The notes under the pieces are model-generated. The model was not told the DNA's origin, searched no databases, and saw nothing but the letters and a program-made list of their open reading frames with translations. Made by a program: the position numbers and the translations under genes. From a virus, in the IMG/VR virus record IMGVR_UViG_3300014491_000108, positions 1 to 36,293 of that record: 36,293 nucleotides of DNA; one strand, 5' to 3'. This document shows positions 1-36,293 of the stretch, piece by piece (within the stretch, counting starts at the first letter, position 1; each line of letters opens with the position of its first letter).

Positions 1-132
1 ACTTACGCCGCCACTCGGGCCGCCACTTACGCCGCCACTGACGCCGCCACTCGGGCCGCCACTCGGGCCGCCACTGACGCCGCCACTCGGGCCGCCACTT
101 ACGCCGCCACTCGGGCCGCCACTCTGGCCGCC
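1..132 (+). repeat. 12-bp tandem repeat, coding
   Basis: Eleven units of the 12-mer GCCGCCACTnnn run head to tail. The variable triplet is TAC, CGG, GAC, CTG or GAG. The repeat stays in frame and encodes Ala-Ala-Thr-x. The unit has no spacers, so this is not a CRISPR array. Such arrays change length by slippage or recombination. The array continues beyond the left edge of the window. Confidence 0.95.
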
Positions 133-663
133 ACTGAGGCCGACATCGATGCCGCCACTACTAAAAACGTGAATTGGTTTAATAGCCCCGAAAACCAATT
201 GTTATTGTCCGAACTTCTTGGTGTTGGGTTATTTGGTCTAAAATGTGTATCATACGCATGGCGTTTTGCTCAATGTGGTAATCAATGGTCTGCTTACGAG
301 TCATTTTTGTCATTTTTCCAGGATGTTGTTAAGTTGCCAATTGATTATTCAAAATATCAACCGTGGCGGAATTTAGCAGAGCATAGTGGATACCGTTTCG
401 TCCACGCAGATTTTTGTATAATTTGTGATCGCCCCGAGGTTTTGCTCGTGGACGAATTCAATAGACCCCACTGCGAAGACGGTCCATTTTGTCGATATAC
501 CGATGGGTTTTCGATGTATGCGTGGCATGGCATACGTGTTCCTCAGTGGATTATAGAATCGCCTGAATTGATTACTGTTAGCGATATCGATAACGAATCG
601 GACCAGGAAATACGGCGCGTTATGATCGAAATAAAGGGGATGGATTGGTATATCGAAAACTGA
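1..663 (+). CDS. DUF6745-like protein with T-x-A-A tetrapeptide repeats, 5' partial
   Basis: The frame is open from the first base, so the gene begins upstream of the window. The GTG at 169 lies inside the frame and is probably not the true start. The first 45 or so codons are a tetrapeptide repeat Thr-x-Ala-Ala, where x is Tyr, Arg, Asp, Leu or Glu. A folded part follows. It includes a short CIICDRPE stretch and the segment ED-GPFCRYTDGFSMYAWHG-x-RVP, then an ending with IRRVMIE. From memory this pattern (HxEDGPA.RYxDG..LYAWHG..VP.W plus a terminal EVRR) is typical of DUF6745 proteins, which often carry the same Ala/Thr repeats upstream. The biochemical role is unknown. It is followed by the small protein at 721, an association I have seen elsewhere. 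The family call is from recall and the function is not assigned. Confidence 0.7.
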   Translation, partial: TYAATRAATYAATDAATRAATRAATDAATRAATYAATRAATLAATEADIDAATTKNVNWFNSPENQLLLSELLGVGLFGLKCVSYAWRFAQCGNQWSAYESFLSFFQDVVKLPIDYSKYQPWRNLAEHSGYRFVHADFCIICDRPEVLLVDEFNRPHCEDGPFCRYTDGFSMYAWHGIRVPQWIIESPELITVSDIDNESDQEIRRVMIEIKGMDWYIEN

Positions 664-687
664 AGATTAAAGCCAATTCATTCTAAG

Positions 688-705
688 GCTCTGAAATATC
701 AGAGC
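688..705 (+). promoter_or_regulatory. Hairpin directly upstream of a Shine-Dalgarno
   Basis: GCTCTGA (688-694) and TCAGAGC (699-705) form a perfect 7-bp stem with an AATA loop. The AAGGAG ribosome site of the next gene starts at 707. There is no T-run, so it is not a typical intrinsic terminator. It may protect the 3' end of the upstream message or tune initiation at 721. This role is inferred. Confidence 0.5.
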
Positions 706-720
706 TAAGGAGAAAAAACA

Positions 721-1068
721 ATGGAAAGAAAACCTATTAGACAGGGCGATGTCCTGCTTATGCCGATTGATTCGGTGCCTGAGAATGCCAGAATCGCTAA
801 AGAGCGATACACGGACCGAGGACTCATGGTCATGGACGGTGAAGTAACCGGGCATATTCATGTGCTTCCCGAAACCGAAGACAACTTCCTTTATGAGGGC
901 GAAGACGGAAACATCTATATCCGTGCGGACGTGGACACTGAACTTCGACACGACTGCCCCGGACAAGAAATGCCGGACCACTACACATTGCCGCTTGCGG
1001 CTGGCGCGTACGTTTTCATGCCTCAGTGCGAACTACTAGCTGGCGACGTGCGTCAAGTCCGCGACTAA
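721..1068 (+). CDS. Small conserved protein (RQGDVLL / GEVTGHxH type)
   Basis: This is a 115-residue soluble protein with a strong AAGGAG site 8 bases before ATG. It begins with RQGDVLLMPIDSVP and contains MDGEVTGHIHVLPE near the middle, then PDHYTLPLAAGAYVFMPQ. I recognise the motif set (RQGDVLI..ID..P and GE.TGH.H) from a widespread small protein found beside DUF6745 genes in bacteria and phages. The conserved His residues of GHxH could bind metal, but no activity is known to me. Its position right after the DUF6745-like gene supports a functional pair. Function is left unassigned. Confidence 0.8.
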   Translation: MERKPIRQGDVLLMPIDSVPENARIAKERYTDRGLMVMDGEVTGHIHVLPETEDNFLYEGEDGNIYIRADVDTELRHDCPGQEMPDHYTLPLAAGAYVFMPQCELLAGDVRQVRD

Positions 1069-1077
1069 AATTAGCCC

Positions 1078-1109
1078 GTGAGTTCCCCTTGCTCCATCGG
1101 TATAATAGA
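1078..1109 (+). promoter_or_regulatory. Putative promoter, GTGAG-N18-CGGTATAATAGA
   Basis: TATAAT lies at 1101-1106 inside CGGTATAATAGA, with GTGAG 18 bases upstream (1078-1082). The same two boxes recur at 4789-4820 and 21576-21607, each just before a small accessory gene. The -10 is a perfect sigma-70 box, while the -35 differs from TTGACA. The GTG at 1078 could be read as a start of the next gene, but it would place the promoter inside the coding region. Confidence 0.6.
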
Positions 1110-1125
1110 GCAGGGGGATATTTTT

Positions 1126-1620
1126 ATGTATTCATATTCTAGTCAAAAGATCGGCGATGATGGCTACGACTGTTTGGGTTATAGCAAGTTGCATCATGCT
1201 GCAATTGACGGAGACTTTGAAGAATGCGCAAGACTGATTGCAGATGGGGCCAATATCGAAGCGCTTCTTCATAGGCATTCAATAGACGAGACGCCTTTGT
1301 ATATGTGTTGTCAGTTAAACGAATACACTGTTTGCGCCTATCTTCTCATAAAAGCGGGATGCAAGATAACGAAGCATTGCATTCGTGAGGCGGTGAGAAA
1401 TATTAACCCGCAAGTCTTGGACTTAATGCTAACTTACCGGCCTTCATTGATCGGTTACGCTAAAAATATGCTTGAAGATGTCCATCCATCGTATCCGTGC
1501 GTTGAGTTCAAATTGAATTGGTTGAAGGTGATTGATGTCATAAATGGTCATATTAGCGCATTGCGATATCATCCTAGCAAGTTTCGGTCAATTGCTGTTT
1601 TAACAGGAGATGAGGATTAG
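1126..1620 (+). CDS. Ankyrin-repeat-like protein
   Basis: I chose the ATG at 1126 because AGGGGG lies 8 bases upstream and a TATAAT box sits at 1101. The in-frame GTG at 1078 is upstream of that promoter. The 164-residue product has one recognisable ankyrin unit near residues 19-45 (LHHAAIDGDFEECARLIADG-A-NIE). A second, divergent unit follows around residues 53-80 (ETPLYMCCQLNEYTVCAYLL plus IKAGC). The C-terminal half is less clear. Ankyrin repeats bind other proteins, so a host-targeting or accessory role is possible, but no partner can be named. Confidence 0.72.
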   Translation: MYSYSSQKIGDDGYDCLGYSKLHHAAIDGDFEECARLIADGANIEALLHRHSIDETPLYMCCQLNEYTVCAYLLIKAGCKITKHCIREAVRNINPQVLDLMLTYRPSLIGYAKNMLEDVHPSYPCVEFKLNWLKVIDVINGHISALRYHPSKFRSIAVLTGDED

Positions 1621-1621
1621 A

Positions 1622-1903
1622 ATGACAATGATCAAGTTTCGCCCACAACGCGGCTCTCTCATAAAGGCTATGGATCAATGCGTACGATGTCATCCAACGC
1701 GCGATGCTATTGCGAAGGCGGCGGCTCGAATATATAAAACCGGCATTGACCCTACATCTATCGAACTTCAAGATTACGGCTACGATGAGCGCATCGGCTG
1801 GCATACTTGGGTTGTAGTGGGGCGATTCTGTGCATGTGATTCACGTTGCGTTATCGGGTTCACGAATGGGCCGATTGAGGATGGTGTGCGATGCTCAATC
1901 TAA
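1622..1903 (+). CDS. Hypothetical protein
   Basis: About 93 residues starting MTMIKFRPQRG. The ATG at 1610 is also in frame but overlaps the upstream gene, and the GATGAGG before 1622 is better spaced. The middle reads DERIGWHTWVVVGRF followed by a Cys-rich CACDSRC. No family is recognised. It overlaps the next gene by 13 bases, which suggests translational coupling. Confidence 0.6.
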   Translation: MTMIKFRPQRGSLIKAMDQCVRCHPTRDAIAKAAARIYKTGIDPTSIELQDYGYDERIGWHTWVVVGRFCACDSRCVIGFTNGPIEDGVRCSI

Positions 1904-2316
1904 CTGAAACTATAGTTGATCGGAACTGCACTTCATATCCATTCGCTGCATCACGAGAAGAAATCATTAAGTCGCTAACCAATTGGCGCAAGTGGAATTA
2001 TGACATATTCTCAGGATATGATATGCGGTTCGCTTTTGTAGAGACGCGAAGGATGTTTACTGTGCAAGGCGGCGAGCAGTGCGACGACAATCCAGAGTTG
2101 TATTATGGGCTATTTGCTAAGTGGGATTTACGGGGCTATAAGGTTTCTGGAATTTGGTATGACCGAAGCGAAATTGATTTGCTTATCTCAGACTACAATA
2201 AGAACCATTTTCCACTGCGTTATATCGTAATAGGGCAAAACCTAAATTACTACCTGTTTGCGCGTCTCACAAGAGCTGAGGCATTTTACTTCACGGGAGG
2301 AAAGAAATATGAGTGA
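1891..2316 (+). CDS. Hypothetical protein
   Basis: This 141-residue soluble protein is rich in Tyr and Trp (NWRKWNYDIF, LYYGLFAKWDLRG). It starts inside the preceding gene and stops inside the next ATG (ATGAGTGA at 2309-2316), so it sits in a tight operon. I recognise no family. Confidence 0.65.
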   Translation: MLNLTETIVDRNCTSYPFAASREEIIKSLTNWRKWNYDIFSGYDMRFAFVETRRMFTVQGGEQCDDNPELYYGLFAKWDLRGYKVSGIWYDRSEIDLLISDYNKNHFPLRYIVIGQNLNYYLFARLTRAEAFYFTGGKKYE

Positions 2317-2335
2317 TTTTAAAGTTGGGGATAAA

Positions 2336-2520
2336 AATGTGTTCGGGGTGTCAAAACATCGTACCGAAGAAGCTGTCCGACCGCGTTCATTTCTGTCCAA
2401 CTTGCGGACTTAGGATCGATAGAGATACGAACGCGGCCATCAATATTCTTAGACTGGGAATGCAGTCTTTAGAAGCCTAGGCTTCTTAGAAACCCCTTAG
2501 CTTGCTACGGGGAGCATTCA
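2336..2520 (+). mobile_element. Decayed IS200/IS605-type element, right end only
   Basis: The stretch holds the C-terminus of a TnpB gene, a 16-nt palindrome AGAAGCCTAGGCTTCT over its stop codon (2471-2486), and a terminal hairpin CCCCTTAG-CTTG-CTACGGGG (2493-2512) with one mismatch. It ends at TTCA (2517-2520), as many IS605-family right ends do. The left end and most of tnpB are gone. The hairpin region is where these elements place their right end and the guide-RNA scaffold of TnpB. Confidence 0.7.
2337..2480 (+). pseudogene. tnpB: TnpB C-terminal fragment
   Basis: Reading from ATG 2337 gives 47 residues. They contain a four-Cys zinc finger, CSGC then CPTC 17 residues later, followed by RIDRDTNAAINIL. 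This order (CxxC, CxxC, then DRDxNAAxNI with the third RuvC catalytic Asp) is the signature end of OrfB/TnpB proteins. Full-length TnpB is about 350-420 residues, so roughly 90 percent is missing. It cannot be an active nuclease. Confidence 0.88.
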
Positions 2521-2598
2521 TCGAAGGCATTCATCAAGAATTCATCGATAGGTTTGAAAAGACAGAAGAAATTGTGATGCCTAAAATAGATAACTCGT

Positions 2599-2612
2599 CA
2601 TAATATATATTA
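2599..2612 (+). promoter_or_regulatory. Late-promoter-like element before terminase
   Basis: CATAATATATATTA matches the first nine bases of the CATAATATA(A/G)GTTAG element seen at 8222, 24151 and 35846, but lacks the GTTAG part. It ends at the terminase ATG. Transcription starting 6-8 bases after the box would give a leaderless or nearly leaderless message. Confidence 0.5.
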
Positions 2613-4606
2613 TGGGCGATGAAGAAGTAGATTCATTAGACGCTCTGCGCAAACAAGTCGCTGAGCGTCTAAGTCGTTTAAAGGCGACGCATCATGAGGA
2701 TGTCGCACAAGAGGCAATCGCGGGCGGTATCCAGTCGCTTGCCGTCTGTGATGAGGTGTGGGAAAACGGCGTACCCCCTATGCCGTTCGATCAGTTCTGT
2801 ATTGAACTCGACGGAAACGCGCTTTACCCTCGGCAGTATAAAATCATCAAAAAGGCTGGTCTGCTCAACGCATGGGATTGGATCAAGTCGGAACGCACAC
2901 TTAACCAACTCGTTTTGATGTGGGGTAAGGGCAGCGGGAAGGATTATCTATCTGCAAAAGTGCTTGCCTACCTTGCGTACGTCGTTCTGCATGTCAAGTG
3001 GCATGGCGACGGATGGGACACGACCGCGAAATACTTTGGACTCGCATCCGATTCTCAGCTATCAATTGTGAACGTGGCTCCATCGCAGGATCATGCCCGC
3101 CGGATCTTCTTTCGCTACCTCTCAGGATTTCTAAAGCACAAACTTTTTAAGCAATACAAGCCCGAGATCCTGACCGACACGATTTCATTCTATACCGAAA
3201 AGCAGATGGAGGCTAAAAAAGTTGATGGAATGTTCCAAAAACCTCTTCCCTGGCTCGTGCTCTATTCGCTCCATTCCCGCGCATCCGGATTCGACGGAAT
3301 GAACATCATCGGTTGGGTTATGGATGAGGCCGACGACGCCGATTTCCAAAACCCCGATGCCGTATACGAGACGCTTTGCGCTTCGTGCACGACCCGTATG
3401 GTTAATCGGTGGATTGGATGTATCATCTCATACCCTCGCGTCAAAGAGGGCTTTATGATGCGCACATACGAAACGGCTAAGGCAATGATTAAGAAGATGG
3501 GCGATATGTCCTCTATGATTGCCGACAAAGCCGCGACATGGGACGTTAACCCGCGTGTCACCCGCGAAACTCCCGATATCGTACGCGCCTACGAATCCAA
3601 CCCTCAACTCGCTGCGGCCATGTACGAAGGGTCGCCAATGGAAGCCGACGACGCGTTTTTCGAGTTCCCCGAAAAGATCGATGCGGCAGTGGACCATAAT
3701 CGAAAACCCTGCGCGATCGTCATAGCGGATACCCTGGACTACGAAACGAGTTCAGGCGCGATGGACTATCACGTAACCGCCCGAGTAGAGAATATAACCC
3801 GTACGCCGGGATACGAATATTACCTTGGGGGCGACTCTGGGCGAACAGGCGATGCGTATTCTCTGGCTGTTTTTCATATCGATCAGCAGAATAACGGTTA
3901 TCACTGGTTATGTCCACGATGCGGCACTAACGCGGCTTTTCTAAACACGGCGCGATATAATCTACACCCATTCAACAGCCGGCGCGAAGTTGACGATTCG
4001 CATCTTATTATGTGTGGCGTTTGCATGGAGTCGCCGCAACCGATATCCCGGAAGGGCACAAAAATCACGTTCAATCTCGTTGGTTGGCATGAAATACAAT
4101 CGGCAGAGAGAACGACATTCGCGGGGGCAGATGGCGCGGCGTACAGCATTCCTACCCTCTATGAGGATCTAATCGTACGCATTAAGCCTGAACGAGCTAC
4201 AAGGCAGGGAGAAGTTAACCGTCCCGTTTCGCTTACATCGGTTCAGGATATCACCAAAGAACTCATGTCGCGTCTTGGCATTCGCGCTGCGAGGTTCGAC
4301 CCATGGCAAACGAACCAACTCACCGAAGAGATCAGGCGCGGGCAGTATGGAGATGCCGACAGTATCCCGTTTACCAATAATGAGCAGTATCGACGGGCAA
4401 GGCTTACAAAAGCTCTACTCTACGCAGGGCTTATCGTACTTTTGCCGAACGATTTGCGCGATAAGGAATGGAAACAGCTTAGGCTCATTAACACAACCAA
4501 AATCGATCACCCCGATGGAGGATCAAAAGACATTTGGGATTCGGAGTCAGTGGCAATCTGGACAGCGGCTACGAGTGTTGATTCTCGTATTCAGATTCTG
4601 TTTTAG
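2612..4606 (+). CDS. terL: Phage terminase large subunit
   Basis: This 664-residue protein is the DNA-packaging motor. The N-terminal ATPase has a Walker A GKGSGKD at 105-111 and a Walker B WVMDEADD at 235-242. The C-terminal RNase H-like nuclease has GGDSGRTGD at 406-414 with Asp408, FDPWQ at 562-566, and a late Asp pair near 640-643 (KDIWDSES). Between the first nuclease strand and FDPW lies an insertion with two CxxC pairs (Cys434/437 and 468/471), which probably binds zinc. No Shine-Dalgarno site precedes the ATG. No small terminase gene is recognisable nearby. Confidence 0.95.
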   Translation: MGDEEVDSLDALRKQVAERLSRLKATHHEDVAQEAIAGGIQSLAVCDEVWENGVPPMPFDQFCIELDGNALYPRQYKIIKKAGLLNAWDWIKSERTLNQLVLMWGKGSGKDYLSAKVLAYLAYVVLHVKWHGDGWDTTAKYFGLASDSQLSIVNVAPSQDHARRIFFRYLSGFLKHKLFKQYKPEILTDTISFYTEKQMEAKKVDGMFQKPLPWLVLYSLHSRASGFDGMNIIGWVMDEADDADFQNPDAVYETLCASCTTRMVNRWIGCIISYPRVKEGFMMRTYETAKAMIKKMGDMSSMIADKAATWDVNPRVTRETPDIVRAYESNPQLAAAMYEGSPMEADDAFFEFPEKIDAAVDHNRKPCAIVIADTLDYETSSGAMDYHVTARVENITRTPGYEYYLGGDSGRTGDAYSLAVFHIDQQNNGYHWLCPRCGTNAAFLNTARYNLHPFNSRREVDDSHLIMCGVCMESPQPISRKGTKITFNLVGWHEIQSAERTTFAGADGAAYSIPTLYEDLIVRIKPERATRQGEVNRPVSLTSVQDITKELMSRLGIRAARFDPWQTNQLTEEIRRGQYGDADSIPFTNNEQYRRARLTKALLYAGLIVLLPNDLRDKEWKQLRLINTTKIDHPDGGSKDIWDSESVAIWTAATSVDSRIQILF

Positions 4607-4625
4607 CAGAAGATCCGTAATCCCC

Positions 4626-4799
4626 ATGGATTCAGCTATGATGGGTTATAGATGTATGTCACTGCATGGTTTCAATGTTGCGTACCATATTGTCGAAGCC
4701 AACAAAATGGTAGATATTGGCAAAACTGATATACCGCAAATATATGAATCTCAAGTATGTTTCGCCGTGCAGACACGAAAAAAGATTGTGAGCTTTTAG
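4626..4799 (+). CDS. Small hypothetical protein
   Basis: Fifty-seven codons from ATG 4626 to TAG 4799 (MDSAMMGYRC...KIVSF). The ribosome site is weak and no family is recognised. It fills an otherwise empty gap between terminase and the promoter-like element at 4789-4820. The composition is compatible with coding, but the evidence is thin. Confidence 0.4.
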   Translation: MDSAMMGYRCMSLHGFNVAYHIVEANKMVDIGKTDIPQIYESQVCFAVQTRKKIVSF

Positions 4800-4820
4800 A
4801 ATCGCTCCGGTATAATAGAA
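4789..4820 (+). promoter_or_regulatory. Putative promoter, GTGAG-N17-CGGTATAATAGA
   Basis: TATAAT at 4811-4816 sits in CCGGTATAATAGAA, with GTGAG at 4789-4793, 17 bases upstream. The surrounding GCTCC and downstream GTGATATTTTT resemble the element before 1126, so the two regions may share ancestry. Confidence 0.6.
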
Positions 4821-4837
4821 GTGAGTGATATTTTTAA

Positions 4838-5086
4838 ATGATAAAATTTATAATCCATTTCAATAGCGGTCAAACCATTGAACGTAATTTCAGCGTTGAG
4901 AAAGCGGCTGAAGTGCTTGTTCAGGCTTTGGGGAATAGTGGACAAGAATTCAAAGGCTCTGATGATTTTGCAAAGGCAATTGCAGACGGGTCATCTTTGT
5001 TCTTCATGCCGGGGGAGCATTGTCGCGGTGGAAGTGATTTCAATCGGCTCAAATGCGCGTTATTAAGTTTTCACAATATTGATTAG
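4838..5086 (+). CDS. Hypothetical protein
   Basis: An 82-residue protein of alternating strand-helix character (MIKFIIHFNSGQTIERNFSV, then an Ala-rich helix). It follows the promoter at 4811. It ends at TAG 5084-5086, after which the same frame stays open to 5197. No family is recognised. Confidence 0.65.
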   Translation: MIKFIIHFNSGQTIERNFSVEKAAEVLVQALGNSGQEFKGSDDFAKAIADGSSLFFMPGEHCRGGSDFNRLKCALLSFHNID

Positions 5087-5197
5087 ATTGGCTATGGTGA
5101 CGGGATTGGCGCTTACTCGCAACTCCATAATTACGATAATCAATGTGAAAAAGTCGGCATGGCGGCTATTGCTCATGCAGCTTTCCTGGCTCGCTAA
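5087..5197 (+). other. In-frame continuation after a TAG stop
   Basis: Past TAG 5084 the same frame reads IGYGDGIGAYSQLHNYD, then NQCEKVGMAAIAHAAFLAR and TAA at 5195-5197. It looks protein-like, but it has no start of its own apart from an internal ATG. It may be a decayed tail of the upstream gene or chance. The rest of the region up to the tRNA holds nothing else visible. Confidence 0.3.
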
Positions 5198-5211
5198 AGT
5201 AACCAGGGCGT

Positions 5212-5287
5212 GGTCTTGTAGCTCAGTGGACAGAGCGAACGCCTTCTAAGCGTTATTGCGCAGGTTCAAATCCTGCCGGGACCACCA
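5212..5287 (+). tRNA. tRNA-Arg (anticodon TCT)
   Basis: The 76-nt cloverleaf is complete. The acceptor is GGTCTTG/CGGGACC with two G-T pairs, the D arm GCTC/GAGC, the anticodon stem AACGC/GCGTT around loop CTTCTAA, and the T arm GCAGG-TTCAAAT-CCTGC. A CCA end is encoded. The anticodon TCT (5245-5247) reads AGA codons. Phages often carry such a tRNA to supplement host-rare arginine codons. Confidence 0.95.
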
Positions 5288-5375
5288 GACCTAAAGCTGA
5301 AAGGTTTAAAACACAGCCGGATTGAGTTTCCCTTCTAAAGGGGACAACATTTTATAATAATTGATCTAGGCTGTA
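5288..5375 (+). promoter_or_regulatory. Intergenic region with hairpin and TATAAT box
   Basis: CCCTT (5330-5334) and AAGGG (5338-5342) form a short stem with loop CTA. It is followed within 12 bases by TATAAT at 5353-5358, before ATG 5376. No convincing -35 box or strong ribosome site is visible. It may hold the promoter for the 5376 gene. Confidence 0.35.
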
Positions 5376-6038
5376 ATGCGGGATGGTCCTAATCGTATTT
5401 CGCATGAAGCATCAGAACTGAGTATACTAGGTAGTCTCAGTGATCAATACGACGCCATGGTGTTAGAATGTCTCCTCTATCATAAAGCGTCAACCGATGC
5501 CGTCACGGTTTATATGGCGGCTTCAAAAACTATGGAAACACTCGGGCGAAAGCGATATAATCTCATTAACGTAACCGAACTCGATAAGCGAACATCCATC
5601 GAAGGCATACGATTACGAATCGCTAAGATGAATCTCGACATCTCCACAATCACCCAAAAGCGAATGGGAATAGTGGTTGGCGATAAGTTCGATTTACAAT
5701 ACGATCAATCGGACTTCACCTTCATTCTTACGAAGCTCCCAAAAGATACTCCGGTTTATTCCCGTCAATTGATCGACGGCGGAAAAACTTCATCGACATC
5801 GTATATTCATATTGCATCCCCTCAAGCCGTTTTCGGAAAACTGGGTATCGTAAAAGATGTTGCTCTCATGGAATGGAAGGTAGTCGAACCGGGCGTATTC
5901 GAAATCAAAGTCCCGCATGATTGCGTAGATATGCAAAAGGGGAAAGAACTCGCAGAAGTGTATCGTCTACGAAAAAATGAGAATGATCGGCGGTATAATG
6001 AGAAAAAGGAACGATTAGAGGCGCTATCGAAAAAATGA
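5376..6038 (+). CDS. Hypothetical protein
   Basis: A 220-residue protein starting MRDGPNRISHEASELS. Its C-terminal 30 residues are a charged helix (LRKNENDRRYNEKKERLEAL). The middle reads IVVGDKFDLQYD and FTFILTKLPKD, suggesting beta structure. No known family. The end overlaps the ParB-like gene by 4 bases (ATGA), so the two are probably co-translated. Confidence 0.7.
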   Translation: MRDGPNRISHEASELSILGSLSDQYDAMVLECLLYHKASTDAVTVYMAASKTMETLGRKRYNLINVTELDKRTSIEGIRLRIAKMNLDISTITQKRMGIVVGDKFDLQYDQSDFTFILTKLPKDTPVYSRQLIDGGKTSSTSYIHIASPQAVFGKLGIVKDVALMEWKVVEPGVFEIKVPHDCVDMQKGKELAEVYRLRKNENDRRYNEKKERLEALSKK

Positions 6039-6415
6039 CACACCACTCGCATGAAATAAAACCGCCGTATACCGAAGAACAAATCGGACTGCCTAAAGGC
6101 GCAATCCGCTACGAGTCCATCGACCCTCAAATCCCTATAAACGACCGCCAAAACTATCAGCGTCATATTGATGATATTCGCGTACAGCACTCCATGAAAC
6201 AGCCGGACGTGGCGCAACGCATCGGACTTCTTGCCAAACGCTCGTATGGCGCTTATTTCATCATTGATGGTCAACACCATACCGAAGCGGCGATACGCTT
6301 AGGAATTAATATCATGGGGTATTGGGTGTTCGATAGTGATGGGGTTGAACATGAAAAAGCTGTGTTCAATAAGTTTGCCCTTTGGAAAGCGGAACAAGAG
6401 AGAAAACATGCCTAA
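6035..6415 (+). CDS. ParB/Srx-fold (ParB N-terminal-like) protein
   Basis: The 126-residue product contains YFIIDGQHHTEAAIRLGI at about 71-88, the hallmark (V.DGQHRxxAA..LG) of the ParB N-terminal nuclease/CTPase fold. It is preceded by a segment ending PINDRQNYQRHIDDIRV that fits the first strand. The second conserved Arg of the GxHR motif is His here, so activity may differ. Length fits a stand-alone phage ParB-like domain without a DNA-binding helix-turn-helix. Its role could be nicking DNA or modifying nucleotides. It is flanked by overlaps on both sides. Confidence 0.75.
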   Translation: MTHHSHEIKPPYTEEQIGLPKGAIRYESIDPQIPINDRQNYQRHIDDIRVQHSMKQPDVAQRIGLLAKRSYGAYFIIDGQHHTEAAIRLGINIMGYWVFDSDGVEHEKAVFNKFALWKAEQERKHA

Positions 6416-6851
6416 ATATCTACTTGCTCTTATATCGATTATTCTTGCGTTGTGCGTTCCGGCTTATGCCAGTTTTGGCGGCGCTTCGCACAATTCTTCG
6501 TTCGGTCATTCTTTTAGAGCCGGTCCGACATCCTCGACGAACCGTGCGCCCGTAACTCACGTTTCGGTAACTCGACACGTCTATGTCCATCACACCTATA
6601 CGGTCCATCATACGTATGGATACAGCGGACGGCACTATTACTCCACTCCGGTTTATGTTCAACCGGCTCCGGTCGTGGTTGTGAGGTATTCTGGCTATTA
6701 TGGGGGCCGATATTACGACATCGGAAACTCACTTTCGCAGGATATCGTAATAATTTTCGTAATACTCGCTATTCTCGCCGGTATAATATGGTTTTATCGC
6801 AGCATATACGGTAACGCTACCGAATTCACCGATGAAGATTCAGGAGATTAG
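6408..6851 (+). CDS. Exported His/Tyr-rich protein with C-terminal membrane segment
   Basis: I start at ATG 6408, which overlaps the ParB-like stop and gives a clear signal peptide MPKYLLALISIILALCVPAYA with a likely cut before S22. The mature part begins with a Gly/Ser-rich stretch. A His/Tyr-rich section follows (HVYVHHTYTVHHTYGYSG). A hydrophobic helix, IVIIFVILAILAGIIWFY, lies near residues 111-128, before an acidic tail. It is therefore a small envelope protein. The His-rich part could bind metal. A superinfection or lysis-related role is possible but not shown. Confidence 0.72.
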   Translation: MPKYLLALISIILALCVPAYASFGGASHNSSFGHSFRAGPTSSTNRAPVTHVSVTRHVYVHHTYTVHHTYGYSGRHYYSTPVYVQPAPVVVVRYSGYYGGRYYDIGNSLSQDIVIIFVILAILAGIIWFYRSIYGNATEFTDEDSGD

Positions 6852-6854
6852 CTC

Positions 6855-7109
6855 ATGGCAGATAATATTGTAACACCGCCCGTTCAACAAATCGCAAGGA
6901 TTGAAGCGACACTAAACTTGCAAACCGGACAAATACAAACGCAGTTCAACTTCCTAGACTACGGAACGTTTGGAGTATTGGTGGCGGCCCTTGGCGGTAA
7001 CCTCATGAATGCTATCAATAATAAAGCCAGTGAAGATCGTAAGGCTGCTAGTGAGGTTGAAGAATTAATGCAGAAAGAATTACGCGATAGGCTTAATCAC
7101 GAATCATAG
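6855..7109 (+). CDS. Small hypothetical protein
   Basis: An 84-residue protein with CAGGAG upstream of the ATG. It contains a short hydrophobic stretch (FGVLVAALGGNLMNAI) and a charged helical end (EVEELMQKELRDRL). It might be a small membrane or coiled-coil protein. No family is recognised. Confidence 0.6.
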   Translation: MADNIVTPPVQQIARIEATLNLQTGQIQTQFNFLDYGTFGVLVAALGGNLMNAINNKASEDRKAASEVEELMQKELRDRLNHES

Positions 7110-7117
7110 GATAAACG

Positions 7118-7558
7118 ATGAAAACGAAAAATGATATTGCATCTATTTCGTCATAATTAATATGCAGTTATTCTGAACTGAACGGGCAAGAAATATATCG
7201 CCTTAAACATCTTATTAAAAACACTATTTTAGAGAATTTAAATAATTCATGTAGGATGTTATTTCTTTCACCTATTGACCGTGTGGTTGAAGTGGTTGAA
7301 GTTGAAAATGAGTGGTTCTGTAATTACTTAACTAATCACGGTTTTAATACTGATTCATTTCAACGCCATTTCTCGATTGAAGTAGGCTCAGAATACATAG
7401 ACGTTGGAAATGACTGTGTATATGCTACTCAACACTATATCGAAAAAATATCGGCAGATAGTTTTTGGGATGGTAAACAAGAGGCTCTTATAAATGAATG
7501 GTTGCAATTTGCCAAACAGAATGGCGGCGAATATATCAACCACGACTATATTTCTTAA
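7118..7558 (+). pseudogene. Gene with in-frame TAA at codon 13
   Basis: ATG 7118 follows AGGA and reads MKTKNDIASISS, then TAA (7154-7156). The same frame then stays open to 7558 and is protein-like throughout, including CSYSELNGQEIYRLKHLI before the first later ATG at 7256. Starting at 7256 gives 100 residues but discards good-looking sequence. The bases CATAATTAATA around the stop also resemble the late-promoter element, so transcription from there with a non-ATG start is an alternative. The family is unknown. Confidence 0.5.
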
Positions 7559-7639
7559 ACTTTCCCGCGTATTGCCGTTAGAAGCGGATCACGATCGATG
7601 CGCGGGGATTACAAATCCAAAATCGTGGGAAGGTTTTTT

Positions 7640-8152
7640 ATGTCAAGTTTATTTTCAAAAATGCGTAACCTTTGCATGGTTATGATTATTTTACCTATCC
7701 TTATGTTCCTGATCTCGGCGCCCGCGAGGTCCGATCAGTCGATGGTTTTGAATGTGCCGACGATCAATTCGGACATATCTACTCCGTATACATGCAGCAT
7801 CGGAAGCAAAACGGTCACAACAAAATACGGCGATTCGGTTACTACGACAACGACATCGACATCATTTGCGACCGGCGCTATCGCGATTGGCGCTCACGGA
7901 AAGACTACAACCCTCGTCGGGTACAGCGGTATTATCACCGGCGTACCAACGATCAAGTTAGGGCAATCTACTCTCAGTTTAAACGGATTTATCGGCGCGG
8001 GCGAAACATCAATCAGTGGAACGACCACTTACGGCGTAGGCATTTACCCTAATTTTTCGATTGGTTCTCTCGATGCTGGCGTCGGCGTCTTTTGGGATAC
8101 GAAGGCGAACGCGGCGGAAGGCATGTTTACCCTGAGTTTATCGATCAACTAA
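7640..8152 (+). CDS. Exported beta-rich protein
   Basis: I choose ATG 7640 because GGAAGG precedes it and the product opens with a signal peptide (MRNLCMVMIILPILMFLI, cut near SAPARS-DQ). The mature part is about 140 residues of Thr/Ser/Gly-rich alternating strands, such as YGVGIYPNFSIGSLDAGVGV, ending MFTLSLSIN. The pattern would suit a secreted beta-sandwich or a small outer-membrane barrel. No family is recognised. A strong terminator follows. Confidence 0.7.
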   Translation: MSSLFSKMRNLCMVMIILPILMFLISAPARSDQSMVLNVPTINSDISTPYTCSIGSKTVTTKYGDSVTTTTTSTSFATGAIAIGAHGKTTTLVGYSGIITGVPTIKLGQSTLSLNGFIGAGETSISGTTTYGVGIYPNFSIGSLDAGVGVFWDTKANAAEGMFTLSLSIN

Positions 8153-8179
8153 AACCTCCATACAACTGAATAGAGACAG

Positions 8180-8214
8180 GCGCCTTGCGGATATTCCGTG
8201 AGGCGCTTTTTTTT
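8180..8214 (+). terminator. Intrinsic terminator
   Basis: GCGCCT (8180-8185) pairs with AGGCGC (8201-8206). An inner CGGA/TCCG stem is separated by a 2x2 internal loop, and eight Ts follow. It closes the early small-gene block just before the portal operon's promoter-like element. Confidence 0.93.
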
Positions 8215-8221
8215 GTCCACG

Positions 8222-8236
8222 CATAATATAGGTTAG
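8222..8236 (+). promoter_or_regulatory. Late-promoter-like element before portal
   Basis: CATAATATAGGTTAG sits between the terminator and the portal ATG at 8251. It differs by one base from the copies at 24151 and 35846. There is no evident -35 box, reminiscent of T4-type late promoters. Confidence 0.68.
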
Positions 8237-8250
8237 GGATATCAAATTTA

Positions 8251-10074
8251 ATGGACCCACTCTCAGCCTATTTTGCTCTCCAAAGCGAGAAGAAACTCAA
8301 CGACGCATTCGATGAGGCGGTTAAGCCTGTCGAACCTAAAACGGCATTCATCGAATCGGTGAAATACAACCTGTTTGAGCGCCCATATCGATCCGCACAG
8401 TTCCATAGGATTCAGAAGGCGGTCGAGTCGGGTTGGCTTAAAGCTCAAGATCAAGCTCTCCACGCCGCAAGCCAAGGCACTGTAGTCAACCCGTCGTTTC
8501 TAACATTCGGCGCGTACAGCCAACTTGCTGGCGTTCTTGAGCCGATATCTGCCACTCGCGTTACATTCGACAAACTAACCGAACTATGCGAAGGAGTTCC
8601 GGTAATTTCCTGCATCATCGGCAAGCGAGTTGAGCAAGTCGCGGAATACGCGCATATCCGGCATAGCCATATAGGGCGCTCGAAAGAGGCCGGCTTTCAT
8701 GTCTGCATGTCGGACAGCAGGGAAAAGGCGACAGCGGAAGATAAAAAGCAGATGCACGATCTTGAGATGATGATCGAAAACACCGGCTTTTGCGAACCGC
8801 CTTCCGATGAAACGCCTATTGGTTACGAGCCTACATTTGAATATTTTCTGCGTACTGCCACTCGCGACCTATTGACTTACGACTGGGTGGCGATTAGACG
8901 TTGGAAGTCTGCGATAGATCCGGATACGTATCCTGTCGTGGCGTTCACTCCAATTGACGCTTCGAGGATTCGCAGACTGCAACGAAAATTTATCGATGTT
9001 GTCGAAAATAAGATTGTCACCGAAGAGCCGGAACGCGAGCGAAAATCATCCACTCCGGGGCAAGAGATTGCACTCGTAAAGATAGATGACGATTCCAGCG
9101 TACGAATTGAAGAGTTTACTCCCGATGAAGTCGTTGTCGGATGCCGCCGTCCCCGCACAAGCGACAGCATCTACGGATACGGATATCCCGAGGGCGAAGA
9201 GATCATGAACGTAGGCACATCGTGGATAGCGGCGCTTACGCACAACAGCTCAAGGTTTAGCAGTAATAGCCTACCTCGCGGATTTATGACGGTTCTTGGC
9301 AACGCATCGGAGGCGCAACAACAGGCGTTCGCGCTGAACTTCAAAGAGATGATGAGTGGTAGTCCTTGGAAGATTCCGATCTTTCAGGCGCCCGCTCAAC
9401 AAGGGACGGCTGTTAACTGGACACCGATCGATATGAGTCCAAAAGATATGGAGTTTTCCAATTTTATGTGGATGCTCTCTTCAATCTGCCATGCGGCGTT
9501 TCATATCAGCACATCGGAAACAGGATGGGGCGATCAAAACCCATTCAAACCCGCGCTCTCCGAGGCGTCTCCCGAAGCGAATCTTAAATACAGCATGGAT
9601 ACCGGACTTCGACCGCTACTCAGATGGTGGGAGATGTTCATCAACCGTCATATCGTTTGGAAGCTGTTCCCTACGCGCAGGTACAGACTTGAGTTCTCAG
9701 GACTGGGCGACTGGGATGAGATGCAGGACACGGAAATGAGGCAGGCTCGTATGGCGGCTGGACTCACAACTCCTGTGATGGAATGGAATGACCTCGATAT
9801 CGATATGCCGGAAGAGATCAGGAACCATCCTGCCGCAAACTTCCCCGCGCCGTTCGTACAAGGCTATCAAATCCTATCGGGGCAGCAGCAAGCGGAACAA
9901 CAACAGAACGCACAACAGGAAAGCATCGCTCAACAGCTCGACTTGCAAAAGCAGAAACTTGCAGGGAGTCCGACACCGGGCGCCGGTAAAAGCGAAAACC
10001 AGGGAAGCGATAATGATAACGCTCATGCTCAAAACGAGCGAATAGAGGAACAACAGGGGCAAACTCATGCTTGA
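8251..10074 (+). CDS. Phage portal protein
   Basis: A 607-residue protein that forms the dodecameric DNA channel at the capsid vertex. Supporting features are its place after the terminase block and before the MuF gene, its length, and a wing/stem-type pattern. This includes YEPTFEYFLRTATRDLLTYD followed by VAFTPIDASRIRR (about 190-250) and a conserved-looking core with NPFKPALSEASPEANLKYSM near 430-450. The last 70 residues are Gln-rich (QQQAEQQQNAQQ), as in many portals. A near-leaderless start follows the promoter element at 8222. It overlaps the next gene by 8 bases. Confidence 0.85.
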   Translation: MDPLSAYFALQSEKKLNDAFDEAVKPVEPKTAFIESVKYNLFERPYRSAQFHRIQKAVESGWLKAQDQALHAASQGTVVNPSFLTFGAYSQLAGVLEPISATRVTFDKLTELCEGVPVISCIIGKRVEQVAEYAHIRHSHIGRSKEAGFHVCMSDSREKATAEDKKQMHDLEMMIENTGFCEPPSDETPIGYEPTFEYFLRTATRDLLTYDWVAIRRWKSAIDPDTYPVVAFTPIDASRIRRLQRKFIDVVENKIVTEEPERERKSSTPGQEIALVKIDDDSSVRIEEFTPDEVVVGCRRPRTSDSIYGYGYPEGEEIMNVGTSWIAALTHNSSRFSSNSLPRGFMTVLGNASEAQQQAFALNFKEMMSGSPWKIPIFQAPAQQGTAVNWTPIDMSPKDMEFSNFMWMLSSICHAAFHISTSETGWGDQNPFKPALSEASPEANLKYSMDTGLRPLLRWWEMFINRHIVWKLFPTRRYRLEFSGLGDWDEMQDTEMRQARMAAGLTTPVMEWNDLDIDMPEEIRNHPAANFPAPFVQGYQILSGQQQAEQQQNAQQESIAQQLDLQKQKLAGSPTPGAGKSENQGSDNDNAHAQNERIEEQQGQTHA

Positions 10075-10324
10075 CACATACAATGACGCAATGGCGGTAA
10101 CTCCCGCCGATGGTACTCCGCTCGTGTCGGTTGACGGAAATAACAGGGAAATGCCAACAACCGCGCTTGTGGCGGCAACGAGCGGAACTGTTAAAGTGAA
10201 GTTTCCGAATAATACCGTCGTGACACTTTACATGAATCAGGGTGTTGTCTACCCGTTCAAAGTTACCGAGGTGTGGGCGACCGGCACTACGGCGACCGGT
10301 ATTGTGGCGCTGTTTCGAAGGTAA
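10067..10324 (+). CDS. Small virion protein (spike-base-like)
   Basis: An 85-residue beta-rich protein starting MLDTYNDAMAVTPADG and ending VTEVWATGTTATGIVALFRR. The ending V..VxATGTTATGIVALF resembles small phage proteins often annotated as spike base or head decoration proteins. It overlaps the portal stop, so translation is coupled. The role is by similarity of pattern only. Confidence 0.6.
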   Translation: MLDTYNDAMAVTPADGTPLVSVDGNNREMPTTALVAATSGTVKVKFPNNTVVTLYMNQGVVYPFKVTEVWATGTTATGIVALFRR

Positions 10325-10327
10325 ACC

Positions 10328-11119
10328 ATGAAGCGTTTCGACTGGCACAAATGGGATGAAGAAAGCGACTTGGAAAAAGCCGTTATGCTTCGCCGTGCTC
10401 CGTCCGGCGGGTATGGGAATAAGTTCAAAGGCGGCCAGTTTATCCCCGCAGCGGATTGGATACGCGAACGCGATATCGCTAAAGCGTCAATCACCGGCAT
10501 AGTCGAGGACTTCGGAAAACAGATGCAGTATGTACGCGGCGTATGGGAGGCGACAGCGGCACTAGGCGACAATGCCCCTAAATCGCTACCGACACGCGGT
10601 CATTCTCGATGGATGATGAAGAAACTCATTCGCCAAACATACGAGGCGGCGTTTACAGCGGGAAAGCGCTCGGGCGGTAATCTATTTGCGATCACGGATG
10701 CAGACCGGAAGGCGATTCAAAAGACGCGATACGACGAGTTCAAATACCTAGAAAAGTTCATGGCGGATATGGATCGCGGCGGCGGCGTTATGGATTATGA
10801 AAAGCGTATGGACTATTACGCAAAGGCCGCTCGAGAACTTTACTGGCTTGGGTTTGTACGCGCCGATATGGACCCGTCCAGAGAAATCGATTGGCGGCTA
10901 GGCCAAGCTGAACATTGCCAAACATGCCTAGACGCGGCATCGGGCAGTCCATATACGGCTAAAGAGTTTTGGGATAAACTTGCAAGCAAGGGTATTTTGC
11001 CTCAGTCCGGTAAGCTCGACTGTTTGGGCTATAAATGCCAATGCCATTTAGAAGACACTCGCCCCGAGACAGATGCGCTGAAAAGCACACGTAAACCAAA
11101 ACTAAGGTTGGTAGGATAA
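10328..11119 (+). CDS. MuF-like minor head protein
   Basis: A 263-residue protein immediately after the portal, where MuF/SPP1 gp7-type head morphogenesis proteins lie. The C-terminal part has WRLGQAEHCQTCLDAASGSPY followed by TAKEFWDKL, then GKLDCLGYKCQCHLE. The Cys-rich arrangement C..C...C..C.CxL is the usual end of MuF proteins and may bind metal. The N-terminus carries KGGQFIPAADW, a motif related to HGGQFAP in the giant polyvalent protein. It overlaps the next ATG by 1 base. Confidence 0.75.
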   Translation: MKRFDWHKWDEESDLEKAVMLRRAPSGGYGNKFKGGQFIPAADWIRERDIAKASITGIVEDFGKQMQYVRGVWEATAALGDNAPKSLPTRGHSRWMMKKLIRQTYEAAFTAGKRSGGNLFAITDADRKAIQKTRYDEFKYLEKFMADMDRGGGVMDYEKRMDYYAKAARELYWLGFVRADMDPSREIDWRLGQAEHCQTCLDAASGSPYTAKEFWDKLASKGILPQSGKLDCLGYKCQCHLEDTRPETDALKSTRKPKLRLVG

Positions 11120-11676
11120 TGGAAAACAAAAAGTACGTCATCATTGTCAAGGGATATACTGGGTTCGATAAGCTCAAAGGCCAACTCTCTAAACGCTCCG
11201 GCGTAACCGATCCGGCTGCGATCGCTGCGTATATTGGCCGAAAGAAATACGGCAAAAAGAAGTTCCAAAATGCGGCGGCAAAAGGCAAGAGTATGAGGGA
11301 AAATCTGGTCAAGAAGGATATCATGTCGCGGTTCCCTGGCTCTCCGACTGAGCCGCAGTCAGGGTATCGACCGGCATACCTGACAATGGGATTGAAAAAG
11401 GCGATTGATGAAATGGATGCGAACGCGCAACATCAGACCCTTAACGAGATTCGAAAGAATGTCGGATTACCGGCGCCGACAACGACTACCGAAAAGCCCA
11501 TGATGCACATTGATCTTTGCGATGGCGGGAAGTGGGGGCTTTACAAATGCTTCGGAGGCAAACTGGAATCGTCTCACGGTTCGCTTAAAGAGGCCAAGAG
11601 CGCCGCTCGCGCAACCGGACGCGAGTTCTATTACAAGTCGCCGAAAAGCGATCACTTCGTTTATCATTTGAGATAA
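11119..11676 (+). CDS. Virion-associated protein
   Basis: A 185-residue protein that opens with MENKKYVIIVKGYTG, a hydrophobic-lysine leader like those in the polyvalent proteins. It then has GVTDPAAIAAYIGRKKYGKK (about 28-47), a short basic helix I have seen in phage head-module proteins. The C-terminus contains WGLYKCFGGKLESSHGSLKEA. No enzyme motif is visible. Its location suggests a minor head or ejected protein. Confidence 0.65.
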   Translation: MENKKYVIIVKGYTGFDKLKGQLSKRSGVTDPAAIAAYIGRKKYGKKKFQNAAAKGKSMRENLVKKDIMSRFPGSPTEPQSGYRPAYLTMGLKKAIDEMDANAQHQTLNEIRKNVGLPAPTTTTEKPMMHIDLCDGGKWGLYKCFGGKLESSHGSLKEAKSAARATGREFYYKSPKSDHFVYHLR

Positions 11677-11703
11677 ACTATCCCCCTATATCAGGAGAAA
11701 ACA

Positions 11704-12249
11704 ATGGCTAACTTAACTCTTGCATCCGCCGCACTCGACAAAACTAGACAAAATATTCTGGCTGTCATTACGGGCGGCACACTTCCGCTCAAAACATCGA
11801 GCGGAACATACTTCACCGGATTTACGGTGACTGTCGGTGGCGTATCGGTTACGGTCAATAACGTGCCCGTACCGTCCACAAGCACTACGACAGTTACAAT
11901 TCCTCTCGCGGCGGCGGTTCCGACTGGGGCGGCGGCAAAACTTACTGCAGGAACAAACAACGTTGAAGATAACGCGGGCACTCCGCTTTTGCTATCGCCC
12001 GGAACCGTGAATGTCGCCGACTATATCGACGCAACAACACAGGCGGTTATCACCGGCTTTGCAAGCGGGTGGTGGGGCGCTTTGCTTGTTGGCGGACAGA
12101 TAGGACTTGCGAAACAGCGCGGGAATGTCGGAAATGAGTGGGATATCTACGGTCCCGATCATGTCACGTACTGTGCGACCGCTATCCTATCATTCGATAC
12201 GGCAGGAAACGTTTCAGTGCTTAACGTCTTCAATCAACACGATTCATAA
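11704..12249 (+). CDS. Structural protein, beta-rich
   Basis: A 181-residue Thr/Val/Ala-rich protein with TCAGGAG before ATG. The first 100 residues look like a beta-sandwich (GFTVTVGGVSVTVNNVPV and TTTVTIPLAAAVPTGAA). The latter part has GFASGWWGALLVGG. Phage head-decoration or fibre-attached proteins look like this, but no family is certain. Confidence 0.6.
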   Translation: MANLTLASAALDKTRQNILAVITGGTLPLKTSSGTYFTGFTVTVGGVSVTVNNVPVPSTSTTTVTIPLAAAVPTGAAAKLTAGTNNVEDNAGTPLLLSPGTVNVADYIDATTQAVITGFASGWWGALLVGGQIGLAKQRGNVGNEWDIYGPDHVTYCATAILSFDTAGNVSVLNVFNQHDS

Positions 12250-12256
12250 TCGGTTA

Positions 12257-12284
12257 AGCCATAGGATAATTTCATCCTATGGCT
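12257..12284 (+). promoter_or_regulatory. Perfect 11-bp hairpin between genes
   Basis: AGCCATAGGAT (12257-12267) and ATCCTATGGCT (12274-12284) pair completely around a 6-nt AATTTC loop. No T-run follows. It sits just before the next gene's GGTGA ribosome site and could be a bidirectional terminator stem, an mRNA-stability element or a processing site. Confidence 0.6.
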
Positions 12285-12297
12285 CTGGTGAAAAATA

Positions 12298-12939
12298 ATG
12301 AATAAAAGAATTGTCATTTTATTTTTTGCGATATTGATGGTAGTTTGCGTTCCTGTTTTCTCGGACCCTAAATCGTATACAAGCGAAACTATTCCAGCGA
12401 TGGAAACGCCGCTTATTTACGGACTAGGGGGCGATGGAAGCATCAACCCTGTCTTTGTAGATCCTACAACGAGATCCCTTTTGGTCATCCTTACATCGTC
12501 AATATCGGGGACTAATGTTAGTAATTGGCCTTCAACATATGTTCTTGGATCAGGCACTGCGGCAATTGGAACGGTGGGAGTCACGTCATCGGTGCTCCCT
12601 ACAGGCGCATCGACTAGCGCACTCCAGACGACAGGGAATACGTCTCTATCTACAATCGCGGGCGCTGTTTCAATACCTTCGACTATTGTATCGGGTCAAT
12701 ACACGGTAACGACGACCGCTACGGCGATTACTTCGGTTACGATCAACAAACAGATTACGCTATACGCGCCTGCGACGAATACGGGGACTGCGGTTTATAT
12801 TGGACCGTCTGGGATTACGGCTTCTACGGGGTTCCCATTGCCGCCAGGCGCATCTTACACCTATACGGTAAGCAATGCGAACTCAATTTACATTCTTGGA
12901 TTAAATACCACAGACAAAATTGCTTATACTGGGAGCTAA
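12298..12939 (+). CDS. Exported beta-rich protein
   Basis: A 213-residue protein with a signal peptide (KRIVILFFAILMVVCVPVFS, cut before D23). The mature part is Ser/Thr/Gly-rich and ends with a TITLYAP-like beta module, including NKQITLYAPATNTGTAVYIG. That module resembles the small phage spike/decoration folds. An export signal on a gene inside the head module is unusual. It lies 3 bases before the next exported protein, so they form a pair. Confidence 0.68.
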   Translation: MNKRIVILFFAILMVVCVPVFSDPKSYTSETIPAMETPLIYGLGGDGSINPVFVDPTTRSLLVILTSSISGTNVSNWPSTYVLGSGTAAIGTVGVTSSVLPTGASTSALQTTGNTSLSTIAGAVSIPSTIVSGQYTVTTTATAITSVTINKQITLYAPATNTGTAVYIGPSGITASTGFPLPPGASYTYTVSNANSIYILGLNTTDKIAYTGS

Positions 12940-12942
12940 ACA

Positions 12943-14583
12943 ATGAAAATACGAAATATTATTTTATCTGTTGCGACATTATTGCTCGTTTGCCTTCCGT
13001 CGTACTCTCAATATACCCCGGCGCCTACAGTCCTAAACACGACGCATGATATCTATGTTGATGGCAACCGAACCGATACTTATGTTACGAATGGATCTGT
13101 TCAATATCCATATAAAACAATAGACGCTGCGCTCTCTCCTACGCCCACAAACGCGATAGCGATTCATTTGACCGCGGGGACATATACCGAAAATTCAGAC
13201 TTAACATTCCCGAACGTGCCGATTACGATATATGGCAATGGGGCAACTCTGAATGCCAGTGGACACAATATTGTCATTCAAAACCCTTATTATTATCGAC
13301 TGAACCTTTATACTACAGCCGCATCTATAACATTCAATAATTTCACTTCTGGAGCAAGGTGTTTAATTCATGGCGGTGGAATTACCGGAAATGTCAACGT
13401 AAATTCATACTGCGAGTTTACTCAATGCCAGATGAATAGCGGAACTGTGACGGTTGGATCTACCGGACAATGCATCGTTAATTTATGCTCCCCTACCGAC
13501 ACATTTGTCTCTACGGGGATATTGACGTTATCAAAAGTTAACATCAACACCTCGTATGCAGGGTACTTGGTCACTGCAACTGCGGGGCAACTTGTAGTTT
13601 CGGATTCGTTGATTTATAATCTAAATACGGGAGTCGGTGGCGATATTTCATGTGCGGATGGCGCAACCACAGCTCCAAACATGATCGCAAACAACGTCAT
13701 ATCTACGGCTGGCTCAGGATATTGTGTGTCGGCATCCTCCGCATATACGGTATATAGCAAAAATTATGTTGTAGGGACTAACACGGTATCAGGGACAGCA
13801 CTCCTTCCAGTTTCTTCGGATGTTGTCGGCGCCGGAAACGTTATGGCGATGGGGTCAGATGCGACAGGAGACCTTTATTATCGCAGTAGCTTAGGATTAC
13901 TGACAAGGCTAGGGGTTGGTGTCTACGGTGCTCCTTTAGTTTCTAACGGCACCCTTCCTGGGTGGTCATCATCGACCAACACAACAACAGATGTTTGGCT
14001 GAATGGACAGACATCCGCTACACCGGTTGGGGTTAATATCCATGCGCCGGGAGGCATCGGTTCTAATATTGCAGGTGCTGGTCTGAACATTTACGGAGGG
14101 GCTTCTACGGGCACTGGAGTTGGTGGTGGAATTACATTTTACACTTCACCGGCTTCTGGAACGTCTGGCGCGACAGCAAATACGCTTGTTGGTGTATTCA
14201 AAATTGATCAATACGGCCACCTATCATCAACCGGGAATACATCAACCCCTTCGATTGTACTAAACTCCTCTTATTTGTCCACACTAACAAAGACTACTAC
14301 CTGTACGGATAGATCGGGAACATTTACAGGACTGGTGAGCACTCAGATAGGGTCTGCTGCCGGGTCTACTTCTGTTTTAATTGCAACTGTAACCTTTGGG
14401 CATGTTTATACTACTGTACCTAATATTATTCTAACAGAGTATGATACATCGTCTGGAAGTGGTGGGTGGCCTGTTATTAAAAATCTTACCACTTCCGGTT
14501 TTCAAATATATCAATATGTTGCTTACAGCAATTATTACCCGGTCGGCGGTTATGTTGGTGTATCTTATATCATTGAACAGTAA
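12943..14583 (+). CDS. Exported beta-helix protein, fibre-like
   Basis: A 546-residue protein with signal peptide MKIRNIILSVATLLLVCLPS, cut near YS-QY. Residues 35-75 read DIYVDGNRTD...QYPYKTIDAAL, the usual start of a right-handed beta-helix of the pectate-lyase-3/tailspike kind. Many short Asn/Ser/Thr-rich turns follow (about 75-260). The last 200 residues look like fibre-tip material, rich in Gly and aromatic beta strands, ending YPVGGYVGVSYIIEQ. It could be a cell-surface protein or a secreted fibre. Binding or hydrolysis of a polysaccharide is inferred. Confidence 0.72.
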   Translation: MKIRNIILSVATLLLVCLPSYSQYTPAPTVLNTTHDIYVDGNRTDTYVTNGSVQYPYKTIDAALSPTPTNAIAIHLTAGTYTENSDLTFPNVPITIYGNGATLNASGHNIVIQNPYYYRLNLYTTAASITFNNFTSGARCLIHGGGITGNVNVNSYCEFTQCQMNSGTVTVGSTGQCIVNLCSPTDTFVSTGILTLSKVNINTSYAGYLVTATAGQLVVSDSLIYNLNTGVGGDISCADGATTAPNMIANNVISTAGSGYCVSASSAYTVYSKNYVVGTNTVSGTALLPVSSDVVGAGNVMAMGSDATGDLYYRSSLGLLTRLGVGVYGAPLVSNGTLPGWSSSTNTTTDVWLNGQTSATPVGVNIHAPGGIGSNIAGAGLNIYGGASTGTGVGGGITFYTSPASGTSGATANTLVGVFKIDQYGHLSSTGNTSTPSIVLNSSYLSTLTKTTTCTDRSGTFTGLVSTQIGSAAGSTSVLIATVTFGHVYTTVPNIILTEYDTSSGSGGWPVIKNLTTSGFQIYQYVAYSNYYPVGGYVGVSYIIEQ

Positions 14584-14615
14584 GGAACCACCTATCATTT
14601 TCTTAGGTAAACACG

Positions 14616-15485
14616 ATGAAACTCATAATCCTAAAATCAGTGCGACACGAACCGGCAGGATCAATAACAAAGGCTATTCCGCCTTCCTCAAAATACGAAC
14701 ACGGTGGAAAACTTCGCGTTAAAGTAGGCGATGAAGTTGTCTACTCCGTAAAGCTAGATCGGTCGCCTTCCGGGAAAGAGGAACTCGTTAACGCCACTGT
14801 CTCTCGAATCGTCAATCACGATTATGAGCCTCACGTCATTTTATCCTACCCAAAAGGCGCGAGAATCATACACGCAGTCGAAGATTACGATAGCCCGAAG
14901 TGGCAACCGGGAAACGGCATTGCGGCGCGTGAAGGACGGGAGCGGAAGAAGATCCTCGTGGTCGTGAAGAAATCCTGTCAACGAGATCCACTTATCATTG
15001 ACAAAAGCATCATGGCGCCCGACCCGATCATAGCCCGCATATCGGAATCGGCGGAAACGATCAACTCATTGCCAAAATGTCCTCGTTGTGGATCAAAGGA
15101 TACGGGGCTTATTGCTCCCGACTTCGAGACGTACAAATGCAAATCATGCAATCGTAATTTTACGATGAAACGAATCAAAGAATCTGGTAAAAAGGCGCTT
15201 TCGTTCTTGCAAAAGGCAGTTCATGTACCGATCTTTAGCGACCGTGGCATGATATCTAAAACGGTAGATCACGATCAGCTCAAGAATGCGCGGATCTCAG
15301 CGAATCGTAACCCTACAAAGGCCCAAAAGCTCGCGGGCAATTATCGCAAGGGCCATGTCAAAATACATGGACTGTATATCAGCATCGAAACGCCAAAAGG
15401 CGCTGTGCGAAGCGGTGTGGACCAAACCGGTAAAGCATGGAAAGTTAGGCTAAAACACGATTATGGCTATATCAGAACAGCTTGA
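14616..15485 (+). CDS. Polyvalent protein: zinc ribbon plus first half of InPase-like domain
   Basis: A 289-residue protein in modules. It opens MKLIILKSVRHEPAGSI, almost identical to a linker inside the giant protein at 15747. A charged mid-section includes KKILVVVKK. A zinc ribbon follows, CPRCGSKDTG...YKCKSCNRNF (about 155-183). The C-terminus reads NPTKAQKLAGNYRKGHVKI followed by GLYISIETPKG and HDYGYIRTA. That end is the first half of the inorganic-pyrophosphatase-like (InPase) domain of phage polyvalent proteins. It stops exactly where the family continues with DGDH(V/I)DVF. The other half begins the protein at 15747, in the same frame. Confidence 0.75.
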   Translation: MKLIILKSVRHEPAGSITKAIPPSSKYEHGGKLRVKVGDEVVYSVKLDRSPSGKEELVNATVSRIVNHDYEPHVILSYPKGARIIHAVEDYDSPKWQPGNGIAAREGRERKKILVVVKKSCQRDPLIIDKSIMAPDPIIARISESAETINSLPKCPRCGSKDTGLIAPDFETYKCKSCNRNFTMKRIKESGKKALSFLQKAVHVPIFSDRGMISKTVDHDQLKNARISANRNPTKAQKLAGNYRKGHVKIHGLYISIETPKGAVRSGVDQTGKAWKVRLKHDYGYIRTA

Positions 15486-15499
15486 TAGGAGGTGATTTT

Positions 15500-15745
15500 G
15501 TGAGCAGTAAACGAAGAATAAGGCGATTGCAACATAGGTCAAAATGTGGTAACAAAATTGGATACCAAACGCAAACGGAATGCGTAATTAATCTTATCAA
15601 AATGCAAAGAAATTTTCATGATCCATATCTCGCTTCTTATAAATGTCCGTTTTGCGGACTATGGCATTACGGGCATCGTGACAGTATAAAAAAGAAGCTA
15701 ATCGGATTGTCTAATTTTTTTGAAGGAAAGACGATGGTTGCTTAA
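15500..15745 (+). CDS. Small zinc-binding protein lodged between InPase halves
   Basis: An 81-residue basic protein from GTG 15500, preceded by a near-perfect AGGAGGTG site. It contains Cys-Gly (KCGNKIGYQT) and then YKCPFCGLWHYGHRD, a C-C-H-H zinc-binding arrangement. Small proteins ending KCPFCGGWHxGHR are common in phages and bacteria, usually of unknown role. It occupies a different frame from its neighbours and splits the InPase domain. It ends 1 base before ATG 15747. Confidence 0.75.
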   Translation: MSSKRRIRRLQHRSKCGNKIGYQTQTECVINLIKMQRNFHDPYLASYKCPFCGLWHYGHRDSIKKKLIGLSNFFEGKTMVA

Positions 15746-15746
15746 C

Positions 15747-18700
15747 ATGGACGATACAATTAAAGAACACGGGCGCCGCGCCCCTATCGGAAACGACGAT
15801 ATGCACATCGATGTAATTGTCGGGCCGCATCCCGAATCCGAAGTCGTCTATATCGTAGATCAGGTAAACCCCAAAACCGGCGCATTCGATGAACATAAGT
15901 GCGTTATGGGATGCGATTCCGAAGATGAGGCGCGCAAAGTCTATATGGGGAATTATGAGGATGGATGGAAGGGGCTTGGCGATATCAACGCCGTAACCAT
16001 TCCTCAGTTTCGAGTATGGCTCGCGTCCGGGATGACCAAAATACCGTTTGGCGGCAAAGTTCCTACATTCGGATGGTATGGCGTAGACCTAGAAGGCACT
16101 CTCGCAAAGCACATAACCGATATGACGACGATTGGCGCGCCGATACCCCGCATGGTGAAGCGAATCAAAAATCGGATGGCAAATGGCGATCAGTTTAGGA
16201 TCGTTACGGCCCGAGTTGCGCACGATAAAGACGGTTCGCTTACATGGAAGATCCGTGACTGGCTAAAGCGTATTGGCTTAGACATCCCCGTTGTCGCGAC
16301 TAAGGATAAGAACATGATCCAACTTTGGGATGACAAAGCGCGGCAGGTGAAATACAATACCGGGAAGTTTAAGAAGGCTGTTATCATCGTAAAAGCTGTT
16401 CGTCATGAACCAGCTGGCTCTATCGAAACGAATCCCGATACTGGTAAAACCATACATGGAGGACAGTTCGCGCCAGATCGATCAATCGCGACCAAAGAGC
16501 AACTTGATGCGGCTAAATCGCGTGGGGTTTATGTGCCGCCGAATTCTTGGAATGTTTGGGTAAATCCCGATCCGAAAGAAAAAGTTCTCGCGAAATGGTT
16601 TGACAGTAAGGGACGACCACAATCAGCTTATTCGGAATATGCTATTAAAGAGAGAGAATCACACAAAATCGATTCTGTTGCGCACATGGCGGAAGTCATA
16701 GACGATATTGACGATAAAATAAAGCAAGACTTGAAACTTTCTGATGCGACTAAAGACCGCGTCGCTGCGGTTGTCGCCTACATGATTAAAGAGGGATCAC
16801 TTCGAGTTGGAAGTGAAAAATACTCGGAAGAGAATGACACGTATGGCGCTTCATCGCTTCGAAAAGAACACATCAGCGTAGAAGACGGAAGGGTAAAAGT
16901 TAATTTCACGGGAAAACATCATAAGAATTGGCAACGCGAATTCCATAATCCAGATCTTGCCGATGCGGTTGAACATCTGAAAGAACTGCCGGGCGAACGA
17001 GTTTTTCAGTATCATGGACCTAAAGGCGCGCTCATTGCGATGGACGAAACGAAAATACGCGGATACTTAAAGCCTTTTGGCGTCATTCCCAAACAGTTTC
17101 GCACTTATAATGCAACAAAAATGGCAAGAGAGCTTTTGAAAGAAGCGCCAACGCCAAAAACTCAGGCTCAATCCAGGACTATTATATCAAACGTTGTGAA
17201 AAAAGTGAGCGAATATCTAGGTAACACCCCGGAAGTTTGCCGAGGATCGTATATCAATCCCGCTGTTTTGAGCGATTTTGCAGGTTCGGTTGGAAATCTA
17301 TCGAAAAGCATCGACGATGAAGATTTCAAAACCTATATTCGAATGCTTGCTAAAAAGGTAAAGATCGGAAAAGTGAAGGATGAAGATCCTTTTCCGGATG
17401 ATCTCAATAGCCTTTCAAAATCACTTCTCGTTATCGTCAAGCGCCAAACCGAGGATTTCACGTTCGGAGAGTTCGTGGAGATTGGAAAATCGCTAGACTA
17501 CGATCATGTCGAAGCGCGTATGGGCGAAGTCAAAGGATGTAAACACAATTCCGAGTTGAAGTGTATGGTCGAAGGGATTGGCGGATTTAAGCTACCCGCG
17601 ACCGTATGCAAAAAGTGCGGGCGTATCCGCATGGTCAACGCAATCCACCATACGCTTGCATCTTCAAGAATGCCTATTTTTAAGGCTTTAGCCGAGGGAT
17701 GCTACAAAGATCCAAAATCCTGTGGACTGCGTTGGATTACGGCGCATCCTAACGGAGGCGATACGGAAGGCATTCCTCTGCTCGTTCACGACAATGGCGA
17801 AGAGTATACGGTTGTCGGCGGCGCTGGCGGCAAGATGAATCAACAGGTATTCAAAAAACCAAAAGGCCAATCTTCGCCTAAGTCCGCAATACGAAAAGAG
17901 CGGCGCATAGAAAAGAAAAAGCGCATGGTTGAAGAGCTTGGCGAAAAGGGCGCTCAAATGAAGGAGAATGCCAAAGCTCTCAAAGAAGAGGCGCGAAAAC
18001 AAACCGAAGACCTCACTCAACGTGTCATCTCCATGCTTGACGATGCGTACGCGGGTGGAAACGCGCTTGATTCGGTTCGCGAAGCTGCGGTTACTCGCGC
18101 TCAAAAGGAACATCCCGACGCAACTCCTGCCGAGAAAAAGGAGTTTGCAGAGGATGCATCCGGGCGCGCCGAATCGGAAGCTAAGAATGTCGCAAGACAA
18201 CTTATCGACAAAGCGCTCAACAAAGCAGCTATGCGGGCGCTAGGAGACGATGACGGATCTACCGTCGAATTCAAAGCAAAGATATCGGGTAAAGTGCTCG
18301 TCAAGAAACTCACACCCGATCAGATCGATTCGCTTGTCACTTCATCGGCTAATATCTCTCAGCTCAAGGCTAAGGCCCGCGCTATCGAACGCGCTCTCAG
18401 CACCGGCGACCAAGAGGCGGTAAAGGGCATCGAATCCGATGTACGACCGCTATCGGTTGAAGAGGCTAAGAAGCAAAATCTCGACAAGTATATCAATGGT
18501 CTTGACGTAGACAACCAAACGAACCTTGTTCTCTCGACCAATGCCGCGCCGACAGTCACTCGAAACCGCAATCAGGCTAATGGCGCGATGGATGGACTTA
18601 ACTCGTTTACCTCGAATATCACGGGGAACGCTATCCTATCGCCTATCGCGGTCAAAACGCTTGGTGTAGAGGATGCGGCGCGAGTTGCGGCAGAATATCT

Positions 18701-20714
18701 GAAACATCATGGCGATGCGTCAGGGCTTGCAGAAGGTCTGCGCGACCGGATTGCTAAACAGTCCGTATCGTCTGTTGCCGCTGCGATCGATAGAGTACGC
18801 GAGATGGACGGAATTGTACAGAATGCGAAAGACGCGGCGGCGGTCGGCGATGGCGCGGTTACGACGGCGCAAGCATCAATCCTCGCTGCGAACATGGCGT
18901 CAAATAAATACCGGTTCCTGAATGTCGCTCGCGGTCAGCTCCGGGCGGCGGCGGCGCTTGCGCATCACCTCGAACATCCATCGACGCGACCGCTTCAAAT
19001 AAAAGGCGGATCTAACCAGACCGCAACTCACGCGCTTGCCCGCTCTCTCGGACTTGCGGAAGGCGATTACAGCGTTGAGAAGGCGGCATCGGGCGAAGGC
19101 GGCGGATATCGTATCGACATAGCGCCTGACAAGATAACGAAACTCGTTACCGAACACAAAGCGGAAGAAAGCGACCGAAACGCCAAAATGGATGATTTGC
19201 GCCAAGAAGTTGACGAACACCCTGGTGATTGGCATCCCGAAGGACTCAACTCAAATATCAGGTTGCAATCGCATCAGGAACTTGCGGCGCGGGCTATCGT
19301 AGAAAATAAGCATGTGGTTATCTCATACGGCGCAGGCAGCGGCAAAACGTCAGTGGCGTACGCGGCGGCGGCGGACCTTATTTCATCAGGTAAGATCGAC
19401 AAGGCGCTCATATCAATGCCCGCAAAACCAAAGGCGCAACAAGGCGGTCCGACAGGTGAGGCATCAAAGTTCCTTTCTCCGGAGATGGCGGGGCAAGTTG
19501 TCATTCCCGAAGGTTCCGGATTCAAAAAGGCGCTTGCTCAAATCAAGAGCGGTGAGAAAAAGATCATGGTCATTTCTCCCGATGCTTTACGCAATCATCA
19601 TCAGGAATTGATGGACGCTGGTTTTGGCGGCGAGAAATCTATGTTCATAGCCGATGAGGCACATCGGTTCGCAATCGGCGAAACGGAAGGATCGGGAAGC
19701 GGCATGGCAAAAGCGGCCGCGGACTTCGCAAAATCGGAATATGCTAGCTACATGAGCGGCACATTGATCGAAAATAACAGTTCTGAATTGTGGTCAAGTT
19801 TAAATTCCCTCTTCCCCGGACAGTACGGGTCACAGAAGCAATTTTCCGAGGAGTGGAAACGCCTTGCGCAGGGGTCCGATAACATGTTCTCACCAGAAGC
19901 CATGAACGCACTTCGATCGCGTCTTAGCGGTTCGATGGTCTCATACTTCAAGGATGTTAAAGGCGCATCAGGAGAGCCGCTTACACTCGATAGGAATACA
20001 ATCACCGTAAAGACAGCTCCTCAGCAGCGAACCGCGATTGCGCGTATCAACGCGGCGTACAGAAAAGAGAAGGCGGCGGAAGATCCATCAATCTCAAAAG
20101 CGGCAGGACTGAGACGAGACGCGAGGATCAAACGAGTTCTCACCGCCGGAGTCAAAGGCGAAAACGGAGAACTTATCAATCCAAAACTCGAAGCTGTTCA
20201 AAAGATCTTCGCCGACGAAAAGAATCGTGATCCTCAAAACAGAGTCGGTATCTACTCGTTCGAACTCAACCCGTTGCGAAATGCCGGTAAATCGCTCAAA
20301 GGCGCCAAACTTAAGACGATCACCGGCGCCGACGACGATAAGGCAACGAAGAACTCTATCGATTCGGTGAACGATCGGAAGAACGACACAGACGGCGTAT
20401 TGCTCTCAAATGCGGCGAACTATGGCGTTAACTTGCAGGGCATAGATCATTTGATAAAAATGCACCCTCTCGATACCCCGAGCATGGAAGAGCAACTCGA
20501 CCACCGTCATTTTAGGCAGGGGCAGACACGCAACGTACGCGCAACGACGATTATGACAGATCACCCTGTGGAGCAGATGAGGCAGTTTCGAAATACTCGA
20601 ATCAAGCTCCCGGAAGTAGCCCTCCTATCGAAACTATCAGACGATACGGGTAAATCGGATGTTCTCGCGAAACATTTAAGCACGATTGAGGAGGCAGCTG
20701 GTGAACGACTTTAA
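15747..20714 (+). CDS. Giant polyvalent protein: InPase half, HAD, topoisomerase IB, SNF2-type helicase
   Basis: The protein is about 1655 residues from ATG 15747; TTG 15720 is an alternative start. Residues 19-105 are the second InPase half (HIDVIVGPHPESEVVYIVDQ, NYEDGWKGLG). Residues 108-210 are HAD-like: D114-LEGT, then RIVTARV and LWDDKARQV. A linker VKAVRHEPAGSI leads into topoisomerase IB (about 230-540), with Arg372 (SLRKEH), Lys390 (FTGKHHK), Arg452 (FRTYNA), Asn493 and the tyrosine nucleophile Tyr502 (LGNTPEVCRGSY). Two Cys-rich patches and a long charged coiled region follow. The C-terminus is a SNF2-type ATPase: GAGSGKT 1195-1201, DEAH 1303-1306, SGTLIENN, and HFRQGQTR near 1590. 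It is likely packaged and injected, then acts on incoming DNA. Confidence 0.85.
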   Translation: MDDTIKEHGRRAPIGNDDMHIDVIVGPHPESEVVYIVDQVNPKTGAFDEHKCVMGCDSEDEARKVYMGNYEDGWKGLGDINAVTIPQFRVWLASGMTKIPFGGKVPTFGWYGVDLEGTLAKHITDMTTIGAPIPRMVKRIKNRMANGDQFRIVTARVAHDKDGSLTWKIRDWLKRIGLDIPVVATKDKNMIQLWDDKARQVKYNTGKFKKAVIIVKAVRHEPAGSIETNPDTGKTIHGGQFAPDRSIATKEQLDAAKSRGVYVPPNSWNVWVNPDPKEKVLAKWFDSKGRPQSAYSEYAIKERESHKIDSVAHMAEVIDDIDDKIKQDLKLSDATKDRVAAVVAYMIKEGSLRVGSEKYSEENDTYGASSLRKEHISVEDGRVKVNFTGKHHKNWQREFHNPDLADAVEHLKELPGERVFQYHGPKGALIAMDETKIRGYLKPFGVIPKQFRTYNATKMARELLKEAPTPKTQAQSRTIISNVVKKVSEYLGNTPEVCRGSYINPAVLSDFAGSVGNLSKSIDDEDFKTYIRMLAKKVKIGKVKDEDPFPDDLNSLSKSLLVIVKRQTEDFTFGEFVEIGKSLDYDHVEARMGEVKGCKHNSELKCMVEGIGGFKLPATVCKKCGRIRMVNAIHHTLASSRMPIFKALAEGCYKDPKSCGLRWITAHPNGGDTEGIPLLVHDNGEEYTVVGGAGGKMNQQVFKKPKGQSSPKSAIRKERRIEKKKRMVEELGEKGAQMKENAKALKEEARKQTEDLTQRVISMLDDAYAGGNALDSVREAAVTRAQKEHPDATPAEKKEFAEDASGRAESEAKNVARQLIDKALNKAAMRALGDDDGSTVEFKAKISGKVLVKKLTPDQIDSLVTSSANISQLKAKARAIERALSTGDQEAVKGIESDVRPLSVEEAKKQNLDKYINGLDVDNQTNLVLSTNAAPTVTRNRNQANGAMDGLNSFTSNITGNAILSPIAVKTLGVEDAARVAAEYLKHHGDASGLAEGLRDRIAKQSVSSVAAAIDRVREMDGIVQNAKDAAAVGDGAVTTAQASILAANMASNKYRFLNVARGQLRAAAALAHHLEHPSTRPLQIKGGSNQTATHALARSLGLAEGDYSVEKAASGEGGGYRIDIAPDKITKLVTEHKAEESDRNAKMDDLRQEVDEHPGDWHPEGLNSNIRLQSHQELAARAIVENKHVVISYGAGSGKTSVAYAAAADLISSGKIDKALISMPAKPKAQQGGPTGEASKFLSPEMAGQVVIPEGSGFKKALAQIKSGEKKIMVISPDALRNHHQELMDAGFGGEKSMFIADEAHRFAIGETEGSGSGMAKAAADFAKSEYASYMSGTLIENNSSELWSSLNSLFPGQYGSQKQFSEEWKRLAQGSDNMFSPEAMNALRSRLSGSMVSYFKDVKGASGEPLTLDRNTITVKTAPQQRTAIARINAAYRKEKAAEDPSISKAAGLRRDARIKRVLTAGVKGENGELINPKLEAVQKIFADEKNRDPQNRVGIYSFELNPLRNAGKSLKGAKLKTITGADDDKATKNSIDSVNDRKNDTDGVLLSNAANYGVNLQGIDHLIKMHPLDTPSMEEQLDHRHFRQGQTRNVRATTIMTDHPVEQMRQFRNTRIKLPEVALLSKLSDDTGKSDVLAKHLSTIEEAAGERL

Positions 20715-21246
20715 TTCTCCTAATCCAGAAGGACGATTTAAGCATAGGCGCTATATGTGCGCATCCGAACAGCCTAAGATCGAAGGCTATTCGTGCATTG
20801 CGTCGGTTCGCGGCGGTTACGTTTGGCAAAGCGGGAGCATCAACGCCGAAATATTCAAAATACCTCGTAAACTTGTTGTTGTGCAAATGGAAGGCACATT
20901 TTGCGATCATCGGGCCGTACACAACGGTCATAATATCATAGCGGTGATAACCGAAGCAATCGAAGATGCGCCAAACGCGGTATTGCCGGACAATGAATAT
21001 CTTGCGCTTGTCGATTCGATTATAGCCTATCTCGATAACGACTTCGATGCTGTTATCCATTGCGGTATGGGAATATCTAGATCAAGCTACGTGACATTGG
21101 GGGTTCTTATGAGAGGGACTAAACTGAGTTTCGATGAAGCGCTTCGAATATTAAAAGAGGGGCGCCCGGTGGCGAACCCCAATGCCGGTTTTGCCGCGCA
21201 CGTAAAGCGATTGGAGAGTGTCTTAATTGGCAATCAAAAACTTTGA
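20701..21246 (+). CDS. Dual-specificity / tyrosine phosphatase-like protein
   Basis: From GTG 20701 (GAGGAGG 6 bases upstream) the product has 181 residues. It contains VIHCGMGISRSSYV, a complete HCX5R phosphatase loop with nucleophile Cys121 and Arg127. This is followed by the usual helix and LSFDEALRILKEGRP...PN, as in dual-specificity phosphatases. The general-acid Asp probably lies in the preceding loop (AVLPDNEYLALVD), but I cannot fix it. It overlaps the giant gene by 14 bases. A phosphatase next to co-injected proteins suggests an action on host or virion phosphoproteins, which is inferred. Confidence 0.85.
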   Translation: MNDFNSPNPEGRFKHRRYMCASEQPKIEGYSCIASVRGGYVWQSGSINAEIFKIPRKLVVVQMEGTFCDHRAVHNGHNIIAVITEAIEDAPNAVLPDNEYLALVDSIIAYLDNDFDAVIHCGMGISRSSYVTLGVLMRGTKLSFDEALRILKEGRPVANPNAGFAAHVKRLESVLIGNQKL

Positions 21247-21586
21247 TTATGACGGCGCCGACAAGCGCCTTGCGCAAGAAATGGGCAGGGCGGCCTCTCA
21301 GTACGATCAGGCCCGAGCCGATCTTGCGGCGCATCACGGAAAAATGAGCGAAGAAGAAACTCAACTTGTTGCTAAGCTATCACGCATTGAGCCATATGTC
21401 GATAAAGCGATTAGGCGCGAGGGGAAACTCAATCGGGGGAGCGCTCGCGCCATGCTCGACTACATGCGTACTCACGCACGATTGCAACGTGTGCGACAGG
21501 CAAAGCGCATGGCGTATGGCGCGACGGATAAACCTGGCGCTCAACCAATGGGCGGCGCAATAGGCGACAAGTCCAGTGAACTTTAA
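21227..21586 (+). CDS. Hypothetical helical protein
   Basis: A 119-residue, strongly helical and charged protein from TTG 21227, with GGAGAG upstream inside the phosphatase gene. It reads MAIKNFDYDGADKRLAQEMG, with further Ala/Arg-rich helices. No motif. The 20-base overlap indicates coupling to the phosphatase gene. Confidence 0.6.
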   Translation: MAIKNFDYDGADKRLAQEMGRAASQYDQARADLAAHHGKMSEEETQLVAKLSRIEPYVDKAIRREGKLNRGSARAMLDYMRTHARLQRVRQAKRMAYGATDKPGAQPMGGAIGDKSSEL

Positions 21587-21607
21587 GCGACGCGCCGGTA
21601 TAATAGA
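21576..21607 (+). promoter_or_regulatory. Putative promoter, GTGAA-N18-CGGTATAATAGA
   Basis: TATAAT at 21599-21604 lies in CCGGTATAATAGAT, with GTGAA 18 bases upstream. It is the third copy of the element seen at 1078 and 4789. The GTG start of the next gene is only 7 bases downstream, so its message would be leaderless unless ATG 21653 is used. Confidence 0.58.
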
Positions 21608-21610
21608 TTT

Positions 21611-22039
21611 GTGTTTGAACCAATATCGATAACAGCACCGGGTCAGGTCAAAATGTGCGCTCATTGCGGGTGTTCATCCGATGATGATATTTGTCCATTT
21701 TGCGGTAAAGAGTGCCATGAGTTGTATAGCGAATTCGCTATGTCCAATATAAAACTACCGCTAAAAACATCGGATCAGGTTAGCTTGTTCACGTACTTGA
21801 TCGGGCACCCTAAACCTTTATACGCGGCATCCTCATTGCGTCTTACGAAAGACCTGTACTATTCGATCATATACGCTATTTGCGTGAAAACGAAAAACAA
21901 TGGCGCGAGTAAATTAAACGGTGTGCCGGTTGAGCTAATCAGTGGCACTCCACGAATCGATTTCACCAAAACCGAATGCGAAGGAAAATATCAAGTTCGG
22001 TTAATCCGACTCCCAAATAATGCGACAATATCAATATGA
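21611..22039 (+). CDS. Zinc-ribbon protein
   Basis: A 142-residue protein from GTG 21611, or 128 residues if ATG 21653 is the start. The first part holds CAHCGCSSDDDICPFCGKEC, a four- to five-Cys zinc ribbon (about 16-35 from GTG). The rest is a mixed fold with no known motif. It overlaps the ATP-grasp-like gene by 4 bases, so the two may work together. Confidence 0.68.
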   Translation: MFEPISITAPGQVKMCAHCGCSSDDDICPFCGKECHELYSEFAMSNIKLPLKTSDQVSLFTYLIGHPKPLYAASSLRLTKDLYYSIIYAICVKTKNNGASKLNGVPVELISGTPRIDFTKTECEGKYQVRLIRLPNNATISI

Positions 22040-22827
22040 GCGGAGAAGATTTTGATGAATTGGTAAAAAACTTCAAAATGCCTACCGATAAAGATCTTGC
22101 AATTGGTCATGCAAACTGGGTTAATGGACACGAACCAAACCAATTTTCTTTTTGGTTCCCGAGGTTATTAGAACTTAACGTGAAAGTTCCTAAAACTGAT
22201 ATTCTTAAATTCGGTAGCGATATTTCTGAATTAGGTTTCGGTGAAGGAGCTGTTATCGATGGTTATGATGACTATGTTCAAAAAGTAAAAGATGCTTGTA
22301 ATCGAATGGGTTATCCTTGCTTTTTGCGCAGTGGATTAACGTCCGCGAAGCACGATTGGAAAGACACCTGCTGCATAGGAAGCGAAGATGATGTAGCTTT
22401 ACATATGCTTCATATCAATGAGTTTTGCGCGATGGTAGACTTGCCAGTTACCGAATATGTCGTGCGAGAAATGCTCCCTACAAAGCCGCAATTCAAAGCC
22501 TTTTGGGGTGAAATGCCGATTGTCCAGGAATTCAGAATATTCGTTAAAAACGGAATATTAGATCATTTTCAACCCTATTGGCCAGAGCATAGCATTGAAA
22601 AGCCAGATAATGAAAACTGGAAACAGCTTCTTGCATATATTAGTCACTTACCATTAGATTTCAAGTTTTTATCAGAGCAGTCTGAAATGGTCGGAAGGCA
22701 TTTTGGCGGATATTGGTCAATTGACTGGTTAAAGGTTAGAGACGATTGGTATCTTACCGATATGGCTACCGGAGAAAGTTCGTATGACACAAGAACAGAA
22801 TATGAGATAAATAAGGGGAAAATATGA
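22036..22827 (+). CDS. ATP-grasp protein, CDC123-like
   Basis: A 263-residue protein. The pattern is PCFLRSGLTSAKHDWKDTC (about 94-112), then EYVVREMLPT and VQEFRIFVKNGILDHFQPYW (about 162-183), then GGYWSIDWLK and WYLTDMATGESSY (about 224-250). CDC123/D123-family ATP-grasp enzymes show the same order: F.R....S.KD, I.RE.i, EFR.FV.n..l....QY, and D.....wyliE. The final acidic metal-binding residues appear as D and E of TDMATGESS. In eukaryotes CDC123 assembles eIF2. Phage and bacterial versions have been linked to RNA repair or conflict by genome context. The substrate is unknown. Confidence 0.65.
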   Translation: MSGEDFDELVKNFKMPTDKDLAIGHANWVNGHEPNQFSFWFPRLLELNVKVPKTDILKFGSDISELGFGEGAVIDGYDDYVQKVKDACNRMGYPCFLRSGLTSAKHDWKDTCCIGSEDDVALHMLHINEFCAMVDLPVTEYVVREMLPTKPQFKAFWGEMPIVQEFRIFVKNGILDHFQPYWPEHSIEKPDNENWKQLLAYISHLPLDFKFLSEQSEMVGRHFGGYWSIDWLKVRDDWYLTDMATGESSYDTRTEYEINKGKI

Positions 22828-23063
22828 GTCCAAAAGAAATAGCAGAAGGAAAAAAAGTACAAGATAACGTGAAATATCTTCACGAAAATCTTATTATAAA
22901 AGTGACAGTCGAAGAAAACGGGAATGCGCACGTAGAAGCGACATTACCCGATCCGGATATCGTTCATTCGGTTCTTCTCACGGCGCTTCAATCGGTTTAT
23001 CTCAGTTCCCGGGGTGCGCTATCACTTCCATTCGCCAATTCAAGCGATGATCCAAAACTCTAA
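22824..23063 (+). CDS. Small hypothetical protein
   Basis: A 79-residue protein that overlaps the ATP-grasp stop by 4 bases (ATGA). It has a charged N-terminal helix and a beta segment (NLIIKVTVEENGNAHVEATL). No family. Its end overlaps the next gene's likely start. Confidence 0.6.
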   Translation: MSPKEIAEGKKVQDNVKYLHENLIIKVTVEENGNAHVEATLPDPDIVHSVLLTALQSVYLSSRGALSLPFANSSDDPKL

Positions 23064-23271
23064 GATCATAATTAAACGCGCCCGCAACGATGTAGCTATT
23101 CGCTGCAAACACTGCGGGAAACCGGTTGCTACGATTCAGGGGAAGCAAATATGCTATCGCGGCAACCGGCCGGCGGTGAAGTTCTCTGAAACCGGAGAAC
23201 CTATTTTTATGAACGATTGCCCTGATTGCTATACACCTTATCAGGACAATATCAGCGAAAGAAAAATTTAA
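23047..23271 (+). CDS. Com-like zinc-finger protein
   Basis: I use ATG 23047 rather than GTG 23014, which lies deeper in the previous gene. The 74 residues contain IRCKHCGKPVATIQGKQI and later NDCPDCYTPY, giving CxxC...CxxC. This resembles Mu Com-type zinc-finger proteins, which act on translation, but the match is only to the finger. The stop overlaps the next ATG (TAATG). Confidence 0.6.
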   Translation: MIQNSKIIIKRARNDVAIRCKHCGKPVATIQGKQICYRGNRPAVKFSETGEPIFMNDCPDCYTPYQDNISERKI

Positions 23272-23513
23272 TGTTTACAAAACTGTTTGCATTGATTTCA
23301 GTGATTGGATTTTTATCGTATGGTCTGTATGTTTTAACTCCAACGATTTCTGAAAAAACATGGCAATTTAGCGATATATCATATTTTTTCGGGTCGTTCA
23401 ATTTTTCGGGAACATCAACGGTCATTTTTTTGACATTGTTTCTCGCATGTGTGTTGATCGACGTTTCGCTTTTCGTTGTGCGAAAGATACAGAAGAAGGC
23501 GCCGAATGCCTAA
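23271..23513 (+). CDS. Holin-like two-helix membrane protein
   Basis: An 80-residue protein with two hydrophobic helices: KLFALISVIGFLSYGLYVL (4-22) and TVIFLTLFLACVLIDVSLFV (about 49-68). It ends in a basic tail (RKIQKKAPNA). Size, topology and position directly before an endolysin support a holin that makes the membrane lesion for lysis. The ATG overlaps the upstream stop and its end overlaps the endolysin start by 8 bases. No sequence family is recognised. Confidence 0.65.
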   Translation: MFTKLFALISVIGFLSYGLYVLTPTISEKTWQFSDISYFFGSFNFSGTSTVIFLTLFLACVLIDVSLFVVRKIQKKAPNA

Positions 23514-24126
23514 TATGATCGACACACCAAAATTTAACACGCTCTCCTACAAAGCATCCGAACTCAAAGCCAAAGGCATTACGTCTGTCGCTGGGTATTT
23601 TTTCAGCGATAGCCAGTATAAAGAACACCCCACTCACGCATCATGTCTTCGATACGCGGCGGATGGTATATCCGTACGGTTTTGCTGCGAAAACGGATAT
23701 CCTAATCTCGATGGATACAATAGCGGCTATTTCACAACTTCAAAGGGAAACAACAATGCGATTATGTCTATTAATGACGCGAAAATCGTTTTGCTCCCTA
23801 AAGGCGAACCGATCTTTACAACGATAGATTTTGATGCGAACGAAACGCATTGGCCCGAGATACAGAAATACCTGGCTGCGTTTCAACAAACTATCAAAGG
23901 CGCAGGCTATTTGATGGGAGTGTACGGAAACGGGGTTGTCCTTCGGTTGGCTCTCGCTGCGGGGCTAACGTCTCATACATGGCTCGCGGGCAGTACCGGA
24001 TGGGGAGAGTACGCACCATTCAAAGCAAAGGCGACGATCGTTCAAACTGAAATGAATGCTATGCTCTTAGGTTCGCCTGTTGATTACAGCGTATCGAAAG
24101 ACGCCGGAGGATGGATATCTAAGTGA
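23506..24126 (+). CDS. Endolysin, DUF1906 glycoside-hydrolase-like
   Basis: From ATG 23506 (AGAAGAAGG 6 bases upstream) the 206-residue protein opens with DTPKFNTLSYKASELKAKGI. It then has AGYFFSD, PIFTTIDFDANETHWPEI and AGYLMGVYGNGVVLRLALA, and ends with AKATIVQTE and VDYSVSKDAGGW. This strand order (colourful G-YF, then FTTIDFDA, then GVYG, then a last D.n.) is that of the DUF1906 / Rv2525c-like TIM-barrel hydrolase found in phage lysins. There is no signal peptide, so it needs the holin. The likely target is peptidoglycan. Confidence 0.8.
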   Translation: MPNMIDTPKFNTLSYKASELKAKGITSVAGYFFSDSQYKEHPTHASCLRYAADGISVRFCCENGYPNLDGYNSGYFTTSKGNNNAIMSINDAKIVLLPKGEPIFTTIDFDANETHWPEIQKYLAAFQQTIKGAGYLMGVYGNGVVLRLALAAGLTSHTWLAGSTGWGEYAPFKAKATIVQTEMNAMLLGSPVDYSVSKDAGGWISK

Positions 24127-24150
24127 ACTGAAATTTAAAAAAGGCATAGA

Positions 24151-24166
24151 CATAATATAAGTTAGA
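24151..24166 (+). promoter_or_regulatory. Late-promoter-like element before protease operon
   Basis: CATAATATAAGTTAGA, identical over 16 bases to the copy at 35846. It follows the endolysin stop. The start of transcription expected 7 or so bases after the TATA-like part would fall at the base of the hairpin at 24162. Confidence 0.72.
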
Positions 24167-24292
24167 ACCCAATAATCTTCGGGGGGTGTTGGGTTCTAAA
24201 CTTTATATGTCGTAAAATTAGCCTGACAAGCTCTGGAGCAACGCTCCCTAGTTCTGAGTGCAAATGCACTGAGGATTGGGAAGCTTTTTTTT
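24162..24292 (+). ncRNA. Candidate structured RNA or leader with terminal U-run
   Basis: An 11-bp perfect stem TTAGAACCCAA/TTGGGTTCTAA (24162-24172 and 24189-24199) encloses a 16-nt loop with six Gs. Further on, AAGCT (24228-24232) can pair with AGCTT (24282-24286). This stem would close a junction that holds GGAGC-AAC-GCTCC (24235-24247) and AGTGC-AAAT-GCACT (24257-24270). A run of eight Ts (24285-24292) follows. The 5' end fits the promoter at 24151. The protease ATG at 24296 comes right after the Ts with no ribosome site. It could be a free small RNA or an attenuator. I do not recognise a known class. Confidence 0.55.
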
Positions 24293-24295
24293 ATT

Positions 24296-25120
24296 ATGGA
24301 TTATGCAACCGAACAACTGAAATTTAACGCATGGATTCCTATCGAAAAGGCTGGACCTGACGAAAACGGACAGCGGATTGTATCGGGTCCTGTTGCTTCG
24401 AGCAAAGTTGACTTTGATGGCGATATTCTGAACCAGTCGGGAGTATGGAAGGCGCTTGACGAGTTTTTCAAGCTAGGTGCGGTTGTCGATTGGTGCCACC
24501 TGTTTTCCAAGTCTCCCGACCCGGATGTTATCATAGGCAAGGCAATCGGAAAAACGCTGATTCAGGGAATCCCTTGGCTTGCGACACAGCTTAGAACAGA
24601 ACCTTCATCGACGCCTGGCAAGGAACCGCTATGGGATAAGGCGTGGAACTATATCACAAGCCCACTCGGGATGAAGTGCGGTTATTCGATAGAGGGTTCA
24701 GGCGTTCGGAGCAGCGGTCCCGTTCCGGTTACAACGCCCACAAGAATAATCCGAGTGACTATAGCGCCTCAGCCGAAAGGTTACGATCAGTTTATTCAAG
24801 CCGGATTGCCTCCTGCCGGACTTGTAGAAGTCGCGAAAGCGATTGTTGGAGCATCAAGCGCCGACACTATTCTAAGCGAATGGGAGCCGGTTAGCACAGA
24901 TTTTGCAAAAGCGCTTACGACCGGCGGCGGAATAGTCGAAAATGGCGACACCGGAGGCGAAGCGCTTAGAGAACAATTTTTAGTCGGAGGGAATCGCCCC
25001 TCGCGAAAACGAAAGCGGCGGTCCCGCAAAATGAGCGAGCTTGCTAAGGTGCTAATCGAAAGAGGCGCCAGTATTGAGCAAGCAGAAGAAATATCGGAGT
25101 ATATCTCCCAGGAGTATTAA
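24296..25120 (+). CDS. Prohead maturation protease
   Basis: A 274-residue protein positioned before the scaffold and major capsid genes. It opens FNAWIPIEKAGPDENGQRIV, then SSKVDFDGDILNQSG, and has VVDWCHLFSKSPD at about 62-74. That His, with the Ser in GYSIEGSGV (about 123-131), fits the catalytic His and Ser of the HK97/U35 serine protease fold. The C-terminal tail carries KALTTG...GDTGG...ALREQFL (205-229), nearly repeated in the capsid protein. A basic run, SRKRKRRSRK, follows. No ribosome site precedes ATG. The protease identity rests mainly on context and these motifs. Confidence 0.72.
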   Translation: MDYATEQLKFNAWIPIEKAGPDENGQRIVSGPVASSKVDFDGDILNQSGVWKALDEFFKLGAVVDWCHLFSKSPDPDVIIGKAIGKTLIQGIPWLATQLRTEPSSTPGKEPLWDKAWNYITSPLGMKCGYSIEGSGVRSSGPVPVTTPTRIIRVTIAPQPKGYDQFIQAGLPPAGLVEVAKAIVGASSADTILSEWEPVSTDFAKALTTGGGIVENGDTGGEALREQFLVGGNRPSRKRKRRSRKMSELAKVLIERGASIEQAEEISEYISQEY

Positions 25121-25122
25121 AA

Positions 25123-25797
25123 ATGGCATTCAAACGCTATGAAGACGAAGACGAGGCTAAAAAGAAAAAGACTCCGCCTTCGGATGACGAAGATTACGAC
25201 GACGAGGATGACGAGGACGAGGATGAAACTCCAAAATCCAAAAAGATGAAGAAGTCCGTTGAAGATCCCGAAGTCCGCGTTCTCGATTATGACGAGATGT
25301 GTTCGGCGATTTCCGATCAGGTTGCCGCGCAGATTGCTCCGGTCGCGAAAGCAGTTTCGGACTTGCAAAAAGCGCTCACCGAATCCGATTCTCAGGGCAC
25401 AAAAAAAGCGCTCAAAAAAGCGCTTGCGCCGATTATCAGCCACTTGGATGACTGCTTTGAGGCAATCGCCGAATCGCAGGTATCTTTGAAGAAGGCTCTC
25501 GATGCGCAGGCAACCGAAAACGCCGAACTGAAAAAGTCGATCACAAGTCAATCTGAAGCGCAAGATCTTCTCGCCAAGACAACTCCTGAAGTCAAAACTC
25601 GGAAGATTTTGGACGAGACCATTCTGCAAAAGTCAGTCACCAAAACCGCTGAAAAAGTGGAAGGCGCCGATATTTCCAACGTTAGATCTCGCGCAGTCGC
25701 TTTGCAGTCAGGCGGCAAGCGTATTGCCGAACTCGACGCTTTCGACAATCATCCGAGCGTCGAAACTCTTGCGGCATTGAAAAAGGCAATCGAATAA
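25123..25797 (+). CDS. Capsid scaffolding protein
   Basis: A 224-residue protein lying 2 bases after the protease and before the capsid gene. Residues 15-38 are nearly all Asp/Glu. The rest is helical with coiled-coil character (KAVSDLQKALTES, KKALKKALAPI, AELKKSITSQ). It lacks any enzyme motif. Size, acidity, coiled coil and place match scaffold proteins that guide capsid assembly and are then digested. Repeated K-A-L segments could be protease sites. Confidence 0.75.
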   Translation: MAFKRYEDEDEAKKKKTPPSDDEDYDDEDDEDEDETPKSKKMKKSVEDPEVRVLDYDEMCSAISDQVAAQIAPVAKAVSDLQKALTESDSQGTKKALKKALAPIISHLDDCFEAIAESQVSLKKALDAQATENAELKKSITSQSEAQDLLAKTTPEVKTRKILDETILQKSVTKTAEKVEGADISNVRSRAVALQSGGKRIAELDAFDNHPSVETLAALKKAIE

Positions 25798-25807
25798 TTT
25801 TAGGCGC

Positions 25808-25824
25808 ACGACTCCCCCCGTCGT
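25808..25824 (+). promoter_or_regulatory. Short hairpin before capsid gene
   Basis: ACGAC (25808-25812) and GTCGT (25820-25824) pair around TCCCCCC. There is no T-run. It sits 27 bases before the capsid ATG and may set relative capsid expression or stabilise that message. Confidence 0.4.
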
Positions 25825-25851
25825 TCCCCCTGAGATAGGAATGACAATATT

Positions 25852-27642
25852 ATGAAACAAGATATTTCTACTAGGTATGCAATCGAAGGTATTCCTGGTT
25901 TTGAACAAATGCCGAAAGATTATTCGAGCTCAGGTTTTGCGGCTCTGCAATCTGAGGCCGATAATCAGGAAGTCGTCCGTGCGAGCGCCCTTGCAAAGGC
26001 TCTCAGTTCCGGCGACCCTAAGTTCATTCGCCAAGTCAATGACGCGATCATCGAAGCGAATGTCCCGCTATTAAAGGCGGTATCGGACAGCGACGAACCG
26101 ATGATGAAGGCCCTTACGACCGGAAACGGCATCGTACAGGCTGGAGACACGGGGGGGCGCGCTCTGCGTGTTCAGTTCCTGCAAAAGACGCTTCAAAGCG
26201 TTTCGTTCGACAATCAAGATGTTTTCGTCATGAAGAACATCCCGCATAAAGACGCCAAGAGCGTTGCCGTGGAATGGACCAACTTCACGACTTACAACTC
26301 TCAGGGCGACGGGTTCTCTCCCGAGAGCGGACTTGATGGCAACTTTAACGGAAACGCGGAAGACGCCGGATTCAGCAGGCAGTTGCAGAATGTCAAGTTC
26401 CTTATCACTGCCGCTCAGGTTTCGGTTGTCGCTTCGCTGGTTCAGAATATCGAAAATCCAGAAGTGGCCGCGCAGACCGCCGCTACGCTTCGGCTTTTGG
26501 CCCGAGCCGAATTGAACATGTTCAACGGGGATTCTACTCTGTCGAACACTCAGTATAACGGAATCGAAGCGCAGATCATTCAAAATCTTGATATCAACCC
26601 TCAAGATTCGGTTGGATCGATCTACGATGCTGGCGGACAGGCTCTTTCGTATCAGATGTTGCAAGATATCTGTGTTCAAAATGCGCTTCAATTCGGAAAT
26701 CCTTCGCTTTTGATCAACAGCTGGACAACCAAAGCGGATATCGCAAATGCAATATTCCCGCAAGGCCGCTTTGGAATCGATCAGAATACGAATGGTTTCA
26801 AGTTTGTTCCCGACAGTTTCGATTATCAGGGAGGCAAGGTGAAACTTGGCGCCGCGAAGTTCCTGAGAGCTAATCACCCGCTCGCGATGGAAGGCCCTGG
26901 TCTAACGGGACAGATGCGAAACAGTTCTACTGTTGATGCTCTTGCCCTGGTGTGGGGAACAAGCCCGTTTGCGAACTCCGGCGCTGTTCCTACGCCTGCG
27001 GTTGCCGGAACTGGCAACTTCTGGCGAAACTTCACGCGAAACACGGATTCCGGTGCTGTTCCTGCGCCTTCGCTCCCTGCCGGTGGAAACAACTCGAACC
27101 GACTATCGGCTGGCACATATTGCTACGCTGTGAGCATCGTCTATCAGGGATGGGAGAGTCTCCCTTGGGTGTATGGCGCTTCGGCGGCTGGCACTCTTAC
27201 GGGCGCTTCGGCGGTCACTGTTAGCACAGGCGATCCGATTGTCGCTCTTACCGTTGACACGACCACTCCCGCCGTAACGGGACTTGGCTCGACCTATCCG
27301 CGAAATATCGTTAAGTTCCGATGGTATCGCGCTCCTTCGGCGAATGCGTCGTCTTGGGCAAGCTATCAGTACCTCGGCGAGACAGGGACACCGATTGCGG
27401 GCAATGCCGTTCTCTACGACAACGGCTATTCGATCCCCGGCGCCGATAAGTCCTATCTTATCACCGAAGCGAAGAATGGTATCTCTGGTTGGGGTTGGTA
27501 TCAGTTACTACCGCTCATGAAGCGGGCGTTACCTAATCTGCTCATGGCCGATCAGTTCGGAGAGTTGCTATTCGGAACGCTTGCGCTTATGGTGGCAAGG
27601 CACCACACGGTCATTCGAAACATCGGTCGATACACGGCATAG
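25852..27642 (+). CDS. Major capsid protein with delta region and beta insertion
   Basis: A 596-residue protein. Residues 1-105 are a helical delta-type region ending in KALTTG...GDTGG...ALRVQFL (86-110), a likely cleavage zone. The HK97-like core follows: SVAVEWTNFTTYNSQGDGF, VKFLITAAQVSVVASLVQN, TLRLLARAELNMFNGDSTLS, then ALQFGNPSLLINSWTTKADI. Residues near 385-545 form an insertion of Gly/Ser/Pro-rich beta strands. It includes SAGTYCYAVSIVYQGWES and PRNIVKFRWYRAPSANASSW, typical of an Ig- or fibronectin-like decoration domain. The last 50 residues (LPLMKRALPNLLMADQFGEL, GTLALMVARHHTVIRNIGRY) return to the core. Confidence 0.88.
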   Translation: MKQDISTRYAIEGIPGFEQMPKDYSSSGFAALQSEADNQEVVRASALAKALSSGDPKFIRQVNDAIIEANVPLLKAVSDSDEPMMKALTTGNGIVQAGDTGGRALRVQFLQKTLQSVSFDNQDVFVMKNIPHKDAKSVAVEWTNFTTYNSQGDGFSPESGLDGNFNGNAEDAGFSRQLQNVKFLITAAQVSVVASLVQNIENPEVAAQTAATLRLLARAELNMFNGDSTLSNTQYNGIEAQIIQNLDINPQDSVGSIYDAGGQALSYQMLQDICVQNALQFGNPSLLINSWTTKADIANAIFPQGRFGIDQNTNGFKFVPDSFDYQGGKVKLGAAKFLRANHPLAMEGPGLTGQMRNSSTVDALALVWGTSPFANSGAVPTPAVAGTGNFWRNFTRNTDSGAVPAPSLPAGGNNSNRLSAGTYCYAVSIVYQGWESLPWVYGASAAGTLTGASAVTVSTGDPIVALTVDTTTPAVTGLGSTYPRNIVKFRWYRAPSANASSWASYQYLGETGTPIAGNAVLYDNGYSIPGADKSYLITEAKNGISGWGWYQLLPLMKRALPNLLMADQFGELLFGTLALMVARHHTVIRNIGRYTA

Positions 27643-27657
27643 TCTCGGGATAATTAA

Positions 27658-27690
27658 AGCCGCGTGGGAAAAGTTCTTACGCGGCTTTTT
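27658..27690 (+). terminator. Intrinsic terminator after capsid gene
   Basis: AGCCGCGT (27658-27665) pairs with ACGCGGCT (27679-27686) and is followed by Ts to 27690. It would limit read-through from the abundant capsid message into downstream genes. Confidence 0.9.
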
Positions 27691-27700
27691 GGAAAATATC

Positions 27701-28009
27701 ATGAAGTTAAAAATATGTATTCATCCAGCGATCAGGAAAATTAACATAAGTGGGAAAGAATACGATCTCCACGATACCGAAAACATAGCGTGTAAAATCA
27801 CCGACGATATCGATGACGAACTCGCCTCTCAGTATTTGAGCGTACCGGGATTTTCTAAGCATGAAGAAGATGCAGAAGATGATATCGAAGAGGATGAAGT
27901 AGATCCGAAGGTTGGGGACTCTCCCGATGCGATTGACGCTAAAAAGATATCAGCGCGAGAACGCGCTAAGGCTTGGAGAGCAAAAAAATCTCAAACTCAT
28001 TCTAGTTAA
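27701..28009 (+). CDS. Small acidic hypothetical protein
   Basis: I begin at ATG 27701, just after the terminator; an in-frame ATG at 27581 lies inside the capsid gene. The 102 residues start MKLKICIHPAIRKINISGKE and have an acidic stretch (EEDAEDDIEEDEVD) before a basic end (ARERAKAWRAKKS). Small proteins of this form often sit after capsid genes in phage head modules, but I recognise no family. Confidence 0.62.
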   Translation: MKLKICIHPAIRKINISGKEYDLHDTENIACKITDDIDDELASQYLSVPGFSKHEEDAEDDIEEDEVDPKVGDSPDAIDAKKISARERAKAWRAKKSQTHSS

Positions 28010-28024
28010 TCACGCGATGTTATT

Positions 28025-28120
28025 GTGAGTGTTTTACAAGAAATACTTGTAGATGAAGTAGATCATATCAATGATCTTGCTACTGCTTTAGGGGTTTCAG
28101 CTTTTGAAATACTAAATTAG
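28025..28120 (+). CDS. Possible very small protein
   Basis: GTG 28025 opens 31 codons that read MSVLQEILVDEVDHINDLAT and end ALGVSAFEILN. It looks like a helix-turn-helix-like scrap or a small protein. There is no clear ribosome site. It may be a remnant at the edge of the AT-rich island. The rest of 28010-28180 shows nothing else. Confidence 0.3.
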   Translation: MSVLQEILVDEVDHINDLATALGVSAFEILN

Positions 28121-28180
28121 TTTTTATTTAGGCCTCGTGAGCACGTCTCAAGATAAACCAGAAAATTAGGTAGGATTTAT

Positions 28181-29455
28181 ATGACGAATTATGTTCCATC
28201 AGTAATGAGCGATCTCGCAGGGCTAAATCGAGCAGTAAGTCATCCATTTGCTTTAATACCCGGGGTTCCAGTAGCTAACGAATCTATAGCTTTCGATAAT
28301 GATTGGTCAACTCCTACGGTAGTGTCTTGTAATTCGAGAAAGAGTTATATTACTAATCGAGCGACTTCTTTTGTACGATTAGTTTACACCTCTTATTACA
28401 GCTACGGTTTAAATACTTCTCAGCCACTTAATATTCGTGGTAGCTTAGAATATACATCAGGTGTTTATTATCAAGCATTTTTTAATGGAAAAATTGATGG
28501 TCATATTTCTCCTGGTTCTTTTATTATCAGCGACCCGATAGCAGTTCCTTTATCACAAGGGGTTAATTTTTGGATAAGAACTCACGTAGAAGGCCCAAAC
28601 ATACCATACATAAGTTCAATACAAGCTCCAGTTAGTGCCTGGGGTGAAGCCGCTGATGTTGGTTATAATTCTGGTCAGCTAGATAAAACAATTAGCGGGA
28701 CTATATCTGGTGTAGGATCATATTATTGTCCTACTTGTGTCATTGGAGATTCTGGACAAAACATTCCATATGTCGGACTTCACGGGGATAATATAATGGC
28801 AGGATTGGGTGATTCCGACAACATTTCTATTTATGGGCATGGTTTTGGCAGGAGGTCTCTTACTAATACAATCCCTCATATGATGATTGCGATTAATGGT
28901 GACGTATGGGGTAGCGCTCCTGGACCAAGATATGAAATGATGTACGGGTGTACGGATGTTATCACTAACATGGGGATTAATAATATAATAGCATTGAATA
29001 CTCTTTCCTTCTTACAGTCATCTGCAATTTCTGGATGGAAATCATTGGGTAGGTATGGTTCTCGTGTTTGGCAGACTACTATAACTCCAAATACTTCTTC
29101 GACAGATAATTGGGCTACATTAGCAAATCAAAGCATCTATTCCTATGAAGCAGTGCGCACTGGTTTTAATACCTGGTTAAGGGGTGGTGCTCCCATGATT
29201 AGTGGTGTAGCTGTAGCTGCAGGGACTTCTGGCGCTATTGTTGCTGGACAAACAGGACACCCATTAGCTGGATATTTTGACGCTGCAAACGCTGTAGAGA
29301 GTTCATTAAATAGTGGATTGTGGAAAGTTGGATACGTCTATCTCGGAGACAGTAGAGGGACACATCCTAACAGTGGAGGGGCTGCATTAATGGCGTCCAC
29401 CATTAATACCACATTATTCACTCCAAATATTACTGGCCCAGGTTACATTGTTTAA
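28181..29455 (+). CDS. SGNH/GDSL-hydrolase-like virion protein
   Basis: A 424-residue protein with GGTAGGA before ATG. The N-terminal 170 residues are beta-rich. The hydrolase part has NIMAGLGDSDNIS with GDS at 210-212 (the nucleophile block), MGINNI (the G-x-N block) and THPNSGGAALMAS around His395. The usual Asp three residues before His is Arg here, though D390 lies five residues before, so the site is shifted or altered. Phages use such esterases on fibres or decorations to deacetylate cell-surface sugars. Codons are visibly AT-richer than in the capsid gene, which suggests recent acquisition. Confidence 0.6.
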   Translation: MTNYVPSVMSDLAGLNRAVSHPFALIPGVPVANESIAFDNDWSTPTVVSCNSRKSYITNRATSFVRLVYTSYYSYGLNTSQPLNIRGSLEYTSGVYYQAFFNGKIDGHISPGSFIISDPIAVPLSQGVNFWIRTHVEGPNIPYISSIQAPVSAWGEAADVGYNSGQLDKTISGTISGVGSYYCPTCVIGDSGQNIPYVGLHGDNIMAGLGDSDNISIYGHGFGRRSLTNTIPHMMIAINGDVWGSAPGPRYEMMYGCTDVITNMGINNIIALNTLSFLQSSAISGWKSLGRYGSRVWQTTITPNTSSTDNWATLANQSIYSYEAVRTGFNTWLRGGAPMISGVAVAAGTSGAIVAGQTGHPLAGYFDAANAVESSLNSGLWKVGYVYLGDSRGTHPNSGGAALMASTINTTLFTPNITGPGYIV

Positions 29456-29466
29456 AAGGAAATAAT

Positions 29467-29751
29467 ATGCAAGTATATTCATTTACTGCTGCCGTAAGTA
29501 ATTTTCAAGTTTTTGAAGATACGATTGCGCTTTGTAACGCAACAAGTGCGGCCTTTAACTTCCAACTTCCAGATGCTACAACTTGTATAGGCAGGAAGAT
29601 TTCTGTTAAAAAAACTGACTCCACTGCAAATGCTGTAACTTTGACTACTACAAGTTCACAGACTATTGATGGGGCATCGACATATGGTCTATCTTCACAG
29701 TATGCAGTAGCAAGAATAGTCTCAAACGGAACTAACTGGTTCTTAATATAG
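29467..29751 (+). CDS. Small fibre-like beta protein
   Basis: A 94-residue beta-rich protein. The pattern CIGRKISVKKTDSTANAVTL followed by DGASTYGLSSQYAVARIVSN and GTNWFLI is common at the ends of phage fibres (G..I.vKKtDss.n.Vt, then .y.lt..y..v.lvsnGtnW). It is encoded 11 bases after the esterase and shares its AT-rich composition, so it probably forms part of the same surface structure. Confidence 0.7.
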   Translation: MQVYSFTAAVSNFQVFEDTIALCNATSAAFNFQLPDATTCIGRKISVKKTDSTANAVTLTTTSSQTIDGASTYGLSSQYAVARIVSNGTNWFLI

Positions 29752-29760
29752 GAAATAATT

Positions 29761-30750
29761 ATGGCAACAATCAATTATACTGCTCAAGTTAATTTCGGTT
29801 CTGCTAAGTCAGGATATGCAGTTTCATCAGGTATAGGATATACGGTTTACGATTTTACTGGCGCTGTAATTGTAGCTTACACTACATCAGGAGTGTCCGA
29901 GTTAGTTGCAGGTAGTGGAATTTATTATGCAAACACCACAATAAGCACTTTGTGGAATCTACCTTGTCAAATTGTCTGGTCTATTCCTGCGATATCTGCT
30001 TATGCGTCGGACACAATAACAACCAAAGAAATCCTATACTCTTCAATTGCTTCACTTGTTTGGGGCGCTTTGCTCACAACTTATAATGCTGCATCGACTT
30101 TTGGGGCATGGGTAAATGGTTTGGTAGGATCGATCCTCGTATCTCCTACACAACCCATTGCTACGAATAGCTCTGGCTATGTTATTGCTTCTAGCGTACA
30201 AGGGAATTTGACAGGATCAGTGGGATCAGTTACAAGTAACATTACAGTTGGGGGATATGCTACGGGTCAAGATCCAGCATCGAAGGTCTGGGGAGCAGCA
30301 CTGTCGGTGTTCAATGGGTCTGGAACATTCGGAGCCTTTTTCAATGCACTTATTGCCTCAGTAAAAAGCGCCATTCTCAAGAACCCATCGAATCCAATAG
30401 CCGCAGATTCGAACGGTTCAATTGCGGTGAATAACCTTCCTACCGATTATTTGAGCAACTCGGACCATACCGCGATTGTAGTGGATGTGCAATCCGGACT
30501 GACAAATCAAGGATTCTTGTCTGGCGGTATTGCCAATATGAATCTATCGCAGATTATCGTGACCGTAGGCGGAACATCGATTACACTAGAACAGTGCTTA
30601 AAGTCGGCTTACGTGAATCTGAATGGTAAGAAGTCTGTCATCGGATCGACCGAGGCAATTTACGATATCGACAAAGCAACTTTGGCCGTTCAGTTCGCAC
30701 TCGACAATGCGACTAACCCTACGACCCTCACGCCTACGCAGGTAATTTAA
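29761..30750 (+). CDS. Virion appendage protein with internal repeat
   Basis: A 329-residue protein that begins with a beta module (YTAQVNFGSAKSGYAVSSG). It then has two related segments, VWGALLTTYNAASTFGAWVN (about 100-119) and VWGAALSVFNGSGTFGAFFN (about 178-197). Such VW.A.L....a.tfG....n repeats recur in phage baseplate or fibre-like proteins. The first two thirds is AT-rich like its upstream neighbours, whereas from about 30300 the base use resembles the rest of the genome. This suggests a recombination junction within the gene. Confidence 0.65.
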   Translation: MATINYTAQVNFGSAKSGYAVSSGIGYTVYDFTGAVIVAYTTSGVSELVAGSGIYYANTTISTLWNLPCQIVWSIPAISAYASDTITTKEILYSSIASLVWGALLTTYNAASTFGAWVNGLVGSILVSPTQPIATNSSGYVIASSVQGNLTGSVGSVTSNITVGGYATGQDPASKVWGAALSVFNGSGTFGAFFNALIASVKSAILKNPSNPIAADSNGSIAVNNLPTDYLSNSDHTAIVVDVQSGLTNQGFLSGGIANMNLSQIIVTVGGTSITLEQCLKSAYVNLNGKKSVIGSTEAIYDIDKATLAVQFALDNATNPTTLTPTQVI

Positions 30751-31296
30751 ATGTATAACGGACTTTTAACCGAAGGTCTCATGTCGCAAAATTTAGTGCT
30801 CGAAGGATTATCTACACCTGCGGGGGCAACGTTTCAGATGATCCAAGGCATTTATAACGAACTCGCCGTGATGGAATCTGCTATTTCTTCATTGCAGGTT
30901 CTTGCGGCTGACCTTCTGCCCGTTTCGTGCGGCGCAAGCAATCAGGGTAGTTCAGGAGAACTTTTCGTTTTACCGAAGGACATCCGAACGGGATATCCGC
31001 TATTATCGATGGTAAGTGGACAAAACGATGTTTCGATCACGATGAAAAACTTGCCGGACCTAACGGGCGCTGCGACTACTTTTATTATGGTTGACGAGGA
31101 AGGGAATCCCGTTTCAGGTATATCCGGATCATCAGTCACCGTTACCCAAACGTCTCCTGGGATCGTCACGTTCGGGACGTGGGGAAATACTTCGGCGCTA
31201 TCAGGGAGATACCGATCTCGTTTTAAGATTGTGCTTGCTAACGGCGATACTCACTATACTGATCCGCCAATAATAGTTCAATTCACGAGCGTTTGA
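30751..31296 (+). CDS. Virion protein with BppU-like Ig domain
   Basis: A 181-residue protein. The C-terminal part (about 88-180) reads DVSITMKNLPDLTGAATTFI, later GIVTFGTWGNTSALSGRYRS, then RFKIVLANGDTHYTDP. It matches the form of the BppU/phage baseplate N-terminal Ig-like domain (I...L.d..G......m.d..G..v, then G.yr.rf.v...dG.....p). The N-terminus is a short helix. It starts directly after the previous stop. Confidence 0.62.
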   Translation: MYNGLLTEGLMSQNLVLEGLSTPAGATFQMIQGIYNELAVMESAISSLQVLAADLLPVSCGASNQGSSGELFVLPKDIRTGYPLLSMVSGQNDVSITMKNLPDLTGAATTFIMVDEEGNPVSGISGSSVTVTQTSPGIVTFGTWGNTSALSGRYRSRFKIVLANGDTHYTDPPIIVQFTSV

Positions 31297-31308
31297 AAGC
31301 GTTAATTT

Positions 31309-32106
31309 ATGTCCTGCGAAATTAAACCATCCGGAGTAAAGGCTCGAATAGTCGGGTTAAAGCCTTGGCTCGATGCAGCCGCGTCGCTCCCTAACGATTA
31401 CGTCTACAACGATAGAAACATCGAAAAGGCCATTGACTCCCAAACCCGCCTGTTTGAGCGCAAAACTCAGGTATCGATCAACCAAAAACAGGTGTGGGGC
31501 GATTACGACGGCACGAACCCCAATCCCAATAATCTCGAAGTCATTCATGAGGACAGGTACGATTATTATAACGATGATGCGCAGATGTGGTTCAGGCTAA
31601 AACTTAGACATCAGCCGGTATTGCAGGTACAGCGCGTCAGAGTTATGTTCGGCGATCAGACCGTTTTTCTCATGCCTGGAAACTGGCAGCAAACAAAGCT
31701 CAATGTTGGACTTTATCATGTCGTACCAACTCTCGGAACTCTTACTGTAGCAAGCGCTCTAGCTGGGTACGCGCTGTTAGAACTCGGATTCGGATCTCGT
31801 ACCGAACTTCCTAACGGGATATCCATCGATTACATGATAGGACTTCCGACAGGATGGGGATTGCTCGACCAATGGCAGGATCTTGTCCGCGCACTTGAAT
31901 CATACGCCGCGCTTGCGGTTCTTGACGATATATCGGAACTGGCCGACGCGGGTCTCCTCTCTGTGACTACATCCGGCGCGGGAGTATCAGAAACTCGTAT
32001 GTACGACAGATTCGAAAAGAAGCGAAAACAGTTAACCGATACCGTGAATGATTTCATGGCGCTTCTCAAAGACACTGAGACGATGAAACCGATGGCGTGG
32101 ATCTAA
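31309..32106 (+). CDS. Head-tail connector / neck protein
   Basis: A 265-residue protein placed between capsid/decorations and tail genes. It contains DRNIEKAIDSQTRLFERKTQ (about 40-59), WFRLKLRHQPVLQVQRVRV, ELPNGISIDYMIGLPTGWG and a long helical end (MYDRFEKKRKQLTDTVNDFM). Head-tail adaptors have this helix-beta-helix form, but the family was not identified. It overlaps the next gene by 1 base (TAATG). Confidence 0.55.
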   Translation: MSCEIKPSGVKARIVGLKPWLDAAASLPNDYVYNDRNIEKAIDSQTRLFERKTQVSINQKQVWGDYDGTNPNPNNLEVIHEDRYDYYNDDAQMWFRLKLRHQPVLQVQRVRVMFGDQTVFLMPGNWQQTKLNVGLYHVVPTLGTLTVASALAGYALLELGFGSRTELPNGISIDYMIGLPTGWGLLDQWQDLVRALESYAALAVLDDISELADAGLLSVTTSGAGVSETRMYDRFEKKRKQLTDTVNDFMALLKDTETMKPMAWI

Positions 32107-33017
32107 TGCCTACACAAGAGAACATCCCCTATCCTGGCCCCGCATGGAGGCCGTCTACGTCGTTCTCCACTCAATCCCTTGCGGCGCGCATACAGTCTAG
32201 CGAGAACGCAATCTCGTGCCGATGGTGGAGAGCGATCATGAACCCCACCTACAGTGAGCAAACCGGAGAAAGTGAAACGTCATCATCGGAGCTTGAAGGC
32301 GCGTACATACTCGAACCGCAGGAAGGCGAATATTTTGCTATCGCAGTCGGTGCTCATATGGCGCAACGCTTTTACCCTCAAGGAACGCTCGAAGCATCCG
32401 ATGTGGTGCTTGCTCTCGATTCGACGAACTTTAAATTATCCATTTACGATCAAATAGTTTTAGGAAGAACCCCCAATGATTCCAGAACATTCACACAAAA
32501 GCAGTCACTCGTTCGCAACCAGTCGTCATTTGAAGGTTTGGGGCTTGTCACAGTATCGGGCGCGTCGGTTGTCGGCGCTGGTACAGCATTCACGCAAGAA
32601 GCGCCGATTGGCTCGATCCTCAATATAGGGGAAGAACATGGGGTTGTTCAAAGTGTTTCGAGCAATACTTACCTAACTATATCCACTTCACTTTCGAGGA
32701 ATTATACAAATATTGACTATAGCATAGCGGATGATACGTTGCTTTATTGGCCAGCTGCGAGTATCATTGATATTAGAACCGCGACTAATAAATTTTCCTA
32801 TGGTTCTGACGTTATTTTAAGCGAAGGAAAGCGTTTAGTTTGGAAAAATTACGCCGCCGCTCCCACTTCCGGGACGCCCTATTCGATTGTTTATGATTAT
32901 TATCCGAGATATCAAATCGTAGACTATGGAATTAAAGGTCAAGTCGTACGAGGATATCCGGTTTTAGATATAGTACAAGCAAAACTATGGAAACCCCTCA
33001 AGAACCCGACATCGTAG
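32106..33017 (+). CDS. Neck/tail structural protein
   Basis: From ATG 32106 the protein has 303 residues, starting MPTQENIPYPGPAWRPSTSF. The middle reads LVTVSGASVVGAGTAFTQEA and GSILNIGEEHGVVQSVSSNT, a beta module common in fibre or baseplate-like proteins. The later part includes ASIIDIRTATNKFSYGSDVI. No enzyme is seen. Its end overlaps the sigma-like gene by 31 bases. Confidence 0.6.
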   Translation: MPTQENIPYPGPAWRPSTSFSTQSLAARIQSSENAISCRWWRAIMNPTYSEQTGESETSSSELEGAYILEPQEGEYFAIAVGAHMAQRFYPQGTLEASDVVLALDSTNFKLSIYDQIVLGRTPNDSRTFTQKQSLVRNQSSFEGLGLVTVSGASVVGAGTAFTQEAPIGSILNIGEEHGVVQSVSSNTYLTISTSLSRNYTNIDYSIADDTLLYWPAASIIDIRTATNKFSYGSDVILSEGKRLVWKNYAAAPTSGTPYSIVYDYYPRYQIVDYGIKGQVVRGYPVLDIVQAKLWKPLKNPTS

Positions 33018-33628
33018 GCCCTAATAAAAAGTTTCGAGCAATGTTGCTCGACGAAGTGGAAACACAGCGAAAAGCTTATAATCGTCTGGCCTCTTACTGG
33101 CTGGGTATAGTTGGAAAAGGAGTAGTTAAGGATGGTAGCTATTTTTATACTCCTTCTCCCTATCGTTCAAAGGCAGGATACTATACCGGCGCGGATGCGC
33201 TTCAAGAGGCTTTGATAGACGCGCTTAAAGCGGAACACCGTTTCGATCTTTCTCGCAAAATAAGACCTTGGTTCATGCAGATACTTCGCAATCGGTGCAT
33301 CATGATTATGCGATATACGAACCGGCATCCATCGGTTTTTACAGAAGCGACAAGAGAGCTGCTAGAAGTTTACATGGACCGGGATCATACCGAAGCGGAA
33401 AAAGAAGATTTAAAAGAGATATCATTCAAAAGCAACGGTAAAATAGTTTACCTTCCACTCGATGCTATATTCGAAGGCTTTAGCGAGAACGAAAAAAAAG
33501 CGTTTATTGCGGGTATCTCGGGATCGAACCTGTCGGCGGTCAGTGAAGTCAGTGGGGTAGATCATTTGAAGCGAATGGTCATAAGAGGCAGGGCGAAAAT
33601 AGTTGAAATGGCGCGGGAGGCATCCTGA
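32987..33628 (+). CDS. ECF-like RNA polymerase sigma factor, phage-encoded
   Basis: A 213-residue protein. Residues 68-115 have the ECF region 2 pattern: GADALQEALIDALKAEHRFD then SRKIRPWFMQILRNRC. This matches DLVQE.fl.a....FD....fr.WL..IarN. Residues 155-206 fit region 4: LPLDAIFEGFSENEKKAFIA, then LSAVSEVSGVDHLKRMVIRG and RAKI. The 40-residue gap between them is also typical. It lies among neck genes and overlaps both neighbours. It would redirect host RNA polymerase, most plausibly to CATAATATA-type promoters, although that link is inference. No anti-sigma gene is seen. Confidence 0.78.
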   Translation: METPQEPDIVGPNKKFRAMLLDEVETQRKAYNRLASYWLGIVGKGVVKDGSYFYTPSPYRSKAGYYTGADALQEALIDALKAEHRFDLSRKIRPWFMQILRNRCIMIMRYTNRHPSVFTEATRELLEVYMDRDHTEAEKEDLKEISFKSNGKIVYLPLDAIFEGFSENEKKAFIAGISGSNLSAVSEVSGVDHLKRMVIRGRAKIVEMAREAS

Positions 33629-34389
33629 TGGCGACAGGTATTAAAATCAAAAGCATAGTCAGTAACAATGACGGTTCGACTTGCCTTGTCGCGCTATCCG
33701 GGACCCCTAATGGCGCCGTATCATTTGTGTCCGGGAGAACTCCGGATGTATCGAAATCATCTTCCGTTTCCGCATCTGAAATATCATCCACCGAATACAC
33801 GATCACATTTTCCGCGCCTGTTCTTTGGTATGTATGGGCGACAGATACCGACGGAACGACTGCATCATATCCGGTATGGATCGGACTCACCGCCGATACG
33901 AATCTCAACTCATGCGGACTTACGCTTCAATCAATCCTGCTCGAAAATAAACCCGCGATCGATATAGCTCTTTCCGCCGTTATCCCTGGCACGAAGATAA
34001 AGGATGTTGTTTTCGGGGACGCTCGCGCCATACGAGACTTCCCGAGCATTTTGATTACGAAACCCTCCGAGCGGTTTGAATGGATAGCTTTTCCTTACGT
34101 CAAGCAAGTCACATATGAATTTCAAATCTATTGCATGGTCCTACATCAGGACCGAACCCCCTTTACTTTGCAGGCTTCAAAGTTCGCATCTGTGCTCATG
34201 GCTATTTTGAACCAAAAGGATTATGTGGCGCTTAGTCTACCAACTGGAATCGAACTTTCCGAAGCGTCAACTCATCGCGGCGACGTAGAAGATGTGGGAC
34301 TTGACGATAATAAGTTTGCATCGATCGTATCGATCATATGGACGGCGCTTGCAAACATTCAGGATTGTCAGACTACTCCTGGGATTTAA
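33628..34389 (+). CDS. Tail-completion-like protein
   Basis: A 253-residue protein starting 1 base before the sigma stop. The first 90 residues are a beta sandwich ending TTASYPVWIGLTADTN. The C-terminal half has PGTKIKDVVFGDARAIRDFP, then YVKQVTYEFQIYCMVLHQD and a helical QASKFASVLMAIL. This is consistent with the tail terminator or completion fold (beta sheet, ...P.i.i........, y.F.v....). I call this only by shape and place. Confidence 0.5.
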   Translation: MATGIKIKSIVSNNDGSTCLVALSGTPNGAVSFVSGRTPDVSKSSSVSASEISSTEYTITFSAPVLWYVWATDTDGTTASYPVWIGLTADTNLNSCGLTLQSILLENKPAIDIALSAVIPGTKIKDVVFGDARAIRDFPSILITKPSERFEWIAFPYVKQVTYEFQIYCMVLHQDRTPFTLQASKFASVLMAILNQKDYVALSLPTGIELSEASTHRGDVEDVGLDDNKFASIVSIIWTALANIQDCQTTPGI

Positions 34390-34391
34390 TC

Positions 34392-35252
34392 ATGTTAACA
34401 GCCGAAAACATCACAAATATCACGGATTTCATGGTGAATATCCACCGCGCATTGACGGGTAGCTCGATCAGTGGACATGGCGTGGGCTTGAAGTGCGAGA
34501 ACCCTAATGAGAGTTGGGGCGCCGCTAAAGTTGCCTCCGATTTTCAGGAATATCTGCTTTACGCTCACGATTACTCATTGCTCGAAACGTTGGGACCGCC
34601 TGCAAAGGGACTCGTCGTTCAAACGAGCGGTAATAAGCTATCGAAGTCGCTACTCTACGGCGTGTATGCGGCGCTCGAAACGACATGCCTCAAGGCTGGT
34701 TATAAAAAAGGGATACAAGAAGCGCTTGCCTATTTCAATACCGGCGACGGCGGACCTTATAATGCGTTGATATCCGAAGATTTCAAATATCTCGCAAACG
34801 TCCTCTTTCCTGGCACAAAATACGTAGCTAACTGGATATTCGCTCCCGAATTAATGCTCGCGTCAATGACCGCTAGTTCCGATTTCACGGTTCATGATTC
34901 CATAGACGCCAATTCGTACGCCGGAGCCGCGATATCGACAGCAATCGTGTCAAACTCGAAGCTATCGAACGATGGGACATGCAAGCTCATTGTCAGTGGG
35001 TTGTCTCGTATCGCGGGTGGCGATATCGTACCGAATCGTAAGTTCATTGTCGATATATGTTCCGATGCGTCGGTTACAAATCGAAAGAATGGAAAGTTCA
35101 CGACCCCCACTATCGTTTCGGACGGCGAGTACAAACTCGAACCGACAGTCGAAGGGGATTTACTGCTCGAAGTGACCGATATCAGGCTACCTTCTCGCAT
35201 GTCGCAAGGAACGGTCGATATCTACGGGAAACCTCCGAAGGGCCGTTCGTAA
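34392..35252 (+). CDS. Hypothetical virion/tail protein
   Basis: The 286-residue protein from ATG 34392 begins MLTAENITNITDFMVNIHRA and has helical (GVYAALETTCLKAGYKKGI) and beta sections (CKLIVSGLSRIAGGDIV). The C-terminus is GDLLLEVTDIRLPSRMSQGT. No known family. It is 2 bases from the preceding gene, and its stop overlaps the next ATG. Confidence 0.6.
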   Translation: MLTAENITNITDFMVNIHRALTGSSISGHGVGLKCENPNESWGAAKVASDFQEYLLYAHDYSLLETLGPPAKGLVVQTSGNKLSKSLLYGVYAALETTCLKAGYKKGIQEALAYFNTGDGGPYNALISEDFKYLANVLFPGTKYVANWIFAPELMLASMTASSDFTVHDSIDANSYAGAAISTAIVSNSKLSNDGTCKLIVSGLSRIAGGDIVPNRKFIVDICSDASVTNRKNGKFTTPTIVSDGEYKLEPTVEGDLLLEVTDIRLPSRMSQGTVDIYGKPPKGRS

Positions 35253-35830
35253 TGCAGCATATCATCAATCTCCCGTTTGGCGCACGGCTGATTCTCGATG
35301 TGGAGACGGAAGAACTCGACAAAAAAATACGCGAGCTTATGGGGCGCGCATCGGATCGTAAAAAGCTCATGAAGGCGGTGGCGAACGCCATGAGGGCGGA
35401 TATCCGAAGCCAGTTCAAAGTCGGAGGCGATCCTTCATGGACGCCTCTGTCTCCTGTGACAATCGCGCAAAAAGAGCGCCTAATCGGAATACTTACGCCG
35501 ACGACTAAAAAAGGTAAGGTTATGCCGCGCCTCCTTCAAAACGGAGGATTTAGCGCAGAAACGATCCTTATCATTTCCGGTCGCCTTCGCGATTCATGGG
35601 GCACACTCAACAGCCCCGATCATGTTGAAAAAATAGACGATGAAACCGGCGATATCATGATGGGAACGAAACTAATCTATGCGGCGCCGCATCAGTTCGG
35701 GCATACGTTTAAGAATGGCGTATCGATTCCGAAAAGACCTGTACATGTCACTTCGACAGGCGCACAGGCAATGGCGACCGCGTACAAGAATTACTTGTCG
35801 AACAATGTACCGAACGAAAACGAAAATTAA
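35252..35830 (+). CDS. Phage virion morphogenesis (gpG-like) protein
   Basis: I use ATG 35252, which overlaps the upstream stop by 1 base. The 192-residue product has RADIRSQFKVGGDPSWTPLS (about 48-67) and VTIAQKERL. It later reads ILIISGRLRDSWGTLNSPDH and GDIMMGTKLIYAAPHQFGHT (about 133-152). This is the pattern of Mu gpG-type tail-completion / virion morphogenesis proteins: R...qF..ggdP.W.pls..T...k, then l..sG.L..s, then YA..HqfG. It joins head to tail. Confidence 0.8.
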   Translation: MQHIINLPFGARLILDVETEELDKKIRELMGRASDRKKLMKAVANAMRADIRSQFKVGGDPSWTPLSPVTIAQKERLIGILTPTTKKGKVMPRLLQNGGFSAETILIISGRLRDSWGTLNSPDHVEKIDDETGDIMMGTKLIYAAPHQFGHTFKNGVSIPKRPVHVTSTGAQAMATAYKNYLSNNVPNENEN

Positions 35831-35845
35831 CAGATTTATCAAAAG

Positions 35846-35860
35846 CATAATATAAGTTAG
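35846..35860 (+). promoter_or_regulatory. Late-promoter-like element before tail-tube gene
   Basis: CATAATATAAGTTAG, identical to the copy at 24151 and one base different from that at 8222. It lies after the gpG-like stop and before the next gene. No -35 box is visible. The 44-base gap to ATG includes TTCCCCCCG. Confidence 0.72.
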
Positions 35861-35904
35861 AGAAAGCTCCAATTCCCCCCGTTGGCGCGCATAGAGGCAT
35901 AACT

Positions 35905-36293
35905 ATGAGTGCAACGGCAAACACACCTTTTTACCAAGCATGTATTATCATCGGTGGAGTGCATATTCCATGCCGTCCAGGCGCGGTATTGACGGCTCCT
36001 GATAACTGGCAAGTTCCGCCGATCATCGGAAACGCCTATCAATGGAATTACGGGGTTGGACTCATTTCTCCAATGGTAGATGTGGAACTCGTTATTCGAG
36101 ATATTACATCTGAGGCATTATCTACGGCGTTCTTGAACTATTTCACAGGGCGTACTTCGGATGTATCGAACGATACAAACGAACTGACATCGGATATCGT
36201 ATTTTGGGATGGTCGATCCGGATTTACTCTCGGAGGCGCAAAAGCGGAGAGCTTCACAATATCCTGCTCTAAGGGCGACGACATCCGTATGGC
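35905..36293 (+). CDS. Tail tube or tail structural protein, 3' partial
   Basis: From ATG 35905 (GAGG 7 bases upstream) the frame is open to the window edge. The 129 visible residues read MSATANTPFYQACIIIGGVH and later YGVGLISPMVDVELVIRDIT, with STAFLNYFTGRTSD and FTLGGAKAESFTISCSKGDD. Alternating strands and a GxSFTIxCSKGDDI segment are compatible with the tail tube fold. Identity is by position after the gpG-like gene and strand pattern. The gene is cut by the window. Confidence 0.6.
   Translation, partial: MSATANTPFYQACIIIGGVHIPCRPGAVLTAPDNWQVPPIIGNAYQWNYGVGLISPMVDVELVIRDITSEALSTAFLNYFTGRTSDVSNDTNELTSDIVFWDGRSGFTLGGAKAESFTISCSKGDDIRM

Follow-up and report, generated by a model that had tools for sequence, protein, structure and literature searches.

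To our knowledge, split enzymes of phages have been described mostly in T4-like phages and for a small number of host genes. Homing endonuclease genes of phages often target conserved active-site codons, and the enzymes split in this way can remain functional (PMC2988022). In Aeromonas phage Aeh1, nrdA is split by mobE, an arrangement termed "genes in pieces", and the split NrdA is fully active (PMC2988022). The DNA polymerase of phages 44RR and 25 is divided into gp43A and gp43B, and the pieces of phage 25 co-purify with activity; the spacer between them holds an endonuclease gene in phage 25 and an untranslated non-endonuclease sequence in 44RR (PMC2988022). The polyvalent InPase proteins, to which the locus described here belongs, are believed to be packaged into virions (PMC5512222).

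The DNA analyzed here, referred to as the window, is a 36,293-base IMG/VR virus record of a tailed phage. No close cultured relative was identified, as the nearest TerL match was Thermus phage phiYS40 with 27%, and the MCP match was weak. A second record of the same virus (L342) is 99.96% identical over 7265 bases and ends at window position 7265, before the gap in the InPase coding sequence. The occurrence in a second sample indicates a real, recurring virus, while the gap itself is covered by one metagenomic contig only. The split InPase locus sits among the head and packaging genes of the phage, which fits the packaging of polyvalent InPase proteins in the virion. Between the terminase and portal genes, a tRNA-Arg (tct) gene was found at 5212-5287. 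Coordinates, reading frames, and stop codons of the three genes of the locus were rechecked and were as first described; the features are as follows.

14616..15485, + strand: p1, 289 aa, with an N-terminal region of unknown family, a zinc-ribbon-like stretch (CxxC...CxxC), and the InPase N-half at the extreme C-terminus
15321..15479, + strand: InPase N-half, PF18823 positions 2-54, terminal YGYIRT (Pfam E 1.1e-18)
15483..15488, + strand: tandem stop codons TGA TAG closing p1, read from the sequence
15483..15779, + strand: inserted segment breaking up the coding sequence of the InPase, with an uncertainty of 1-3 codons at the junction (profile gap 54-57; absent from 327 of 331 related loci)
15487..15494, + strand: Shine-Dalgarno-like AGGAGGTG of the small gene, read from the sequence
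15500..15745, + strand: 81-aa small gene, phrog_14788 family by profile match, putative zinc-binding (KCPFCGLWHYGH), GC 36.6%, compared with 47.8 and 49.9% for the genes on either side
15747..20714, + strand: p3, polyvalent protein of 1655 aa with the InPase C-half, a HAD-like domain, topoisomerase IB, and an SF2 helicase
15789..16022, + strand: InPase C-half, PF18823 positions 57-134 (Pfam E 2e-24)
15801..15803, + strand: ATG (Met) at the equivalent of Asp67 of E. coli PPase (D 247, E 20, G 1 in 268 intact homologues)
16080..16328, + strand: HAD-like domain next to the InPase C-half; the split InPase of L067 is likewise followed by one

The gaps between the genes measure 14 bases from p1 to the small gene and 1 base from the small gene to p3. 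At its end, p3 overlaps with the start of a further ORF (20686-21246) that encodes a dual-specificity phosphatase domain (DSPc, E 2.7e-11). The motif I(L/V)K(S/A)VRHEPAGSI occurs both at the N-terminus of p1 (14625-14670) and in p3 directly after the HAD-like domain (16383-16427). Since the DNA of the two copies differs mostly at third codon positions, the protein motif seems to be selected, and it is possibly a processing or packaging signal.

The Pfam InPase profile PF18823 comprises 135 positions. Residues 236-288 of p1 were aligned to its positions 2-54 and residues 15-92 of p3 to its positions 57-134, with both matches exceeding the curated cut-off. As the two matches are in register and fall in the same family rather than in different ones, the end of p1 and the start of p3 are by sequence complementary pieces of one InPase domain, in agreement with the first-pass annotation. 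When joined, the halves align over the full length with the intact domains of PBC5, BF1-TP2, LE1, phi13:1, and others. At the junction, p1 reads YGYIR-TA-stop and p3 reads RRAPIGNDDMHID, and when set against intact copies, for example YGYIRGTVGRDKDHID, the halves fit together but for one or two extra residues. The profile expects YGYIR followed by T or A and then PIGNDD, and the break is located just after YGYI(R). Both halves share one reading frame and the 81-residue ORF in the gap uses another, as had been noted initially. The join proposed at the same time, from GCT (15480-15482) to CCT (15783), restores the domain, but at exactly this point the product is one residue too long.

Related InPase loci were surveyed in phage records, IMG/VR contigs, and GTDB genomes, yielding 331 loci, with some contigs sampled twice. 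Uninterrupted domains were found in 327 of them, so that the halves are not always separate genes among relatives, while one locus was cut by a contig end and the three split loci represent two further viruses. The 327 include L376, which was first flagged as broken and on inspection contained an in-frame loop insertion in an intact domain. A Pfam search of 795 genomes (399 Pseudomonadota and 396 Bacteroidota) returned only intact InPase domains above the cut-off. Searches with p1, p3, TerL, and the MCP returned no close relative with an empty site, only the second contig L342, and the window InPase is 54% identical to its nearest sampled relative.

The gap of about 300 bases is largely occupied by one ORF of 81 residues, which accounts for 246 coding bases, begins with GTG at 15500, ends at 15745, and is preceded by its own strong Shine-Dalgarno sequence. 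Residues 1-63 of the product match phrog_14788 (E 1.2e-8), and 44% identity was found to the product of a free-standing gene in the virus contig L094. Distant members of phrog_14788 occur in Serratia phage Smarc1 and, near an excisionase gene, in Fels-1; in these other phages they stand alone as ordinary small genes, and the family gave no sign of mobility. The earlier description of a "small zinc-protein gene" is plausible as to zinc, given a single CxxC...HxxH motif in the 81-aa protein. The structure predicted for this protein had a pLDDT of 52. The GC content of the insert is within the lowest 4% of same-size stretches in the window. GC3 is 32% in the small gene, and 3 of the 39 genes checked in the window have a lower value. 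The low GC suggests a later acquisition of the small gene; its codon use is closest to the genes of the phage in its own frame.

The same break was found in two further IMG/VR records. In L067 (IMGVR_UViG_3300035698_007508, 126.8 kb), the InPase stops after HYGYI and resumes at RSPIGKDGDHVD, with the gap occupied by an HNH gene of 114 aa. In L159 (IMGVR_UViG_3300021066_000068, 110 kb), it stops after HYGYIT and resumes at AQKGADGDHVD, and the HNH gene in the gap is longer than that of L067 and carries zinc-ribbon repeats. The two HNH proteins are homologous, with 49% identity over their shared part, and both pass the Pfam HNH cut-off (PF01844). Both HNH ORFs start inside the upstream ORF and end inside the downstream ORF. 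L067 and L159 keep the DGD motif, whereas that of the window copy is altered. The upstream InPase piece of L067 (L067:1192-2658) opens, unexpectedly for a polyvalent protein, with the DNA ligase D 3'-phosphoesterase domain LigD_N (E 2.1e-13). About 80 relatives (L259-L338) of the InPase-splitting HNH genes lie at other sites in viral contigs, and 2 of 80, those of L067 and L159, sit in InPase.

The breaks in the window, L067, and L159 lie within about two codons of one another, just after the YGYI codons. A rough estimate of the chance of three breaks this close is (5/105)^2, near 0.002, assuming independent events and about 105 detectable positions. With an endonuclease gene at this spot in two other phages, the break looks like a landing site of mobile genes. 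The three split phage records are otherwise dissimilar, and in a phylogeny of 73 InPase domains the three split copies stayed apart (grouped in 0% of 200 bootstrap trees), while the InPase of L159 paired with an intact copy (support 97/82). AU tests rejected neither a clade of the window and L067 (p 0.48) nor a clade of all three (p 0.32). The two InPase-inserted HNH genes did not group in a poorly resolved HNH tree. A Pro adjoining the junction is common to the window and L067 and occurs in 1 of 268 intact copies, and among the loci first examined these two were the only ones with a HAD-like domain after the InPase. Together with the AU tests, the shared domain and the rare Pro leave room for a common origin of these two splits, and the window and L067 may have inherited one split and later come to carry different inserts.

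Conservation of the domain was assessed at 30 near-invariant columns, which reach 93% conservation or more among 268 intact sequences. None of the 30, which are distributed across both halves, is violated in the window copy; L067 also keeps all, and L159 misses two. Because the halves together retain every one of these positions, they probably still assemble without a covalent link. At the equivalent of Asp67 of E. coli PPase, which we take to be the general base, the window copy carries Met, while 267 of 268 intact copies carry D or E. With this substitution, catalysis may be lost or reduced, and the domain may only tie p1 and p3 together. The window copy departs from the active-site set of an active type I pyrophosphatase, which includes the DGD aspartates, and is on sequence grounds classed as an InPase homologue rather than an active enzyme. 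In a confident model of an intact homologue (pLDDT 94.7), YGYI lies in a strand at 60-64, and the loop that leads to the next strand (75-79) contains the aspartates, so that the break is predicted to fall in the loop between these strands. The best PDB matches of this model, which represents an intact and not a split copy, were pyrophosphatases. The family profile also detects an InPase domain in a solved phage portal, PDB 9b41 (gp19), with E 2.1e-44. The simplest reading would be two half-barrels able to pair, with catalysis altered or lost.

We consider it probable that the InPase gene was split by an insertion at a recurrent homing-type site, in the manner of genes in pieces and here with the small putative zinc-protein gene. 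A virion-type polyvalent gene would have been cut just after the YGYI codons of its InPase domain, with the loop bearing the catalytic aspartates as the landing site, which homing-type HNH endonuclease genes occupy in at least two other viruses. In none of its frames did the insert in the window match the HNH profile, so that an endonuclease origin at this locus is inferred from the shared site. The small zinc-finger-like gene most likely entered at a break that an endonuclease had made, or took the place of an endonuclease gene. The three genes would be translated as separate proteins from one tight operon, and the half-domains most likely pair noncovalently into one unit of pyrophosphatase fold. 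Such a unit would hold p1 with its zinc ribbon to p3 with its HAD, topoisomerase IB, and helicase domains, and its pyrophosphatase activity is probably reduced or nil. A more elaborate version, which we regard as distinctly improbable, holds that the YGYI/DGD site is a homing hot spot, that a non-endonuclease gene replaced the HNH gene and closes the site, and that the altered domain is reused as a noncovalent clasp of two polyvalent proteins for packaging or injection.

Decay of the domain is a different reading of the same locus: a chance insertion of the small gene would have broken the InPase and left the halves unassembled, as vestigial tails on proteins that work without the domain. The Met at the Asp67 equivalent fits a decaying domain too, and the remainder of p1 and p3 carries domains of its own. 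However, neither half shows a violation at the near-invariant columns despite only 54% identity to the nearest sampled relative (although this conservation could predate the split), and the break coincides with that of two other viruses, so that we hold decay to be unlikely. The first-pass annotation had also weighed an intron against gene insertion and preferred the latter. An intron of group I, group II, or unknown type with an internal ORF, spliced to give a continuous protein, would account for flanks in the same frame and for an exact or near-exact join that restores the domain, and phage introns often lie in active-site codons. Rfam gave no match of any family to this region of the window at E up to 10 and no intron match in L067 and L159, folding of the RNA from the window is unexceptional (z -1.05), most of the gap codes for a gene with its own Shine-Dalgarno sequence, and the junctions are ragged rather than exact. 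In L067 and L159, where the HNH ORF overlaps both flanking ORFs, a conventional intron is disfavored, as there is no space for it. The intron reading was rejected on these grounds and is very improbable, in favor of the gene insertion initially preferred.

A fused protein could also arise in part by ribosome bypassing or stop-codon readthrough. Bypassing is known in phages from T4 gene 60, where the gap is 50 bases; the gap in the window measures roughly 300 bases, opens with the tandem stops TGA TAG, contains a separately initiated gene, and shows no unusual RNA structure, which makes this the explanation to which we give almost no credence. Finally, contigs of two related phages might have been misjoined around the gap, as a single metagenomic contig spans it and L342 stops before it. 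The regular operon geometry of the gap and the same break with different inserts in two independent contigs speak against such an artefact, and its likelihood appears very slight.

An insertion at a recurrent homing-type site, as favored here, adds to the known split phage enzymes a different host gene, broken at one and the same point in three phage records, of which two carry an endonuclease there and the third an unrelated small gene. It bears on the use of active-site codons by mobile genes and on what happens after such genes disappear. For a small enzyme fold that is well understood, it also offers a natural place to divide the chain, and it raises the question of whether the halves rejoin, with or without activity.

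Compared with known systems, the locus resembles nrdA/mobE of Aeh1 in that a conserved enzyme gene is cut at functionally critical codons by an inserted gene, with the pieces as separate ORFs, and in that an HNH endonuclease gene lies at the break in L067 and L159. It differs in its insert, which in the window does not encode an endonuclease, in its host gene, a virion-type polyvalent InPase, and in the change of a catalytic residue. As intact homologues exist and the pieces align with them without loss, the locus probably belongs with genes in pieces; as the inserted gene is an endonuclease in L067 and L159 but not in the window, the window represents a variant rather than a standard member. 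Like gp43A/gp43B, one gene is split in relatives by different inserts, of which one is an endonuclease and one is not, while the non-endonuclease spacer is untranslated in 44RR and a coding gene in the window. With the polyvalent InPase proteins (PF18823; PMC5512222), it shares the sequence family, probably the fold, and the place among head and packaging genes, whereas the window copy consists of two polypeptides with Met at the Asp67 position. The InPase of PDB 9b41 (gp19) provides a homologous domain in a solved virion structure, where, unlike in the window, it is continuous and fused to the portal protein.

Follow-up and report, generated by a model that had tools for sequence, protein, structure and literature searches.

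The locus studied here raises the question of what a phage chain that joins several unrelated enzyme domains does beside the virion genes, and at which point of infection it acts. We analyzed a 36-kb virus record (IMGVR_UViG_3300014491_000108; 36,293 nucleotides, hereafter the window), which is likely a fragment and, on the + strand, carries the head module of a tailed phage. Its ORF P0001 occupies exactly 15747-20714 on the + strand and encodes 1655 aa with zero internal stops; translation could alternatively begin at an in-frame TTG at 15738, and the opposite strand is dense with stop codons. The initial annotation had described a single ORF comprising half an InPase, a HAD domain, a type IB topoisomerase (TopIB) and an SNF2-type helicase, and this composition was confirmed by Pfam, PHROGs, a PDB match and alignments. 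P0001 is a phage polyvalent protein, with at least two unrelated catalytic domains in one chain near virion genes. The surrounding features were as follows.

2612-4606, + strand: terminase large subunit (phrog_2, E = 1e-17)
8251-10074, + strand: portal protein (phrog_12, E = 1.3e-24)
15747-20714, + strand: P0001, polyvalent ORF with InPase C-terminal half, HAD, TopIB and SNF2 helicase (Pfam, PHROGs)
20686-21246: ORF resembling dual-specificity phosphatases (PF00782, E = 3e-11), with an overlap at the end of P0001
24296-25120, + strand: prohead-protease-like ORF (similar to the protease-position ORF of the viral contig L116, E = 2e-6; weak XkdF-type Pfam match)
From 25123, + strand: scaffold-like ORF
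25852-27642, + strand: major capsid protein, MCP (phrog_752, E = 5.6e-35)

The P0001 gene sits between the portal and MCP genes, and the window order matches that of Morganella phage Mecenats66 (terminase, portal, minor head, helicase, protease, MCP), the protease-like ORF holding the same position in both. No nucleotide relatives of the window were found in the phage collection, and viral-contig scans with P0001, MCP or portal as single proteins, which reach close relatives only, gave at most one match, which was InPase-only. Elsewhere in the head module, the protease-like ORF has a C-terminal region, KALTTGGGIVENGDTGGEALREQFL, that resembles the N-terminal region of the MCP, KALTTGNGIVQAGDTGGRALRVQFL (E = 2e-7), and an equivalent motif is common to the protease (17802-18596) and MCP (19307-20698) of L034; the motif may serve both proteins as a signal for assembly or cleavage. 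Two adjacent ORFs (12298-12939 and 12943-14583) both have signal-peptide-like N-termini, and a long Ala-Ala-Thr-x repeat (AATRAATYAATD...; window 1-200) opens the first ORF of the window.

The domains of P0001 and the two ORFs ahead of it were assigned as follows.

14616-15485, + strand: P0002, 289 aa, with a KSVRHEPAGS-like N-terminus, a zinc ribbon and the InPase N-terminal half
15482-15745, + strand: P0003, small Cys/His zinc-finger-like ORF between the InPase halves (phrog_14788)
15789-16022, + strand: InPase C-terminal half, P0001 residues 15-92 (PF18823 profile 57-134 of 135, E = 2e-24)
16074-16370, + strand: HAD-type domain, residues ~110-208, with motif I DLEGT, TAR, K and WDD (homologue alignment)
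16380-16469, + strand: repeat of the P0002 N-terminus (VIIVKAVRHEPAGSI..HGGQF) between HAD and TopIB (blastp)
16512-17285, + strand: type IB topoisomerase, residues 256-513 (Pfam, PDB match, alignments)
17286-17708, + strand: linker with paired cysteines, residues 514-654, mostly predicted to be disordered (AlphaFold pLDDT <50 over most of it)
17715-19226, + strand: helicase N-terminal region, residues 657-1160 (alignment to L012, Mecenats66 and ~25 others)
19257-20579, + strand: SNF2-type SF2 ATPase, residues 1171-1611 (Pfam, phrog_62, PDB, alignment)

The InPase (PF18823), an OB-fold domain, is not complete in one chain. The half recognized by the initial annotation is the C-terminal one, as located in P0001, but the other half is not missing: it ends P0002 at residues 236-288 (window 15321-15479; profile 2-54, E = 1.1e-18), with P0003 as a third ORF between the two. 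PHROG matches of P0002 stop where those of P0001 start (for example, phrog_30335 756-813 versus 814-904). P0003 is 81-87 aa long, with a probable GTG start at 15500 preceded by AGGAGG; its GC content is 36% versus 48-50% in the ORFs on either side, and its homologues are weak matches to small ORFs scattered across unrelated phages. Because the InPase halves flank this AT-rich ORF, a longer ancestral chain appears to have been split, and insertion of the small gene within the InPase would be the simplest account. An interrupting group I or II intron was rejected, since Rfam recognized no intron RNA between the halves at E ≤ 1 (the sole Rfam match was a tRNA at 5212-5284).

The motifs of both N-terminal domains depart from their families. 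The catalytic, metal-binding motif of the P0001 InPase is DDMHID instead of DxDxxD, whereas D-x-[DE]-x-x-D was present in 33 of 33 distinct relatives with a readable motif (6 gave no regex match). The HAD domain shares 45% identity over ~98 aa with a domain of Tunturi_5 gp273 and is also similar to a BcepSauron 'HAD hydrolase'; the T of motif II, K of motif III and DD of motif IV are present, but the second Asp of the DxD in motif I is Glu, which among the aligned phage homologues occurs in the window only. Since these catalytic motifs are substituted, we infer that the InPase of P0001/P0002 and the HAD have lost activity and are vestigial. Behind the HAD, a repeat, LIILKSVRHEPAGSI...HGG, occurs at both 14622-14723 (P0002 N-terminus) and 16380-16469 (P0001), the two proteins matching in blastp at E = 4e-5 with 42% over 64. 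This VRHEPAGS repeat alone holds up among tag-like signals; a hydrophobic-Lys-Ala/Ser 'capsid-targeting tag' across window proteins was discarded, as its 8 occurrences against 7.8 expected in shuffles showed no enrichment.

The topoisomerase match on which the initial annotation had staked its reading was clear, with Pfam Topoisom_I at residues 301-497 (E = 1.8e-30) and the putative bacterial type I topoisomerase 2f4q as the best PDB match (E = 5e-29). Alignment to 2f4q and 14 other viral TopIBs placed the catalytic Arg, Lys, Arg, His/Asn and Tyr in order on the TopIB fold, as R353 (16803), K390 (16914), R452 (17100), N493 and Y502 (17250). Of the catalytic residues named initially, Lys390, Arg452 and Tyr502 stood, but Arg372, within LRKEHI, is a conserved, non-catalytic neighbour, and the invariant arginine is R353 within LRVGSEK. 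R353, K390, R452 and Y502 are invariant among the 15 viral TopIBs, and position 493 is Asn in the window and His in others. By alignment, the TopIB is complete, with every active-site residue intact.

The phage SNF2 helicase spans residues ~640-1655 of P0001. Walker A (GAGSGKT, 1195-1201), DEAH (1303-1306) and the SNF2-like motif VI HFRQGQ (1588-1593, in QLDHRHFRQGQ) are all intact in the alignment, as noted initially, and the DExH motif, the QxxxRxxRxGQ form of motif VI and family-wide homology identify an SNF2-type SF2 ATPase. Pfam ResIII, DEAD and SNF2-rel profiles matched residues 1171-1384 (E = 6e-11 to 5e-7), Helicase_C matched weakly at 1480-1590, and the DNA helicase family phrog_62 matched 1148-1611 (E = 3e-47). 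Residues 657-1649 align with the L012 helicase at 25% identity (E = 6e-63), and a genome-contig scan with the helicase returned two loci only. Pfam found no DNA methylase in P0001.

The middle ~650 residues had been described as lacking any known fold. We modelled residues 505-1190, enclosing the 540-1180 stretch initially proposed for structure prediction, from 27 sequences; the model (mean pLDDT 72) has a disordered linker from 505 to ~640, followed by what is predicted to be a small beta domain (WITAHPNG / VVGGAGGKMN motif) and a long alpha-helical stretch. No PDB fold matched it (best E 0.38), in keeping with the initial description, but the region aligns with phage helicases over most of its length, and on this alignment we take it to be the helicase family's own recurring N-terminal region, not an orphan insert. 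RALSTG (882), considered as a prohead-protease site akin to KALSSG of the MCP, was dismissed because this stretch aligns within the helicase family.

We then asked how TopIB is joined to other domains among viruses. In a Pfam scan of 68 non-redundant viral TopIB ORFs, in which counts are per family and may overlap, Phage_portal_3 was present in 12 ORFs, other portal families in 3 (1+1+1), MuF in 5 and, of the prohead-protease-like families, DUF2213 in 2 and Mu-like_Pro in 1. Portal ORFs of several types with a C-terminal TopIB occurred in L170, L165, L189, L137, L133, L157, L161, L143, L147, L121, L179, L122, L155 and L117, and L122 combines portal, InPase and TopIB in a single 1100-aa ORF; an InPase-like stretch is also found at the portal C-terminus in PDB 9b41. 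L112 (6174-8249) and L114 (9710-11785) encode TopIB with a prohead-protease-like region between the portal and MCP genes. The L112 TopIB is the nearest to that of the window (45.6% identity over residues 214-552, E = 3e-92), and this type of fusion groups with the window TopIB on a quick tree (SH-aLRT 99). Most ORFs supporting the link between TopIB and the virion are metagenomic, and nothing in the phage collection reached 80% coverage of a portal-TopIB query. Comparison strongly suggests that TopIBs of this kind, fused to portal, MuF or protease, belong to the virion. Because of these fusions in relatives, packaging of P0001 is well supported by comparison, and the initial suggestion of a packaged protein gains further support from the position of the gene between portal and MCP.

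Individual TopIB ORFs had further features. In L125 (5696-10675), a MuF protein that ends in a TopIB also has an intein-like insertion; the 1857-aa ORF of L134 (8165-13735) combines TopIB and NUDIX with a region resembling a DNA methylase; and in L015 (9968-11044) and L022 (9857-11044), TopIB is fused to an SprT-like HExxH metalloprotease domain, the L022 copy adjoining terminase.

Two profile scans, one of IMG/VR with TopIB and one with the helicase, brought together related viral contigs that carry the same pieces in different arrangements. In L012, the portal gene is followed by a PNKP-like HAD (phrog_415, E = 4e-13), TopIB and SNF2 with just small ORFs in between; in L024, by TopIB+InPase, SNF2 and MCP; and in L033/L034 and L142, by TopIB and then InPase+SNF2 as a single ORF. 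The order in L116 is SNF2, protease, MCP, neck genes and TopIB, and the protease, MCP and neck genes are common to L116 and the window. InPase occurred in 29 of 50 SNF2-helicase records versus 0 of 14 control genomes, and TopIB in 2 of the 50, a rarity suggesting that TopIB is dispensable to that helicase. On the TopIB tree, a quick one in which many branches lack support, SNF2-linked TopIBs fell in at least three places. Inheritance of TopIB-SNF2 as a single unit is therefore disfavoured, and the link does not appear to be one inherited accident.

On balance, we lean toward P0001 being a virion-delivered polyvalent protein whose TopIB and SNF2 ATPase manage the topology or protein occupancy of incoming DNA. 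The ancestral chain would have been InPase-HAD-TopIB-SNF2, later split within the InPase by the 81-87-aa zinc-finger gene, so that P0001 represents the large C-terminal piece of a head-module polyvalent protein. It would most likely be packaged into the prohead and enter the cell together with the DNA. SNF2 ATPases move along duplex DNA without opening the strands, as stated by Iyer et al. 2017 (PMC5512222); the SNF2 ATPase of P0001 may accordingly track along the incoming duplex, remodel or strip bound proteins and generate torsion, which the tethered TopIB would relax. Of the parts highlighted initially, TopIB and SNF2 are intact, whereas the InPase is split and the HAD looks degenerate at catalytic positions; because the InPase and HAD motifs are apparently degenerate, TopIB and SNF2 are presumably the working parts.

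DNA topology and remodelling rank first among the functions considered, and counter-defence second. P0001 could be chiefly anti-defence, phosphoesterase-type partners (InPase and HAD here, 2H/Acb1 or NUDIX elsewhere) destroying nucleotide alarm signals and SNF2/TopIB shielding DNA from restriction in a DarB-like manner, which we regard as rather unlikely. Such a role would suit the 2'-5' RNA-ligase-type 2H, Acb1 anti-CBASS and NUDIX domains in other TopIB ORFs (4, 2 and 3 of the 68, respectively) and the HAD_SAK_1 or 2H ahead of TopIB in L003/L014, L020, L017 and L018; Iyer et al. 2017 (PMC5512222) proposed that polyvalent InPases act on nucleotides and that SNF2+methylase serves to evade restriction. 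However, the window InPase is split and minus one catalytic acid, HAD motif I is altered, and P0001 has no Pfam methylase match. Repair of strand breaks is improbable as the main task, although it would explain why TopIB in L012 has a PNKP-like HAD gene next to it, as well as the HAD_SAK_1-TopIB fusions and the TopIB-SprT-like fusions of L015 and L022: SNF2 would clear DNA, TopIB would cut and rejoin it, and PNKP-like/HAD phosphatases or SprT-like proteases would heal TopIB-DNA complexes trapped on packaged or injected DNA. Neither SprT-like match is better than weak (E 2e-5 and 2e-3), we saw no TDP1-like enzyme, and in the window HAD the second Asp of DxD is missing.

It is likewise unlikely that P0001 is an ordinary factor for replication or transcription inside the cell, unpackaged and located in the late region by chance. 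Some phages, Lu11 and BS162P1 among them, encode TopIB as a stand-alone gene, which has also been reported for jumbo phages (PMC7824862), and since the TopIBs of the isolates Lu11 and Motura have no established head link, a phage TopIB can be a replication gene too. This is countered by the head-module position of TopIB in several lineages and by the recurrence of fusions that join it to portal, to MuF or to prohead protease. That P0001 is the remnant of a decaying locus, in which an insertion split a polyvalent gene, is very improbable: the split InPase, lost acid and AT-rich insert would fit, but 1655 codons remain open, all TopIB and SNF2 catalytic motifs are intact, and an in-frame ATG for the downstream ORF lies directly behind the insert.

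Polyvalent proteins are already known, as are the InPases and SNF2 helicases of phages. Like P0001, the polyvalent proteins of Iyer et al. 2017 (PMC5512222) carry several unrelated enzyme domains per chain in a virion-gene setting and include InPase and SWI2/SNF2 ATPase, but P0001 has no methylase. The searched text of that paper does not treat TopIB as a polyvalent domain, and 'topoisomerase' appears in it once, in a reference title. The phrog_62 helicases (Mecenats66, 1371 aa) are homologous to P0001 over ~1000 residues and take an equal place in the head operon; P0001 differs in being fused to TopIB and HAD and located behind InPase, and its helicase N-terminal region is shorter than that of Mecenats66 and resembles those of L012, L033 and L034. 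With bacterial, DraTopIB-type 2f4q, the window TopIB has the full catalytic core in common, with Asn at the His position, but it is one part of a 1655-aa chain that also includes an ATPase. P1 DarB, a packaged protein whose N-terminus targets it to the capsid (PMC9024508), is likewise a large virion-module protein with an SNF2 ATPase (the latter per PMC5512222). DarB joins methylase to SNF2, and P0001, with TopIB in the methylase's stead, is not a DarB.

Reverse gyrase, as an analogy only, also joins a topoisomerase to an SF2 ATPase. Its topoisomerase is type IA (Toprim) and not homologous in design to a type IB chain. In poxviruses, TopIB (H6) and the SNF2-like ATPase NPH-I (D11) are separate proteins of eukaryotic viruses, in contrast to the single phage chain of P0001, and again serve as analogy. 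Both H6 and D11 were detected in a preparation of lumpy skin disease virions, and neither was selected as a packaging candidate in that study (PMC10617387). In searches of open-access papers, neither a TopIB that recurs in head modules or in fusion with portals nor a single TopIB-SNF2 chain was described. It is a tentative and rather doubtful proposition that capsid-borne TopIBs, whether anchored to portal, MuF or protease or fused to an SNF2 translocase like that of P0001, form a recurrent, undescribed injected class, with P0001 as a type IB counterpart of reverse gyrase, an ATP-driven translocase plus topoisomerase, setting the topology of the incoming genome.

With these comparisons, TopIB joins the known polyvalent or virion-linked domains, and they suggest that a small inserted gene can break a polyvalent chain and leave its DNA-acting half intact. 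Little is known about what phages do to the topology of their genomes on entry, and with TopIB fusions to portal, MuF, prohead protease and SNF2, delivery of a topoisomerase together with phage DNA becomes directly testable.
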